Assembly: GCF_016654015.1 (NCBI RefSeq)
Contig: NZ_JAEPWM010000006.1
Location: 1-64,000, forward strand
Length of the DNA stretch: 64,000 bases
Origin: Ramlibacter ginsenosidimutans
GTDB lineage: Bacteria; Pseudomonadota; Gammaproteobacteria; Burkholderiales; Burkholderiaceae_C
Direction: 5' to 3'
The notes below the pieces were generated by a model. It worked only from the letters and a program-made list of their open reading frames with translations, had not been told where the DNA came from and searched no databases. Shown one piece after another: positions 1 to 64,000 of this stretch. Each line of letters begins with the position of its first letter. The first letter of the stretch is position 1. Both the position numbers and the translations under genes were made by a program.

Positions 1-1
1 T

Positions 2-229
2 GCCACGGACGTCCAGGTGTACTTCTGTGATCCCCGCAGCCCTTGGCAGAGAGGATCCAACGAAAACACCAACGGACTGCTGCGCCAGTACTTCCCCAAG
101 GGCACAGACCTGTCCGGGTTCAGCCAGGACCAGCTCGATGCTGTGGCCGACAGGCTCAACACCCGTCCACGCAAGACCCTTGGCTATAGCACCCCGGCCG
201 ATACACTAGCCAAGGCACTGTTGCGGTGA
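2..229 (+). CDS. IS30-family transposase, C-terminal fragment (runs off left edge)
   Basis: The frame is open from the first bases of the window, so this is the 3' end of a longer gene. The peptide carries the end of a DDE integrase core typical of IS30-type transposases: a [21 protein letters not shown] segment, in which the Glu of SNEN is the last catalytic acidic residue, followed by the [10 protein letters not shown] motif. The transposase would cut and rejoin the ends of its own element. Only about 75 residues are visible, so whether the full gene is intact cannot be judged. The right terminal repeat would be expected within a few tens of bases after the stop, but the left end needed to confirm it is outside the window. 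Confidence 0.85.
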
Positions 230-298
230 CCGGTTGAATCCGCCGCCCTCTGCGTCCGGTTGTTGGGTTTGCATCGCCCTCATGCACAATGCGCATCC

Positions 299-868
299 AT
301 GTTCTTCACGGTCCCCACGATCCTGACCTGGACGCGCATTGTGGCCATCCCGCTGCTGGTGGGGGTGTTCTACATCGGTCTGGAGCCCGGCCTGCAGAAC
401 CTCATCGCGACCGTGATGTTCGTGGTGTTCGCCGCGACCGACTGGCTCGACGGCTTCCTCGCACGCAAGTTGAACCAGGCTTCGTCGTTCGGGGCCTTTC
501 TCGACCCGGTCGCGGACAAGTTCCTGGTGTGCGCCTCGCTGCTGGTGCTGGTGCACCTGCGGCGCGCCGACGTGTTCGTGGCCCTGATCATCATCGGCCG
601 CGAGATCGCCATCTCGGCCTTGCGCGAATGGATGGCGCAGATCGGCGCGTCCAAGAGCGTGGCCGTGCACATGCTGGGCAAGATCAAGACCACCGTGCAG
701 ATGATCGCCATTCCCTTCCTGCTGTACGACGGCGTGCTGTTCGGGCGCATCGACACGCAGGTGTGGGGCAGCTGGCTGATCTGGCTCGCCGCCGTGCTCA
801 CGGTCTGGTCGATGATCTACTACCTGCAGAAGGCCTTGCCGGAAATCCGGCGCCGCGTGAAGAAGTGA
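299..868 (+). CDS. pgsA: CDP-diacylglycerol--glycerol-3-phosphate 3-phosphatidyltransferase
   Basis: PgsA joins CDP-diacylglycerol and glycerol-3-phosphate to make phosphatidylglycerol phosphate, the committed step to phosphatidylglycerol and cardiolipin, in the inner membrane. The 189-residue protein is mostly hydrophobic and has the complete CDP-alcohol phosphatidyltransferase signature: D48-x2-D51-G52-x2-A55-R56, then G65-x3-D69-x3-D73, the metal and substrate ligands. The start is set at the ATG giving MFFTVPTILTWTRI, the usual PgsA N-terminus; an in-frame upstream start would add 13 residues of non-conserved sequence. A -10-like CACAAT ends 8 bases before this ATG. The EamA transporter gene follows after 4 bases, so the two are probably co-transcribed. 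Confidence 0.93.
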   Translation: MFFTVPTILTWTRIVAIPLLVGVFYIGLEPGLQNLIATVMFVVFAATDWLDGFLARKLNQASSFGAFLDPVADKFLVCASLLVLVHLRRADVFVALIIIGREIAISALREWMAQIGASKSVAVHMLGKIKTTVQMIAIPFLLYDGVLFGRIDTQVWGSWLIWLAAVLTVWSMIYYLQKALPEIRRRVKK

Positions 869-872
869 ACGC

Positions 873-1844
873 ATGACCAGCGCCGCCGTCCCGCGCCCCG
901 GTGCGATGGTGCGGGCGATGCCCGCCGTCTTCGTGCTGATCTGGAGCACCGGCTTCATCGTCGCGCGCTTCGGGATGCCGCATGCGCCGCCCATGAAGTT
1001 CCTCGTGCTGCGCTATGCGCTGTCGGTGACGGCTTTCCTGGTGTGGGCCGTCGTGGCCGGCGCCGCCTGGCCGCGTGACCGGCGACAGGCCGGGCACCTG
1101 GCCATCACCGGCATCCTGATGCATGCCGGCTACCTTGGTGGGGTCTGGGCCGCGGTGAAGGCGGGCATGGGCGCGGGCCTGTCGTCCCTGCTGGTCGGCC
1201 TGCAACCGGTGCTGACCGCCGTGTGGATCTCCGCGCGGGGCGGACGGGTGGCCCGCCGGCAGTGGGGCGGCCTGGCGCTCGGGCTGGCCGGCCTCGTCAT
1301 GGTCGTGTGGCAGAAACTGGGGCACGGCGAGGTCACGCCCCTGAACCTCGCCTTCGCGCTGGTGGCGCTCGTCTCGATCACCGCGGGCACGCTGTACCAG
1401 AAGCGCTTTGTCGCGCCGTGCGACGTGCGCACGGCCAATCTCGTGCAACTCGCAGCCGCGTTCGCCGTGACCCTGCCGCTGGCGCTGCTGGAACAGGAAG
1501 AGATGCGCTGGTGGCTGCCCACGGGCGCGATCAACCGCGAACTGGTCGGCGCAGTCGGCTGGTCGGTGCTGGGCCTCACGCTGGGGGGCAGCTCGCTGCT
1601 GTACCTGCTGATCCAGCGCGGCGCCGCCACTTCGGTCACCAGCCTCATGTACCTGGTGCCGCCCACCACTGCGCTGATGGCCTGGGCGCTGTTCGGTGAG
1701 GCGATCACGCCGGCCATCGTCGGCGGCATGGCGCTCACCGCCGTGGGCGTGAGCCTCGTGGTGCGGCCGCCGAAGGTGCAGGCGCCTGCGCCTTCCACGG
1801 TTCCTCTCGAAAGCGCGCGGCCAGGAAGTCCACCAGCAACTTGA
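873..1844 (+). CDS. DMT-superfamily transporter with two EamA domains
   Basis: A 323-residue membrane protein with about ten hydrophobic segments arranged as two EamA repeats (roughly residues 15-145 and 160-295), the layout of small-metabolite exporters of the RhaT/EamA type. The N-terminal segment (LIWSTGFIVARFG) and the Gly-rich ends of the second repeat fit the family. The substrate cannot be read from sequence; relatives export amino acids or other small metabolites. It starts 4 bases after pgsA. Its last 110 bases overlap the 3' end of the convergent LysR-type gene, so the C-terminal tail rich in Pro and Ala is probably not conserved. ATG codons at residues 12 and 16 are possible alternative starts. 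Confidence 0.85.
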   Translation: MTSAAVPRPGAMVRAMPAVFVLIWSTGFIVARFGMPHAPPMKFLVLRYALSVTAFLVWAVVAGAAWPRDRRQAGHLAITGILMHAGYLGGVWAAVKAGMGAGLSSLLVGLQPVLTAVWISARGGRVARRQWGGLALGLAGLVMVVWQKLGHGEVTPLNLAFALVALVSITAGTLYQKRFVAPCDVRTANLVQLAAAFAVTLPLALLEQEEMRWWLPTGAINRELVGAVGWSVLGLTLGGSSLLYLLIQRGAATSVTSLMYLVPPTTALMAWALFGEAITPAIVGGMALTAVGVSLVVRPPKVQAPAPSTVPLESARPGSPPAT

Positions 1845-2709
1845 TGCGGCGCGGCGTGCTCGCGGTGTGCGGCGCCAGCCAGTGCACGTCCGCGTCCGCC
1901 ATCGCGTAGCCAGGCAGCACCCGTACCAGCTCGCCGCTCGCGAGCGCCCCGGCAATGTCCCACAGGCTGCGCAGCATGATGCCGTGGCCGGCCAGGCACC
2001 AGTCGCGCACCAGCTCGCCGGAGTTGCTGGAGAGCTTGCCGCCCACGCGCACGCGCAGCTCCGCGCGATCGCGCTCGCGTTGCAGCCGCCAGAGCCCGAA
2101 CTGTTCGTTCTCGCGCACCACCAGGCAGTCGTGCGCGGCGAGTTCCTCCGGCGTGGCCGGCGTGCCGCGGCGGGCCAGGTACTCCGGCGCCGCGACCAGC
2201 ACGCGCTGGTTGCGCGCGAGACGCCGTCCTGTCCACTCGCTCGCGCGCTGCCCGCGCACCGCCCACAACCACACGGCGCCGTCGAAGCCTTCGATGGCGA
2301 GGTCAGGGAGCTGCTCGGTGAGCTGCAATTGCACTTCCAGCTGCGGATGGCGCTGCTGGAACTGCGCCAGTGCAGGCCCGAGCCACAGCCGCCCGAAGCC
2401 GAAGGTCGCAGCGAGCCGGATGCGGCCCACCGGCTCGCGCTGCCGCTCCTGCAGTTCGGCCTCCATCGCCTGGAATCCCGCCAGCAGGCCCAGTGCGCGT
2501 TCGCACAGCGCCTCGCCTTCGGCGCTCGGGACCACGCGCCGGGTGGTGCGCTGGAACAGCTTCAGTCCCAGCCGCGCTTCCAGCGCCGCGAGGCGCTTGG
2601 TGATCACGGAGGGCACGACGCCGGCCGCCGCGGCTGCGCCGGCCAGGCTGCCGTGGCTGCGGATCGCGAGCAGCAGTTCGAGGTCGGGTCGGTCGAGATG
2701 GGGTCGCAT
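1735..2709 (-). CDS. LysR-family transcriptional regulator
   Basis: A 324-residue protein with an N-terminal winged helix-turn-helix (about residues 5-62, LLLAIRSHGSLAGAAAAAGV and the following recognition helix with RLGLKLFQRTTRR) and a LysR substrate-binding domain after it. The start MRPHLDRPDLELLL is chosen because the family begins a few residues before the helix-turn-helix; an ATG 33 bases upstream is possible. It is divergent from the dehalogenase-like hydrolase gene across about 75 bases. LysR regulators often control the divergent neighbour, so the hydrolase and the following dehydrogenase are the likely targets (inference). The C-terminus overlaps the EamA gene on the other strand. 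Confidence 0.88.
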   Translation of the reverse strand: MRPHLDRPDLELLLAIRSHGSLAGAAAAAGVVPSVITKRLAALEARLGLKLFQRTTRRVVPSAEGEALCERALGLLAGFQAMEAELQERQREPVGRIRLAATFGFGRLWLGPALAQFQQRHPQLEVQLQLTEQLPDLAIEGFDGAVWLWAVRGQRASEWTGRRLARNQRVLVAAPEYLARRGTPATPEELAAHDCLVVRENEQFGLWRLQRERDRAELRVRVGGKLSSNSGELVRDWCLAGHGIMLRSLWDIAGALASGELVRVLPGYAMADADVHWLAPHTASTPRRIKLLVDFLAARFREEPWKAQAPAPSAAAPRGSRPRR

Positions 2710-2784
2710 TGCTGCCGGAACGGAAAGAATCGCTTGCCGCATTATTGCTGGCTCGGCTGCCGCCGCGATGCCAGAATCGCGGCC

Positions 2785-3669
2785 ATGCTGGAAGGCTTCG
2801 CATCCCTGCGCATCGCTCGCGACGGCGTCACGCTGAACGTGCGCCGCGCGGGGCAGGGCGCGCCGCTGCTGCTGCTGCACGGCCATCCGCAGACGCACGC
2901 GATGTGGCATCGCGTCGCGCCGCAACTCGCCGAACGCTTCGACGTCGTGCTGATGGACCTGCGCGGCTACGGCGACTCGGGCCGGCCCGCTGCCGGCGAA
3001 CAGTCGGTGGCGTACAGCAAGCGCGAGATGGCAGCCGATGCGCTGCACGTCATGCGCGAACTCGGGCACGCGCGCTTCCAGGTGCTGGCGCACGACCGGG
3101 GCGCCCGCGTCGCGCACCGGCTCGCGCTGGACCATCCGCAGGCGGTCGAGCGCATGCTGCTGCTGGACATCGCGCCGACCCTCGCCATGTACCGGAACAC
3201 CAGCGAGGCCTTCGCACGCGCCTACTGGCACTGGTTCTTCCTGATCCAGCCGCCGCCGCTGCCCGAGGCGCTGATCGCCTCCGACCCGGCGCGCTACGTG
3301 CGCAGCGTGATGGGTGCGCGGCACGCTGGGCTCGCCGCGTTCGCGCCCCAGGCACTGGCCGAATACGAGCGCTGCGCCGGCATCGCCGGCACGGCCGAAG
3401 CGATCTGCGGCGATTACCGGGCCAGCGCCGGAATCGACCTGCAGCACGACCAGGCGGACCAGGACGCCGGCCGCAAAGTCACCCAGCCGCTGCGCGTGCT
3501 GTGGGGGCAGCATGGTGCCGTGGGCCGCTGCTTCGACGTGGCCGCGCTCTGGCGCGCCGCGGCCACCGAATTCACCGGCCGCAGCGTCGACTGCGGCCAC
3601 TACATCGCGGAAGAGGCCCCGGCCCTTCTGCTCGACGAAACCCTCGCATTCTTCAGGAGAGCACCTTGA
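2785..3669 (+). CDS. Fluoroacetate/haloacetate dehalogenase-like alpha/beta hydrolase
   Basis: The 294-residue protein has an alpha/beta-hydrolase fold with the oxyanion HGHPQT motif near residue 32. It also has the residue set of fluoroacetate dehalogenases: nucleophile D104 with R105 and R108 (HDRGAR), D128 of the triad, H149 and W150 that bind the leaving halide (YWHWFF), a Tyr at 211 and the catalytic His at 272 (CGHYIAEE). These enzymes hydrolyse a haloacetate to glycolate through an ester on the Asp. Family knowledge says this residue set separates dehalogenases from the related epoxide hydrolases, but actual activity on C-F bonds is an inference. A -10-like CAGAAT lies 7 bases before the ATG. 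The stop overlaps the start of the next gene, which suggests translational coupling. Confidence 0.78.
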   Translation: MLEGFASLRIARDGVTLNVRRAGQGAPLLLLHGHPQTHAMWHRVAPQLAERFDVVLMDLRGYGDSGRPAAGEQSVAYSKREMAADALHVMRELGHARFQVLAHDRGARVAHRLALDHPQAVERMLLLDIAPTLAMYRNTSEAFARAYWHWFFLIQPPPLPEALIASDPARYVRSVMGARHAGLAAFAPQALAEYERCAGIAGTAEAICGDYRASAGIDLQHDQADQDAGRKVTQPLRVLWGQHGAVGRCFDVAALWRAAATEFTGRSVDCGHYIAEEAPALLLDETLAFFRRAP

Positions 3670-4751
3670 GCAAGAAACGCATCGCAGTCATCGCCGGCGA
3701 CGGCATCGGCAAGGAAGTCATGCCCGAAGGCGTGCGCGTCGTGGACGCGGCCGCGCGCAAGTTCGGCATCGACCTGCAGTTCGACCACTTCGGCTTTTCC
3801 AGCTGGGACTACTGCGAGAAGCACGGCCAGTACATGCCGGACGACTGGAAGGACCAGGTGGGCGGGCACGACGCGATCTTCTTCGGCGCGGTTGGCTGGC
3901 CCGAGAAGATCGCGGACCACACCTCGCTGTGGCAGTCGCTGCTGCTGTTCCGCCGCGAGTTCGACCAGTACGTGAACCTGCGCCCCGCGCGGCTGATGCC
4001 CGGCATCATCGCGCCGGTCGTGCGCAAGGACGGCAGCCGGCGCGAACCGGGCGAGATCGACATGTACATCGTGCGCGAGAACACCGAGGGCGAGTACTCC
4101 GCCGTCGGCGGCCGCATGTACCCCGGTACCGAGCGCGAGATCGTGATGCAGGAAACCATCATGTCGCGCGTCGGCGTGGACCGCGTGCTGAAGTTCGCCT
4201 TCGAGCTGGCGCAGTCGCGCCCGAAGAAGCACCTCACCAGCGCCACCAAGTCCAACGGCATCGCCATCACCATGCCTTACTGGGATGAGCGCGTCGCCGA
4301 GATGGCGAAGAATTACCCCGGTGTCAAGACGGACAAGTTCCACATCGACATCCTCACCGCCCACTTCGTGCAGCGCCCGGACTTCTTCGACGTGGTGGTG
4401 GCGAGCAACCTGTTCGGCGACATCCTCTCCGACCTGGGCCCGGCGTGCACGGGCACCATCGGCATCGCGCCCAGCGCCAACCTGAACCCGGACCGCAAGT
4501 TCCCCTCGCTGTTCGAGCCGGTGCACGGCTCCGCGCCCGACATCTACGGCAAGAACATCGCCAACCCGATCGGCCAGATCTGGTGCGGCGCGATGATGCT
4601 GGAGTTCCTCGGGCACAAGGATGCGCACGACGCGATCCTGAAGGCGATCGAGACGGTGCTGGACCCGAAGTCGGGCGCGCCGCGCACCGCCGACATCGGC
4701 GGCAAGGCGAGCACCACCGACGTCGGCAAGGCGGTCGCCGAAGCACTGTGA
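3666..4751 (+). CDS. Tartrate/D-malate dehydrogenase-type NAD-dependent decarboxylating dehydrogenase
   Basis: A 361-residue member of the isocitrate/isopropylmalate dehydrogenase family. It begins with a GDGIGKEV nucleotide-side motif, has the substrate-binding TEGEYS region, and a DVVVASNLFGDILSD metal-binding segment followed by GSAPDIYGKNIANP. The long LWQSLLLFRREFDQYVNLRP stretch is typical of the tartrate dehydrogenase/DmlA branch, which oxidises and decarboxylates D-malate or tartrate, rather than LeuB. It starts with TTG whose last two bases overlap the hydrolase stop (TTGA); AGGAGA lies about 6 bases upstream and supports this start. Pairing with the hydrolase suggests use of hydroxy-acids, but the exact substrate is not certain. 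Confidence 0.85.
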   Translation: MSKKRIAVIAGDGIGKEVMPEGVRVVDAAARKFGIDLQFDHFGFSSWDYCEKHGQYMPDDWKDQVGGHDAIFFGAVGWPEKIADHTSLWQSLLLFRREFDQYVNLRPARLMPGIIAPVVRKDGSRREPGEIDMYIVRENTEGEYSAVGGRMYPGTEREIVMQETIMSRVGVDRVLKFAFELAQSRPKKHLTSATKSNGIAITMPYWDERVAEMAKNYPGVKTDKFHIDILTAHFVQRPDFFDVVVASNLFGDILSDLGPACTGTIGIAPSANLNPDRKFPSLFEPVHGSAPDIYGKNIANPIGQIWCGAMMLEFLGHKDAHDAILKAIETVLDPKSGAPRTADIGGKASTTDVGKAVAEAL

Positions 4752-4843
4752 GCCGCAGTCGCGCGGCGGCGCACCATCCGCCGCGCGGTGCACGCGCACC
4801 CGCGCACTAAGTCCGCTGCGCTGTTGTATTGCCGCATGGCGTA

Positions 4844-4872
4844 TTGACACCCCTCGCGGCGCTGTTTCTAAT
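4844..4872 (+). promoter_or_regulatory. Near-consensus sigma-70 promoter for hupB
   Basis: TTGACA at 4844-4849 and TCTAAT at 4867-4872 are separated by exactly 17 bases, giving 11 of 12 consensus positions. This is the best promoter match I saw in the window and suits an abundant nucleoid protein. The predicted transcript would have a leader of about 125 bases before the hupB start. Confidence 0.82.
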
Positions 4873-4902
4873 CACCGGCAGTGGCCGCAAGGCCGCCCGC
4901 AC

Positions 4903-4962
4903 TGTCTCCCCTTCCCGCCACCCTCCTTCGCGAGCGTCGACCCGGGAACGGGAGACAAATTT
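4903..4962 (+). promoter_or_regulatory. Stem-loop with T-run in the hupB leader
   Basis: TGTCTCCC at 4903-4910 pairs with GGGAGACA at 4950-4957. After one mismatch, TTCCCG at 4912-4917 pairs with CGGGAA at 4943-4948, so about 14 pairs can form. AAATTTTTGG follows directly. The shape resembles a terminator or attenuator inside the leader, between the promoter and the hupB start. Confidence 0.5.
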
Positions 4963-5005
4963 TTGGACCGGAGCAGCAATAAACATATCTGGACGAGGGG
5001 CCCCT

Positions 5006-5278
5006 GTGAACAAGACTGAACTGATCGAGCACATCGCGAAGCACGCTGACATTTCCAAGGCCGCGGCCACCCGCGCGCTCGAGTCGATGATCGGCGCGGT
5101 GAAGACCACCCTGAAGAAGGGCGGCTCGGTGTCGCTGGTCGGATTCGGCACCTTTGCCGTGGGCAAACGGGCCGCGCGCAGCGGCCGCAATCCGCGGACC
5201 GGCGCGCAGATTAAAATCAAGGCTGCCAAGGTGCCCAAGTTCCGTCCCGGCAAGGCGCTGAAGGATGCGCTGAACTGA
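5006..5278 (+). CDS. hupB: HU-family DNA-binding protein
   Basis: HU is an abundant nucleoid protein that bends DNA and helps organise the chromosome. The 90-residue product has the usual HU length and layout: an N-terminal helical pair ([17 protein letters not shown]), the SLVGFGTF turn, and the beta-arm with the RSGRNPRTG motif that inserts into the minor groove, ending with [14 protein letters not shown]. It looks like HU rather than IHF. The start is GTG, preceded by GAGGGG. A strong promoter and a structured leader lie upstream, and tRNA-Val begins 19 bases after the stop. Confidence 0.94.
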
Positions 5279-5297
5279 AGACGGTATTCTCCCGGTG

Positions 5298-5373
5298 GGG
5301 TGCTTAGCTCAGCTGGTAGAGCGGCGCCCTTACAAGGCGTAGGTCGGCGGTTCGATCCCGTCAGCACCCACCA
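5298..5373 (+). tRNA. tRNA-Val (anticodon TAC)
   Basis: A complete cloverleaf with the CCA end encoded. The acceptor GGGTGCT (5298-5304) pairs with AGCACCC (5363-5369), the D arm contains AGCTCAGCTGGTAGAGC, the anticodon loop is CTTACAA with anticodon TAC at 5331-5333, and the T arm GGCGG-TTCGATC-CCGTC closes with one G-T pair. The discriminator is A at 5370, as expected for valine. A terminator follows directly. Confidence 0.97.
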
Positions 5374-5380
5374 ACGAAGA

Positions 5381-5406
5381 AAGGCGAACCGCGGTTCGCC
5401 TTTTTG
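5381..5406 (+). terminator. Rho-independent terminator after tRNA-Val
   Basis: AAGGCGAAC pairs with GTTCGCCTT around a CGCG loop and is followed by a TTTTTG run. It lies 8 bases after the tRNA and upstream of ppiD, so it should end the hupB/tRNA-Val transcript. Confidence 0.85.
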
Positions 5407-5433
5407 TTTGTCCCCGAGCCCGAGTCCACAACC

Positions 5434-7353
5434 ATGTTCGATTTCGTCCGCAAGCACACGAAGGTCATGCAGTTCCTGCTGTTCCTGCTGATCGTGCCTT
5501 CCTTCGTGCTGTTCGGCCTGCAAGGCTACAACCGGATGCGCGAGCGCGGGGAGACCGTCGCCAAGGTGGACGGGCACGAAATCACGCAGCAGGAATGGGA
5601 CAACGCGCACAAGCAGCAGGTCGACCAGCTGCGCGAGCAGATGCCCACGCTCGATCCCAAGATCTTCGACACGCCCGAGGCGAAGTACGGCACGCTGGAG
5701 CGCCTGGTGCGGCAGCAGGTGCTGGCCGCGGCGGTCGCGCACGACAACCTGCTGGTGTCCGACCAGCGCGTCGCGCGCGAGCTGCAGTCCAACCAGGTCA
5801 TCACCGCCCTGCGCGGCCCCGACGGCAAGCTGGACATGGAGCGCTATCGCCAGCTGCTCGCCGCGCGCGGCATGACGCCGGAGATGTTCGAGAACCAGGT
5901 GCGCGCCGACCTCGCCGTGCGCCAGGTGCTGGCCGCCGCGGGCCAGTCCTCGTTCACGCCGCCCGCCGAAGCCAACGTGGCGCTCAATGCGTATTTCGAG
6001 AAACGCGAGGTGCAGGTCGCGCGTTTCAACACCGCCGACTACCAGGCGAAGGTGCAGCCCACGGACGCGGACCTGCAGGCCTTCTACAAGGACAACGCGA
6101 AACTGTTCCAGGCGCCCGAGCAGGCAGACATCCAGTACGTGGTGCTGGATCTCTCCTCGATCGAGAAGGGCATCACCGTCAACGAGGCGGACCTCAAGAG
6201 CTACTACGACCAGAACGCCGCGCGGCTCGCTGCCAAGCCGGAGGAGCGCCGCGCGAGCCACATCCTGATCGCCGTGCCGAAGAACGCGACGCCCGACGTG
6301 AAGGCGAAGGCGAAGGCGACGGCGGAGGAGCTGCTCGCGCAGGTCCGCAAGAACCCGGACAGTTTCGCCGAGCTGGCGAAGAAGAACTCGCAGGACCCCG
6401 GCTCGGCGGCCAACGGCGGCGACCTGGATTACTTCGCGCGCGGCGCGATGACCAAGCCGTTCGAGGACGCCGTGTTCGCCCTCAACAAGAAGGGCGACAT
6501 CAGCGGTGTCGTCGAATCCGAGTTCGGCTACCACATCATCAAGCTGACCGACATCAAGCTGGACAAGCCCAAGACCTTCGAGGAACTGAAGCCGCAGCTC
6601 GAAGCGCAGATGCGCAAGGACCTGGCGCAGAAGAAGTACGCCGAGGCGGCCGAGACCTTCACCAACACGGTCTACGAGCAGTCGGATTCGCTCAAGCCGG
6701 TCGCCGACAAGCTGAAGCTCGAGGTGCACGGCGCGCAGGACGTCTCGCGCACGCCGCAGCCCGGCGCCACCGGCCCGCTCGCCAACCCCAAGTTCCTCAA
6801 TGCGCTGTTCGCGCCAGACGCCGTGGAGCGCAAGCGCAATACCGAGGCCGTGGAGGTCGGCCCGAACCAGATGGTCTCGGGCCGCATCGTGAAGTACAGC
6901 CCTGCGCACACGCGCCCCTTCGAGGAGGTGAAGGCGCAGGTGCGTGAACGCGTCGTGGCAGCGCGGGCCGCCGAACTCGCGCGCAAGGACGGCGAGGCGA
7001 AGCTCGCCGCATGGAAGGCCGCGCCGGCCAGCGCCACGCTGCCAGCGCCCGTCACTCTCTCGCGGCAGGACAAGCAGCAGCCGCGCGCCGTCATCGAGGC
7101 GGCCTTGCGTGCCGACCCGTCCAAGCTGCCCGCGCTGCTCGGCGTGGACCTCGGCGCCGATGGCTACGCCGTGGTGCAGGTCGACAAGGTGCTGCCCCGC
7201 GACACGCCGCCTCCGGCGCAGGCGCAACAGGAGCAGCAGCAGTACCAGCGCGCCTGGGCGATGGCCGAGACGGCCGCGTTCTACGATGCGCTGAAGGAGC
7301 GCTTCAACGTGCAGATCAAGGTGCCCAAGCCGAAGGAAGCGCTCCCGGAATAA
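5434..7353 (+). CDS. ppiD: PpiD-type membrane-anchored peptidyl-prolyl isomerase chaperone
   Basis: PpiD is anchored in the inner membrane and helps newly exported proteins fold in the periplasm. The 639-residue protein has one hydrophobic anchor near residues 12-33 (FLLFLLIVPSFVLFGL), a SurA-like N-terminal chaperone region, and one parvulin domain at about residues 271-365 (RRASHILIAV ... GGDLDYF ... FGYHIIKLTD). A second, divergent parvulin-like region follows. Length is close to the family norm of about 620-640. The start gives MFDFVRKHTKVMQFLLF, the conserved PpiD N-terminus. In PpiD proteins the parvulin domain is often catalytically weak. Confidence 0.92.
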   Translation: MFDFVRKHTKVMQFLLFLLIVPSFVLFGLQGYNRMRERGETVAKVDGHEITQQEWDNAHKQQVDQLREQMPTLDPKIFDTPEAKYGTLERLVRQQVLAAAVAHDNLLVSDQRVARELQSNQVITALRGPDGKLDMERYRQLLAARGMTPEMFENQVRADLAVRQVLAAAGQSSFTPPAEANVALNAYFEKREVQVARFNTADYQAKVQPTDADLQAFYKDNAKLFQAPEQADIQYVVLDLSSIEKGITVNEADLKSYYDQNAARLAAKPEERRASHILIAVPKNATPDVKAKAKATAEELLAQVRKNPDSFAELAKKNSQDPGSAANGGDLDYFARGAMTKPFEDAVFALNKKGDISGVVESEFGYHIIKLTDIKLDKPKTFEELKPQLEAQMRKDLAQKKYAEAAETFTNTVYEQSDSLKPVADKLKLEVHGAQDVSRTPQPGATGPLANPKFLNALFAPDAVERKRNTEAVEVGPNQMVSGRIVKYSPAHTRPFEEVKAQVRERVVAARAAELARKDGEAKLAAWKAAPASATLPAPVTLSRQDKQQPRAVIEAALRADPSKLPALLGVDLGADGYAVVQVDKVLPRDTPPPAQAQQEQQQYQRAWAMAETAAFYDALKERFNVQIKVPKPKEALPE

Positions 7354-7457
7354 GCGAAACGCGCCGGCGGCGCGGCGCGCTGGCGCTGCGCTGGCTGACA
7401 GCGCCATCCGGGCCTGTCCGGCAGGCCCGCCCTGCGGCTGGGCCGACACTGGCGCCC

Positions 7458-8012
7458 ATGTCGCAGGAACCGCCCCAACGGCCCGAGGCCGCCGAGATCA
7501 CGCGCCGCAACGTCCGCACGGTGCGCGAGCTCGAGCAGATGGCCGTCGCCGACCCGAGCTTCGCGGACCGCACGGCGTCCTTCGTCGCGCGCTTCTGCGG
7601 CAGCATCCATTTCGTCTGGGTCCATGCCGTGGTGTTCGGCGCCTGGATCGCCGTCAACGTGATCCCGGGGCTGCCGCACTGGGATCCGTATCCCTTCACC
7701 TTCCTCACCATGTGGGCGTCGATGGAGTCGATCTTCATCGCCTCCTTCATCCTGATCGCGCAGAACTACGCGATGCGCCAGAGCGAACGGCGCGACCAGC
7801 TGGAACTGCAGGTGAACCTGCTGGCGGAGCAGGAAACGACGAAGACGCTGCAACTGCTCGAGTCCGTCGCCCGGCACCTGGGCGTGCAGCAGGGCGAGGA
7901 TCCGGAGGTCAGTGCGCTGGCGCAGGCGACGCGGCTGGATGCGCTCGCCAAGGAAATCGACGAGACGCACGAGGAGGAAGAGAGGGAGAAGGAGCGCGGC
8001 ACCGCGAGGTAG
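7458..8012 (+). CDS. DUF1003 membrane protein
   Basis: The 184-residue protein matches the DUF1003 layout: an acidic N-terminus with a RTVRELEQM segment, two membrane segments (about residues 52-70 and 85-105) separated by a short Pro-rich loop, the FLTMWASMESIFIASFILIAQN signature, then QSERRDQLELQVNLLAEQE and a long helical C-terminal tail ending in many Glu and Arg. The function of DUF1003 proteins is not established. The ATG at 7458 is chosen because the sequence before it is not family-like. The gene stands alone between ppiD and tRNA-His; the 104 bases before it show no clear promoter. Confidence 0.85.
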   Translation: MSQEPPQRPEAAEITRRNVRTVRELEQMAVADPSFADRTASFVARFCGSIHFVWVHAVVFGAWIAVNVIPGLPHWDPYPFTFLTMWASMESIFIASFILIAQNYAMRQSERRDQLELQVNLLAEQETTKTLQLLESVARHLGVQQGEDPEVSALAQATRLDALAKEIDETHEEEEREKERGTAR

Positions 8013-8033
8013 GGCGGGCGCGCGTACCCGGGG

Positions 8034-8071
8034 CAAGAGAAAGGCCCTGGAGGCGGGTGCCTTCAGGGCCT
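8034..8071 (-). terminator. Hairpin terminator after tRNA-His
   Basis: AGGCCCTG at 8042-8049 pairs with CAGGGCCT at 8064-8071 and AGGC with GCCT inside it, with a GGGT loop and one G-T pair. On the minus strand the stem is followed by TTTCTCTTG, a weak U-rich tract, so it most likely ends the tRNA-His transcript. It also faces the end of the DUF1003 gene. Confidence 0.6.
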
Positions 8072-8079
8072 GGGGATCC

Positions 8080-8155
8080 TGGGGTGGCTGATGGGACTCG
8101 AACCCACGACAACAGGAATCACAATCCTGGACTCTACCAACTGAGCTACAGCCAC
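8080..8155 (-). tRNA. tRNA-His (anticodon GTG)
   Basis: On the minus strand the acceptor GTGGCTG pairs with CAGCCAC. The D arm contains TAGCTCAGTTGGTAGAG, the anticodon loop reads TTGTGAT with GTG, and the T arm contains GGTTCGAGTCC. CCA is encoded at 8082-8080. The discriminator is C, and base 8156 supplies an encoded G at position -1, the identity element that pairs with it in histidine tRNAs. Confidence 0.96.
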
Positions 8156-8192
8156 CGTGAGCCGGCGATTATAGCCGGGCGGCGCGCCCCGT

Positions 8193-9182
8193 TCAGGGGT
8201 TCACCATCACGAGCTTGCCTTTCACTGCGCGCGAGCCCATGCGCTCGTACGCGGCCTTGAGCTCGGCCATCGGCATGGTGCGGTCGATGACGGGCTTGAC
8301 CTTGCCCTGTCCGTACCACTGCGCCAGCTGCTGCATCATGGCCGCGTTGGCCTTCGGTTCGCGCCGTGCAAAGTCGCCCCAGAACACGCCGACCAGCGAA
8401 GCGCCCTTGAGCAGCGGCAGGTTGAGCGGCAGGCTGGGGATCGGGCCTGCGGCGAAGCCGACCACCAGGTAGCGGCCGCGCCAGGCGATGGAGCGGAAGG
8501 CCGGCTCCGCGAAATCGCCGCCCACCGGGTCGTAGATGACGTCGGGGCCCTTGCCGTCCGTGGCGGCCTTGATCGCGTCGCGGAAGGCGGTCGGCACCGG
8601 ATGCGTCGTGTAGTTGATGGTCGCGTCCGCGCCGATGGAGCGGCACAGCTCGCACTTCTCGTCGCTCGAGGCCGCGGCGATCACGCGCGCGCCCATCGTT
8701 TTCGCGATCTGGATCGCCGAGGTGCCGACGCCGCCCGCTGCACCGAGCACCAGCACGGTCTCGCCGGCCTTCAGCTGCGCGCGATCCACCAGCGCGTGGT
8801 GCGAGGTCGCGTAGATCATGATGAACGCCGCCGCATCCACGAAGGGAAAGCCTGCGGGCAGCGGCATGCACAGCTCCGCCTTCGCGATGGTGTGCGTCGC
8901 GAAGCCGCCGGTGCCCGAGAGGCAGGCGACCGCTTGCCCCACCTTCAGCTGCGTCACGCCCTCGCCGACCGCGGCCACGATGCCTGCGTATTCGGAGCCG
9001 GGCACGAAGGGCAGGGGCGGCTTGTGCTGGTACTTGTTCTGCACGATCAGCAGGTCGGGGAAGTTGAGGCTCGCCGCCTTGATCTCCACCAGCACCTCGC
9101 CCGCCTTCGGTTGCGGGGTGGGCAGTTCCTTCCATTGCAGCGCCTCGACGCCGACGGGGTTCTCGCATAGCCAGGCCTGCAT
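8193..9182 (-). CDS. NADPH:quinone oxidoreductase family protein (zinc-free MDR)
   Basis: A 329-residue medium-chain dehydrogenase/reductase. The N-terminal GroES-like half has ASLNFPDLLIVQNKYQ and FVPGSEYAGIV. The nucleotide-binding half has GAAGGVGTSAIQIAK near residue 150. The zinc-binding cysteines and His of alcohol dehydrogenases are absent, which places it with the quinone oxidoreductases that use NADPH to reduce quinones or enones. The exact substrate is unknown. AAGGAGAAC sits 4 bases before the ATG and fixes the start. It is divergent from surE across about 90 bases. Confidence 0.88.
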   Translation of the reverse strand: MQAWLCENPVGVEALQWKELPTPQPKAGEVLVEIKAASLNFPDLLIVQNKYQHKPPLPFVPGSEYAGIVAAVGEGVTQLKVGQAVACLSGTGGFATHTIAKAELCMPLPAGFPFVDAAAFIMIYATSHHALVDRAQLKAGETVLVLGAAGGVGTSAIQIAKTMGARVIAAASSDEKCELCRSIGADATINYTTHPVPTAFRDAIKAATDGKGPDVIYDPVGGDFAEPAFRSIAWRGRYLVVGFAAGPIPSLPLNLPLLKGASLVGVFWGDFARREPKANAAMMQQLAQWYGQGKVKPVIDRTMPMAELKAAYERMGSRAVKGKLVMVNP

Positions 9183-9261
9183 GGCGTTCTCCTTCTATTC
9201 GTGCGGGCCCGATCATAGGCAAGCCGCCGCCGGGCGCAATGTCCCTGCGGTGACCCGCGCC

Positions 9262-9267
9262 TACAAT
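9262..9267 (+). promoter_or_regulatory. -10 element directly before surE
   Basis: TACAAT matches the -10 consensus at five of six positions and ends 7 bases before the surE ATG, so a transcript from it would start at or next to the start codon. No clear -35 was found. Confidence 0.45.
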
Positions 9268-9274
9268 CCCTGCG

Positions 9275-10045
9275 ATGAAGATCCTGCTCTCCAACGACGA
9301 CGGCTACCAGGCGCCGGGCATCGTGGCGCTGTACGAAGCGATCCGCGATCTCGGCGAGGTGGAAGTGGTCGCGCCCGAGCACAACAACAGCGCGAAGTCG
9401 AATGCGCTCACCTTGCATGCGCCGCTGTACGTGAACCTCGCGGGCAACGGCTTCCGCTATGTGAACGGCACGCCGGCGGACTGCGTGCACATCGCGCTGA
9501 CGGGCCTGCTCGGTTACCGACCGGACCTGGTGGTGAGCGGCATCAACAACGGCGCCAACATGGGCGACGACACCATCTACTCCGGCACCGTGGGTGCCGC
9601 GATGGAGGGCTACCTCTTCGGCATTCCCGCGATCGCTTTCTCGCAGACGGAAAAGGGCTGGGGCCACCTCGACGCGGCGGCGCGCAAGGCGCGCGAGCTG
9701 GTGCAGTTCCTCACCGAGCAGCATCGCACCGACGAGGCGCACTGGCTGCTGAACGTCAACATCCCGAACCGGCCGTACGAAGAACTGAAGCCCTTCAAGG
9801 TGTGCCGCCTCGGACGCCGCCACGCGGCGGAGCAGGTGATCTCGCAGCCCAGCCCGCGCGGCGACGTGATGTACTGGATCGGCGGGGCGGGCCTGCCCAA
9901 GGACGACGCGGAGGGCACCGACTTCCACGCGGCGCTGCAAGGGCATCCCACCATCACGCCCTTGAAGGTGGACCTGACCGATCACGATGCGCTGCGTTAC
10001 TGGGCGCAGTCCGCCGCGCGCCTGTCGACGGGCGACGTCCGATGA
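9275..10045 (+). CDS. surE: 5'/3'-nucleotidase SurE
   Basis: SurE removes phosphate from nucleoside 5' and 3' monophosphates and is linked to stationary-phase survival. The 256-residue protein starts with the metal-binding MKILLSNDDG motif, followed by VVAPEHNNSAKSNALTL (metal-binding Asn and Ser) and VSGINNGANMGDDTIYSGTVGAAMEG, all hallmarks of the family. Length is normal. It leads the surE-pcm-nlpD-rpoS set, conserved across beta- and gammaproteobacteria; its stop overlaps the pcm start as ATGA. No ribosome-binding site is evident before the ATG. Confidence 0.96.
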   Translation: MKILLSNDDGYQAPGIVALYEAIRDLGEVEVVAPEHNNSAKSNALTLHAPLYVNLAGNGFRYVNGTPADCVHIALTGLLGYRPDLVVSGINNGANMGDDTIYSGTVGAAMEGYLFGIPAIAFSQTEKGWGHLDAAARKARELVQFLTEQHRTDEAHWLLNVNIPNRPYEELKPFKVCRLGRRHAAEQVISQPSPRGDVMYWIGGAGLPKDDAEGTDFHAALQGHPTITPLKVDLTDHDALRYWAQSAARLSTGDVR

Positions 10046-10797
10046 GCCGCCGTCCGGGCTTTCCGGCCCGCCTTCCCGGCGCGCCCGCACCGGCGGAGCG
10101 CAAGCCCGCGGCGGTGGTGGCTCCGGCCACTGCGCCGCGCGGGCTCGGGCTCGACTCGCAGGCCGTGCGGGCGAACATGGTGCAGAAGATCGCGGCCCAG
10201 GGTGTGTCGGATGCGCGTGTGCTCGCCGCCATGAACGCGGTGGAGCGGCACCGCTTCGTCGACAGTGCGCTGGTGAACCAGGCCTATGAAGACACGAGCC
10301 TGCCGATCGGCCTTGGGCAGACGATTTCCAAGCCCGGCGTGGTGGCGCGCATGATCGAGCTGCTGCTGGGAGCGCCCGGCGCCAAGGCCCGCTGCGGCCG
10401 GGTGCTGGAAGTCGGCACCGGCTGCGGCTACCAGGCCGCCGTGCTGAGCCACGTGGCCAGCGAGGTGTACAGCATCGAGCGTTTGCGCGGCCTGCACGAG
10501 CGCGCGCGCGCGAACCTGCGCGCCTTTCGTCTGGCGAACGTGCACCTGCTGTTCGGCGACGGGATGGCCGGTTTCGCCCAGGGCGCGCCCTATGCGGGCA
10601 TCATCGCGGCAGCCGGCGGCGAGGCGGTGCCTGCGACGTGGACCGATCAGCTCGCCGACGGCGGGCGCATCGTCGCGCCGATGGTGATGGCGAACCGGCA
10701 GCAGGCGCTGGTCGTGATCGAGAAGAATGCGGGACGGCTCTCGCAATCGATCCTTGAGAGCGTTCACTTTGTCCCCCTAAAATCTGGCATCGCATGA
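10042..10797 (+). CDS. pcm: Protein-L-isoaspartate O-methyltransferase
   Basis: Pcm methylates isoaspartyl residues in aged proteins so that they can be repaired, using S-adenosylmethionine. The 251-residue protein has SAM motif [16 protein letters not shown] at about residues 121-135 and the family segments [21 protein letters not shown] and FGDGMAGF. It is longer than the usual 208-220 residues because of a Pro/Ala-rich N-terminal extension of about 45 residues that looks disordered; a later start cannot be excluded, but the ATGA overlap with surE supports this one. It also overlaps nlpD by ATGA. Confidence 0.93.
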
Positions 10798-11714
10798 GAC
10801 TGAAGACATTGCTGTGGCGCGAACGCGCCCTGAACTGGCTGTGGGTGCTGTGCGCGTGCGCCGTGCTCGCCGCCTGCGCCGCGCCGCGCCGCGCGCCCGC
10901 CCCGGTGGAAGACCGGGTGGCCGCACGCCATCCGACGGCGGTCGCAACCGAGACGACGCATGCGGGGCCGCTGCCCGGTGCGGAGAATGCAGGCAAGCCG
11001 GGGTACTACACCGTGCGCCCGGGCGACACGCTGCTGCGCATCGCGCTGGAGTCGGGCCAGAACTGGCGGGACATCGCGCGCTGGAACGGACTCGACAACC
11101 CGAACGTGATCGAGGTCGGGCAGGTGCTGCGCGTCGGCCCGCCCCCCGGCGGCACGGCCGTCGCGGTAGCGCCGCCGGCCTCTTCGCCCGCGTCCGCGCC
11201 GGCCCCCGCTGTCGCGGCGCAGCCCCCGGCGAGTGCGGCGAGCAGCGCACCCCGGCCGGTCGCATCGGCGGCGCCCGCGCCCGCGCCGGCGCCCAGCAGC
11301 ACGCCCGCGCCCACGCCGCCGGCGAGCACGGGGCCCGACGACGACATCGCCTGGGGCTGGCCCACGGTCGGCGCGGGCACGGTGCTCGCGGGTTTCGACG
11401 AGCAGAAGAACAAAGGACTGGACATCGGCGGCCGGGCCGGCGATCCTGTGCTCGCAGCGGCGGATGGCCGCGTCGTCTACGCGGGCGCGGGCCTGCGCGG
11501 CTACGGCAACCTGATCATCTTGAAGCACAACAACACCTACCTCACCGCCTACGCGCACAACCAGTCCCTGCTGGTGAAGGAGGACCAGGCCGTGCGCAAG
11601 GGGCAGAAGATCGCGGAGATGGGGTCCACCGACACCGACCGCGTGAAGCTGCATTTCGAGATCCGCCGGCAGGGCAAGCCGGTGGACCCCACGCGGTACC
11701 TGCCGGCGAAGTAG
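10794..11714 (+). CDS. nlpD: NlpD-type murein hydrolase activator lipoprotein
   Basis: NlpD is an outer-membrane lipoprotein that activates the AmiC amidase during cell separation. The 306-residue protein has a signal peptide ending in a VLAAC lipobox with the lipidated Cys at 28, a LysM domain at about residues 70-110 ([14 protein letters not shown] ... [10 protein letters not shown]), a long Ala/Pro linker, and a C-terminal LytM (M23) domain. The catalytic His of the active HxxxD motif is replaced in NKGLDIGG, and the HxH motif is reduced to LHFEI, so the domain should be an activator and not a peptidase, as known for NlpD. It overlaps pcm by ATGA; rpoS starts 2 bases after its stop. Confidence 0.93.
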
Positions 11715-11716
11715 CC

Positions 11717-12727
11717 ATGAAGCGGCGCAACGGGCACGGCTTGCCGGCGCCTGCAGGCGCCGGTCCCGACGCGGACAGTGTTCCCACGGATGAGCCGGAG
11801 CCGCCGGCCAACCTCGAGCCGGTGCCCGAAGTGCAGTTGCGCGAGCTGCCTTCGGACCTCTCGGGCGAGAGCAGCGACACGCTGACGCTGTACCTGCGCG
11901 ACGTGCGCCGCACCACGTTGTTCACCGCCGAAGAGGAATACGCCACCGCGGTGCGCGCGCGTGCCGGCGATTTCCGCGCGCGCCAGTCGATGATCGAGCA
12001 CAACCTGCGGCTGGTCGTGAGCATCGCGAAAGGCTATCTCGGGCGCGGCGTGCCGCTGTCGGACCTGATCGAGGAAGGCAACCTGGGCCTGATGCACGCG
12101 ATCGACAAGTTCGAACCGGAGCGCGGTTTCCGTTTCTCCACCTACGCGACCTGGTGGATCCGCCAGGCCGTGGAGCGCGCGGTGATGAACCAGGGCCGCG
12201 TGATCCGCCTGCCGGTGCACGTCGTGCGCGAGCTGCAGCAGGTGCTGCGCGCGCGCCGCACGCTGGAGAACGATCCGGCCTTTCTCGCGCGGCGGGGAGG
12301 CGATGCCGAAGGCGTGCGCGTCGAGGACGTGGCGGCGCTGCTCGGGCGCGACGTGCACGAGGTGGCGCAGCTGCTCGCGATGGCCGAAACGCCCAAGTCG
12401 CTGGACGCGGTGGTCGACCGCTCGGACGACGAGCACACGCTGGGCGATTTCATGGCGGACGAACTGACGCTCGATCCCACGGGCGTCACCCAGAACCACG
12501 AAGTCGAGCGGCTGCTCGCGGGCTGGATCGACACGCTCACCAACCGCGAGAAGGAAGTGCTGGAAGGCCGCTTCGGCCTGCACCACCGCGAACCCGAAAC
12601 CCTCGAGGTCCTGAGCGACCGCCTGGGCCTCACGCGCGAGCGCGTGCGCCAGATCCAGAACGAAGCGCTGACGAAGCTGAAACGGCAGATGGCGCGCAGC
12701 GGCGTCGATCGCGACTCGCTGTTCTAG
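11717..12727 (+). CDS. rpoS: RNA polymerase sigma factor RpoS
   Basis: RpoS directs RNA polymerase to stationary-phase and general stress genes. The 336-residue protein has region 1.2 ([22 protein letters not shown]), the core-binding region 2.2 and the -10-binding 2.4 ([29 protein letters not shown]), region 3, and region 4.2 with [20 protein letters not shown] as the -35 helix-turn-helix. Length is typical (330-350). A Pro-rich tail of about 40 residues comes first. In enterobacteria the main rpoS promoter lies inside nlpD; the same arrangement is possible here but no match was checked. A dispersed repeat begins at the last base of its stop codon. Confidence 0.96.
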
Positions 12728-12758
12728 CTGGGGTTCGCTGCGCTCACCGCCAGCCTAC
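12727..12758 (+). repeat. Dispersed repeat, single arm (copy 1)
   Basis: This 32-base segment, starting GCTGGGGTTCGC and ending CACCGCCAGCCTAC, matches the right arm of the inverted repeat at 15222-15308 in 29 of 32 positions. It starts at the last base of the rpoS stop codon. It is probably one member of a genome-wide family of short intergenic repeats. Confidence 0.75.
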
Positions 12759-12817
12759 CCGCTAGCTGCGCGAGTCTTTTCGCCTTGCCCGCTGCGCTCG
12801 TGCAACGACGCCCCGCT

Positions 12818-12852
12818 CCTTCCCCCTTCGGGGGGAAGGCTGGGATGGGGGG
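12818..12852 (-). repeat. REP-like hairpin element (same family as the one inside thrC)
   Basis: CCTTCCCCC at 12818-12826 pairs perfectly with GGGGGAAGG at 12831-12839 around a TTCG tetraloop, and is followed by CTGGGATGGGGGG. Read on the minus strand, the element begins CCCCCATCCCAGCC, closely matching the CCCCCACCCCAGCC start of the element at 42436-42471. It lies between rpoS and the exonuclease gene and could also act as a transcription-end or mRNA-stability hairpin. Confidence 0.7.
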
Positions 12853-12867
12853 CTCCTGATGCGGCCG

Positions 12868-12916
12868 CAGGCCAGGGCATGTTTCGACTGATACAGTCGA
12901 AACATGCCCTGGCCTG
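12868..12916. repeat. Perfect 23-bp inverted repeat spanning a start codon
   Basis: Bases 12868-12890 are the exact reverse complement of 12894-12916, with a 3-base loop ATA. The right arm contains the ATG (12904-12906) and the first codons of the exonuclease gene. In RNA this would form a very stable hairpin with the start codon inside the stem. Confidence 0.9.
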
Positions 12917-13701
12917 TACTCGTTTTCGACATCGAATCCATCCCCGACATCGCTGGCCTGCGTCAGCTGCGCGACGCCCCCGCGGACATGAGCGACCAGC
13001 AGGTCCACGCCGCCTGGGTGCAGGAGCGCAAGGACAACAACCAGAGCGATTTCCTGCCGCACTACCTGCAGCGGGTGCTGGTGATCAGCTGCGTGTTCCG
13101 CAACGCGGACGGCCTGCGCGTGCACTCGTTCGTGGACCGCGACAACGCGAGCGAAGGCAAGGTGATCCAGACCTTCTTCAACGTGCTGGACAAGTACGTG
13201 CCGCAGCTCGTGAGCTGGAACGGCGGCGGCTTCGACCTGCCGGTGCTGCACTACCGCGGCCTGCGCCACGGCGTGAGCGCGGACCGCTACTGGTGCATGG
13301 GCGAGGGCGGGGCGCCGGACGACCGCGAGTTCAAGTGGAACAACTACATCAGCCGCTACCACATGCGCCACCTGGACCTCATGGACCTGCTGGCCATGTA
13401 CCAGCCGCGCGCGAATGCGCCGCTGGATGCGATGGCCAAGCTGTGCGGCTTCCCGGGCAAGCTGGGCATGGACGGCTCGCAGGTCTACTCCGCGTTCGTC
13501 GACGGCAAGCTGGAGGAGATCCGCCGCTACTGCGAGACGGACGTGATGAACACCTACCTGCTGTACTGCCGCTTCCAGAAGATGCGCTGCGGCTTCACCG
13601 AGGCCGAGTACGCGCAGGAGATCGACTTCGTGAAGCAGACGCTGGGCGAGCTGGCGCCGAACGAGCCGCACTGGCGGGAATACCTGGCCGCCTGGGCCTG
13701 A
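12904..13701 (+). CDS. Predicted 3'-5' exonuclease, PolB-like DEDDy family
   Basis: The 265-residue protein has the exonuclease fold of family B DNA polymerases without a polymerase domain. Exo I is FDIES (residues 9-11 supply Asp and Glu), Exo II is SWNGGGFDLPVL, and Exo III is YCETDVMNTY, a DEDD-type site with two metal ions. It should trim 3' ends of DNA or RNA; its natural substrate is not known. The start codon lies inside the perfect inverted repeat at 12868-12916 and no ribosome-binding site is visible. A -10-like TACAGT ends 6 bases before the ATG. rlmD follows 25 bases after the stop. Confidence 0.85.
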   Translation: MPWPVLVFDIESIPDIAGLRQLRDAPADMSDQQVHAAWVQERKDNNQSDFLPHYLQRVLVISCVFRNADGLRVHSFVDRDNASEGKVIQTFFNVLDKYVPQLVSWNGGGFDLPVLHYRGLRHGVSADRYWCMGEGGAPDDREFKWNNYISRYHMRHLDLMDLLAMYQPRANAPLDAMAKLCGFPGKLGMDGSQVYSAFVDGKLEEIRRYCETDVMNTYLLYCRFQKMRCGFTEAEYAQEIDFVKQTLGELAPNEPHWREYLAAWA

Positions 13702-13726
13702 ACCCGGCCCCTGAGACAATCGAGGG

Positions 13727-15127
13727 ATGACAGACAGGCAGGAGCCGCCCCCGCTGCCGGAGGGCTGGTTGCAGATCGAATCGCTGGACATCGAGGCGCA
13801 GGGCGTTGCGCGCCGCCCCGACGGCAAGGTCGTGTTCGTCGACGGCGCGCTGCCGGGCGAATGCGTCACCGCGAAGGTCCAGCGCCGCAAGAACAACTGG
13901 GAGCAGGCCGCCCTGGTCGAGGTGCACCGCGAGTCGGCGCTGCGCGTGCGTCCGCGCTGCCCGCATTTCGGCCTGCACGAGGGCGCCTGCGGCGGCTGCA
14001 AGATGCAGCACCTGGACGTCGCCGCCCAGGTCGCCATCAAGCAGCGCGTGCTGGAAGACAACCTGTGGCACCTCGGCAAGGTGCGCGCCGGGACGATGCT
14101 GCCCGCGATCCAGGGGCCCGACTGGGGCTACCGCTGGCGCGCCCGCTTCTCGGTGCGGCACGTGCGCAAGAAGGAGACGGTGCTGGTCGGCTTCCACGAG
14201 CGCAAGAGCCGCTACGTGGCCGACATCCGCGAGTGCCACGTCGTGCCGAAGCACGTGAGCGACCTGCTGCTGCCCCTGCGCGCGCTGATCGGCTCCATGG
14301 ACGCGATCGAGACCTGTCCGCAGATCGAGCTGGCCTGCGGCGACACGGTCACGGCGCTCGTGCTGCGTCACCTGGAGCCGCTGTCGGAAGGCGACCTGGC
14401 CAAGCTGCGCGAGTTCGCGAGCGACCATGCGTCGGCAGGCGTGCAGTGGTGGCTGCAGCCGAAGGGGCCCGACACGGTGCGGCTGCTGGACGAGGGCGGT
14501 CCGGAACTCGCGTATGCGCTGCCGGAGTTCGGGATCACCATGCCGTTCAAGCCGACGGACTTCACGCAGGTCAACCCGCACATCAACCGCGTGCTGGTGG
14601 ACCGGGCCGTGCGACTGCTGGACGTGCAGCGCGGCGAGCGCGTGATCGACTGGTTCTGCGGGCTGGGCAACTTCACGCTGCCGCTGGCTACGCGCGCGGG
14701 CGAGGTGCTGGGCATCGAAGGAAGCGAGGCGCTGGTGGCCCGCTCGCGCGAGAACTACCAGCGCAACCAGGCCGGCCGCGCGGCGCCGCTCGCGGGCACG
14801 CGCTTCCTCGCGCGCAACCTGTTCGAGATGACGCCGCAGCAGCTGGTTGCCGACGGCGCGGCCGACCGCTGGCTGGTGGATCCGCCGCGCGAAGGAGCCT
14901 TCGCGCTCGCGAAAGCCCTGGCCGACCTGCACCAGGACCCGTCGCTGCGCGGCACCTGGAAGCCGCCGCGGCGCATCGTCTACGTCAGCTGCAACCCGGG
15001 GACGCTGGCGCGCGATGCCGGGCTGCTGGTGCACCAGGCGGGCTACACCTGCACCCACGCCGGCGTGGTGAACATGTTCCCGCACACGGCGCACGTGGAG
15101 TCGATCGCCGTGTTCGACCTGGCCTGA
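13727..15127 (+). CDS. rlmD: 23S rRNA (uracil-1939-C5)-methyltransferase RlmD
   Basis: RlmD methylates U1939 of 23S rRNA. The 466-residue protein has an N-terminal TRAM RNA-binding domain (about residues 15-70), iron-sulfur cysteines in [17 protein letters not shown] (Cys78 and the two after it) with a fourth in IRECHV, a SAM-binding [13 protein letters not shown] segment, and the catalytic SCNPGTL with the nucleophile Cys at about 422. Both features separate it from TrmA. Length is within the family range. A -10-like GACAAT ends 6 bases before the ATG, so the message may be nearly leaderless. Confidence 0.94.
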
Positions 15128-15221
15128 AGTGGGGGGGTGTTCGCCGGGTTCCGGCGAATCTCGGTCGGTGCGGCCCCTGGCCTGCGCCGCGTTGCATGTT
15201 GCGGCAGTTGAACCGGAGACC

Positions 15222-15308
15222 GTAGGCTGGTTGGTGAGCCGCAGGCGAACCCCAGCTTGCTGCGCTGCGCCGGATCGCTGGGGTTCGCATTGCTCACCGC
15301 CAGCCTAC
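15222..15308. repeat. Dispersed repeat as an imperfect inverted pair (copy 2)
   Basis: The left arm (15222-15256) starts GTAGGCTGG and ends GCGAACCCCAGC. The right arm (15277-15308) is nearly its reverse complement, with a 20-base spacer. The right arm matches 12727-12758 in 29 of 32 positions. The gap between rlmD and the next gene (15128-15426) holds this element, a small TTCGCCGG/CCGGCGAA hairpin at 15140-15158 and a terminator, and no convincing gene. Confidence 0.78.
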
Positions 15309-15382
15309 GAGTACGAAGGCCCGTGAGTCGCCCCCGCACCTCAGAGGGCACTTCTTTGTGCCCCTCCGCAAACGACCAGAAG

Positions 15383-15409
15383 AAAGGCCCGCGCGAAGCG
15401 GGCCTTTTT
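15383..15409. terminator. Bidirectional hairpin terminator
   Basis: AAAGGCCCGC at 15383-15392 pairs with GCGGGCCTTT at 15398-15407 around GCGAA. A T-run follows on the plus strand and TTTCTTC on the minus strand. It should end transcription of the Bax-inhibitor-like gene and catch read-through from rlmD. Confidence 0.8.
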
Positions 15410-15426
15410 CGTGGAGCGATCTGCGC

Positions 15427-16122
15427 TCAGTCGTCGCCGGAGGTGATGCCCAGCAGGATCAGCAGGCTCTGGAACACGTTGAACAGGTCCAGGTACAGCA
15501 TCAGCGTGGCGCTGATGTAGTTCGTCTCGCCGCCGTCGATGATCTGCTTCAGGTCGTACAGCATGTACATGCTGAAGATGCCGATGGCCAGGGTGCTGAT
15601 CACCAGCACGCCCATCGTGGAGCCCACGAACACGTTGATGACGCTGCCGACCACCAGGACGACGGCGCCGGCGAACAGCCACTTGCCCAGGCCGGACAGC
15701 TCGCGCTTGATCACCGTGGCCAGCGTAGCCATCACCAGGAACACGCCGGCGGTGCCGCCGAAGGCGATCATCACCAGCCCGGTGCCGTTCCTGAACCCGA
15801 GCACCATCGCGATCAGGCGCGAGAGCATCAGGCCCATGAAGAAGGTGAAGGCGAGCAGCACGCCCACGCCGGCCGCCGAGTCCTTGGTCTTCTGGATCGC
15901 GTACATGAAGCCGAACGCGATGCCGAGGAAGACGACGAGGCCCAAGCCCCCGGTGAGGTTGCGGGTGATGCCGGTGGTCACGCCCACCCAGGCGCCGAGC
16001 ACCGTCGGGATCAGGCTGATGGCGAGCAGCCAGTAGGTGTTGCGCAGCACCTTGTTGCGCTGTTCCAGCGCCGCGGTGTTGCCGTACGCGTAGGCAGGGA
16101 AGTTCTGGATCGGGTCGCTCAT
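15427..16122 (-). CDS. Bax inhibitor-1/YccA family membrane protein
   Basis: A 231-residue inner-membrane protein with about seven hydrophobic segments and the family's C-terminal signature SMYMLYDLKQIIDGGETNYISATLMLYLDLFNVFQSLLILL. Related proteins (YccA, YbhL) modulate FtsH or conduct ions such as calcium, but no role is assigned here. The N-terminal tail up to residue 22 is soluble. It is a single gene: upstream is the GlcG-like gene on the other strand and downstream is a terminator. GGAGAAA lies a few bases before the ATG. Confidence 0.9.
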   Translation of the reverse strand: MSDPIQNFPAYAYGNTAALEQRNKVLRNTYWLLAISLIPTVLGAWVGVTTGITRNLTGGLGLVVFLGIAFGFMYAIQKTKDSAAGVGVLLAFTFFMGLMLSRLIAMVLGFRNGTGLVMIAFGGTAGVFLVMATLATVIKRELSGLGKWLFAGAVVLVVGSVINVFVGSTMGVLVISTLAIGIFSMYMLYDLKQIIDGGETNYISATLMLYLDLFNVFQSLLILLGITSGDD

Positions 16123-16241
16123 GGCTGGTTTCTCCTGTCAGGCGATTGGATGAGCGGATTCTAGGAGGGTTCCCGTGTTGCCCGGAAAGAGTTTGCCGTC
16201 CAGCGGCTATGCTTGCTGCTTTCCCGTTGTTCCTGCGTCCC

Positions 16242-16649
16242 ATGAAAAACAAAGCTGTCCTCGAGCTCGCCGACGTCAAGGCGGTCGCCGCCGCCGCCGA
16301 AGCGGAGGCCCTGGCCAACCACTGGGCGGTGTGCATCGCCATCGTCGACGACGGCGGTCACCTCCTCTGGCTGCAGCGCCTGGACGGCACCGCACCGGTG
16401 TCCGCGCACATCGCGCCGGCCAAGGCCCGCACGGCGGCGCTCGGCCGCCGCGAAAGCCGGACCTACGAGGAGATGATCAACGGCGGCCGCATGTCCTTCC
16501 TGAGCGCACCGGTCATCGACGGCATGCTGGAGGGCGGCTTCCCCATCCTCAAGGACGGCCAGTGCATCGGTGCGATCGGCGTGAGCGGCGTCAAGAGCAG
16601 CGAGGACGCCCAGATCGCCCGCGCCGGCATCGCGGCGCTTGGCCTCTGA
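16242..16649 (+). CDS. GlcG/HbpS-like heme-binding family protein (DUF336)
   Basis: A 135-residue small protein of the GlcG/HbpS (DUF336) family: an ALANHWAVCIAIVDDGGHLLWLQRLDG start, APAKARTAALGRRES in the middle, and the GG-containing FPILKDGQCIGAIGVSG end. Some family members bind heme or cobalamin and others sit in glycolate operons; the role here is unknown. The ATG at 16242 is preferred because the family begins near this point; an in-frame ATG at 16209 would add 11 residues. It lies next to the iron-uptake cluster, which may hint at a heme link (weak inference). Confidence 0.8.
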   Translation: MKNKAVLELADVKAVAAAAEAEALANHWAVCIAIVDDGGHLLWLQRLDGTAPVSAHIAPAKARTAALGRRESRTYEEMINGGRMSFLSAPVIDGMLEGGFPILKDGQCIGAIGVSGVKSSEDAQIARAGIAALGL

Positions 16650-16658
16650 GCCGGTGCG

Positions 16659-17072
<414 letters not shown>

Positions 17073-17074
17073 GC

Positions 17075-17788
17075 TCAGGATCCTTTCTTCATCGGGACCA
17101 CCTTGCCCGCGTCGTCCACGGAGACGCGCGAGCCCGTGACAAGGTACGCGTGTAGGTCGTGCGCGAAGCGATTCAGCTTGAACAGCACGCCCTTGTTGCC
17201 GCGCACGAGCGCGTTGTAGCCCAGCACCGCCGGGATCGCGACCGCCAGGCCCAGCGCGGTCATGATGAGAGCCTCGCCCACCGGGCCCGCGACCTTGTCG
17301 ATGGTGGCCTGGCCGGAAGTGCCGATGGCGAGCAGCGCGTGGTAGATGCCCCAGACGGTTCCGAACAGGCCCACGAAGGGCGCCGTCGAACCGACCGAGG
17401 CGAGCACCGCCAGGCCACCCTGCAGGCGCGCCGTCGATTCGTCGATGGAGTTGCGCATCGCACGCGTGAGCCACTCGCTCGCACCCAGCGAGTCGTGCAA
17501 CTGCGGCTGCGCGTTGTGGTGGGCCGCCGCCTCCCGCCCCTCGAGTGCGAGCGCGCGGAAGGGATTCGCGGGATCGGTGCCTAGCTTGCTGAGGCCATCC
17601 GCGAAATCGGCGGCGTGCCAGAAGCTCTCGATGCTGCGGGCCTGCCGGCGATACCGCTGCAAGTCCATGGCCTTCAGGACGATGACCATCCAGGACGCCA
17701 GGGACATGGCGAGCAGCAGCAGCGCGACGGCCTTGGTGACGATGTCGCCCGCGCTCCAGAAGTGCGCGAGCCCCAGTTCCGTGTTCAT
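17075..17788 (-). CDS. exbB: ExbB-type MotA/TolQ/ExbB proton channel protein
   Basis: ExbB forms the pentameric core of the proton-driven motor that powers TonB. The 237-residue protein has an N-terminal membrane segment (about residues 15-38), a cytoplasmic region, and the MotA/ExbB domain with LASVGSTAPFVGLFGTVWGIYHAL and ALGLAVAIPAVLGYN as the second and third membrane segments. Length is typical. It lies 10 bases after tonB and 2 bases before exbD. Confidence 0.93.
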   Translation of the reverse strand: MNTELGLAHFWSAGDIVTKAVALLLLAMSLASWMVIVLKAMDLQRYRRQARSIESFWHAADFADGLSKLGTDPANPFRALALEGREAAAHHNAQPQLHDSLGASEWLTRAMRNSIDESTARLQGGLAVLASVGSTAPFVGLFGTVWGIYHALLAIGTSGQATIDKVAGPVGEALIMTALGLAVAIPAVLGYNALVRGNKGVLFKLNRFAHDLHAYLVTGSRVSVDDAGKVVPMKKGS

Positions 17789-17798
17789 GTTCTCCGTC

Positions 17799-18503
17799 CT
17801 ACTCCGAAAGATCGAAATCGATGGGGACCTTCACCCACATCGGCTCCGGGACGCCGCCTCGCTTGCCCGGAACGTAGCGCCACTGGCGCGCGGCCTCCAG
17901 CGCCGCGCGGTCGAGACGGGCGAAGCCGCTCGATTCGAGCACGGTCGCATCCTGCGCCCTGCCGTCCACCCCGATCAGCACCCGCAACACCACCTTGCCG
18001 TGCTCGCCCAGGCGCCTGCTGGTCGGCGGGTAGGCGGGCTTTGGATTGTGCAGGTAGTCGGCGTCGCTCACGGGCAGTTCGACGCTGGCGGTGGCTTGCG
18101 CCGGCGCGGGTGCGGGTGCAGCAGCAGCCGCAGCGGCGACCGGGGGCGGCGTGGGTTGCGGCTGGGCGAGCCCGGTGGGCGCATTCGGCGCGGGCGGCAG
18201 TTCGGGCGCGGCCGCAGGCTTAGGTGCGGGCGGAGGCGGTGTCTTGTGCGCGGGCACGTGCGGCTCGGCTGCCCTGGTGGGCTTGGAGGGCGGCTCGGGC
18301 GTGGCAACCGGAGGCGCCGGGCGAGGCACCGGCGGCGTGATGATCTCGGTCACGATCTGGACGGGGACGAACATCTCGGCGGGACGGTGGAGCAGCCCGG
18401 ACTGCAGCGCCCAGAGCGCGGCTACGTGCAACAGCACCACGCCGCCGGCCGCGACGAGCTTGCGCTGGAATGCAGGGATCGCGGAGGACGTTCGCGCGGG
18501 CAT
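17799..18503 (-). CDS. tonB: TonB energy-transducing protein
   Basis: TonB spans the periplasm and passes energy from ExbB-ExbD to outer-membrane receptors for siderophores or heme. The 234-residue protein has one N-terminal membrane anchor (about residues 15-35), a long Pro/Ala-rich spacer (about residues 55-140), and a C-terminal TonB domain (about residues 145-230) with [20 protein letters not shown] and [13 protein letters not shown]. No receptor gene is in the window. It is probably in one operon with bfd upstream (53-base gap) and exbB-exbD downstream. Confidence 0.92.
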
Positions 18504-18556
18504 GCCGCGAGGATAGGGCAGTCAGTGCGCCACCCGGCGCAGCACCGGGGCGAGGA

Positions 18557-18835
18557 TCAGCCGGCCGCGCCGCAGCCGCAGCCAGGGCAGGGCCGCGCCG
18601 CGCTGTCCTGCACGTGGGCGGACGACTCCCCGGCGTGGCTGTGTACTTCGCTTTGCACCGCTGCCACCGGATGGAGGGGATTGCACTGCGCCACCACGTC
18701 GCGGGCGCAGCCCTCGCATTGCCCGCACTGCGTGGCGACGCCCAGCTCGAACTGGATGTCGTCGAAGCTCATCCCGGCGCGTGCGTGGCGGGCGATCTCG
18801 CGATCGGAAACTCGGCGGCAGACGCAGACGATCAT
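18557..18835 (-). CDS. bfd: Bacterioferritin-associated ferredoxin, C-terminally extended
   Basis: Bfd is a small 2Fe-2S protein that passes electrons to bacterioferritin and so releases stored iron. The 92-residue product starts [14 protein letters not shown] and has the four conserved cysteines as CVC and CGQCEGC. It is about 25 residues longer than usual, with a tail ending in CPGCGCG that adds cysteines not seen in the classical protein. It is divergent from feoA across 91 bases that contain a Fur-box-like palindrome. bfr, its likely partner, is about 2.3 kb away beyond feoAB. Confidence 0.85.
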
Positions 18836-18873
18836 GGCTTGCTGGCGACAGGGTGGAACAGAGACTTCAGTAT

Positions 18874-18894
18874 AAATGCGAATCCCTCGCATTT
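18874..18894. promoter_or_regulatory. Fur-box-like palindrome between bfd and feoA
   Basis: AAATGCGA (18874-18881) and TCGCATTT (18887-18894) form a perfect 8-base inverted repeat with a 5-base spacer, in an AT-rich patch of otherwise GC-rich DNA. It lies between two divergent iron genes. Its shape fits the TGAGAAT-type Fur site of betaproteobacteria, with C in place of A. Assignment to Fur is inference. Confidence 0.6.
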
Positions 18895-18926
18895 GCAATA
18901 CAATGCGCTGGAACGGAAACCAAGCC

Positions 18927-19238
18927 ATGCGACGCGAAACCTTTTCCACTCCTGAGCCGCATCCCGGCGCGCACGTCGTCCCGCGCGAATCGCTCGCGCA
19001 GGCGCCCACGGGAAAGCCCTTCGTGGTGAAGCAGGTGCTGCCTGATCCGCAGGTGCCCGAACGGGCGCGCCAGCTCGAGGAGATCGGCTTCTATCCCGGC
19101 GAGCAGGTGATGGTGATGACCCGCGGCATTCCCGGCGGCGACCCGCTGGTGGTGCGCGTCGGCCAGTCCACCTTCGCCTTGCGCGGCGCCGAGGCGGCCT
19201 GCATCCAGGTCGAAGGGACCGCCGGCCGCGGCGCATGA
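18927..19238 (+). CDS. feoA: Ferrous iron transport protein A
   Basis: FeoA is a small SH3-like cytoplasmic protein needed for ferrous iron uptake by FeoB. The 103-residue product has the FeoA core from about residue 35 on ([22 protein letters not shown] ... [25 protein letters not shown]). The N-terminal 25 residues are not conserved. The ATG at 18927 is used; an upstream in-frame ATG at 18876 would fall inside the proposed Fur site. It overlaps feoB by 4 bases. Confidence 0.9.
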
Positions 19239-21121
19239 ACGAGGCCGTCGTCCACCTGCATCCGACCGGCCGGCTCGCGGCGCTGGTCGGCAATCCCAAT
19301 GCAGGCAAGACGGCGCTGTTCAACCGCCTGACCGGCAGCAACCAGAAGGTTGCGAACTACGCCGGCGTGACCATCGAGCGCAAGGAAGGCAAGCTCACGC
19401 TGTCTTCCGGCAAGACGGTGCGTGTGCTGGACCTGCCGGGCACGTACAGCCTGAACCCGCGCTCGCCCGACGAGCGCATCACCTGCGAAGTCCTGCAAGG
19501 CAGGGCGCGTGGCGAGAAGCGCCCCGACCTGGTCGTGTGCGTGCTCGACGCGACCAACCTGCGCCGGGGCCTGCGCCTGGTGCTGGGCATCAAGCGCATG
19601 AACCTGCCCTGCGTGGTCGCGCTCAACATGGCGGACCTCGCCGCCAGTCGCGGCATCCGGCTCGACCCGGATGCGCTCGCCAGCGAACTCGGCGTGCCGG
19701 TGGTGAGCACGGTGGCCGTGCAGGGCGAGGGCGATGCGGCCTTGCGCGAACTGCTGGCACGTCCGGAAATCTGGCAGCCCACCACCAGCCTGATGCCGGT
19801 GCCGATGCCGCCGGGCGACGAGCTGCCCGACCACGATCGCGTGCGCCAGATCCTCGAACGGCTGGGCCTCGACAACGTCGCTCCTCATCTGCTCAGCGAC
19901 CGTATGGATCGCGTGGTGCTGCACCCCGTCGTCGGTCCCGTGCTGCTGGCCCTGCTGCTGTTCTTCGTGTTCCAGGCCGTGTTCGCCTGGGCCAAGATGC
20001 CGATGGCCGCCATCCAGGAGGCGACCAACTGGGTGGGCAACGCCGTGGGCAGCCTGCTGCCCGAGGGCTACCTGCGCAGCTTCCTCGTCGACGGCCTGGT
20101 CGCCGGCGTCGGCGGAGTGATCGTGTTCCTGCCGCAGGTGCTGATCCTGTTCTTCTTCATCCTGGTGCTGGAGGAATCCGGCTACCTGCCACGCGCGGCC
20201 TTCCTGCTCGATCGCATCATGGGCGGCGTCGGCCTGTCCGGCCGTTCGTTCATCCCGCTGCTCTCCAGCTTCGCGTGCGCCATTCCCGGCATCATGGCCA
20301 CGCGCACCATCGCCAATCCACGCGACCGGCTGGTCACCATCATGATCGCGCCGATGATGACCTGCTCGGCGCGCCTGCCGGTCTACGCGCTGCTGATCGG
20401 CGCGTTCATCCCGCATCGCAGCGTCGGGCCGGGCCTGGAATTGCAGGGGCTCGTGCTCTTCCTGCTTTACCTCGCGGGCATCGCCGGCTCGCTGATGGTG
20501 GCGTGGATCCTGAAACGCACGACGGCGCGAGGCCTGGTGCGTCCGCTGATGATGGAACTGCCCGTGTACCACTGGCCCCACCTGCGCAGCGTGGCGCTGG
20601 GACTGTGGCAGCGCGCCGTGATCTTCATGCGGCGCGTCGGATCCATCATCCTGGTGCTGACGATCGCGCTGTGGTTTCTCGCGAGCTTTCCGGGCGCGCC
20701 CGAGGGAGCCACGCGTCCCGCCATCGAGTACAGCGTCGCCGGCATCCTGGGGCACGGGCTGTCCGTCCTGCTGGCGCCGATCGGCTTCAACTGGCAGATC
20801 AGCATCGCGCTGGTGCCCGGGCTCGCCGCGCGCGAGGTGGCGGTGAGCGCGCTCGGGACGGTCTATGCGCTGTCGGCCACGGGAACGAACACGGCCCAGG
20901 CATTGACGCCGATCATCGCGCACAGCTGGAGCCTGGCGACCGCGTTGTCGCTGCTGGCGTGGTACGTGTTCGCGCCGCAATGCATGGCGACGCTCGCGAC
21001 CGTGAAGCGCGAAACCGGCGGCTGGAAATGGGCGCTGGTGATGGCGGCCTACCTGTTCGGGCTGGCCTACATCGCGTCCTTCATCACCTACCGCGTGGCG
21101 CTCGCGCTCGGCTGGGGCTGA
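19235..21121 (+). CDS. feoB: Ferrous iron transporter FeoB
   Basis: FeoB takes up ferrous iron through the inner membrane using an N-terminal GTPase. The 628-residue protein has G1 GNPNAGKT at residues 19-26, G3 DLPGTYSLNPRSPDE, G4 NMAD, a helical GDI-like region, then about eight membrane segments with the Gate motifs (FIPLLSSFACAIPGIMATRTI, with the pore Cys; MIAPMMTCSARLPVY). It is shorter than the 773-residue E. coli protein, as is common in the short FeoB group. It overlaps feoA by ATGA and its stop abuts the convergent bfr gene with no gap. Confidence 0.95.
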   Translation: MNEAVVHLHPTGRLAALVGNPNAGKTALFNRLTGSNQKVANYAGVTIERKEGKLTLSSGKTVRVLDLPGTYSLNPRSPDERITCEVLQGRARGEKRPDLVVCVLDATNLRRGLRLVLGIKRMNLPCVVALNMADLAASRGIRLDPDALASELGVPVVSTVAVQGEGDAALRELLARPEIWQPTTSLMPVPMPPGDELPDHDRVRQILERLGLDNVAPHLLSDRMDRVVLHPVVGPVLLALLLFFVFQAVFAWAKMPMAAIQEATNWVGNAVGSLLPEGYLRSFLVDGLVAGVGGVIVFLPQVLILFFFILVLEESGYLPRAAFLLDRIMGGVGLSGRSFIPLLSSFACAIPGIMATRTIANPRDRLVTIMIAPMMTCSARLPVYALLIGAFIPHRSVGPGLELQGLVLFLLYLAGIAGSLMVAWILKRTTARGLVRPLMMELPVYHWPHLRSVALGLWQRAVIFMRRVGSIILVLTIALWFLASFPGAPEGATRPAIEYSVAGILGHGLSVLLAPIGFNWQISIALVPGLAAREVAVSALGTVYALSATGTNTAQALTPIIAHSWSLATALSLLAWYVFAPQCMATLATVKRETGGWKWALVMAAYLFGLAYIASFITYRVALALGWG

Positions 21122-21598
21122 TCAGGAAGCTTCGCCCATCTGCGACTGCAGGTAGTTCTGCAGGCCGACCTTGTTCAGCAGGTCGATCTGCGTTTCCAGC
21201 CAGTCGATGTGCTCCTCGGTATCGACGAGGATCTCCGCGAGGATCTCGCGCGAGACGTAGTCCTTGGCCGCCTCGCTCTGCGCGATGCCGGCCTTGATGG
21301 TGGCCTGGGCACCGCGCTCGCTGCGCAGGTCGCAGTCCAGGATCTCGGGCACGTCCTCGCCCACCATCAGCTTGCCGAGGTCCTGCAGGTTGGGCAAGGC
21401 GTCGAGGAACAGGATGCGCTCCATCAGCTTGTCCGCGTGCTTCATCTCGCCGATGGATTCCTCGTACTCCTTCTTCGCCAGGCGATCGAAGCCCCAGTGC
21501 TTCAGGATGCGGTAATGCAGGAAGTACTGGTTGGTCGCCGTCAGTTCGTTCTTCAGCTGCGCCTGCAGCAGCTGGATGATCTGGGGATCGCCTTGCAT
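21122..21598 (-). CDS. bfr: Bacterioferritin
   Basis: Bacterioferritin stores iron in a 24-subunit heme-containing shell. The 158-residue protein has ferroxidase ligands E18, E51, H54, E94 and H130, with Tyr25 beside the site and the heme ligand Met52 (GEMKHAD). At the position of the sixth ligand (E127 in E. coli numbering) it has Thr, as DTEEH in place of the usual ExxH, with Glu at 128 and 129. The start is the ATG giving MQGDPQIIQLLQ. It ends one base after feoB on the opposite strand. Neighbours are feoAB and ahpCF. Confidence 0.93.
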   Translation of the reverse strand: MQGDPQIIQLLQAQLKNELTATNQYFLHYRILKHWGFDRLAKKEYEESIGEMKHADKLMERILFLDALPNLQDLGKLMVGEDVPEILDCDLRSERGAQATIKAGIAQSEAAKDYVSREILAEILVDTEEHIDWLETQIDLLNKVGLQNYLQSQMGEAS

Positions 21599-21671
21599 CG
21601 TCGTCTCCGCTTGGGGGTGCGGCGATTGTGGCGCAAGGCAAAGGAGGCTTGCGCCCCCTTGGTCCCTTCGC

Positions 21672-23213
21672 TCAGTTGCGGATGAGGTGATCGAACGCGG
21701 CGAGCGCCGCCTTCGCACCGTCTCCCGCCGCGATCACGATCTGCTTGAACGGCACCGTCGTGCAGTCGCCGGCCGCAAAGACGTTCGGCACCGAGGTCTG
21801 CCCCTTCGCATCCACCACGATCTCACCGTGGCGCGACAGCTCGAGGGTGCCCTTGAGCCATTCGGTGTTCGGCACCAGGCCGATCTGCACGAACACGCCT
21901 TCGAGTTCCACGCGCTTTTCTTCGCCGCCGGCGCGGTCGCGGACCGTGAGGCCATCCACCTTGTCGGTTCCGGTGATCGCCGTCGTCTGCGCATTGACGA
22001 TCACCTCCACGTTGGGCAGGCTGCGCAGCTTGCGCTGCAGCACTTCGTCGGCGCGCAGCTTCGTGTCGAACTCGATCAGCGTCACGTGCCTGACGATGCC
22101 CGCGAGGTCGATCGCCGCCTCGACGCCGGAGTTGCCGCCGCCGATGACCGCGACGCGCTTGCCCTTGTACAACGGACCGTCGCAGTGCGGGCAGTAGGCC
22201 ACGCCCTTGTTCTTCAGCTCCTGCTCGCCGGGCACGTTGATGTTGCGCCAGCGCGCACCGGTCGTGAGGATGACGGTCTTCGCCTTGAGCGTGGCGCCGC
22301 TTTCCAGCTCCACTTCCACCAGCGCACCGGGCCGCAGCGCCTTCGCGCGCTGCAGGTTCATGATGTCAACGTCGTAGTGGCGCACGTGTTCCTCCAGCGC
22401 CAGCGCGAACTTCGGTCCTTCCGTTTCCTTCACCGAGATGAAGTTCTCGATGCCCAGCGTGTCCAGCACCTGGCCGCCGAAGCGCTCGGACGCGATGCCG
22501 GTGCGGATGCCCTTGCGCGCCGCATACACCGCCGCAGCCGCGCCCGCAGGACCGCCGCCCACGATCAGCACGTCGAAGGGCTCCTTGGCGGAGAGCTTCT
22601 TCGCTTCGCGCTCGCCGGCGGAGCTGTCCACCTTGGCGACGATTTCCTCCAGGCTCATGCGGCCGGAGCCGAAGAAGGTGCCGTTCAGGAACACCGTGGG
22701 CACGCCCATGATCCGGCGCTCCTCGATCTCCTGCTGGAACAGGCCGCCTTCGATCATCGTGGCACGGATGCGCGGGTTCTGCACCGCCATCAGGTTGAGG
22801 GCCTGCACGACGTCCGGGCAGTTGTGGCAGGTGAGCGATACGTAGACCTCGAAATCGAAGTCGCCGTCGAGCGCGCGGATCTGCTCCAGCAGCGCCTGCT
22901 CCACCTTGGGCGGATACCCGCCCACCTGCAGCAGCGCCAGCACGAGCGAAGTGAACTCGTGGCCCATGGGCAGCCCCGCGAAGCGCGGACCCGTGGTCTC
23001 GCCGGGCCGGTTGATCTGGAACGACGGCGTGCGTTGCGGGCCGCCGCGCGTTTCGGTGACGGTGATGCGCGCCGAGGCTTCCGCGATGTCCTCCAGCAGC
23101 GCCTGCATGTCGGCCGAAGCGGGAGTGTCGTCCAGCGAAGCGACGATCTCCACCGGCTGCGTCATGCGCTCCAGGTAGGCGGCGAGCTGGGCTTTCATGT
23201 TGGCGTCGAGCAT
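21672..23213 (-). CDS. ahpF: Alkyl hydroperoxide reductase subunit F
   Basis: AhpF is a flavoprotein that uses NADH to recycle AhpC. The 513-residue protein has the N-terminal double thioredoxin fold with CHNC at about residue 129, an FAD-binding [20 protein letters not shown], the thioredoxin-reductase-like redox centre CPHC at about 345, a second nucleotide site [12 protein letters not shown] and a [17 protein letters not shown] motif near the end. Length is close to the 521-residue E. coli protein. It lies 108 bases after ahpC, with a perfect GC-rich palindrome between them. Confidence 0.96.
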
Positions 23214-23246
23214 GGGACTCCTTGTCTGATCTGGTTCGGAAACGGC

Positions 23247-23270
23247 AAGGCCCGGGCATGCCCGGGCCTT
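23247..23270 (-). terminator. Palindromic hairpin between ahpC and ahpF
   Basis: AAGGCCCGGGCA pairs with TGCCCGGGCCTT, a perfect 24-base palindrome. On the minus strand it lies after ahpC and before ahpF and is followed by GCCGTTTCC, not a real T-run. It could reduce read-through into ahpF or protect the ahpC message, so that more AhpC than AhpF is made (inference). Confidence 0.6.
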
Positions 23271-23321
23271 GGTGGGCTTGTGGCCGGCGCGCGCGGCGCC
23301 GGTGACGCAGCGGCAGTCGGC

Positions 23322-23894
23322 TTAGATCTTGCCGACGAGGTCCAGCGAAGGCTTCAGCGTCTGCGCGCCTTCTTCCCACTTCGCGGGGCAGACTTCGCCC
23401 GGGTGCGAGGCGACGTACTGGGCGGCCTTCAGCCGGCGCAGCGTTTCCTTGGCGTCGCGGCCGATGCCGTTGTCGTGCACTTCAATGGTCTTGATGCGAC
23501 CGTCCGGATCGATGATGAACGTGCCGCGCAAGGCCAGGCCGGTGTCCTCGCCCTCGGTGATGAGCACCTGGAAGAAGCGGGCCAGCTGCTGGCTCGGGTC
23601 GCCCACCAGCGGGTACTGCACCTTCTTGATCGTGTCGGACGTGTCGTGCCAGGCCTTGTGCGTGAAGTGCGTGTCGGTGGACACGCCATAGACCTCGGCG
23701 CCCAGCTTCTGGAACTCGGCGTAGTTGTCGGCCAGGTCGCCCAGCTCGGTCGGGCAGACGAAGGTGAAGTCCGCGGGATAGAACACGACGACGGACCACT
23801 TGCCCTTGAAGTTCTGTTCCGTCACGGGGACGAACTTGCCGTTGTGGTAGGCCGTGGCGGTGAAGGCGGGAAGTTCGGAATTGATCAGGGACAC
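23322..23894 (-). CDS. ahpC: Alkyl hydroperoxide reductase subunit C (2-Cys peroxiredoxin)
   Basis: AhpC reduces hydrogen peroxide and organic peroxides with a peroxidatic cysteine. The 190-residue protein has [15 protein letters not shown] with the peroxidatic Cys near 47, [15 protein letters not shown], and the resolving Cys in GEVCPAKW near 168. AGGAAAAA lies about 8 bases before the ATG. ahpF follows on the same strand. Upstream, CTATGAATAG at 23937-23946 resembles one half of an OxyR site, but the full four-part site was not seen. The 186-base gap up to ppsR holds no gene. Confidence 0.96.
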
Positions 23895-24080
23895 TTGTTT
23901 TTCCTCTATGGCTAAGAACGCTTCGATTTGTCGCGCCTATGAATAGTAAGGGCGCGCGGCGGACTTTCCCATTGAAAGGCCCCATGGCACCTTTAGCTGT
24001 CGGCTATGGCCGCGTGCGGCGCCGGAAGGAGCGAAGACGAGGCAAGCCTGCTCCAGGGCCGCAGGCGCGTAGAGGCTGCG

Positions 24081-24902
24081 TCAATACTCCAGTCGCTCGG
24101 GCCGGATTTCCTGCAGGATGGTCGTCGCGATCTCCTCGATCGACTTGGTGGTCGTCGACAGCCAGCGGATGCCCTCGCGGCGCATCATCGCCTCGGCCTC
24201 GGCCACTTCGGTCCGGCAGTTCTCCAGCGATGCGTAGCGCGAGTTGGGGCGTCGCTCGTTGCGGATCTCGCTGAGCCGCTCCGGCTGGATCGTGAGCCCG
24301 AAGATCTTCTTGCGGAACGCGCCCAGCGCCGGCGGCAACTGGCGCCGGTCGAAGTCTTCCGGGATCAGCGGGTAGTTCGCGGCCTTCAGGCCGTGCTGCA
24401 TGGCCAGGTAGAGCGAGGTCGGCGTCTTGCCGCTGCGGCTCACGCCCACGAGGATCACGTCGGCCTGCTCCAGGTCTGCGTTCGACTGGCCGTCGTCGTG
24501 CGCCAGGCTGAAGTTGATCGCCTCGATCCGGTCGTGGTATTCCTTGCTCTTGCTCACGTCGGAGAAGCGGCCCACCCGGTGGCTGGACTTCATGCCGAGC
24601 TCGATCTCCAGCGGACGCACGAAGGTGCCGAACATGTCGAGCACCATGGCCCGGCAGCCTTCCTCGATGACCTGCAGCACTTCCACGTTGACGAGCGTGG
24701 TGAACACCACAGGCCGCCGCCCCTCGGCCTCCGCCGTATGGTTCACCTGCCGCACCACCTGGTGCGCCTTGTCCACCGTGTCGATGAAGGGAAGGCGGAC
24801 ATGGCGGGGCTTGAACTCGAACTGCGCCAGGATGGCGTTGCCGAAAGTCTCGGCCGTGATGCCGGTGCCATCGGAGACGAAGAAGACGGTACGCGTGTGC
24901 AT
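24081..24902 (-). CDS. ppsR: Phosphoenolpyruvate synthase regulatory protein (kinase/pyrophosphorylase)
   Basis: PpsR switches PEP synthase off by phosphorylating a Thr next to its catalytic His with ADP, and on again by phosphorolysis. The 273-residue protein has the DUF299 layout: [19 protein letters not shown] at the N-terminus, [11 protein letters not shown] and HRVGRF in the middle, and the P-loop-like [15 protein letters not shown] at about residues 150-165. Length is normal. It is divergent from its target ppsA across 144 bases. The start [12 protein letters not shown] fits the family. Confidence 0.95.
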
Positions 24903-25046
24903 GGTGGGACCTACAATCCCGGCCATTATCCGAATTCTCGAGCCGATGCACCGCCGCAGCCCATTAGAACAAGCACAAAGCCCGACGGCGGGGCACCGGA
25001 CCATGCGCCTGCGCGCAGAGCCGCTTTCAACTTCCGGAGCTTCCCC

Positions 25047-27437
<2,391 letters not shown>

Positions 27438-27469
27438 CGGCCCGGCCGGCGCCCGTCCTCGGCGAAACA

Positions 27470-27487
27470 CCGAGCCGCGCGGCTCGG
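27470..27487. repeat. 18-bp perfect palindrome after ppsA
   Basis: CCGAGCCGC is followed directly by its reverse complement, 33 bases after the ppsA stop. There is no T-run, so it is not a standard terminator, but it could form a hairpin at the 3' end of the ppsA message. Confidence 0.45.
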
Positions 27488-27508
27488 CCGTGATGCGATG
27501 ATGCCGGC

Positions 27509-27781
27509 ATGGATGAACTGTCGTCCACGCCGCAGCCACGGAGCGTGCTGGCCCTCAAACTGGGCCTGCTCGCGCTCTGGGCCGTGGTGAGCTTCGGCTC
27601 GGTGTTCTTCGCGCGCAGCCTCGACTTCCCGGTGCTGGGCTGGCCGTTCGGGTACTGGCTGGCGGCGCAGGGCGCGCTGCTCGCCTTCGTCGCCATCCTG
27701 GCCGTGTATGCCTGGGCGATGCAGCGCCTGCAGCCCGGGGACGGCTTGGCCGACGGTGAAGCGCCCGAGGCACCGCGGTGA
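27509..27781 (+). CDS. DUF4212 small subunit of a sodium/solute symporter
   Basis: A 90-residue protein with two membrane segments (about residues 15-35 and 48-70). It fits the DUF4212 family, found next to VC_2705-type symporters as the putative small subunit; the FFARSLDFPVLGWPFGYWLAAQGALLAFV segment is typical. The stop overlaps the symporter start (GTGA), which supports tight coupling. The role of the small subunit is not established beyond this pairing. Confidence 0.85.
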   Translation: MDELSSTPQPRSVLALKLGLLALWAVVSFGSVFFARSLDFPVLGWPFGYWLAAQGALLAFVAILAVYAWAMQRLQPGDGLADGEAPEAPR

Positions 27782-29823
27782 AGACGTACGAGCGGCGCCT
27801 GCGCCGCTTCCTGCTCTGGTTCCTGTCCGGGTTCCTGCTGTTCCTCGGGCTGCTCACCTGGGCCGAGCACGAGGGCCTCTCGCGCGTGTGGCTGGGGCCG
27901 ATCTTCATCTTCGCGACCGTCATGATGTATGCGGTCATCGGCATCCGCAGCCGCACCACCGATCCCGAGGAGTACTACGTCGCGCGCCGGCGCATCCCGC
28001 CGATGTACAACGGGATGGCCGCCGCCGCCGACTGGATGAGTGCCGCGTCCTTCATCAGCCTGGCCGGCGGACTGTACCTGCAAGGCTATGGCGGGACGGA
28101 GGGGCAGGCCGGCGGCGTCGCGTACGTGCTGGGGTGGACCGGAGGCTTCTGCCTCGTGGCGCTGCTGATCGCGCCGCACCTGCGCAAGCTGCAGCTGTAT
28201 ACGGTGCCCGACTATTTTGCCGTGCGCTTCGGCGGCCGCTGGCCGCGCATCGTCGCGGCGCTCTCGGCGGTGCTGTGCTCGTTCGTCTACGTGGTCGCGC
28301 AGATCTACGGCATCGGCCTGATCGCGTCGCGCCTCACGGGCGTGCAGTTCGAGATCGGGATCATGCTGGGCCTGGGCGGCGTGCTCCTGTGCTCCTTCCT
28401 CGGCGGCATGAAGGCGATCACCTGGACCCAGGTCGCGCAGTACGTGGTCATGCTGCTCGCGTTCCTCATTCCGGTGTCGTGGCTCGCGTACAAGCAACTG
28501 GGACAGCCGGCGGCGCCGCTCGTGTACGGCAAGCAGTTGCAGCGGATCGCGGCGCTGGAAGACCAGATCGCGCGCGACCCGAAGGAGCAGGAAGTCGCGG
28601 CGATCTTCCTGAAGCGGGCGCGTGACTACCAAGCGCGCCTGCAGGACGTGGACGCGGCGCTGGCCAGGGACCGCGCCGCGGCGCTGGCACGCCTGCGGCG
28701 CCTACGGGAGGAGGGCGCCGACTCGGGCCAGGTGTTCGCCGCCAGCCGCGCGCTGGCCGCCCTGCCGCGCGACCCCGCCACCGCGCGCGAGCAGTGGACC
28801 CGCGCCATGCAGGAAAGCTACGAACGCGCCCGCCCGCTGGGCGGCGTCGCGCGCCACACGCGGCCCTTCGCGGGCGACCCCGATGGCACGCCGCAGCAGC
28901 GCGAGGCCTTCGAGCTCTCGCGGCGCAACGTGCTCGCGCTGATGTTCTGCCTCATGGTCGGGACGGCGGGCTTGCCGCACCTGCTCACGCGCTACTACAC
29001 GACGCCGAGTGTCGCGGCGACGCGCTCCTCGGTCGCCTGGTCGCTGTTCTTCATCGTGCTGGTGTACGTGAGCGCGCCGGCGCTCGCCGCGCTGGTGAAG
29101 TACGAGGTGATGCAGCACCTGGTGGGCAGCAGCTTCGACGCGCTGCCGCCCTGGATCGCGCAGTGGGCGCGCGTGGACCCGTCGCTCATCTCGGTGGCCG
29201 ATGTCAATGGCGACCGCATCCTGCAATGGGGCGAGATCCGCTTCGGGGCCGACATCATCATGCTGGCGACGCCGGAGCTGGGCGGCCTGCCTTACGTCAT
29301 CTCCGCGCTCGTTGCCGCGGGCGGCCTCGCCGCGGCGCTGTCGACCGCGGACGGCCTGCTGCTCACCATCAGCAATGCACTCGTGCGCGACATCTTCTGC
29401 CACGACTTCAAGCCGGAGCTGCGCGCCGACCAGCGCGTGATCCTCTCGAAGTTCGCGCTGATGGCCGTGGCGCTGGTGGCAGCGGTCGTCGCCTCCACCA
29501 AGCCGGCGGAAATCCTGCCGCTGGTTTCCGCGTCGTTCTCGCTGGCGGCGGCGGCCTTCGTGCCTGCGATGCTCCTGGGCATCCTCTGGCGCGGCGCCAA
29601 CCGCACTGGAGCGGCGGCGGGCATGCTGGCGGGCCTCGGCATCACGGTCTACTACATGCTGGCCAACGCGCCCGCCGTCCGCGCGTTCTGGGGCTGGCCG
29701 CCGGGGCAGCAGCTCTGGTTCGGCATCCAGCCGCTGTCGGCTGCAGTCTTCGGCGTGCCAGTGGGCTTCGCCGTGACCTGGGGCGCGAGCCTCCTCGGCC
29801 GCCGCACGCTGGCACGTACCTAG
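27778..29823 (+). CDS. VC_2705-family sodium/solute symporter with large helical insert
   Basis: A 681-residue member of the sodium:solute symporter family in the ActP-like VC_2705 group, likely taking up a short organic acid such as acetate. The start is GTG, overlapping the DUF4212 stop. The core has about 13 membrane segments with TTDPEEYYVARRRIPPMYNGMAAAADWMSAASFIS and AALSTADGLLLTISNALVRDI. Residues about 240-380 form a charged, Arg/Ala-rich helical insert between membrane segments. Residues 475-486 (DVNGDRILQWGE) match the calcium-binding EF-hand loop at the acidic positions. A 12-base tandem repeat begins at its stop codon. Confidence 0.88.
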   Translation: MKTYERRLRRFLLWFLSGFLLFLGLLTWAEHEGLSRVWLGPIFIFATVMMYAVIGIRSRTTDPEEYYVARRRIPPMYNGMAAAADWMSAASFISLAGGLYLQGYGGTEGQAGGVAYVLGWTGGFCLVALLIAPHLRKLQLYTVPDYFAVRFGGRWPRIVAALSAVLCSFVYVVAQIYGIGLIASRLTGVQFEIGIMLGLGGVLLCSFLGGMKAITWTQVAQYVVMLLAFLIPVSWLAYKQLGQPAAPLVYGKQLQRIAALEDQIARDPKEQEVAAIFLKRARDYQARLQDVDAALARDRAAALARLRRLREEGADSGQVFAASRALAALPRDPATAREQWTRAMQESYERARPLGGVARHTRPFAGDPDGTPQQREAFELSRRNVLALMFCLMVGTAGLPHLLTRYYTTPSVAATRSSVAWSLFFIVLVYVSAPALAALVKYEVMQHLVGSSFDALPPWIAQWARVDPSLISVADVNGDRILQWGEIRFGADIIMLATPELGGLPYVISALVAAGGLAAALSTADGLLLTISNALVRDIFCHDFKPELRADQRVILSKFALMAVALVAAVVASTKPAEILPLVSASFSLAAAAFVPAMLLGILWRGANRTGAAAGMLAGLGITVYYMLANAPAVRAFWGWPPGQQLWFGIQPLSAAVFGVPVGFAVTWGASLLGRRTLART

Positions 29824-29843
29824 GGATTCTCCTAGGGAATCTC
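29820..29843. repeat. 12-bp tandem repeat, possible operator
   Basis: CTAGGGATTCTC at 29820-29831 is followed directly by CTAGGGAATCTC at 29832-29843, identical in 11 of 12 positions. It starts at the symporter stop codon and lies about 80 bases before the next transporter gene. It could be an activator site for that gene. Confidence 0.5.
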
Positions 29844-29922
29844 CGGGGGTGGGGCCGGTCGCGCGTCAGCGACGTGTCAGTGCGCGCTTCAACACTGCGG
29901 GCTCCATCCATCAGGAGACATC

Positions 29923-31623
<1,701 letters not shown>

Positions 31624-31640
31624 GCTGTTGCCGAGCACGG

Positions 31641-31668
31641 AAGGCCCGCCCCGTGCGGGCCTTTTTGT
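31641..31668 (+). terminator. Rho-independent terminator after MHS transporter
   Basis: AAGGCCCGC pairs with GCGGGCCTT around CCCGT and is followed by TTTGTTC, 18 bases after the stop codon. Confidence 0.85.
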
Positions 31669-31697
31669 TCCGGGCAAGCGACCGATGCGAGGTGCGC

Positions 31698-32138
31698 ATG
31701 ACACTGGCCAAGACGGACGCCGGGCTGCGGATGCTCAAGGACCGCAGCAGCGGCCTGTCGCCGCGGCAGCGCGCAGTGCTGATCCTGCTGGACGGGCAAC
31801 GCTCGCTGGCGGAAGTGCTGGCCGCCACGTCGGCCGGCGGCGTGACGCTCGACGACGTCGAGCGCCTTGTGCAACTGGGGCTCGTCGCGGAGTTGCCGGC
31901 CGGCACGCCTTCGTTCAGCGACTCCGCCCCGGGCGGGCTGGATCGGGACCGCTACCTGCAGGCCTACGCCCTCGCGACGCAGCTGACCGCCGAACTCGGG
32001 GGCAAGTGGGGCAACCTCGATCTCGCCGTCGAGTCCGCGGAGAACCTGGAAGACCTCGAGGCGCTGGCGCCGCGGATCCGGGCGGCCGTGGGCCCGCTGA
32101 AGTTCGGTCCCCTCGCCGCCTTGCTGCGCATCCGCTGA
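31698..32138 (+). CDS. Uncharacterised protein with an N-terminal winged-helix-like region
   Basis: I do not recognise a named family. The 146-residue protein starts with TDAGLRMLKDRSSGLSPRQRAVLILLDGQRS, and the pattern through residue 65 (LAEVLAATS ... LDDVERLVQLGLVAEL) looks like a winged-helix or PatZ-like helical domain that could bind DNA or a partner. The C-terminal half is helical with a conserved-looking GGKWGNLDLAVESAENLEDLEALAPRI region. It sits alone between a terminator and the rpsF promoter region. Codon use matches its neighbours, so it is likely real. Confidence 0.7.
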   Translation: MTLAKTDAGLRMLKDRSSGLSPRQRAVLILLDGQRSLAEVLAATSAGGVTLDDVERLVQLGLVAELPAGTPSFSDSAPGGLDRDRYLQAYALATQLTAELGGKWGNLDLAVESAENLEDLEALAPRIRAAVGPLKFGPLAALLRIR

Positions 32139-32180
32139 GCCCTCGCCGCCTGCCGTCGGGCAGGGCTGCGCGAGGCGGGC

Positions 32181-32186
32181 TATAAT
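32181..32186 (+). promoter_or_regulatory. -10 element for the rpsF operon
   Basis: A perfect TATAAT lies 93 bases before rpsF. The -35 region 17 bases upstream is poor. A leader of about 90 bases results, GC-rich and able to fold; such leaders in other bacteria bind the S6:S18 pair, but I could not confirm that motif here. Confidence 0.6.
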
Positions 32187-32279
32187 CGCGGGCTTTCCCC
32201 TTGCTGCACCCTCGTCCTTCGGGACAGCGACCCACGCGGTCGCCGACGCCGGGGCAGCTTCCATCCACAAGGAGTCTCA

Positions 32280-32645
32280 ATGCGTCACTATGAAATCGTC
32301 TTGCTGATCCACCCGGATCAGAGCGAGCAGGTTCCGGCCATGCTGGAACGCTACAAGGGCATGATCACGGCCGGCAACGGCAAGGTGCACCGGGTCGAAG
32401 ACTGGGGCCGCCGCCAGCTGGCCTACCAGATCAACAAGCTCGCCAAGGCCCACTTCCTGTGCATCAACATCGAGGCCGACCAGGCCGTGATGAGCGAGCT
32501 GGAGCACGCGTTCCGCTTCAACGATGCCGTGCTGCGCCACCTGACCGTGGTGAAGAAGAAGGCCGAGACCGGCCCGTCCTCCATGATGAAGACCGTGGAG
32601 CGCGAAGAAGCCCGCAAGGCGGCCCAGGCGGAGTTCCAGTCCTGA
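32280..32645 (+). CDS. rpsF: 30S ribosomal protein S6
   Basis: S6 binds 16S rRNA together with S18 in the platform of the small subunit. The 121-residue protein starts [19 protein letters not shown] and has [21 protein letters not shown] and [13 protein letters not shown], all family hallmarks. AAGGAG lies about 6 bases before the ATG. It is the first gene of the rpsF-priB-rpsR-rplI set; priB begins 19 bases after its stop. Confidence 0.97.
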
Positions 32646-32664
32646 GCGTCGGCATTCGCCGGGT

Positions 32665-32961
32665 GTGAACCAGACGATCCTGAGCGCGCGTATCGCCGAG
32701 GCCCAGGCCTTGCGCTACACGCCGGCCGGACTCCCGGCCCTCGACCTGCGGCTCGAACACGAGTCGGAAGCCCTGGAAGCAGGGAGCCCGCGGCAGGTGA
32801 GGGTGGAGATCAGGGCGGTGGCCTTCGGGACGGATGCGGAAACGCTCGCGCGCCAGGCGATCGGCAGCGGCTTGCGCTTCACCGGTTTCCTCGCAGCGCC
32901 CCGCCACGGCAAGCACCCGGTCCTGCACATCCAGTCATTTCAGCAAGATTCAAATTCGTAG
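32665..32961 (+). CDS. priB: Primosomal replication protein N
   Basis: PriB is a small OB-fold protein that stabilises PriA on DNA during replication restart. The 98-residue protein starts with GTG and has the LSARIAEAQALRYTPAGLPALDLRLEH beginning typical of PriB and a C-terminal strand GKHPVLHIQSFQ. Its place between rpsF and rpsR is the conserved PriB position and supports the call. No strong ribosome-binding site was seen before the GTG, so coupling to rpsF is possible. Confidence 0.92.
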   Translation: MNQTILSARIAEAQALRYTPAGLPALDLRLEHESEALEAGSPRQVRVEIRAVAFGTDAETLARQAIGSGLRFTGFLAAPRHGKHPVLHIQSFQQDSNS

Positions 32962-32970
32962 AGGTCCCAC

Positions 32971-33252
32971 ATGGCCACGTTCAAGAAGTTCAACAAGGAC
33001 AAGCGTCCGAAGCGCAACACCCAGTCGCTGCTGTTCAAGCGCAAGCGCTTCTGCCGCTTCACCGTCGCCGGCGTCGAAGAGATCGACTACAAGGACGTCG
33101 ACACGCTGCGCGACTTCATCTCGGAAAACGGCAAGATCATCCCGGCGCGCCTGACCGGCACCCGCGCGATCTACCAGCGCCAGCTGAACACCGCGATCAA
33201 GCGCGCGCGCTTCCTGGCGATGATCCCGTACTCCGACCAGCACCGCATCTGA
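32971..33252 (+). CDS. rpsR: 30S ribosomal protein S18
   Basis: S18 partners S6 in the small-subunit platform. The 93-residue protein contains the conserved [33 protein letters not shown] core and the [26 protein letters not shown] end. It has a basic N-terminal extension of about 18 residues ([13 protein letters not shown]) relative to E. coli S18, as is common in betaproteobacteria. GAGGT lies about 8 bases before the ATG. It starts 9 bases after priB. Confidence 0.97.
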
Positions 33253-33262
33253 GGATCCCGCC

Positions 33263-33715
33263 ATGCAAGTCATCCTGCTCGAGAAAGTCGTGAACCTGGG
33301 CAACCTGGGCGAGATCGTGAAGGTGAAGGACGGCTACGCCCGCAACTTCCTGATCCCGCAGGGCCATGCCCGCCGCGCCACCGAGGCGAACAAGGCCGAA
33401 TTCGAAGCCCGCCGCGCCGACCTGGAGAAGCAGGCCGCCACCAAGCTCTCCGGCGCGCAAGCGCAAGGCGAGAAGCTGGCCGGCCAGACCGTCAAGGTCA
33501 CGCAGAAGGCCGGCGTGGACGGCCGCCTGTTCGGCTCGGTCACCAACTTCGATATCGCAGAGGAACTCACCAAGATGGGGTTCCCGGTCGCGAAGGCGCA
33601 AGTGCGCATGCCCAACGGCCCCATCAAGACCGTCGGCGACAGCCAGGTCTCCGTGGCGCTGCACACGGACGTGGTGGTCGAGGTCAACGTCACCGTCCTG
33701 GGCGAAACCGCCTGA
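33263..33715 (+). CDS. rplI: 50S ribosomal protein L9
   Basis: L9 binds 23S rRNA near the L1 stalk. The 150-residue protein starts [36 protein letters not shown], the universal L9 N-domain, followed by the long central helix (about residues 42-75) and the C-terminal domain with [16 protein letters not shown]. Length is standard. It starts 10 bases after rpsR and a strong terminator follows. Confidence 0.97.
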
Positions 33716-33733
33716 GCGTCCCCCGCTCGCATC

Positions 33734-33762
33734 GAAAGCCGCCTTCGGGCGGCTTTCTTTTT
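33734..33762 (+). terminator. Rho-independent terminator after rplI
   Basis: GAAAGCCGCC (33734-33743) pairs perfectly with GGCGGCTTTC (33748-33757) around a TTCG tetraloop, followed by a T-run. It closes the rpsF operon. Confidence 0.92.
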
Positions 33763-33776
33763 GGGAAGGCGGACTT

Positions 33777-33886
33777 CCGGAACGCAGAGGACGCAAAGAA
33801 GAACAGCCAAGTTACGCAAAGAAGACATTCATGCATGGAAGTCTTTTTGCGTCCTCTGCGAAACCTTTGCGTCCTCTGCGTTCCGG
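33777..33886. repeat. Dispersed inverted-repeat element built on GCAGAGGACGCA (copy 1)
   Basis: The 22-base left arm (33777-33798, starting CCGGAACGCAGAGG) is the exact reverse complement of the right arm (33865-33886). Inner near-copies of the unit occur at 33848-33860. A second element of the same family is at 45678-45777. It lies in the 332-base gap between rplI and dnaB, which holds no gene. Confidence 0.82.
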
Positions 33887-33887
33887 T

Positions 33888-33944
33888 TGCCCGCTCCCGC
33901 TCCCGCTCTCGCTCCCGCCCCCGCCCCCGCCCCCGCCTTTCCGT
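33888..33944. repeat. CCCGCT/CCCGCC hexanucleotide tract
   Basis: About nine tandem units of the form CCCGCT, changing into CCCGCC, directly follow the inverted-repeat element. It is a simple-sequence tract that could vary in length by slippage. It encodes nothing evident. Confidence 0.75.
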
Positions 33945-33978
33945 CCACAGTTTCCCGACGCTTGTCCACAGCATCTGC

Positions 33979-33994
33979 CCAGTGTTATCACTGG
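33979..33994. promoter_or_regulatory. 16-bp palindrome upstream of dnaB
   Basis: CCAGTG-TTAT-CACTGG is a perfect 6-base inverted repeat, 53 bases before the dnaB start. Just upstream, TTGTCCACA at 33962-33970 differs from a DnaA box at one position. Together they could be a control region for dnaB; this is inference from pattern only. Confidence 0.35.
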
Positions 33995-34047
33995 ACATGC
34001 TTACAGCTACGGCAGGACAATCCCATCCTTGAGGAGCGAGTGAATCC

Positions 34048-35454
34048 ATGTCCGCAGTGCTGACCGCCGTCGAAGACGATTTCCCGCGTGACCGGCAGGT
34101 GGCGCAGCTGCGCATCCCGCCGCATTCCATCGAGGCCGAGTCCAGCGTCCTGGGCGGCCTGTTGCTGGACAACGCGGCCTGGGACCGCGTCGGCGACCTG
34201 CTGGTGGACGGCGACTTCTACCGCTACGAGCACAAGCTCATCTATTCGGCCATCGGTGGCCTGATCAACACCTCGCGGCCGGCGGATGTGATCACGGTGT
34301 ACGAGCAACTGCAGGCGCTCGGCAAGGCCGAGGAGATGGGCGGGCTGCCCTACCTCAACGGGCTGGCGCAGTACGTGCCCAGCGCCGCCAACATTCGCCG
34401 CTACGCGGAGATCGTGCGCGAGCGCGCCATCCTGCGCAAGCTCATCTCCGCCTCGGACGAGATCGCCACGGCCTCGTTCAACACGCAGGGCAAGGCCGTC
34501 GAGAAGATCCTCGACGAGGCGGAGCAGAAGATCTTCAACATCGGGGAGGAAGGCTCCCGGATGAAGCAGGGCTTCCAGTCGATGGACACCCTGGTCGTGC
34601 AACTGCTGGACCGCGTCCAGGAGATGGCCGACAACCCGAACGACATCACCGGCGTGCCGACCGGCTTCTACGACTTCGACCGCATGACGTCCGGCCTGCA
34701 GGCCGGAGACCTCATCATCCTGGCCGCGCGTCCCTCGATGGGCAAGACCTCGCTGGCCATCAACATCGCAGAGCACGTGGCGCTCAACGAAGGCCTTCCG
34801 GTCGCGGTGTTCTCCATGGAAATGGGCGCTTCCCAACTCGCCGTGCGTATCGTGGGCTCCATCGGCCGGATCGACCAGGGCCACCTGCGCACCGGCAAGC
34901 TCACCGACGACGAGTGGCCGCGCCTCACCGAGGCCATCGAGAAGCTGCGCAACATCTCCCTGCACATCGACGAGACCCCGGGCCTGACCGTGAGCGAACT
35001 GCGCGCCAACGCGCGCCGGCTGGCGCGGCAATGCGGCGGCAAGCTGGGGCTGATCGTGGTCGACTACCTGCAGCTCATGAGCACCTCCAGCAGCATGAGC
35101 GAGGAGAACCGCGCCACGGCGGTGGGCGAAATCTCGCGCGGCCTCAAGATGCTGGCCAAGGAGCTCGGCTGCCCGCTCATCGCCCTCTCGCAGCTCTCGC
35201 GCGGCGTCGAGGCGCGCACCGACAAGCGACCCATGATGTCCGACCTGCGCGAGTCCGGCGCGATCGAGCAGGACGCCGACGTGATCATGTTCATCTACCG
35301 CGACGACTACTACAACAAGGACTCGAAGGAGCCGGGGGTCTCGGAGGTGATCATCTCCAAGCAGCGAAACGGCCCCACCGGAACGGTCAAGCTCGCCTTC
35401 ATCAAGCAGCTGACCAAGTTCGAGAACCTCGCCATGGGCAACTCGGACTTCTAG
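34048..35454 (+). CDS. dnaB: Replicative DNA helicase DnaB
   Basis: DnaB is the hexameric helicase that unwinds DNA at the replication fork. The 468-residue protein has the N-terminal primase-interacting domain (RIPPHSIEAESSVLGGLLLDN), a linker, and the RecA-like motor with Walker A ARPSMGKTSLA at about residues 226-236, VVDYLQLM (Walker B), QLSRGVEARTDKRPMMSDLRESGAIEQDAD and the C-terminal RNGPTGTVKLAF. Length is standard and there is no intein. It follows the rplI terminator, so it probably has its own promoter. Confidence 0.97.
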   Translation: MSAVLTAVEDDFPRDRQVAQLRIPPHSIEAESSVLGGLLLDNAAWDRVGDLLVDGDFYRYEHKLIYSAIGGLINTSRPADVITVYEQLQALGKAEEMGGLPYLNGLAQYVPSAANIRRYAEIVRERAILRKLISASDEIATASFNTQGKAVEKILDEAEQKIFNIGEEGSRMKQGFQSMDTLVVQLLDRVQEMADNPNDITGVPTGFYDFDRMTSGLQAGDLIILAARPSMGKTSLAINIAEHVALNEGLPVAVFSMEMGASQLAVRIVGSIGRIDQGHLRTGKLTDDEWPRLTEAIEKLRNISLHIDETPGLTVSELRANARRLARQCGGKLGLIVVDYLQLMSTSSSMSEENRATAVGEISRGLKMLAKELGCPLIALSQLSRGVEARTDKRPMMSDLRESGAIEQDADVIMFIYRDDYYNKDSKEPGVSEVIISKQRNGPTGTVKLAFIKQLTKFENLAMGNSDF

Positions 35455-35537
35455 CGCACGGCTTGACGCTTCTTTCCTACGCCGCGCCCGCGGCGGCGGG
35501 ACGATCCTCGGCGGACACAACACCGCCGGAGACGACC

Positions 35538-35918
35538 ATGGAAGACCTCGACCTCATGCCCACCCTGGCCGAAGGCCAGATCGCGATGGCCACCGAGCCG
35601 GTGCCGGCCGTGATCGACGAGGATGCATCGCCGATCGAGAAGCTGAAGGCGGCGGACGAGGCGCGCGATGGCTTCCCCGGCGAGCACTGGATCGTCCTGG
35701 CCCTCGGCATCGCCTTGTGGCAGCTCACGCGCAAGGACCGGCGCTGGTACGTCCGCATGGCCGGCGGCTTCGGGGCGACCTCGCTGGTCGCGCGCGCCGC
35801 CAGCGGTCGCCAGGGCCTGTCCAAGGTCCTGCGCTATACGCCGCTGGGCAAGGGCATCAGCAACTGCCCGCCGTGCACGCAGGAGCGGCTGCAGCAGCAA
35901 GGCTCCGGGACGCACTGA
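35538..35918 (+). CDS. Uncharacterised protein with one hydrophobic segment
   Basis: I do not recognise this 126-residue protein. It has an acidic N-terminus, one hydrophobic stretch at about residues 50-62 (HWIVLALGIALWQL), a basic RKDRRWYVRMAGGFGATSLVARAA region, and CPPC near residue 112, a possible redox or metal pair. It starts 83 bases after dnaB on the same strand. The frame and codon use look genuine. The 173 bases after it contain no gene, only the phoH terminator. Confidence 0.6.
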   Translation: MEDLDLMPTLAEGQIAMATEPVPAVIDEDASPIEKLKAADEARDGFPGEHWIVLALGIALWQLTRKDRRWYVRMAGGFGATSLVARAASGRQGLSKVLRYTPLGKGISNCPPCTQERLQQQGSGTH

Positions 35919-36030
35919 GGGCGTTCATTTGCGGTGGCGCAAACAGCTCCCTCGTGGGAGTGTGGGGGCGTCGCGGCAGGTGGCGTGCGGTGCAGGCCCG
36001 CATCAAGGGTTTGCCCGAAGATCCGGCGCA

Positions 36031-36060
36031 GAAGAAAAAAGGGGCGCATCGCGCCCCTTT
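36031..36060 (-). terminator. Rho-independent terminator after phoH
   Basis: GGGGCG and CGCCCC pair around CATCG, and on the minus strand the stem is followed by TTTTTTCTTC. It lies about 35 bases after the phoH stop. Confidence 0.82.
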
Positions 36061-36091
36061 CCCGTTCCGGCCCCCTTGGCGGGGACCTCAC

Positions 36092-37780
36092 TCAAAGCAC
36101 TTCGCTCGCGAAGTCCGCCAGCCGTGAACGCTCGCCGCGCGCGAGGGTAATGTGCCCGCTGTGGGGCCAGCCCTTGAACTTGTCGACGGCGAAGGTCAGG
36201 CCCGAGGAGCCCTCGGTGAGGTAGGGCGTGTCGATCTGCGCCAGGTTGCCCATGCAGATGATCTTGGAGCCCGGGCCCGCGCGCGTGATCAGCGTCTTCA
36301 TCTGCTTGGGCGTGAGGTTCTGCGCCTCGTCGATGATCACGTACTTGTTGAGGAAGGTCCGCCCCCGCATGAAGTTCATGCTCTTGATCTTGATCTTGGA
36401 GCGGATCAGCTCGTTGGTCGCCGCACGGCCCCATTCGCCAGCGGCGTTGTCGCTCTTGCCCAGGACCTCGAGGTTGTCGTCGAGCGCACCCATCCAGGGG
36501 CCCATCTTCTCTTCCTCCGTGCCGGGCAGGAAACCGATGTCCTCGCCCACGCTCACGGTCGCGCGGGTCATGATGATCTCGGTATAGCGGCGGTCGTCCA
36601 GCACCTGCGTGAGCCCGGCGGCCAGAGCCATCAGCGTCTTGCCGGTGCCGGCCGTGCCGGTCAGGGTGACGAAGTCGACCTCGGGATCCATGAGCAGGTT
36701 CATCGCGAAGTTCTGCTCGCGGTTGCGCGTGGTGACGCCCCACACCGAGTTCTTCAGGTGCCCGTAGTCCTTCAGCGTCTTGAGCACCGCCGTCTTGCCG
36801 CGGATCTCGATCACCCGCGCATACAGGCTGGGCTCGCCCGGCGCCTCGAAGTAGACGAACTGGTTGATCAGCAGGCTGGGCACCACGGGGCCGCTGATGC
36901 GGTAGAAGGTGTGCTGGCCCGACTGCCAGCTCTCCACCGTCTTGCCGTGCTTGGACCAGAAGTCCGCGGGCAGGGCGAGCGAACCCGAGTACATCAGGTC
37001 CAGGTCGTCCAGCGTCTTGTCGTTGCGGTAGTCCTCGGTGTTCAGGCCCAGCGCGCGGGCCTTGACGCGCATGTTGATGTCCTTGGACACCAGCACCACC
37101 TCGCGCGGCGCATGCTTCTCCTGCAAGGCCTGCACCACGCCCAGGATCTGGTTGTCCGCCTTGCCGGGCGGCAGGCCCATGGGCAGGCCGGTCGCCGACA
37201 GCGGCATGGTCTGGAAGAACAGGCTGCCGCCCGACTCCTTGTGGCCCGTGCTGTCCAGCCGCAGCCCGTGCGCGATGTCCGCGCCCTGGCCGCTCGCGAG
37301 CTGGTCCAGCGACCGGCTCGCCTGGCGCGCGTTGCGCGCGACCTCGGTCGTGCCCTTCTTGTGGCCGTCGAGCTCTTCCAGCACGATCATCGGCAGGAAG
37401 ATGTCGTGCTCGTCGAAGCGGAACAGGCTCATCGGGTCGTGCATCAGCACGTTGGTGTCCAGCACGAACATCTTCGACGGGCCCGAAGACTTCTTCTTCT
37501 TGGGCTGAGGCGCGGGGACCGTCAGGTCTTTCTTGCGGCGGGCCGGCTGCGGCTCGTCGAGGTAGGTCTCGATGTCCTGGTCGTAGCTGCCGGCCACCAC
37601 GTCGCCGCCGCCTGCGTGCGGGTCGAACTCGTCCTCGGCCTGCGGATGCTCCGCGATCGGGCTCTCAGACGAAGCTGCCTCCGATTTTCGCGCGACCTTG
37701 TGCGAGGAACGGGCCGGAGCGTCGAACGCTTCCGGCGGGAGCATGGCAGCGCGCTTGGTCGGGGCGGGGGGCAGGGGCAT
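36092..37780 (-). CDS. PhoH-family protein with N-terminal PIN domain
   Basis: The 562-residue protein joins a PIN RNase-like domain (from about residue 105, MFVLDTNVLMHDP, with its acidic residues) to a C-terminal PhoH ATPase domain (Walker A LTGTAGTGKTLMALA, Walker B YVIIDEAQNL, then KIICMGNLAQID). Such PIN-PhoH (YlaK-type) proteins are thought to act on RNA as an ATP-driven nuclease/helicase. The first 95 residues are low-complexity, charged and not conserved. AGGAAG lies about 10 bases before the ATG. It stands alone between its own terminator and the bcp terminator. Confidence 0.9.
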   Translation of the reverse strand: MPLPPAPTKRAAMLPPEAFDAPARSSHKVARKSEAASSESPIAEHPQAEDEFDPHAGGGDVVAGSYDQDIETYLDEPQPARRKKDLTVPAPQPKKKKSSGPSKMFVLDTNVLMHDPMSLFRFDEHDIFLPMIVLEELDGHKKGTTEVARNARQASRSLDQLASGQGADIAHGLRLDSTGHKESGGSLFFQTMPLSATGLPMGLPPGKADNQILGVVQALQEKHAPREVVLVSKDINMRVKARALGLNTEDYRNDKTLDDLDLMYSGSLALPADFWSKHGKTVESWQSGQHTFYRISGPVVPSLLINQFVYFEAPGEPSLYARVIEIRGKTAVLKTLKDYGHLKNSVWGVTTRNREQNFAMNLLMDPEVDFVTLTGTAGTGKTLMALAAGLTQVLDDRRYTEIIMTRATVSVGEDIGFLPGTEEEKMGPWMGALDDNLEVLGKSDNAAGEWGRAATNELIRSKIKIKSMNFMRGRTFLNKYVIIDEAQNLTPKQMKTLITRAGPGSKIICMGNLAQIDTPYLTEGSSGLTFAVDKFKGWPHSGHITLARGERSRLADFASEVL

Positions 37781-37812
37781 GGGTGGTACGGCTTCCTGTT
37801 GAGATACGCGTG

Positions 37813-37846
37813 AAACAAAAAAGCCGCCAGGCGGGCCGGGCGGCTT
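37813..37846 (-). terminator. Hairpin terminator between bcp and phoH
   Basis: AAGCCGCC at 37821-37828 pairs with GGCGGCTT at 37839-37846, and on the minus strand the stem is followed by TTTTGTTTC. It lies about 150 bases after the bcp stop, with no gene between, and just before phoH. Confidence 0.72.
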
Positions 37847-37996
37847 CTTCGGGTCTGACGGTGATGACGCGGGGCGTCGGGATCAACGGCATGAACCCAT
37901 TATGCATAGCGCGGGTGACGGAACAATGTCGGACGCCACGCTGTTGTGCTGACGCGTCAATGCCACCCAGGGCGAAGGACGCGCTCGCCGAGGCCC

Positions 37997-38473
37997 TCAG
38001 GCGGCCTTCTTCAGCAGCTTGACCGCCTTCAGCACTTCGTCGACATGGCCGGGAACCTTCAGGCCACGCCACTCCTGCTTGAGGATGCCGTCCGCGCCCA
38101 CCAGGAAGGTGCTGCGCTCGATGCCCTTCACCTTCTTGCCGTACATGATCTTGTTCTTGACCACGCCGAACATGTGGCACATCTTTTCCTCGGTGTCGGC
38201 GATCAGCTCGAACGGCAGTTCCAGCTTGGTCTTGAAGTCCTCGTGCGACTTCATGTTGTCGCGCGACACGCCGAACACCACGGCGCCGGCCTTCACGAAA
38301 TCCTTGTACTTGTCCCGGAACTGCATGGCCTCGGTCGTGCAGCCTGGGGTGTTGTCCTTCGGATAGAAGTACAGCACCAGGATCTGGCCCAGGTGGGAGG
38401 TGTTGGTGACCTTGATGCCGCCGGTGGCGTTCGCTTCGAATTCTGGAAGGGGTTTGTTGACAACGATCGCCAT
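37997..38473 (-). CDS. bcp: Thioredoxin-dependent peroxiredoxin (Bcp/PrxQ type)
   Basis: Bcp reduces peroxides with a peroxidatic cysteine. The 158-residue protein has PKDNTPGCTTEAMQFRD with the peroxidatic Cys at 45. The resolving Cys found five residues later in many Bcp proteins is absent (Met at 50), so it belongs to the group that uses another partner or another Cys; one Cys remains in EEKMCHMF. Length is typical. It is a single gene, divergent in orientation from the upstream unknown region. Confidence 0.92.
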   Translation of the reverse strand: MAIVVNKPLPEFEANATGGIKVTNTSHLGQILVLYFYPKDNTPGCTTEAMQFRDKYKDFVKAGAVVFGVSRDNMKSHEDFKTKLELPFELIADTEEKMCHMFGVVKNKIMYGKKVKGIERSTFLVGADGILKQEWRGLKVPGHVDEVLKAVKLLKKAA

Positions 38474-38591
38474 AAGGTCCTGGTGCGGTGTGTGGTTCTG
38501 TGTGACAGGCTGCGGTGGCGGCGGGCTTCGCGCAGGCCCGCCCGCAAGTGTAGATTTTACCGCGAAACGGCTACAGCCGCCCCAGGAGGGG

Positions 38592-38987
38592 CTAGGCGGG
38601 CCGGTCGAGGATCAGGGCCACCGCGACTTCCCGCCCTTCCTGCGCCAGGATGTTGTAGGTGCGGCAGGCCGCCGCCGTGTCCATGGTCTCGAGGCCGATG
38701 CGCCGCGCCGCCAGTGGCGCGAGCCAGGCCGGCTGGGGGAAGCGGATGCGCGCGCCGCTGCCGAAGATCACCACCTCCACCTTCAGCGCCGCGATCTGCG
38801 CGAAGTGCTCGGGGCCGAGCTCCTCGTAGCTGCCGGCCCACTCGAAACGCTCGCCGCGCGAGCCGAGCACCACGTTGTGCGTGATGCGTTCCGCGCCCAC
38901 GCCCACCCAGCCGGGCCCATAGCCGCTGATGGTCTGCGCGTCGGATTGATCGGGTTGGAGCTTCAAGGCAGGGGAGGTCGGGTGCAT
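38592..38987 (-). CDS. Mth938-like domain protein
   Basis: The 131-residue protein fits the Mth938/NDUFAF3 (DUF498) family: ISGYGPGWVGVGAERITHNVVLG at the start, LGPEHFAQIAALKVEVVIFGSGARIRFP in the middle and TMDTAAACRTYNILAQEGREVAVALI at the end. The eukaryotic relative is an assembly factor for respiratory complex I; the bacterial role is not known. The ATG giving MHPTSPALKLQPDQ is chosen because conservation begins here. It is divergent from alaA across 80 bases, which contain a -10-like TATAAT on the minus strand at 39032-39027. Confidence 0.82.
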   Translation of the reverse strand: MHPTSPALKLQPDQSDAQTISGYGPGWVGVGAERITHNVVLGSRGERFEWAGSYEELGPEHFAQIAALKVEVVIFGSGARIRFPQPAWLAPLAARRIGLETMDTAAACRTYNILAQEGREVAVALILDRPA

Positions 38988-39026
38988 CCGCGCGCCACGG
39001 AAGGGCCGCTGCGGAACTATGGTCAA

Positions 39027-39032
39027 ATTATA
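39027..39032 (-). promoter_or_regulatory. -10-like element before the Mth938-like gene
   Basis: TATAAT on the minus strand lies about 39 bases before the start. No good -35 was found at the right distance. Confidence 0.4.
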
Positions 39033-39067
39033 GGTTTCACCTCGCGTCACCGCCTTGCGGAGGGCCA

Positions 39068-40294
39068 TTGAAGACCGTCCAGAAATCCACCAAGCTCGCC
39101 AACGTGCTGTACGACATCCGCGGTCCCATCATGGATGCGGCCCGGCAGATGGAGGAGGAGGGGCACAAGATCATCAAGCTGAACATCGGCAACCTCGCCC
39201 CGTTCGGCTTCGATGCGCCCGAAGAGATCCAGCAGGACATGATCCGGAACCTGCCGAATTCGGCCGGGTACACGGACAGCAAGGGCATCTTCGCCGCACG
39301 CAAGGCGGTCATGCACTACACCCAGCAGCAGGGCATCAAGGGCGTGACGCTGGACGACGTGTGGCTGGGCAACGGCGCGAGCGAGCTGATCGCGCTGTCC
39401 ACCAACGCCTTGCTGAACGAAGGCGACGAGCTGCTTCTGCCCTCGCCGGACTATCCCCTGTGGACCGCATCCACGGCTTTGTCCGGCGGCACGCCGGTGC
39501 ACTACATGTGCGACGAGGCGAACGGCTGGATGCCCGACCTCGACGACATCCGCCGCAAGATCACGCCCGCGACCAAGGGCATCGTGGTGATCAACCCGAA
39601 CAACCCGACCGGCGCGCTGTACTCGGACGAACTGCTGCGCGAAATCGTGGGCATCGCGCGCCAGCACGGGCTGGTCATCTTTGCCGATGAGGTCTACGAC
39701 AAGGTGCTGTACGACGGCGTGAAGCACACCGCGCTCGCCAGCCTGTCCGAAGACGTGCTCACGCTCACCTTCAACTCGCTGTCGAAGAGCTACCGTTCCT
39801 GCGGCTACCGTGCCGGCTGGATGGTGGTGTCGGGCGACAAGAAGTCCGCGGGCGACTACATCGAGGGCCTCAACATGCTCTCGAACATGCGCCTGTGCTC
39901 GAACGTGCCGGGACAGTACGCGATCCAGACCGCGCTCGGCGGCTACCAGAGCATCAACGAGCTGATCGGCCCGGGCGGGCGCTTGCGCCGGCAGCGCGAC
40001 CTCGCGCACGAACTGATCACCGCCATCCCGGGCGTCACCTGCAACCAGCCGCAGGCGGCGCTCTACATGTTCCCGCGCCTGGACCCGAAGGTCTATCCCA
40101 TCGCGGACGACCGCCAGTTCTTCCTGGAGCTCCTGCAGCAGACGCGGGTCATGCTGGTGCAGGGGTCCGGGTTCAACTACCCGGACAACCAGCACTTCCG
40201 CATCGTCTTCCTGCCGCACGAGGACGACCTGAGGGAGGCCATCTCGCGCATCGCGCGCTTCCTCGACTCCTACCGGAAACGCCACTCGAAATGA
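39068..40294 (+). CDS. alaA: Pyridoxal-phosphate aminotransferase (alanine transaminase AlaA type)
   Basis: AlaA makes alanine from pyruvate and glutamate. The 408-residue class I/II aminotransferase has the PNNPTGALY motif, FADEVYDKVLYDG and the PLP-binding Lys in FNSLSKSYRSCGYRAGW at about residue 239. The N-terminal STKLANVLYDIRGPIMDAARQMEEEGHKI segment is typical of AlaA/YfbQ proteins. The start is TTG with GGAGGG a few bases upstream. It overlaps hom by ATGA, an order conserved in Comamonadaceae relatives, which links alanine and threonine synthesis in one transcript. Confidence 0.92.
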   Translation: MKTVQKSTKLANVLYDIRGPIMDAARQMEEEGHKIIKLNIGNLAPFGFDAPEEIQQDMIRNLPNSAGYTDSKGIFAARKAVMHYTQQQGIKGVTLDDVWLGNGASELIALSTNALLNEGDELLLPSPDYPLWTASTALSGGTPVHYMCDEANGWMPDLDDIRRKITPATKGIVVINPNNPTGALYSDELLREIVGIARQHGLVIFADEVYDKVLYDGVKHTALASLSEDVLTLTFNSLSKSYRSCGYRAGWMVVSGDKKSAGDYIEGLNMLSNMRLCSNVPGQYAIQTALGGYQSINELIGPGGRLRRQRDLAHELITAIPGVTCNQPQAALYMFPRLDPKVYPIADDRQFFLELLQQTRVMLVQGSGFNYPDNQHFRIVFLPHEDDLREAISRIARFLDSYRKRHSK

Positions 40295-41613
40295 AACCGA
40301 TCCAAGTCGGCCTGCTGGGCATCGGCACCGTGGGCAGCGGTGTCTTCAACGTCCTGAAGCGCAACCAGGCCGAGATCCGCCGCCGCGCCGGCCGCGGCAT
40401 CGAAATCACGATGGTCGCGGACCTCGACACGGCGCGCGCCGAAGCCGTGGTGGGCAACACCGCGAAGGTGGTGAAGGACGCCCGCGAGATCATCGCCAAC
40501 CCGGACATCGACATCGTCATCGAGCTGATCGGCGGCTACGGCATCGCGCGCCAGCTGATGATGGAGGCCATCGCGCAGGGCAAGCACGTGGTCACGGCCA
40601 ACAAGGCCCTGCTGGCCGTGCATGGCACCGAGATCTTCGCGGCGGCCCACGCCAAGGGCGTGATGGTCGCGTTCGAGGCCGCCGTCGCCGGCGGCATCCC
40701 GATCATCAAGTCGCTGCGCGAAGGCCTCACCGCCAACCGCATCGAGTGGATCGCCGGCATCATCAACGGCACCACCAACTTCATCCTCTCGGAGATGCGG
40801 GACAAGGGCCTGGACTTCGAGCAGGTGCTGAAGGAAGCGCAGCGCCTGGGGTATGCCGAGGCGGACCCGACCTTCGACATCGAGGGCGTGGATGCCGCGC
40901 ACAAGGCGACGATCATGAGCGCCATCGCGTTCGGCGTGCCGGTGCAGTTCGACAAGGCCTATGTCGAGGGCATCACCAAGCTGTCGTCGGTTGACATCGA
41001 GTACGCCGAGCAGCTGGGCTACCGCATCAAGCTGCTGGGGATCACCAAGCGCACGGCCAAGGGCATCGAGCTGCGCGTGCACCCGACGCTGGTGCCGGCC
41101 AAGCGCCTGATCGCCAACGTCGAAGGCGCGATGAACGCGGTGGTGGTCCAGGGCGATGCCGTGGGAACCACGCTCTATTACGGCAAGGGCGCCGGCAGCG
41201 AGCCGACCGCGAGCGCCGTGATCGCCGACCTCGTCGACGTGACGCGGCTGCACACCGTGGACGCAGCGCATCGCGTGCCGCACCTGGCGTTCCAGCCCGA
41301 CCAGATGAGCGAGGAGCCGATCCTGCCCATGAGCGAGGTGGTGACCAGCTACTACCTGCGCCTGCGGGTGGCCGACCAGGCCGGCGTGCTCGCCAAGGTG
41401 GCGGGCCTGCTCGCGACGGCGGGCATCAGCATCGACGCCATGCTGCAGCGCGAAGCCTCCGCCCTGGGCGGCAAGGGCGCGACCCAGACCGACCTCATCC
41501 TGCTTACGCACAGCGTGCGCGAGGGCACGATGAACGAGGTCATCGCCCAGATGCAGGGCCTCGCGACCGTGCTCGCCCCCATCACCCGCATTCGCAAGGA
41601 AGAACTGGCCTGA
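40291..41613 (+). CDS. hom: Homoserine dehydrogenase
   Basis: Hom reduces aspartate semialdehyde to homoserine for threonine and methionine. The 440-residue protein has the nucleotide-binding GLLGIGTVGSGVFNVL, VTANKALLAVHG, the catalytic EAAVAGGIPIIKSLREGL and NGTTNFILSEM motifs, and a C-terminal ACT domain from about residue 350 (YYLRLRVADQAGVLAKVAGLLA), which usually gives threonine feedback. It overlaps alaA by ATGA. thrC follows after an 88-base gap that is filled by a REP-like element. Confidence 0.96.
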   Translation: MKPIQVGLLGIGTVGSGVFNVLKRNQAEIRRRAGRGIEITMVADLDTARAEAVVGNTAKVVKDAREIIANPDIDIVIELIGGYGIARQLMMEAIAQGKHVVTANKALLAVHGTEIFAAAHAKGVMVAFEAAVAGGIPIIKSLREGLTANRIEWIAGIINGTTNFILSEMRDKGLDFEQVLKEAQRLGYAEADPTFDIEGVDAAHKATIMSAIAFGVPVQFDKAYVEGITKLSSVDIEYAEQLGYRIKLLGITKRTAKGIELRVHPTLVPAKRLIANVEGAMNAVVVQGDAVGTTLYYGKGAGSEPTASAVIADLVDVTRLHTVDAAHRVPHLAFQPDQMSEEPILPMSEVVTSYYLRLRVADQAGVLAKVAGLLATAGISIDAMLQREASALGGKGATQTDLILLTHSVREGTMNEVIAQMQGLATVLAPITRIRKEELA

Positions 41614-41622
41614 TGAACATGT

Positions 41623-41695
41623 GCCCCCACGTTCACTTCGTTCACTGCCCCCCGAGGGGGCCGTCGGCTCCCTTGGGGCGGCCCTGCGGGCGCTG
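41623..41695 (+). repeat. REP-like element between hom and thrC
   Basis: The 88-base gap between hom and thrC consists mostly of an element starting CCCCCACGTTCACTTCG, with a GCCCCC-CGA-GGGGGC hairpin at 41647-41661 and a second CCTTGGGGCGG part. From general knowledge, such CCCCCACG...CCCCCCGAGGGGG elements are frequent in Comamonadaceae genomes. It lies within the operon and just before the thrC start, so it may affect thrC translation. Confidence 0.7.
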
Positions 41696-41701
41696 AGGAC
41701 C

Positions 41702-43144
41702 ATGTTGTACATCTCCACCCGCGGCCACCCGGACCGCAAGCACTTCTGCGAGATCCTGCTGGAAGGCCTCGCGCCCGACGGCGGGCTGTACCTGCCCGAG
41801 CGCTATCCGCAGGTCGATGCAGCGACGCTCGCGAAGTGGCGCACGCTGCCGTATGCGGACCTCGCCTTCGAGATCCTCTCGCTCTACATCGACGACATCC
41901 CGGCGGCGGACCTGCACGCGATCTGCCGCAAGACGTACACGCGGGAGGTGTTCGGCACGCAGGAGATCGTCCCGCTGAAGCCGCTGGAGGAAGGCGTCTT
42001 CCTCGAAGCCCTGTCCAACGGCCCCACGCTGGCCTTCAAGGACATGGCCATGCAGCTGCTGGGCAACCTGTTCGAGTACGAGCTGGCCCGGCGCGGCGAG
42101 GAGCTGAACATCCTGGGCGCGACCTCCGGCGACACCGGCAGCGCCGCCGAATACGCCATGCGCGGCAAGCAGGGCGTGCGCGTGTTCATGACCTCGCCGC
42201 ACGGCCGCATGAGCCCGTTCCAGCAGGCGCAGATGTTCAGCCTGCAGGACGCCAACATCCACAACATCGCCATCGAGGGCGTGTTCGACGACTGCCAGGA
42301 CATCGTCAAGGCGGTGTCGAACGACCTCGCCTTCAAGCGCAAGTACCGCATCGGCACGGTCAACTCGATCAACTGGGCGCGGCTGCTGGCGCAGGTCGTC
42401 TACTACTTCGCGGGGTACTTCCAGGCGACGGGGCGCCCCCACCCCAGCCCTCCCCCAGAGGGGGAGGGGGCAAAGCAGAAGGTCAGCTTCACGGTGCCCT
42501 CGGGGAATTTCGGCAACGTCTGCGCGGGCCACGTCGCGCGCATGATGGGCCTGCCCATCGCGAAACTGGTGGTCGCGACCAACGAGAACGACGTCCTCGA
42601 CGAGTTCTTCCGCACCGGCATCTACCGCGTCCGCGCCAGCCAGGACACGCACGAGACCTCGAGTCCCTCCATGGACATCTCCAAGGCCAGCAACTTCGAG
42701 CGCTTCGTGTTCGACCTGCTCGGTCGGGACGGCGCAAAGCTGCGCTACCTGTTCGCCGAGGAGCTCGTGGCCAAGGGCCGGTTCGACCTCTCGCATGCGG
42801 TGCTGGTCGCGCGCGACCGCTACGGCTTTGCTTCCGGGCGCAGCACGCACGCGGATCGGCTCGCCACCATCCGCGACACGTACCGGCGCTTCGGCACGAT
42901 GATCGACACGCACACCGCGGACGGCCTGAAGGTCGCGCGCGAGCAGCTCCAGCCCGGCATCCCCATGGTCGTCCTGGAGACCGCATTGCCCATCAAGTTC
43001 GCTGCGACGATCGTGGAAGCCCTGGGCCGCGAGCCCGAGCGGCCGGCGAAGTTCGCCGGCATCGAGGACCTGCCCAAGCGCGTGACCGTGCTGCCTGCGG
43101 ATGCCGAGCGGGTGAAGCAGTTCATCGCGGCGCACTGCGCATGA
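41702..43144 (+). CDS. thrC: Threonine synthase with an in-frame REP-derived insert
   Basis: ThrC converts O-phosphohomoserine to threonine with PLP. The 480-residue protein starts MLYISTRGHPDRKHFCEILLEGLAPDGGLYLP. The PLP Lys lies in LAFKDMAMQLLGN near residue 117, followed by LGATSGDTGSAAEYAM and VSFTVPSGNFGNVCAGHVARMMGLP. Between YYFAGYFQAT and KVSFTVPSG lies a Pro/Gly/Glu-rich stretch, residues about 244-257 (GRPHPSPPPEGEGA), which is encoded by a GC-rich hairpin repeat. The frame is kept, so the enzyme is probably active. The stop overlaps mobB by ATGA. Confidence 0.94.
   Translation: MLYISTRGHPDRKHFCEILLEGLAPDGGLYLPERYPQVDAATLAKWRTLPYADLAFEILSLYIDDIPAADLHAICRKTYTREVFGTQEIVPLKPLEEGVFLEALSNGPTLAFKDMAMQLLGNLFEYELARRGEELNILGATSGDTGSAAEYAMRGKQGVRVFMTSPHGRMSPFQQAQMFSLQDANIHNIAIEGVFDDCQDIVKAVSNDLAFKRKYRIGTVNSINWARLLAQVVYYFAGYFQATGRPHPSPPPEGEGAKQKVSFTVPSGNFGNVCAGHVARMMGLPIAKLVVATNENDVLDEFFRTGIYRVRASQDTHETSSPSMDISKASNFERFVFDLLGRDGAKLRYLFAEELVAKGRFDLSHAVLVARDRYGFASGRSTHADRLATIRDTYRRFGTMIDTHTADGLKVAREQLQPGIPMVVLETALPIKFAATIVEALGREPERPAKFAGIEDLPKRVTVLPADAERVKQFIAAHCA
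42436..42471 (+). repeat. REP-like hairpin inserted in frame in thrC
   Basis: CCCTCCCCC (42448-42456) pairs perfectly with GGGGGAGGG (42460-42468) around AGA, preceded by CCCCCACCCCAG. It belongs to the same family as the intergenic element at 12818-12852, here in the opposite orientation. Confidence 0.78.
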
Positions 43145-43674
43145 AAGTCGTCGGCTTCGCAGGCTATTCGGGATCCGGCAAGACCCACCTCGTCGAGCGG
43201 CTCATCCCTGCGCTCAAGATGCGCGGCTTGCGTGTGTCGGTGGTCAAGCACGCCCACCACAAGTTCGACATCGACCATCCCGGCAAGGACACCTGGAGGC
43301 ACCGCGAGGCGGGCGCCTTCGAGGTGGTGGTCGCATCCGATCGCCGGCTGGCGCTGATGCGCGAGTTCGAGCAGCCGGCGGAGCTCAGCGTGCACCACCT
43401 GCTGGCGGAGCTCTACGAGGGCGTGGACTGGGTGCTGGTCGAGGGCTTCAAGAGCAGCAACCTGCTGAAGGTCGAGGTCTGGCGGCCCGAGGCGGCCAAG
43501 CCGGCGCGCTATCCCGACGACGACTTCATCGTCGCGATCGCCACCGACGATGCCGCCCGGCTGCCGCAGTCCACCCTGCGCCCGGTGCTGGATCTGAACG
43601 ACGCGGATGCCATCGCCCAGTGGCTGGTCGACAATGGGCACCGGTTCGACTACGACGCGGAGAGTTACGCATGA
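43141..43674 (+). CDS. mobB: Molybdopterin-guanine dinucleotide biosynthesis adaptor MobB
   Basis: MobB is a GTP-binding partner of MobA in the last step of guanine-dinucleotide molybdenum cofactor synthesis. The 177-residue protein begins MKVVGFAGYSGSGKTHLVERL, a P-loop at about residues 8-15, then VVKHAHHKFDIDHPGKDTWRHREAGA and DWVLVEGFKSS, all MobB hallmarks. It overlaps thrC by ATGA, and moeA follows after 19 bases, so molybdenum-cofactor genes are part of the threonine transcript. Confidence 0.94.
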   Translation: MKVVGFAGYSGSGKTHLVERLIPALKMRGLRVSVVKHAHHKFDIDHPGKDTWRHREAGAFEVVVASDRRLALMREFEQPAELSVHHLLAELYEGVDWVLVEGFKSSNLLKVEVWRPEAAKPARYPDDDFIVAIATDDAARLPQSTLRPVLDLNDADAIAQWLVDNGHRFDYDAESYA

Positions 43675-43693
43675 GCACCGCACGGGAGGCCTG

Positions 43694-44923
43694 ATGACCC
43701 AGCAACGTCCCCCGCTGCGGCCCCTGGACGACGCGCTGCTCGAGCTGCTCGCGCATGCGCGGCTGCTCGCGGGCACGGACAGCGTGGCCACCTTCGATGC
43801 CGATGGCCGCGTGCTGGCGGAGGACCTCGTCTCGCCGCTGCAGGTGCCGCCGCAGGACAACAGCTCCATGGACGGCTATGCGGTGCGCAGCGCCGAGATC
43901 GCGGACGAAGGCGTGCCCTTGCTGGTGAGCCAGCGCATCGCCGCAGGTGGCGTGGCGCAGCCCCTGCAACCCGGCACCGCTGCCCGCATCTTCACCGGCG
44001 CCACCGTGCCGCAGGGCGCGGACGCGATCGTGATGCAGGAGGACACCGAGACGCTGCCCGACGGGCGCGTGCGCATCCTGCGCGTGCCTTCCGCAGGGCA
44101 GTGGATCCGCCGCAGCGGCGAGGACATCACGCGCGGCAGTACGGTGCTGGAGCGCGGCACGCGCATGGGGCCGGCGGCGCAGGGCCTCGCCGCCAGCATC
44201 GGCCGCGATCGACTGCAGGTCGCGCCGCGGCCGCGCGTGGCCCTGTTCTCCACGGGCGACGAACTCGTGATGCCGGGCGATGTCGCACCCGGGGCCATGC
44301 GGCCGGGCGCCATCTACAACTCCAACCGCTTCTTCCTGCGCAGCCTCCTGCAGCGGCTCGGCTGCGAAGTGCAGGACCTCGGCATCGTGCCGGACCAGCG
44401 CGAGGCCACGATCGCCGCGCTACGCGACGCGGCCAGCGGCAATGACCTGATCCTCACTAGCGGCGGCGTGTCGGTCGGCGAGGAGGACCACATCAGGCCT
44501 GCCGTGCAGCAGCTCGGCTCGCTGGATCTGTGGCAGATCGCGATGAAGCCGGGCAAGCCCTTCGCATACGGGCGCGTGGGCGAGGCGCACTTCATCGGGC
44601 TGCCGGGCAACCCCGTCTCCAGCTTCGTGACCTTCCTGCTGCTGGTGCGGCCCTTCCTGCTGAAGCTGCAGGGCGCCAGCACGCTCGGCCCGCACGCGCT
44701 GCAGCTGCCGGCCCATTTCGACTGGCCTCGCGCCGACAAGCGCCGCGAGTTCCTGCGCGTGCGCCGCGATGCGGAAGGCGGCCTCGCCTTGTTCCCCAAC
44801 CAGAGTTCCGGCGTGCTGACGTCCACCGTGTGGGCCGACGGACTGGTGGACGTGCCGGCGGGTCAGACGATCGCCCGGGGCGACCTCGTGCGCTTCCTGC
44901 CGATGGCGGAGTTGCTGGCATGA
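43694..44923 (+). CDS. moeA: Molybdopterin molybdenumtransferase
   Basis: MoeA inserts molybdate into adenylated molybdopterin. The 409-residue protein has PQDNSSMDGYAVR, the FTGATVPQGADAIVMQED region, a MoCF-like domain with FSTGDELVMPG and TSGGVSVGEEDHIRP, and LPGNPVSSFVTFLLLVRP. Length is typical. The ATG at 43694 follows GGGAGG and is preferred to an upstream in-frame start. It overlaps moaD by ATGA. Confidence 0.95.
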   Translation: MTQQRPPLRPLDDALLELLAHARLLAGTDSVATFDADGRVLAEDLVSPLQVPPQDNSSMDGYAVRSAEIADEGVPLLVSQRIAAGGVAQPLQPGTAARIFTGATVPQGADAIVMQEDTETLPDGRVRILRVPSAGQWIRRSGEDITRGSTVLERGTRMGPAAQGLAASIGRDRLQVAPRPRVALFSTGDELVMPGDVAPGAMRPGAIYNSNRFFLRSLLQRLGCEVQDLGIVPDQREATIAALRDAASGNDLILTSGGVSVGEEDHIRPAVQQLGSLDLWQIAMKPGKPFAYGRVGEAHFIGLPGNPVSSFVTFLLLVRPFLLKLQGASTLGPHALQLPAHFDWPRADKRREFLRVRRDAEGGLALFPNQSSGVLTSTVWADGLVDVPAGQTIARGDLVRFLPMAELLA

Positions 44924-45171
44924 AGGTGCGCGTGCGTTACTTCGCTTCCATCCGCGAGGCGCTGGGGCAGGGCGGCGAGGAGCTGCAGACGCGCACCGGC
45001 ACGCTGGGCGGCTTGCGCGACGAGCTGATCGCGCGCGGCGCGCCCTATGCGTCCGTGCTCGCGCGCGGCCGCGCGGTGCGCATGGCACTGGACCAGGACA
45101 TGAGCGACGAGTCGGCCGCGCTGCGCGAAGGCTGCGAGGTCGCCTTCTTCCCGCCCGTGACCGGCGGCTGA
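44920..45171 (+). CDS. moaD: Molybdopterin synthase sulfur-carrier subunit
   Basis: MoaD carries the sulfur used to make the dithiolene of molybdopterin on its C-terminal Gly-Gly. The 83-residue ubiquitin-like protein starts MKVRVRYFASIREALG and ends FFPPVTGG, both defining features. It overlaps moeA and lies 8 bases before moaE, its partner subunit. Confidence 0.95.
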   Translation: MKVRVRYFASIREALGQGGEELQTRTGTLGGLRDELIARGAPYASVLARGRAVRMALDQDMSDESAALREGCEVAFFPPVTGG

Positions 45172-45179
45172 GCGAGGCC

Positions 45180-45656
45180 ATGGCCGCAGCGCGCGTCACC
45201 ATCCAGTCCGGCGACTTCGACGTCTCGGCCGAGATCGCGGCGCTGCGCCGGGACGACCCGGGCGTGGGTGCGGTCTGCAGCTTCATCGGCACGGTGCGCG
45301 ACCGCAACGACGGCAGCGCGGTGAGCGCGATGGAGCTGGAGCACTATCCGGGCATGACCGAGAAGGCCATCGAGCAGATGATCGACGAGGCGTTCCGCCG
45401 GTTCGACATCCGCGCCGCGCGCGTGATCCATCGGGTGGGTCCGCTGCAGCTGCAGGACCAGATCGTGCTGGTGGTGGTCGCCTCGGCGCACCGCGCCGAG
45501 AGCTTCCGCGCCTGCGAGTTCCTGATGGACTACCTGAAGACGCAGGCGCCGTTCTGGAAGAAGGAACGCACGCCCGAAGGCGAACGCTGGGTCGACGCCC
45601 GCGTGGCCGACGATGCTGCGCTTCAGCGCTGGGGCATCGAGAGCCGCAATTCCTGA
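45180..45656 (+). CDS. moaE: Molybdopterin synthase catalytic subunit
   Basis: MoaE adds sulfur from MoaD to cyclic pyranopterin monophosphate. The 158-residue protein has GAVCSFIGTVRDRNDGSAVSAMELEHYPGM, RVIHRVGPLQLQDQIVLVVVAS, AHRAESFRACEFLMDYLKTQAPFWKKE with the active-site lysines, and an EGERWVDAR end. Length is normal. It is the last gene of the alaA-to-moaE run; a dispersed inverted-repeat element starts about 20 bases after its stop. Confidence 0.96.
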   Translation: MAAARVTIQSGDFDVSAEIAALRRDDPGVGAVCSFIGTVRDRNDGSAVSAMELEHYPGMTEKAIEQMIDEAFRRFDIRAARVIHRVGPLQLQDQIVLVVVASAHRAESFRACEFLMDYLKTQAPFWKKERTPEGERWVDARVADDAALQRWGIESRNS

Positions 45657-45677
45657 AGCGTGCGAATGCGAACAGGA

Positions 45678-45777
45678 GGAACGCAGAGGACGCAGAGATT
45701 ACGCAGAGGACGCAGAAAAGATCTTGAAAGGGATTCCTCTGCGTCCTCTGCGAAACCTTTGCGTCCTCTGCGTTCCC
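45678..45777. repeat. Dispersed inverted-repeat element built on GCAGAGGACGCA (copy 2)
   Basis: The left arm from 45678 (GGAACGCAGAGGACGCAGAG) is nearly the reverse complement of the right arm ending at 45777 (CTTTGCGTCCTCTGCGTTCC), with an inner pair of the same unit. It matches the element at 33777-33886 in both arms. It fills most of the 158-base gap between moaE and the Bug protein gene. Confidence 0.82.
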
Positions 45778-45779
45778 TT

Positions 45780-45821
45780 GCTGGTCCTCGCACCTACTTC
45801 GCTGGTCCTCGCACCTACTTC
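45780..45821. repeat. Perfect 21-bp tandem duplication at the end of a Bug protein gene
   Basis: Bases 45780-45800 are identical to 45801-45821. The second copy contains the stop codon of the minus-strand gene (45815-45817); the first copy lies just beyond it. It looks like a recent slippage duplication. Confidence 0.85.
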
Positions 45822-46795
45822 GGCGTGAAGCCGCTCGCCTTGATGATGCCCGCCCAGGTCTGCGTGTAGCTCTTCACGCGTTGCGCGAAGGCGGCTTGCG
45901 GCTGGTAGTCCACCGTGAGGCCCATGCCGGTGAGCCGTTCGCGCACGTCGGGCATGGCGATCACTTTCGCGAGCGCCTGGTCGAAGCGCTCCAGCACCGG
46001 CGCCGGCGTGCCGGCCGGCGCGAAGATGCCGTAGTAGGGCAGCTCCTCCAGGCCTGCGATGCCCAGCTCGGTGAAGGTCGGAACATCCGGCAGCAGCGCC
46101 TGGCGCTTGTCACCGATCACGGCCACCACGCGCAGCTTGCCGGCCTTCTGGTATTCGATGAAGTCGGGGATCGAGGCGACGCCGGCCTTGATCTGGTTGC
46201 CCAGCATGTCCTGCATCATCGGCGCGCTGCCGCGATAGGGCGCGGCCTGCAGGTCCAGCTTGTACTTGCGGGCCACCATGCCCACCAGGAACTCGGGAAT
46301 GGACGCCGGCGCCGGGATGCCGACCGTGTCCTTGCCGCCGTTCGCCTGCACGTAGCGCACGTACTCGGGCAGCGACTTCGCCGGCGTGGCGCCGGAAACC
46401 GCGAGCGCGTTCGCGAAAGTGGCGAAACCGGCGACCGGCACGAAGTCCACCGCCGGATCGAAGCCGGGGTTCTTGGTCACCAGCGGCAGGATGGAGATCG
46501 AGTGATCGTGGCTCAGGAAGAAGGTGTGGCCATCGGGCGTGGACGCCTTCAGCGCCTGCGCGGCGATCTGGCCGCCGGCCCCCGCACGGTTCTCGACCAC
46601 CACGGGCGCGCCGAGCTGGTCCTTCAGCTTGTCGGCGAGCACGCGCGCGATGGCGTCGGTGCCGCCGCCGGGCGGAAAACCCACCAGGATGCGGATCGGT
46701 TGCGAGCCCTGCGCGTGGCTCAGGCCCGCGGCGAGGGAGAACAGGCCCGCGAGCAGCAGGCGGCGCAAGGGTTGGATGCGGTGGGAATCGGCCAT
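45815..46795 (-). CDS. Bug/TctC-family periplasmic substrate-binding protein (first)
   Basis: A 326-residue periplasmic binding protein of the tripartite tricarboxylate family, with a signal peptide ending near LSHAQG and the conserved ILVGFPPGGGTDAIARVLADKLKDQLGAPVVVENRAGAGGQIAAQ start and PYYGIFAPAGTPAPV near the C-terminus. Such proteins bind carboxylates or aromatic acids; most Bug genes in Burkholderiales are orphans without membrane subunits, as here. It is followed at the 3' end by a tandem 21-base duplication. The MarR-type gene lies upstream on the same strand, 23 bases away, so they may be co-transcribed. Confidence 0.92.
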   Translation of the reverse strand: MADSHRIQPLRRLLLAGLFSLAAGLSHAQGSQPIRILVGFPPGGGTDAIARVLADKLKDQLGAPVVVENRAGAGGQIAAQALKASTPDGHTFFLSHDHSISILPLVTKNPGFDPAVDFVPVAGFATFANALAVSGATPAKSLPEYVRYVQANGGKDTVGIPAPASIPEFLVGMVARKYKLDLQAAPYRGSAPMMQDMLGNQIKAGVASIPDFIEYQKAGKLRVVAVIGDKRQALLPDVPTFTELGIAGLEELPYYGIFAPAGTPAPVLERFDQALAKVIAMPDVRERLTGMGLTVDYQPQAAFAQRVKSYTQTWAGIIKASGFTPK

Positions 46796-46818
46796 CGGCC
46801 GAGCATAAACGAGCCGGC

Positions 46819-47328
46819 TCAGGCAGCCTGACGGGTCGCTGGCGCGCCGGGCCGCACGAAGGCCGCCCGGGCCTCGTCCTCCAGCTCGCCGGTCAGGAGT
46901 CGCAGCAGCTCGAGCAGCTGCTCCTGCTGCTGCTTGTCCAGCGGCGCCATCAGGCGCTTGTACGCGCGCTCGGCGGGCTTCTGCGCCTGCTGCAGCACGC
47001 GTTCGCCTTCCCGCGTCAGCGCGACGCAGACGTTGCGGCGGTTGTCCTGCGCCGGCGTGCGCGCGAGCAGGCCGCGGGATTCGAGGCCGCGCAGCACGCG
47101 CAGCACGGTGACCTTGTCGAAGCCCAGCGCGCGTGCCAGGCTCGACTGGCCGAGTCCCGGATGCGCCTGCACCACAGTGAGCACGCCGAACTGCGCCGGC
47201 GTGAGCGAGAGGTCCTTGCATGCGTCCTCGAACACGGCCGCCGAGATCTGGTGCGCGCGGCGCAGCAGGAAGCCCGGCCGGGCATACAGCCGGGCCAGGG
47301 TGGGGGGCGTCTTCGAGGGAGCAGGCAC
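46819..47328 (-). CDS. MarR-family transcriptional regulator
   Basis: A 169-residue winged-helix regulator with the MarR layout: an N-terminal helix (LARLYARPGFLLRRAHQISAAVFED), the recognition region SLARALGFDKVTVLRVLRGLESRGLLART, the wing with DNRRNVCVALT, and C-terminal helices for dimer formation. The GTG at 47328 is chosen because AAGGA lies about 9 bases upstream and conservation begins there. It is divergent from the second Bug gene; a palindrome in the gap is a likely operator. Such regulators often respond to aromatic acids, which would suit the nearby flavin monooxygenase (inference). Confidence 0.85.
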   Translation of the reverse strand: MPAPSKTPPTLARLYARPGFLLRRAHQISAAVFEDACKDLSLTPAQFGVLTVVQAHPGLGQSSLARALGFDKVTVLRVLRGLESRGLLARTPAQDNRRNVCVALTREGERVLQQAQKPAERAYKRLMAPLDKQQQEQLLELLRLLTGELEDEARAAFVRPGAPATRQAA

Positions 47329-47378
47329 GGCAGGAAATCCTTGGGGTATGCGCGGATTGTGCCTCGCGGCGCGGCGCC

Positions 47379-47399
47379 GATAATTGTTAGCATGCCAAC
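47379..47399 (+). promoter_or_regulatory. -10 element and overlapping MarR-type operator
   Basis: GATAAT at 47379-47384 is directly followed by the 14-base palindrome GTTAGCATGCCAAC (47386-47399) with one mismatched pair. It lies between the divergent MarR and Bug genes. A repressor bound here would cover the transcription start of the Bug-monooxygenase pair. Confidence 0.5.
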
Positions 47400-47417
47400 T
47401 CACTTCCGGATCCGCCC

Positions 47418-48380
47418 ATGAAACTGCTCGTCCGCCTCGCAATCACCTTGCTCGCGCTGTGCAGCCTGGGCGCGCTCGCGCAGGCTCCCACCAACGTTCC
47501 GCTGAAGCTGATCGTGCCCTTCACCCCGGGCACCGGCATCGACATGATCGCGCGCACCGTCGCACCGCGCCTGGGCGAGAAGCTGCATCGACCCGTGGTG
47601 GTCGAGAACCGCGCGGGCGCCTCCGGCAACATCGGGACGGAGGCCGTGGTGCGTGCCCCGGCCGACGGCAACACGCTGCTGGTGAGCGTGAACACGCTCG
47701 TGATGAACAAGAGCCTGTACCCGCAACTGCCCTTCGATCCCGTCAAGGACCTGGTGCCGGTGTCGCTCACCAGCTGGGGCCAGCTGATCCTCGTCACGTC
47801 GCCCTCGACCGGCTTCAAGACCGTCGGTGACCTGGTGGCGGCGGCCAAGGCCCGGCCCGGCAAGCTCAATTACGCGAGCCCGGGCGTGGGCACGCCGCAC
47901 CACATGTCCATGGAACTGTTCAAGCAGACCGCGGGGGTGTACCTCACGCACATCCCGTACCGCGGCAGCGCACCGGCCGTGACCGACCTGGTCGGCGGCC
48001 AGGTGGACGCGATGTTCCTGCCGATCCACGTGGCGCTGCCGTTCGTGAAGGCCGGCAAGCTGGTCGCTCTGGCGATCGGCAGCGAGCAGCGCCATCCCCT
48101 GCTGCCGGACGTGCCGACGCTCAAGGAGGCCAGGGCGGGCGACGTGAACATGGACATGTGGTACGGCATCTTCGCGCCGCCGGGCACGTCCGCCGACCAG
48201 GTGCAGAGGCTCAACCAGGACCTCAAGGAAATCCTGGCGAGCCCCGAGATTCGCACGGCCTTCCACGCGCAGGGCATGGACCCGGCGACGAGCACGCCCG
48301 AGGAGTTCCGCCGCCTGGTGGCGCGCGACGCCGACCGCTGGGCGAAGGTGGTCCGCACGGCCCACATCAAGGCGGACTGA
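47418..48380 (+). CDS. Bug/TctC-family periplasmic substrate-binding protein (second)
   Basis: A 320-residue binding protein with a clear signal peptide (LAITLLALCSLGALAQA) and the family motifs LIVPFTPGTGIDMIARTVAPRLGEKL, VVVENRAGASGNIG, YASPGVGTPHHM, IPYRGSAPAVTDLVGGQVD and WYGIFAPPGTS. It is clearly related to the first Bug protein but differs through most of its length, so the two are not a recent duplication. Its stop overlaps the start of the monooxygenase (TGATG), which suggests that the bound compound feeds that enzyme. Confidence 0.92.
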   Translation: MKLLVRLAITLLALCSLGALAQAPTNVPLKLIVPFTPGTGIDMIARTVAPRLGEKLHRPVVVENRAGASGNIGTEAVVRAPADGNTLLVSVNTLVMNKSLYPQLPFDPVKDLVPVSLTSWGQLILVTSPSTGFKTVGDLVAAAKARPGKLNYASPGVGTPHHMSMELFKQTAGVYLTHIPYRGSAPAVTDLVGGQVDAMFLPIHVALPFVKAGKLVALAIGSEQRHPLLPDVPTLKEARAGDVNMDMWYGIFAPPGTSADQVQRLNQDLKEILASPEIRTAFHAQGMDPATSTPEEFRRLVARDADRWAKVVRTAHIKAD

Positions 48381-49606
48381 TGCGCATCGCAATCGTCGGA
48401 GGCGGCATCGGCGGCCTCGCACTCGCCCTCGGGCTGCACCAGCAGGGCATCGCCTGCGACGTGTACGAACAGGCGCCCGCGCTGAAGGAACTCGGCGTCG
48501 GCATCACGCTCCTGCCGCACGCGATGCGCGAGCTCGCGGCGCTGGGCTTGCAGCCGCAGCTCGAGCCGCAAGGCATCGAGAACCTCGAGAGCGTCTTCTT
48601 CAATCGCTGGGGGCAGTTCGTCTACCGCGAGGCCCGCGGCCGCCACGCGGGCTATGCCTTCCCCGAGCTCGGCATGCACCGCGGCAAGCTGCACACGACC
48701 ATGGCGCGCGCCGCGACGGAGCGGCTCGGCGCGCAGGCGATCCACCTGGACCACCGCTGCGTGGCCGTGTCGCAGGACGCGCAGCAGGTGACGCTGTCCT
48801 TCGTCAATGCGAAGGGGCAGGCGCTCGCGCCGGTGCAGGCCGACATCGTGATCGCCTGCGACGGCGTCAATTCCGCGGTGCGGCGGCAGTTCTATCCGCA
48901 GGAGCAGGTGGCCTTCGGCGGCATCAACACGTGGCGCGGCGTGAGCGTGCACAAGCCGATCCTCACCGGCAGGAGCTACCTGCGCATCGGCACCGTCGAC
49001 ACCGGCAAGATCGTGATCTACCCGATCGTCGACAACGTCGATGGGCAGGGCAACCAGTTGATCAACTGGACGACCGAGATCCGCCAGCCGCAAAGGGGCA
49101 TGAACGACTGGAACCGGCCCGGCCGCATGGAGGACTTCCTGCCCATCTACCAGGACTGGACCTTCGACTGGCTCGACGTGCCGCAATTGATCCGGCAATC
49201 GCGCGAGATCCTCGAGTACCCGATGGTGGACAAGGACCCGGTCGCCGCCTGGACCTTCGGCCGCGTCACCTTCCTGGGCGACGCCGCGCACCCGATGTAC
49301 CCGCGCGGCTCCAATGGCAGTGCGCAGGCGCTGCTCGACGCGGCGGCGCTGTCACGGCTGCTCGCGCGCGGCGGCGACGCGCCTGCGGCGCTGAAGGAAT
49401 ACGAGGCGCTGCGCCTGCCGGCGACGGCGAAGGTGGTGGAGACCAATCGCACGGTGCCGCCGGACTTCATCATCATGAAGGCGGACGAACTCAGTGGGGG
49501 CAAACCCTTCCCGGGAACGATCGACGACCTGATCAGCCCGCAGGAGCTGGCGCGGATCTCGGAACACTACAAGCAGGTCGCCGGCTTCGCCCTGGAAAAG
49601 AAGTAG
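48380..49606 (+). CDS. FAD-dependent aromatic monooxygenase
   Basis: A 408-residue group A flavin monooxygenase. It has the FAD motif IAIVGGGIGGLALALGLHQQG at the N-terminus, a DIVIACDGVNSAVRR DG motif near 160, and the GD motif VTFLGDAAHPMYPRGSNGSAQALLDAAALS near 290-320. The closest recognisable type is the salicylate hydroxylase / methylphenazine-carboxylate hydroxylase group, which hydroxylates aromatic acids with NAD(P)H and oxygen. The exact substrate is unknown. It overlaps the Bug protein gene, and the pair looks like a small uptake-and-hydroxylation unit under MarR control. Confidence 0.88.
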   Translation: MRIAIVGGGIGGLALALGLHQQGIACDVYEQAPALKELGVGITLLPHAMRELAALGLQPQLEPQGIENLESVFFNRWGQFVYREARGRHAGYAFPELGMHRGKLHTTMARAATERLGAQAIHLDHRCVAVSQDAQQVTLSFVNAKGQALAPVQADIVIACDGVNSAVRRQFYPQEQVAFGGINTWRGVSVHKPILTGRSYLRIGTVDTGKIVIYPIVDNVDGQGNQLINWTTEIRQPQRGMNDWNRPGRMEDFLPIYQDWTFDWLDVPQLIRQSREILEYPMVDKDPVAAWTFGRVTFLGDAAHPMYPRGSNGSAQALLDAAALSRLLARGGDAPAALKEYEALRLPATAKVVETNRTVPPDFIIMKADELSGGKPFPGTIDDLISPQELARISEHYKQVAGFALEKK

Positions 49607-49613
49607 GGCGGCC

Positions 49614-50186
49614 TCAGTTCAGGTACTTGGGGCGGCCTTCGCCGTCCTCGACGGCGGCGTTTTCCGTCGCCGTCACCGGCACGAAGGACTCGCGCCACTG
49701 CGACTGCAGCAGCGCCTGGTCCAGCAGGTGCATGAGGCCTTGCATCAGCTTGGGCTGCATCTCCATCTGGAAGCTGCGCGGCTTGGTGTCGCCATTGGGC
49801 GGGCGCTCGTTGAAGTTCAGGCGCAGCGGCCCGCTGGCGATCGGCGCGGCGTCGACGTCGGTGACCAGCAGCGGGTCCTCGCCGAGCGGCAGCCGGTGCT
49901 CCCCTTCCTTGTAGGGCGTGTCGAAGTCGGCGTGCTGCAGGAACTCCTCCTTGCGGAACTCCGCCAGCATCTTCTTCAGCTCCGGGGTGGCGCCGGAGAG
50001 GGAGGCGCCCGCGGACTCCAGCTTCAGCAGGTGCTCGGTCAGCAGCTTGGACAGCAGCGGCCACAGGCCGACCATCAGGCGGCGGGTCAGCCACATGCGC
50101 ATCTCCTCGCCTTCGACCGTGTTGATGCGCATGAGGATCCGGTCCTGCTCGGGCATGTAGGTGACCGACATCTGGTGGATCTGCAT
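49614..50186 (-). CDS. Conserved uncharacterised protein
   Basis: I do not recognise a named family. The 190-residue protein starts MQIHQMSVTYMPEQDRILMRINTVEGEEMRMWLTRRLM, which looks like a small beta-sheet domain followed by helices; the middle is charged (ELKKMLAEFRKEEFLQHADFDTPYKEG), and the C-terminal part (SFQMEMQPKLMQGLMHLLDQALLQSQW) is helical. There is no signal peptide or membrane segment. It is convergent with the monooxygenase and divergent from clpB across about 100 bases. Confidence 0.75.
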   Translation of the reverse strand: MQIHQMSVTYMPEQDRILMRINTVEGEEMRMWLTRRLMVGLWPLLSKLLTEHLLKLESAGASLSGATPELKKMLAEFRKEEFLQHADFDTPYKEGEHRLPLGEDPLLVTDVDAAPIASGPLRLNFNERPPNGDTKPRSFQMEMQPKLMQGLMHLLDQALLQSQWRESFVPVTATENAAVEDGEGRPKYLN

Positions 50187-50238
50187 GGAGTTGATTCTAG
50201 TCAGCCCCGCACTCCGTGCGCCCGTCCTACAGTGCGGG

Positions 50239-50266
50239 CTTGAAAAGAACGGCCTGGGGCCTATCT
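50239..50266 (+). promoter_or_regulatory. Sigma-32 (heat-shock) promoter for clpB
   Basis: CTTGAAA (50239-50245) and CCTATCT (50260-50266) are separated by 14 bases. The -35 is a perfect sigma-32 match, and the -10 matches CCCATNT except at one base. It lies 21 bases before the ATG of clpB, a classic heat-shock gene. Confidence 0.8.
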
Positions 50267-50287
50267 GGTCCGTAACGGAGTATTTCC

Positions 50288-52912
<2,625 letters not shown>

Positions 52913-52922
52913 TACTTCGAGA

Positions 52923-52951
52923 AGAGCCGGGGCATGCCCCGGCTTTTCTTT
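52923..52951 (+). terminator. Rho-independent terminator after clpB
   Basis: AGCCGGGGCA pairs with TGCCCCGGCT as a perfect palindrome, followed by TTTCTTTTC, 12 bases after the clpB stop. Confidence 0.88.
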
Positions 52952-52971
52952 TCGCCCACAATGCGACGGAG

Positions 52972-53277
52972 ATGACCTTGATCCTCCGCTTCCTGCTGCG
53001 CGTGCTCCTGCTGGCCGCGGGCCTCGTCTTCGCTGCCAGCGTGCTGGCGGCGTTCGCGCTGCTGCTGGCTCTGTGGTCCGTCCGTGCGCTCTGGGCGCGC
53101 CTCACCGGCCGGCCGGTCGCTCCCTTCGTGATGCGCATGGGTTCGGGGTCTGCGTTTGCCGCCATGATGCGGCGCGCGCCGCCAGCGAGCCGCACGCCCC
53201 GTGCCGACACCGCTGCGGGAGTCCGCACCCGACTGGTCGACGTCAGCGACGTGGAGCCGCGCTCGCCTGCATCCTGA
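52972..53277 (+). CDS. Small uncharacterised membrane protein
   Basis: A 101-residue protein with a long hydrophobic N-terminal stretch (about residues 5-37, two possible membrane segments) and a soluble Arg-rich C-terminus. I do not recognise a family. A -10-like CACAAT lies about 9 bases before the ATG and GGAG just before it. It sits between the clpB terminator and the response regulator. Moderate confidence that it is a real gene. Confidence 0.55.
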   Translation: MTLILRFLLRVLLLAAGLVFAASVLAAFALLLALWSVRALWARLTGRPVAPFVMRMGSGSAFAAMMRRAPPASRTPRADTAAGVRTRLVDVSDVEPRSPAS

Positions 53278-53325
53278 GGGCGCCCTGAAGCGGTGCGCAA
53301 CAATGCGGAAAGTTCTTACTGCCGT

Positions 53326-53355
53326 GTAGGTACGGGCCTACGGGGTGCGTACGCA
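53326..53355. promoter_or_regulatory. Palindromes upstream of the response regulator gene
   Basis: GTAGG-TACGGG-CCTAC (53326-53341) and the perfect palindrome TGCGTACGCA (53346-53355) lie 60-90 bases before the regulator start. LuxR-type response regulators bind such short repeats, so autoregulation is possible. Confidence 0.35.
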
Positions 53356-53413
53356 GCTGGTTTCCTAATGCAAGCTGTGCGGGCCGTCGGCCCGGCAGAC
53401 CACAGGAAGGTCC

Positions 53414-54115
53414 GTGAAGCTGCACCGCGATCGCGAGCAGGCCGGGACCCCGCCACTGGCCTCGGGGCAGTGGGGCTTGCGCGCGATCCGCGTCGGCATT
53501 GCGGATGACCACCCGATCACGCGCAGTGCCCTGCGTTCCTTCCTCGACGAGCAGGACGATATCCGCGTGGTGGCCGAGGCCTCCTCCGGGCGCGAGGCGA
53601 TCGACCTCGTGCGCACCCAGACCCTCGACGTGCTGCTGCTGGACCTCGACATGCCGGGCCAGAGCGGGATCGATGCGCTCACGATGATCAAGGCGAAGGC
53701 CGAACACGTGGCCGTGCTGGTGCTCTCCGGCTATCCCGAGCACCAGTACGCGGTGCCCCTGATCCGCAGCGGCGCCAGCGGCTACCTGAACAAGGCCTGC
53801 GATCCCACGGAAATCCCGATCGCCATCCGCCGGGTCGCGCAGGGCAGCCGCTACATCACGCCGGTCGTGGCGGAGCTGCTGGCCAGCCAGGTCATCGCGC
53901 CGACCCCGGGCGGCCTGCACGAGCAGCTCTCCGCACGCGAACTGCAGGTGTTCCTCAAGCTCGCGCAAGGCTGCACGGCGGGCGAGGTGGCGGCCGAACT
54001 GTCGCTCAGCGCCAAGACCGTCAGCACCTACCGGGCCCGGCTGATGCGCAAGCTCGACGCGCACTCGAACAGCGACCTCACGTACTACGCGCTGAAGCAC
54101 CGGCTGCTGGACTGA
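53414..54115 (+). CDS. LuxR/NarL-type response regulator
   Basis: A 233-residue two-component regulator. The receiver domain (about residues 25-140) has the acidic pair in IADDHPITR, the phosphorylated Asp in LLLDLDMPGQSG (D77), and a Lys in GYLNKACDPTE. The C-terminal LuxR helix-turn-helix (about 168-230) has LSARELQVFLKLAQGCTAGEVAAELSLSAKTVSTYR. The start is GTG with AGGAAGG about 6 bases upstream. No sensor kinase gene is in the window, so its signal is unknown. NDH-2 begins 4 bases after its stop. Confidence 0.92.
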   Translation: MKLHRDREQAGTPPLASGQWGLRAIRVGIADDHPITRSALRSFLDEQDDIRVVAEASSGREAIDLVRTQTLDVLLLDLDMPGQSGIDALTMIKAKAEHVAVLVLSGYPEHQYAVPLIRSGASGYLNKACDPTEIPIAIRRVAQGSRYITPVVAELLASQVIAPTPGGLHEQLSARELQVFLKLAQGCTAGEVAAELSLSAKTVSTYRARLMRKLDAHSNSDLTYYALKHRLLD

Positions 54116-54119
54116 AGGC

Positions 54120-55445
54120 ATGTCGGGCTCCCGCCAGCCGCGCGTGGTCATCATCGGGTGCGGGTTCGGCGGCCTCGAGGCCGCCCGCGCCCTTCGCAGC
54201 GCCGACGTGGCGATCACGCTCGTCGATCGCACCAACCACCACCTGTTCCAGCCGCTGCTGTACCAGGTAGCCACGGCGGGGCTCTCCGCACCCGCGATCG
54301 CTGCGCCCGTGCGCCACCTGTTCCGCACCCAGCCCAACGTGACCACGCTGCTCGCCGAAGTCGTCGCTGTCGATCCCGTCGCGCGCACAGTGCGGCTCGC
54401 CGGCGGCGCAACCCTGGTGTACGACCACCTGATCGTCGCCGCGGGCGCCACGCACAGCTACTTCGGGCACGACGCGTGGGCGCCCTTCGCGCCGGGACTC
54501 AAGACGCTCGCCGATGCGTTCGAGATCCGGCGCCGCCTGCTCTATGCGTTCGAAGCCGCAGAGCAGGAGACCGACGCGGCGGCGCGCGCTGCCTGGCTCA
54601 CCTTCGTCGTGATCGGCGGCGGCCCGACGGGCGTGGAGATGGCCGGCACGATGGCGGAGATCGCGCGCCACACCCTGCGCGGCGAGTTCCGCCACATCGA
54701 CCCGGCAGCCGCGCAGATCCTGCTGCTGGAGGGCGGGGAGCGGGTGCTGCCCGCGATGCCGCCGCGGTTGAGCGCCAGCGCACGGCGGCAACTGGAGCAG
54801 CTCGGCGTCCAGGTGCGGACAGGAACGCGGGTGACGGCGATCGACGCGCACAGGGTCGAGGTGCAGCCCGCGGCCGGCGCTCCCCCGCAGCGCATCGCGA
54901 GCCGGTGCGTCCTGTGGGCGGCCGGCGTGCAGGGATCGCCGCTGGGACGCCAGCTCGCGCACGCCGCAGGGGCCGAAGTCGATCGCGCGGGCCGCCTGGT
55001 GGTCGAACCGGACCTGAGCCTGCCGGGGCATCCGGAAATCACCGTGATCGGCGATCTCGCCGCGGCGCAGAGCCATTTGCCCGGCCACGCGCCGCGGCCG
55101 GTGCCGGGCGTGTCACCCGCTGCAAAGCAGATGGGGCGCAGCGCCGCGGCGAACCTGATGCGCCGCCTCGCCGGCGAGCCGACGATCGCGTTCCGCTACC
55201 GCGACTGGGGCAATCTCGCGACCATCGGCCGCAACTCCGCCGTCGTGGACCTGTGGACACCCTGGCGCCGCGTCGGCTTCAGCGGCTGGTTTGCCTGGGT
55301 GTTCTGGCTGTTCGCGCACATCTACTTCCTCATCGGCTTCCGCAACCGCCTGGTCGTGCTGATCGATTGGGCCTCGGCCTACTGGAGCAAGCAGCGCTAC
55401 GCGCGCGTGGTGACCGGCATGGCACCAGGAACGACGGATGACTGA
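54120..55445 (+). CDS. ndh: Type II NADH dehydrogenase (NDH-2)
   Basis: NDH-2 oxidises NADH and passes electrons to quinone without pumping protons. The 441-residue flavoprotein has VVIIGCGFGGLEAARAL (FAD site), LFQPLLYQVATAGLS, the NADH-binding VVIGGGPTGVEMAGTMAEI at about residues 160-178, and VIGDLAA followed by the quinone-site PVPGVSPAAKQMG. The C-terminal WFAWVFWLFAHIYFLIGFRNR segment is a likely membrane anchor. Being 4 bases after the response regulator suggests joint control. Confidence 0.9.
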   Translation: MSGSRQPRVVIIGCGFGGLEAARALRSADVAITLVDRTNHHLFQPLLYQVATAGLSAPAIAAPVRHLFRTQPNVTTLLAEVVAVDPVARTVRLAGGATLVYDHLIVAAGATHSYFGHDAWAPFAPGLKTLADAFEIRRRLLYAFEAAEQETDAAARAAWLTFVVIGGGPTGVEMAGTMAEIARHTLRGEFRHIDPAAAQILLLEGGERVLPAMPPRLSASARRQLEQLGVQVRTGTRVTAIDAHRVEVQPAAGAPPQRIASRCVLWAAGVQGSPLGRQLAHAAGAEVDRAGRLVVEPDLSLPGHPEITVIGDLAAAQSHLPGHAPRPVPGVSPAAKQMGRSAAANLMRRLAGEPTIAFRYRDWGNLATIGRNSAVVDLWTPWRRVGFSGWFAWVFWLFAHIYFLIGFRNRLVVLIDWASAYWSKQRYARVVTGMAPGTTDD

Positions 55446-55509
55446 GCCGGCGCCCCCCGGCGCACGCGCCCGAACGCATACTCGCCGCCTGCCCACCACC
55501 GGAGCGACC

Positions 55510-55647
55510 ATGCCCTATCTCCAGCACATCGGCCCCATCACTGCGCTGATCGCAGGCATCCTGATCCTCATCATGCCCAGGCTGCTGAACTACATCATCG
55601 CGCTGTACCTGATCGTGACCGGCCTCATCGGCCTGTTCGGCCGCTGA
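55510..55647 (+). CDS. DUF3096 small membrane protein
   Basis: A 45-residue protein made almost entirely of two hydrophobic segments around LLNYIIALYLIVTGLIGL, matching the short DUF3096 family in length and pattern. Function unknown. It lies 64 bases after ndh on the same strand and is convergent with the SDR gene, ending 3 bases before it. Confidence 0.75.
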   Translation: MPYLQHIGPITALIAGILILIMPRLLNYIIALYLIVTGLIGLFGR

Positions 55648-55650
55648 GGC

Positions 55651-56430
55651 TCAGCGGGGCTCCTCCATGTGGCGCGCGTACAGCTTCTGCATGCCGCCCA
55701 GCCAGCGGTCGTAGTCCTGTCCCTTGGCCAGGAAGTACTGCGCGACCTCCGGGTGCGGCAGCGCGAGGAAGCGCTCCTCGCGCATCGTCTGCACGACCAC
55801 CTCGGCCACCTGTTCCGGCGTGAGCACGCCGTTGATGCCGGCCGAGCCGGTGCCGTCCCGGGTCATGTCCGTCTGGACCGATTGCGGGCAGAGGCAGGAC
55901 ACCCGCAGGCCCTTGCGGCCATAGGCGATGCGCAGCCACTCGGCGATGGCGACGGCAGCATGCTTGGTCACGCCATAGGGCGCGGACTCGACGATGTTCA
56001 GCAGGCCCGCGGCCGAAGCGGTGACGAGGAAGTAGCCGCCGCCGCGCTCCAGCATCTGCGGCACGACGGCACGCGCGGCCCACACGTGGGCCATGCCGTG
56101 GATCTTCCACATGCTGTCCCACAAGGCGTCCTCGAGCTCGATGCCGCCCATGCGGCCGAGGATGCCTGCGTTGGAGATGTAGGCATCGACGCCGCCGAAG
56201 CGCTCCGTCGCCTGCCGCACCAGCGCCTGGATGTCGGCCTCCTGGCTCACATCGCAGCGCAGCGCGATCGCCTGCGCACCGATGCCCTCGGCCACGGCCT
56301 GGGCCCGCGGCAGGTTGACGTCCGCAACAACGACGGCGCGGGCACCGTCGCGGGCGAAGCGCTGTGCCAGGCCGGCGCCGATGCCGCTCGCCGCGCCCGT
56401 GACCACCACCACCTTGTCCTTGATTTCCAT
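55651..56430 (-). CDS. Short-chain dehydrogenase/reductase
   Basis: A 259-residue classical SDR. It has the cofactor motif VVTGAASGIGAGLAQ at about residues 9-23, the SNAG motif near 86, Ser in VTASAAG, and the catalytic Tyr-x3-Lys in YGVTKHA near 155. It should oxidise or reduce a hydroxyl or keto group with NAD(P). The substrate is unknown. The ATG giving MEIKDKVVVVTG is the natural family start, with GGAGGTCGC just before it. Confidence 0.9.
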   Translation of the reverse strand: MEIKDKVVVVTGAASGIGAGLAQRFARDGARAVVVADVNLPRAQAVAEGIGAQAIALRCDVSQEADIQALVRQATERFGGVDAYISNAGILGRMGGIELEDALWDSMWKIHGMAHVWAARAVVPQMLERGGGYFLVTASAAGLLNIVESAPYGVTKHAAVAIAEWLRIAYGRKGLRVSCLCPQSVQTDMTRDGTGSAGINGVLTPEQVAEVVVQTMREERFLALPHPEVAQYFLAKGQDYDRWLGGMQKLYARHMEEPR

Positions 56431-56699
56431 GCGACCTCCGATGGCCGCCGAGTATCCGCGCTGCGCTGGCGCGCGCAAGCCGCGGACGCGACAAGCGCCA
56501 GCTGATCCGCGCAGGGCCGGCCGTGCGGCTGGGGGTTCGCGCGGACGCATCGGGAGGCGCCCGGCGCGCACGGCGCCGGCGAAGCCGCCTGCACCCCCCG
56601 GGTACGCGCTCCGACAGCAGCGCGACCCGTGCGTCCTACGCGGTCGGGCTGCAGGCTCAAAGAAGATGGCAGCCAGCAACAGAACACGGAGAGACGGCC

Positions 56700-57131
56700 A
56701 TGACCGCCATCGCAGGACAGGATTTCTGGCAGGAACAAGCGGATGACCCGCAAGTCCGCATCGACGGGCGCGTGCGCCCAGCCCAGGAGGACGCCTACTG
56801 GCAGGGTGCCTACTGGGCCCAGCCCTACCATCGCGCCGAGTACGGGTACGACGACTACGCTCCGGCCTACTGCGTCGGCTACATCGGCTACGCGCAGTAC
56901 GGCGGTTGCTTCGAGGATGCCGAGAAGTCCCTGTGCGCGAACTGGGTTCGCATCAAGGGCGACTCGCGCCTGGAGATCGATGTCGCGATGCAGGCGATCC
57001 GTGCTGCCTGGGACCACGCCGCGCTCACCCCGGCGGAGCGCGCCGACGACGAATACGAGCAGGAGCTCAGCGACGCGCTCTTCGCAGCGGGCGCACGCCC
57101 CGAGCAGCAGCGCGCTTACGCGGTCGCCTGA
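56700..57131 (+). CDS. Uncharacterised Tyr/Trp-rich protein
   Basis: I do not recognise this 143-residue protein. Residues about 30-70 are strikingly rich in Tyr, Trp and Gly (AYWQGAYWAQPYHRAEYGYDDY, then AYCVGYIGYAQYGG), followed by a charged helical region. No signal peptide or membrane segment is seen. GGAGAGAC lies before the ATG. The 269 bases upstream hold no other gene. The Y/W pattern suggests a glycine-zipper-free, possibly adhesive or stress-related protein, but nothing in the context supports a function. Confidence 0.65.
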   Translation: MTAIAGQDFWQEQADDPQVRIDGRVRPAQEDAYWQGAYWAQPYHRAEYGYDDYAPAYCVGYIGYAQYGGCFEDAEKSLCANWVRIKGDSRLEIDVAMQAIRAAWDHAALTPAERADDEYEQELSDALFAAGARPEQQRAYAVA

Positions 57132-57134
57132 GCG

Positions 57135-57680
57135 TCAGGCGCCGGCAGGGCGGCGGCCGCCGTCGGAAGCTGGCGGGCCGGCGCTCGGGGCAGCTTCGGC
57201 GCCCGCCGCTGTCACCTCGCCGCGAAGCCAGCGCTCCAGGGCATCGACGAAGGGCGCCTGGCCGGCGATCAGCTTGCGGCGCGCTTCCTCCGGGCCGAAC
57301 CAGGCGACCCGGTCCACCTCCGGGAACGACTGCATGCGTCCCGAACGCGGGGGCCACTCCAGCTCGAACCGGTTGCTCACCAGCGCAGCGGGATCGGCAT
57401 CGCCCTCGAACGCCCACGCGCTGATGCGCTTGCCGCTTTTCTGGCGCAACTCGCCCAGGGGGAAGAACGGGGGCGCGCTGGTGAAGCCCGTTTCTTCGCG
57501 GAATTCCCGGCAGGCAGCGGCAAGCGGATCCTCGCCGGGGTCGATCTCCCCCTTCGGCAGCGTCCACGCGGCATCGTCGCGGCGCGACCAGAACGGGCCA
57601 CCGGGGTGCGCAAGGAGCACCTCCGCGCCAGCGCCCACGCGCCGGAACATCAGCAAGCCGGCGCTGCGGATGATGGTCAC
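57135..57680 (-). CDS. Nudix hydrolase
   Basis: A 181-residue Nudix protein. The Nudix box is complete: GEIDPGEDPLAAACREFREETGF at about residues 44-66, with the metal-binding REFREE. The N-terminal SAGLLMFRR and WTLPKGEI are typical of the ADP-ribose / MutT-like group that cleaves nucleoside diphosphate derivatives. The C-terminal 30 residues are low-complexity. It is convergent with the Tyr/Trp-rich gene, leaving 3 bases between them. Confidence 0.88.
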   Translation of the reverse strand: MTIIRSAGLLMFRRVGAGAEVLLAHPGGPFWSRRDDAAWTLPKGEIDPGEDPLAAACREFREETGFTSAPPFFPLGELRQKSGKRISAWAFEGDADPAALVSNRFELEWPPRSGRMQSFPEVDRVAWFGPEEARRKLIAGQAPFVDALERWLRGEVTAAGAEAAPSAGPPASDGGRRPAGA

Positions 57681-57701
57681 GCTGCCAGTGTAGGACGGCG
57701 C

Positions 57702-57872
57702 TCAGGCGCCGGCATTGCCGCTGCCGGGCGGTGTTTCGTCCGGTCCCTCGAGCTGCCTGCGCTTGCGGATGAGGGCGCGCATCGCGGTGTCGGCGCCTTC
57801 GCCGCTGCCCTGTTCGTTCGGTGGGGGTTCGTGCGGCGGGTTCGCAGGTGGCGGCCCGTTCTCGTCGTTCAT
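57702..57872 (-). CDS. Short uncharacterised ORF (56 residues)
   Basis: The reading frame encodes a Pro/Glu-rich peptide starting MNDENGPPPANPPHE and ending in a charged helix (AMRALIRKRRQLEGPDE). Its ATG overlaps the stop of the preceding short ORF (ATGA), the same coupling used by real operons in this window. No known family. It may continue into the Nudix gene 21 bases downstream as one transcript. Confidence 0.42.
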   Translation of the reverse strand: MNDENGPPPANPPHEPPPNEQGSGEGADTAMRALIRKRRQLEGPDETPPGSGNAGA

Positions 57873-58060
57873 CGCTCGGCTCCGTGCTGTCCGTCTTCGG
57901 TGTCGGGGGATTCCCGACGCTGCTGGCGCGCCTGCCGCTTCAGGTGGGCGAGGGCGCTCGCCGCTCCCTCTCCGGAGCGTCTCCCGTGCTCGGGCGCATC
58001 GCCGCGCGCACCCGCTGCGGGTGCGTCGTCGTCGGGGGACTCGGAGGGGGAACGGTTCAT
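57869..58060 (-). CDS. Short uncharacterised ORF (63 residues)
   Basis: The peptide starts MNRSPSESPDDDAPAAGARG, has a basic helical part SALAHLKRQARQQRRES, and ends DTEDGQHGAER. It is highly charged, probably disordered, and not recognisable. Support comes from its 4-base overlap with the next short ORF. In GC-rich DNA frames of this length also occur by chance, so confidence is limited. Confidence 0.42.
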   Translation of the reverse strand: MNRSPSESPDDDAPAAGARGDAPEHGRRSGEGAASALAHLKRQARQQRRESPDTEDGQHGAER

Positions 58061-58219
58061 GGGCTTGCCTTGGGGGAAATTCTTGTTCGCGCAGGCAATC
58101 TCATCGGTCGGAGAGACGAGGCAAGGCACGTAGGAAATTTTCCAGACAGCGGGTCGCCGCAATGCATGCCGTCACGGAACGGCAGGCGCCGCCCGGCCGC
58201 ACATCAGGCCGGGCGCGGA

Positions 58220-59047
58220 TCAGCGGCCGGCGCGTGGCTGGAACCGGCTGGGCGCCTGGCCCATGGCCGCCTTGAACATCGCCGTGAATGCGCTCTCGCT
58301 CGCATAGCCGCAGGCGAATGCGACCTGCCCGACCGGCATGCCGCCGGCCAGCAAGGGCAGGGCATGCGCGAGCACGGCCTGCTGCCGCCAGGGCTGGTAG
58401 CTGGTACCCAGCTGCTCGCGGAACAGGCGCGCCATCGTGCGTTCGCTCGCGCCGACATCGGCCGCCCACTGGGCGAGCGTCGCGCGTTCGCCCGGCGAGC
58501 GCAGCACGGCTTCGCAGAGCGCCCGCAGGCGCTTGTCCCCGGTGTCCGCCGGCGGGAGCGGCACGCCCAGGGTTTGCGTGTCGGCGTGGTGCAGTTCGTC
58601 GAGCACCAGCGACGTGAGCAGGGCTTCGCGCTCGCGCGGCAGGCGCGGCTGGTCCAGCGCCGGGACCAGCTCGCGCAGCAGCGGCGACACGACCAGCACG
58701 CGGCAGCCGGTCCATTCGCGGGGGACCATCGCGGCGTCGATGTACAGCGTGCGGAAGTGCGCGGCCTGCAGCACGTGCACCGAGTGCAGCGCATCCGGTG
58801 CGATCCACACCGCGCGCGAGGGCGGCACGATGCAGGTCACCTCGCCGCTTGCGCTGCCCGGGTCGGCGGCACTCACCTGCAGGATGCCGGTGGCGCAGTA
58901 CGCCACCTGCGCCCAGGGATGCCGGTGCGGTTCGAAGTGCGCATCGGCCGGCATGGTCCGCGAGCGCACCCTCACCGGGCGCGGCCGCGTCGGGCGGAAC
59001 AGGTCGACGTCGGCATTCACGACGACGGAGCGGCGGGCGCGCGGCAT
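58220..59047 (-). CDS. AraC-family transcriptional regulator
   Basis: A 275-residue regulator with an N-terminal cupin sensor domain (AHFEPHRHPWAQVAYCATGILQVSA, the His-rich metal or ligand pocket) and a C-terminal pair of AraC helix-turn-helices (TLAQWAADVGASERTMARLFREQLGTSYQPWRQQ and VAFACGYASESAFTAMFKAAMG). The start MPRARRSVVVNADVDLF is chosen because the family begins near here. It is divergent from the MFS gene across 71 bases; AraC regulators of this cupin type often control a neighbouring efflux gene. Confidence 0.9.
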   Translation of the reverse strand: MPRARRSVVVNADVDLFRPTRPRPVRVRSRTMPADAHFEPHRHPWAQVAYCATGILQVSAADPGSASGEVTCIVPPSRAVWIAPDALHSVHVLQAAHFRTLYIDAAMVPREWTGCRVLVVSPLLRELVPALDQPRLPREREALLTSLVLDELHHADTQTLGVPLPPADTGDKRLRALCEAVLRSPGERATLAQWAADVGASERTMARLFREQLGTSYQPWRQQAVLAHALPLLAGGMPVGQVAFACGYASESAFTAMFKAAMGQAPSRFQPRAGR

Positions 59048-59070
59048 TGGCGGAGTTTCGCCGATTTGTG

Positions 59071-59088
59071 GCGTTCCGTCGCATTCCG
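59071..59088. promoter_or_regulatory. Direct repeat in the AraC/MFS intergenic region
   Basis: GCGTTCCG at 59071 and GCATTCCG at 59081 are direct repeats one helical turn apart, the arrangement of AraC-type half-sites. They lie in the 71-base divergent region. Confidence 0.35.
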
Positions 59089-59118
59089 GAAAGCGGGCGC
59101 AGAACTTAGCATCGACGC

Positions 59119-60366
59119 ATGTCGACCGCCACCGCCTCCGCCGCTTCCGCCGCCCCCGGCATCCCACTCAGGCAGGACGCGCACGTCATCGGCCTGGTGG
59201 GCCTCGCCCACATGGTGAGCCACTTCAGCCAGCTGATCCTGCCGCCCTTGTTCCCGTGGCTGAAAGACGCGCTCGGCGTGAGCTACACGCAGCTGGGCTT
59301 CCTCATGACGATCTTCTTCGTCGTGTCCTGCGGCGTGCAGACCACGTCGGGCTTCCTCGTGGATCGCTTCGGCCCGCGCCCCATCCTGTTCGGCGGGCTG
59401 TCGCTCGTGGCAGCGGCCGCGTTCGGCTTCGCGCTCGCACCCAACTACTGGACGATGGCGCTGGTTGCGGTCGTCGCGGGCACGGGCAACGGGGTCTTCC
59501 ATCCGGCCGACTACACGCTGCTCAATCGCAAGGTGAGCCCCACGCGCCTCGGCCACGGCTACAGCGTGCACGGCATCACCGGCAGCCTGGGCTGGGCCCT
59601 GGGTCCCGTCGTGGTAGTGCCGCTCGCGCTCGCGTTCCACTGGCGCGCGGCGCTCGCCGCCGCGGGGTGCGTGGCGCTCGCGGTGCTGGTGGTGCTCTGG
59701 CTCAACCGCGCGACGCTGGCCCTGCCGGGCCTGCAGCGCAACCCGGCCCCGGGCAAGGGCCAGGCGGACGACAGCCTGGCCTTCCTGCGCATCCCGGCCG
59801 TCTGGATGTGCTTCGCCTTCTTCCTCGTGTACGCCGGCGTGCTCACCGGCGTGCAGACCTTTGCGCCGCTCGCGGCCATGAACCTGCTCGGCATGCCCAA
59901 GGCCCTCGTGGCCGTGTGCATCACGAGCTACATGGTCTGCGCCGCCGGCGGCACCTTGGTCGGAGGCTTCCTGGCGTCCGACCCGGCGCGCTGCGAGCGC
60001 GTTGTCGGCGCGGGCTTCGGGCTGGCGGCGCTGGTCGCGCTCAGCATCGCCTTCGCCTCCGTGCCGGCCGCGGCGGTGCCCGCGCTGTTCGGTGCGATGG
60101 GCTTCGTCAGCGGCACCGCCGGGCCGGCGCGCGACATGCTCGTCAAGCGCTCCTCGCCCGAGAACGCCACCGGACGCGTGTACGGCGTCGTGTATTCCGG
60201 CCTCGACGTCGGCCAGGCGATCGCGCCGCTGGTGTTCGGCGGGCTGATGGACCACGGCCAGTTCCGCGGCGTCTGGATGGTGTTGGTGGCGCTGCAGTTG
60301 CTGCTCATCGCCAGCGCGTTCAACGTCCGCCGGGTGCGCCGTACTGCCGCGCTAGCCCCCGCCTGA
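59119..60366 (+). CDS. MFS transporter
   Basis: A 415-residue major facilitator protein with about twelve membrane segments. The N-terminal HVIGLVGLAHMVSHFSQLILPPLFPWLKDALG and the GVFHPADYTLLNRKVSPTRLGHGYSVHGITGSLGWALGP region resemble the fosmidomycin-resistance/Fsr-like efflux group; the match is by pattern only. It is divergent from the AraC regulator, which probably controls it. The substrate is unknown. The ExeA-like gene follows after 47 bases. Confidence 0.88.
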   Translation: MSTATASAASAAPGIPLRQDAHVIGLVGLAHMVSHFSQLILPPLFPWLKDALGVSYTQLGFLMTIFFVVSCGVQTTSGFLVDRFGPRPILFGGLSLVAAAAFGFALAPNYWTMALVAVVAGTGNGVFHPADYTLLNRKVSPTRLGHGYSVHGITGSLGWALGPVVVVPLALAFHWRAALAAAGCVALAVLVVLWLNRATLALPGLQRNPAPGKGQADDSLAFLRIPAVWMCFAFFLVYAGVLTGVQTFAPLAAMNLLGMPKALVAVCITSYMVCAAGGTLVGGFLASDPARCERVVGAGFGLAALVALSIAFASVPAAAVPALFGAMGFVSGTAGPARDMLVKRSSPENATGRVYGVVYSGLDVGQAIAPLVFGGLMDHGQFRGVWMVLVALQLLLIASAFNVRRVRRTAALAPA

Positions 60367-60413
60367 GGGCCGGCCCCGAGACCGCCGTTACATGCGCGCG
60401 CTATCCTTGCGCC

Positions 60414-62099
60414 ATGTACGCCGAGTATTTCGGGCTGAAGCAGGAGCCGTTCTCCATCGCGCCGGACCCGCGCCTGCTGTTCATGAGCGAACAGCACCGC
60501 GAGGCTCTGGCGCACCTGCTGTACGGGGTGCAGGGCGGGGGTGGCTTCGTGCTGCTGACCGGCGAGATCGGCACGGGCAAGACGACGGTCTGCCGCTCGT
60601 TCCTGGAGCAGGTGCCCAAGCAGGTGCAGCTCGCCTACATCTTCAACCCCAAGCTGACGGTGCTCGAACTGCTCGAGACCGTGTGCCACGAGTTCGGGGT
60701 GCCCGTGAACCTGCCCACGCACCGCGCGGGGACGGTCAAGGACTACCTCGATCCGCTCAACGAGTTCCTGCTGCAGTCGCATGCGGCCGGCCGCAACAGC
60801 GTGCTCGTGATCGACGAGGCCCAGAACCTCGCGCCTGAAGTGCTGGAGCAGCTGCGCCTGCTCACGAACCTGGAGACCAGCGAGCGCAAGCTGCTGCAGA
60901 TCATCCTGATCGGCCAGCCCGAGTTGCGCGACATGCTCGCGCGCCCCGAGCTGGAACAGCTCGCGCAGCGCGTGATCGCGCGCTACCACCTGCGGGCGAT
61001 GGCGCCGCAGGAAAGCGAGCTGTATGTGCGGCACCGCCTGGAAGCGTGCGGACTGCAGCGGCCGCTGCCGTTCAACCGCGCGGCCCTGCGCAGCATCCAC
61101 GCGGCCACCGGCGGGGTGCCGCGCCGGATCAACCTGCTGTGCGACCGCGCGCTGCTCGGCGCGTATGCGAACGGGCAGGGCGAAGTCACCCGCCGCGTCG
61201 TGCGGCAGGCCGCCGCCGAAGTGTTCCCGCGCGGCAGCCAGCCCCGGCCGGCGTGGAGCCGCACTGCGCTGACGGCGGCGGTGGCCCTCGTGGCCGGGGC
61301 AGGCTTGCTCGCTGCCGCCACGCGCGTGGTCGAACCGTTGCAGCCGGCGCGTGTCGCGCTGGGCGAGAAGAAGGCCGGGCCTGCGTCCGCGGCGGCTCCG
61401 CGGCCGGGGCCCCTGTCCGCGACGGTCGCCGTGCCTGCAACCGCATCCACGAGGACGGCGATGCCGCCGGCGGTGGCCGTGCCGGTGAAGGCCGCCGACG
61501 CACCGCGCCCGCCGGCGCTGCTCCGCGACGAGAACGCCGCCTGGCGCGAACTGGCCGCGCTCTGGAAACTGCCCTTGCCTCAAGGCCAGGGTGGCGCCTG
61601 TGCCGCGCTCGCGCGCGAGCAGGTGCACTGCTTCAGCAAGAACCTGAGCCTGCCCGTCATCCGGCAACTGGGGCGGCCCGGCATCGTCACGCTGGACAGC
61701 GCGACGGGCCAGCCGTCGTATGCGGTGCTCGTCGCGCTCACGGACCAGACCGCCACGCTGGCGGCCGCCGGCACCGAGCAGACGGTGACGCTCACCGCGC
61801 TCGCGCAGCGCTGGGCCGGCGACTTCGCCACGCTCTGGCGCGCCCCCGAAGGCTACCGCGGCGATCCGCGCGATGGCCAGGGCGGCCCGGCGGTGGACTG
61901 GGTCGCACTGCAGCTGGCGAGCGCAAGGGGCGAGGCAGCCCCGCAGCCCGCGAAGCTGGATCCGGCACTGCGCAACGAGGTCCGCGCGTTCCAGGTGGCG
62001 CAAGGCCTGCCGGCGGACGGACGCCCGGGCCCGCTGACCTACATGCAACTGAATCGTGCCGCCGGCGTGGACGAACCGCGCCTGCGCACCCAACCCTGA
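60414..62099 (+). CDS. ExeA-like AAA ATPase with C-terminal peptidoglycan-binding domain
   Basis: The 561-residue protein has an AAA ATPase domain (YFGLKQEPFSIAPDPR start; Walker A GEIGTGKTT at residues 50-58; Walker B VLVIDEAQNLAPE near 131), a membrane segment at about 284-302, a Pro/Ala linker, a region of about residues 360-460 with LWKLPLP and CFSKN that resembles the C39-like domain of ExeA relatives, and a peptidoglycan-binding domain at about 480-560 (VRAFQVAQGLPADGRPGPLTYMQLNR). In Aeromonas, ExeA with ExeB places the type II secretin through the cell wall. No secretion genes are in view. A -10-like TATCCT ends 6 bases before the ATG. Confidence 0.88.
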   Translation: MYAEYFGLKQEPFSIAPDPRLLFMSEQHREALAHLLYGVQGGGGFVLLTGEIGTGKTTVCRSFLEQVPKQVQLAYIFNPKLTVLELLETVCHEFGVPVNLPTHRAGTVKDYLDPLNEFLLQSHAAGRNSVLVIDEAQNLAPEVLEQLRLLTNLETSERKLLQIILIGQPELRDMLARPELEQLAQRVIARYHLRAMAPQESELYVRHRLEACGLQRPLPFNRAALRSIHAATGGVPRRINLLCDRALLGAYANGQGEVTRRVVRQAAAEVFPRGSQPRPAWSRTALTAAVALVAGAGLLAAATRVVEPLQPARVALGEKKAGPASAAAPRPGPLSATVAVPATASTRTAMPPAVAVPVKAADAPRPPALLRDENAAWRELAALWKLPLPQGQGGACAALAREQVHCFSKNLSLPVIRQLGRPGIVTLDSATGQPSYAVLVALTDQTATLAAAGTEQTVTLTALAQRWAGDFATLWRAPEGYRGDPRDGQGGPAVDWVALQLASARGEAAPQPAKLDPALRNEVRAFQVAQGLPADGRPGPLTYMQLNRAAGVDEPRLRTQP

Positions 62100-62110
62100 A
62101 GAACCAGCGC

Positions 62111-62962
62111 ATGTCGTACATCCTCGATGCCTTGCGCCGCGCCGACGCGGAGCGCGAACGCGATCCCGCCCGCGGCATTCACGCGCAGCCCGGCGCGGGC
62201 GCGCCGGCGACTGCGCGGGCGCCCATCCCGGGCTGGGCCTGGCCCCTGGGAGCGCTGGCCGTGGTCGGCGCGGCCCTCGTGTTCGCGTGGCAGCGTCCGA
62301 ATGCCGAGAGCGCGGCGCCGCAGGTCGCGGTCGCCGTGGTCCCGCCACAGCCAGCCGCACCCGCAGTGACCCCAGCCCCAGCCGCACCCACCGTGGTGGC
62401 AGTGGCGGACGTGGTGAGCCCGCCGGCGCCTCCGATGCCGTTGAAGCCGCCCGTGGAGCGCGCCAAGCCCACCGTCGTGGCGGCCGCGCGGCCGCATGCC
62501 GCTGCTGCGCCGGCGGCAGGCGCAAGCGCACCGCCTGCAACCGTGCCTGTGGCCTCGTCTGCAACCACGGCTGCGACCCCTGCGCCTGCCGCACCTGTCG
62601 CCGCTGCCGCGCCAGGGACTGCACACGCCGCTGGGGCGCCGGCGAGTGCCGGCAACGGATCCCGACCGGAAGCGCTCGCGACCGCCAAGCTCGCGCCTGC
62701 GAGCGCCGCGCCCGTCGCGACCGCGTCGGCCAATCGCGTCTTCAATCCCGCGGAACTGCCTGCCGACGTGCAAGGCGCACTGCCCAAGCTGGCGATCACC
62801 GGCGGCGTGTACTCGGAGAACGCCGCGCAGCGCATGCTGGTCGTGGGCGGCCAAGTGGTCAATGAAGGCGCGGAACTCGCACCGGGCGTGGTGCTGGACC
62901 AGATCCGCTCGCGCAGCGCGGTGCTGCGCTTCCGCGGCTACCGCTACGCCGTCAGCTACTGA
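62111..62962 (+). CDS. GspB/ExeB-like protein
   Basis: A 283-residue bitopic membrane protein. MSYILDALRRADAERERDP is the defining GspB N-terminus, a membrane segment lies at about residues 42-60, a Pro/Ala-rich spacer covers about 65-210, and the C-terminal GspB domain (LPKLAITGGVYSENAAQRMLVVGGQVVNEGAELAPGVVLDQI) is complete. It is the partner of the ExeA-like ATPase 11 bases upstream. Its last 7 bases overlap the convergent gene. Confidence 0.9.
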   Translation: MSYILDALRRADAERERDPARGIHAQPGAGAPATARAPIPGWAWPLGALAVVGAALVFAWQRPNAESAAPQVAVAVVPPQPAAPAVTPAPAAPTVVAVADVVSPPAPPMPLKPPVERAKPTVVAAARPHAAAAPAAGASAPPATVPVASSATTAATPAPAAPVAAAAPGTAHAAGAPASAGNGSRPEALATAKLAPASAAPVATASANRVFNPAELPADVQGALPKLAITGGVYSENAAQRMLVVGGQVVNEGAELAPGVVLDQIRSRSAVLRFRGYRYAVSY

Positions 62963-63684
62963 GGCGCCCGCGCGGATTCATCCGCCTCGAGCTTCTGCGG
63001 CGCCTGGAACACGGACCAGTGTCCGTCGCGGAACAGGTAGAGGCCGGAGGAGATCCGCGTGGCCTCTCCACCTGCGTACAAGGCCGCCGCGCTGAATCGC
63101 AGCGTCGCGATCGCAGACTCGTCATCGGCGCGGGCGAACACCAGGCCGCCGCGCTCCGGCACGGCGACGACCAGCCCCGCCGGCGAGCGGCGCTGCTGCT
63201 CCAGCCAGAACGCGCGATCGAGGAAGTAGCTGCTGTCCAGCGCCGGCGCGTCGCCGTGCACCTGCATCAGCCCGCCGGTCCACGGCTCGGCCACCGGGGC
63301 ACCATAGCGGTCGCGCAAGTTGGCCACGGCGCGCGCGAGCGCCTGCTCGGGGCTCAGGTGCAGCCGCTCCAGGTCCTCGGGCGTCGCGCTCTGCACCTGC
63401 CGGTCGCCGTCGAACACGAGCCGCAGGTGCATGTCGCCGAGGTACTGGAACCAGCTCGCCTCGAAGCTGAATTCGCGACCGTCCTCCCCGCGAGCGCTGA
63501 TCGTGCCGAACGGCACCAGCGCCTCGTCCGTCTTGTTCGCTCCCGGCGTCTCGCGCAGGACGACGATGAGGTTGGCGGGGCCGGTAGCGATGCTCTCGTC
63601 CTCGCCGCGGTCCGCGGCCAGGCTCGATGCGGACGCAGTGCACAGCGCGGTGATCGCGGCGATGGCTCGCAGGGCTCGGTGCAT
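62956..63684 (-). CDS. Secreted uncharacterised protein
   Basis: A 242-residue protein with a signal peptide (LRAIAAITALCTASASSLAA) and a probable cleavage near residue 24, so it should be periplasmic. The rest includes a HLSPEQALARAVANLRDRYGAP segment, which faintly resembles DUF1444-type proteins, and a strand-rich C-terminus (ISSGLYLFRDGHWSVFQAP). No enzyme motif is seen. It is convergent with the GspB-like gene. Confidence 0.7.
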   Translation of the reverse strand: MHRALRAIAAITALCTASASSLAADRGEDESIATGPANLIVVLRETPGANKTDEALVPFGTISARGEDGREFSFEASWFQYLGDMHLRLVFDGDRQVQSATPEDLERLHLSPEQALARAVANLRDRYGAPVAEPWTGGLMQVHGDAPALDSSYFLDRAFWLEQQRRSPAGLVVAVPERGGLVFARADDESAIATLRFSAAALYAGGEATRISSGLYLFRDGHWSVFQAPQKLEADESARAPQ

Positions 63685-63833
63685 GGCGTCCTCCTCGTGG
63701 CTCTGCTGTCATCGTGATGCGTGGCCGGCCCGTGCGCAACCCGTACAAAGGGCATTCGCGGCAGAACCTCGGGGCAGCGTCGGCGCGCAGCAACGCCATT
63801 CGTTACCGTTCTTGCGCCGAGCACTGAACATGT

Positions 63834-63864
63834 AAGAGCTGCGCTGCCTACGATCGCAGCTCTT
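63834..63864. repeat. 10-bp inverted repeat in the leader of the last gene
   Basis: AAGAGCTGCG (63834-63843) and CGCAGCTCTT (63855-63864) pair perfectly around an 11-base loop, 27 bases before the last start codon. There is no T-run, so it is more likely a leader hairpin or binding site than a terminator. Confidence 0.55.
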
Positions 63865-63890
63865 CGTTGTCACTCAGAGGAAAACGCTTC

Positions 63891-64000
63891 ATGGCACTGC
63901 AGTCCCCCTTCTTCAACAACACCAACAAGCGCGAGGACGGCTATCCGCGTCCCGGGTCGAACCCGAACGCCGCTGCCCTTTCCGGCCAGGCCGCTTCCGC
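63891..64000 (+). CDS. Start of an unknown gene, possibly a bactofilin (truncated by window)
   Basis: The frame opens with ATG after AGAGGAAAA and stays open to the window edge, encoding a Pro/Asn/Ala-rich peptide starting MALQSPFFNNTNKREDGYP. Such short disordered tails precede the beta-helical core of bactofilins, polymer-forming cytoskeletal proteins, but the diagnostic core is outside the window, so this is only a guess. Confidence 0.45.
   Translation, partial: MALQSPFFNNTNKREDGYPRPGSNPNAAALSGQAAS

Follow-up and report, generated by a model that had tools for sequence, protein, structure and literature searches.

In E. coli, quasipalindrome correction turns an imperfect inverted repeat into a perfect one by copying of the nascent strand (PMC7202029). 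Template switching also makes and maintains RNA hairpins, giving a perfect stem at once and, later, paired changes of several bases (PMC8794818). At yeast double-strand breaks, foldback inverted duplications of 5–34 bp are primed by microhomology and joined to another end (PMC11724301).

The inverted repeat described here, at the start of an exonuclease gene in a 64,000-nt stretch of Ramlibacter DNA (the window), can be compared with each of these systems. It shares a short loop and homogenised arms with the E. coli template switching (PMC7202029), but here the matching is long-term and extends across species, the repeat lies at a gene start beside a repeat element, and it is known from sequence comparison. 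The perfect stem and multi-base paired changes are like those of template-switch RNA hairpins (PMC8794818), whereas the start of a bacterial single-copy protein gene, one coding arm, mirrored indels and a specific element end are not. As in yeast (PMC11724301), short inverted copies are joined to another end, in this case in a bacterium, recurrently at a given repeat-element end, and kept over species divergence. The neighbouring element resembles REP/REPIN, RAYT-associated elements (PMC3116915, PMC3733652) in being a short, GC-rich hairpin scattered through sequence that flanks genes, and differs in a distinctive YTCCTGAWRC end to which the host gene terminus is attached as an inverted copy; the label REP-like rests here on the repeated hairpin and tail, a GTAG/CGTC tag and a RAYT transposase being further criteria for REPs. 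Perfect inverted repeats overlapping coding sequence are also present in Nematomorpha mitochondria (PMC6649704), where both arms code, while in Ramlibacter one arm is non-coding. No report of such a gene-terminus foldback beside a REP-like element was found in the open-access literature.

The features of the locus are listed in Table 1. The palindrome is real and far beyond chance, and the geometry given in the initial annotation is borne out: the arms are complementary at 23 of 23 positions around a three-base loop, ATG lies within the right arm, and the left arm is an inverted copy of the start of the gene. No other short-loop inverted repeat in the window reaches 12 bp; the longest among 20 Markov-simulated windows was 12 bp, and perfect short-loop repeats elsewhere in the same genome reach at most 16 bp (1.89 Mb scanned, contigs C1 and C12). 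The search of Rfam at gathering threshold gave no match, with sub-threshold hairpin hits only, mostly to microRNA models. An assembly artefact was ruled out, since many independently made assemblies contain the palindrome in species-specific versions.

Table 1 Positions of features in and around the palindrome (window coordinates)
Feature	Position	Strand	Remarks
rpoS, upstream neighbour	11711–12727 (stop 12725–12727)	+	Pfam Sigma70 regions 1.2, 2, 3 and 4; ORF list
REP-like hairpin around CTTCCCCCTTCGGGGGGAAGG	12816–12841	+	Query 1–37 has matches elsewhere in the genome; forms a hairpin of its own
G-rich REP tail (GGGATGGGGGG)	12842–12852	+	
Conserved element end CTCCTGATGCGGCCG (YTCCTGAWRC type)	12853–12867	+	Marks foldback-bearing REPs
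Left palindrome arm	12868–12890	+	Promoter spacer, start codon and first codons, copied in inverted orientation
Extended -10 element TGA-TACAGT	12889–12897	+	Hexamer 5–8 nt before ATG in 47/62 rpoS-adjacent orthologues
Loop ATA, 3 nt	12891–12893	none	
Right palindrome arm	12894–12916	+	CAGT, spacer CGAAAC, then ATG CCC TGG CCT G
Predicted 3'-5' exonuclease (DNA_pol_B_exo2), 265 aa	12904–13701	+	Pfam PF10108, E 2.9e-87; start shared with orthologues

The exonuclease gene follows directly after rpoS. In the ORF list, an in-frame stop is followed by ATG 12904 as the earliest possible start, and beginning at the next ATG in frame would cost the protein its N-terminal VLVFDIES stretch, which we take to contain the DxE motif of the exonuclease. 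A true start farther downstream, named initially as a point that would count against the hairpin, was checked and is not the case: the position is kept across orthologues, and a wrong start codon was ruled out because orthologues begin there and a later ATG would lose VLVFDIES.

To compare the region before the start codon, we used the upstream sequence of 115 distinct loci, of which 62 are rpoS-adjacent. As claimed before, no ribosome-binding site is present, and a Shine-Dalgarno (SD) sequence was found at none of the 62 rpoS-adjacent loci, that of the window included. The TACAGT hexamer (12892–12897) crosses the loop and belongs to an extended -10 element, TGATACAGT, which together with its neighbours makes a self-complementary core, ACTG-ATA-CAGT. 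A TANA(G/A)T hexamer stands 5–8 nt upstream of the conserved ATG in 47/62 rpoS-adjacent orthologues, palindromic or not, and 41 of these 47 have the TGn extension; at any other spacing from 0 to 24 nt before ATG it occurs in 0/62. Orthologues with another gene upstream (n = 52) have the hexamer in no case and an SD sequence in seven. The known distance between -10 boxes and transcription start points would place the first transcribed base at the A of ATG. Because of the 5–8 nt spacing of the box and the lack of SD across rpoS-adjacent orthologues, it is well supported that the exonuclease mRNA is leaderless and would begin at A12904, which agrees with the leaderless transcript suggested in the initial annotation. 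This support is independent of the palindrome, since the hexamer is kept in palindrome-free orthologues too. In three diverged Ramlibacter loci without the -10 box (L025, L146, L147), AAGGAG and a GTG start are found, which suggests that leadered initiation has replaced leaderless initiation there.

Conservation of the palindrome itself, proposed earlier as a check, is partial: it is present in 16 of the 62 rpoS-adjacent loci, 11 strong and five eroded, and missing from the rest. In strong carriers (L001, which is the window locus, L009, L011, L016, L018, L019, L038, L041, L209, L085, and L088) arms are 20–24 bp long with at most two mismatches; L085 and L088, a Curvibacter and a Hylemonella MAG, fall outside the named genus. 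Eroded carriers are L020, L119, L052, L117, and L217. Elsewhere in the family, an exact palindrome of this type was found in none of about 395 non-Ramlibacter genomes, with related loci in the two MAGs.

Arm sequences differ from species to species, and each left arm follows the gene of its own genome. Spacer identity of the left arm is 93.6% against the own genome and 35.7% crosswise, and in a permutation test, which ignores relatedness, 0 of 100,000 permutations gave an own-arm match as good. Codon 2 is copied into the left arm in 14 of the 16 carriers (CCC, TCC, GCC, AGT, AGC, CCG), and spacers of 6, 7, and 8 nt are mirrored in left arms without a bulge. Loci L016, L019, and L217 lie in one part of the tree and have a similar REP-like flank, as would be expected if they descend from a single insertion, with mirrored spacers GCCCCATC, GCCCTTC, and GCCCTC (gene identity between L016 and L019 is 89%). 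Between L001 and L011, 50 of 53 positions of the element flank are identical, while the arms are different. Arms thus match within a lineage and differ between lineages, and multi-base and indel changes are mirrored in both. Such a matched change of both arms, length included, is the signature that copying of one arm from the other would leave. Carriers are dispersed over the gene tree (parsimony requires 13 changes), and their history may be either a single ancestral arrival followed by many losses or repeated arrivals.

Before the left arm come a REP-like hairpin, a G-rich tail, and CTCCTGATGCGG (about 12816–12867), an arrangement absent from the initial annotation. The YTCCTGAWRC-type motif is located just upstream in nearly all strong carriers, usually after a REP-like hairpin and G-rich tail. 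The motif is degenerate in L041 (TTCCATAAC), the upstream hairpin of L009 and L041 is atypical and unlike that of other palindromic loci, and the eroded L052 and L117 have no recognisable element. Scanning 1.96 Mb of the 5.33 Mb own genome disclosed 18 REP-like units of hairpin and tail; the subset read closely lies between genes or at gene ends, i.e. a short hairpin is repeated at non-coding positions. In this 1.96 Mb, both REPs with the YTCCTGA tail have a foldback and the 16 with other tails have none, apart from matches to neighbouring REPs; the link between tail and foldback was both discovered and supported with one set of data.

The sequence GGGGGYTCCTGA exists in two copies in the own genome, at the exonuclease gene and beside ffh. 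Across 12 genomes it was located at 22 sites, 13 REP-linked and nine without REP. All 13 REP-linked sites have a short-loop repeat nearby (arm 8–26), mostly starting within about 17 nt, and 8/9 of the others have no comparable repeat; L262, a site without REP, has an 8-bp repeat that overlaps the motif and resembles a reversed ribosome-binding site. Two tailed REP units are in tandem at L260 (G009:C1:823986), where the 8-bp stem lies between them and not at a gene. Further members of the element were searched for in a limited number of genomes. Outside the genus, matches to the tail are mostly a recurrent GGGGTGAGCGGGTTCTTGA match, and the inspected REP-like hits, L284 and L297, are without foldback. 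Hits of GGGGNYTCCTGAWRCGG at L227 and L228 were discarded as chance matches. By eye, no microhomology was seen where gene and element tail join.

Foldbacks were also found at other genes. At ffh in the own genome, the REP points to the gene, whose stop codon lies in a perfect 15-bp foldback. Aligned ffh ends of other Ramlibacter have arms of 26 bp (L235), 25 bp (L237), and 15 bp (L247), or inner stems (L241, L257). A perfect 20-bp foldback with the loop TACA is located at the start of a kynB-like gene (MPRLWDISPPV), and another foldback at the 3' end of a vWA-type protein gene beside the tail, both gene names being assigned by eye from translation. In addition, an imperfect foldback copy of the tRNA-Arg 3' end lies beside the tail at L261. 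With a variant tail, YTCGTGA, the locus L372 has a 10-bp foldback that includes the stop codon of its gene, and L373 is a weaker case. At the exonuclease and kynB-like starts the REP comes first, then the foldback and then the gene, and at ffh the arrangement is gene, foldback, REP; this opposite order therefore favours a DNA-level cause over a single RNA function. A role of the palindrome in governing initiation, as envisaged at first, is not supported: about three quarters of rpoS-adjacent orthologues are without it, the promoter being kept in most of them, and like palindromes at 3' ends (ffh and others) are opposite to transcription and contain no start codon.

Two observations concern the transcripts of such genes. 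In the kynB-like case L278 (G022:C18:61088), which has a foldback at its start, TACAGT stands 7 nt before ATG, and this gene is possibly leaderless as well. At L274 and L372, foldbacks span the stop codon at the gene 3' end, which would give a hairpin ending the message.

The best explanation, which we regard as probable, is that the palindrome is the foldback junction of a REP-like element, with arms later matched by template switching, an RNA hairpin that is a by-product, and a leaderless mRNA. The element would come to lie between rpoS and the exonuclease promoter. A DNA 3' end would snap back on the self-complementary core of the promoter, ACTG-NTA-CAGT, and copy some 20 nt of the strand to which it belongs, comprising the spacer, start codon, and first codons, and the foldback copy would be joined to the element end ...GGGGG-YTCCTGAWRC. 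Template switching in replication (quasipalindrome correction) would then keep the arms matched, so that changes in either arm, indels too, are copied across, as orthologues indicate. The priming step is modelled on the yeast foldbacks (PMC11724301) and homogenisation of arms on the two template-switching systems (PMC7202029, PMC8794818). The RNA hairpin would be largely incidental and tolerated because the leaderless message begins at ATG, within the right arm; a further effect of the hairpin may be the silencing of transcripts that read through from rpoS. We infer foldback priming, ongoing correction, and a leaderless 5' end, and the sequence comparison suggests that the palindromes are created and repaired by the machinery that copies DNA, not by gene regulation. 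More speculatively, the elements might form a putative mobile REP-like class that inserts by snap-back, its GGGGG-YTCCTGAWRC end joined to a foldback of the target gene terminus, an idea we hold tentatively and consider rather doubtful. Were it true, every insertion would carry an inverted imprint of the adjoining gene, matched later by template switching.

The strongest of the other explanations assumes a selected RNA hairpin that hides ATG in rpoS read-through, so that the exonuclease is made only from the leaderless promoter and compensatory mutation keeps the pairing. RNA folding of the full stem gives about -52 kcal/mol with AUG paired, the message beginning at ATG is not structured beyond shuffles, and arms covary across species, all as such a hairpin would have it. 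Mismatches in the eroded stems, counted by hand, comprise 11 G-U, 2 A-C, and 4 others; the G-U excess (11/17) leans towards RNA pairing and is suggestive, not decisive, given small counts and fixed right-arm coding bases that already favour G-U. We nevertheless find this explanation unlikely. The hairpin is absent from most orthologues, the same element gives palindromes at gene 3' ends, that of ffh among them, mirrored indels and perfection over 22–24 bp are beyond the needs of RNA pairing, and internal initiation would be weak anyway without SD.

Next comes simple quasipalindrome correction for which the self-complementary -10 box served as the seed, with the REP-like element as a passive neighbour. 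The core ACTG-NTA-CAGT could provide such a seed, and the palindrome-free relatives L036 and L044 have 6–10 paired bases around it. At several unrelated genes, however, nearly all strong cases come with the tail motif, and palindromes are lacking at REPs that do not have it; a seed of 3–5 bp also leaves unexplained why the copy frequently ends about 8–10 nt from the motif, which makes this account improbable as well. Regulation of the overlapping promoter by supercoil-driven cruciform extrusion or a palindrome-binding protein is very improbable in spite of the 23-bp arms and 3-nt loop centred on the -10 box, because arm sequence varies between species, arguing against a sequence-specific binder, most relatives with the same promoter lack the palindrome, and palindromes also lie at gene 3' ends with no promoter evident there.

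If the palindromes are foldback junctions kept matched by template switching, they would provide a natural comparative record of this process making a long hairpin, near-perfect over genus-level divergence, at a single-copy protein gene; such template switching has so far been inferred mainly from rRNA genes and reporters. They would also be a warning that covarying stems near genes need not imply RNA-level selection. The junction with the repeat element is possibly of an undescribed type, and the locus adds a conserved, probably leaderless promoter in beta-proteobacteria.

Other repeats were observed as well. Another dispersed family, on own-genome contig C1 (155244, 634655, 803732, 815803; loci L312–L371), has perfect stems of 15–16 bp formed by CACTTTGAAAAGTCGC and variants, with arms that covary between copies, followed by GCCTGAT(C/T)..., and is mostly located just past gene stops. 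In the window, repeats of (GGAC)GCAGAG units in inverted pairs occupy 33769–33894 and 45678–45776, and the similar GCAGAAGACGCAGA follows ffh in other Ramlibacter (L233, L243, L252).
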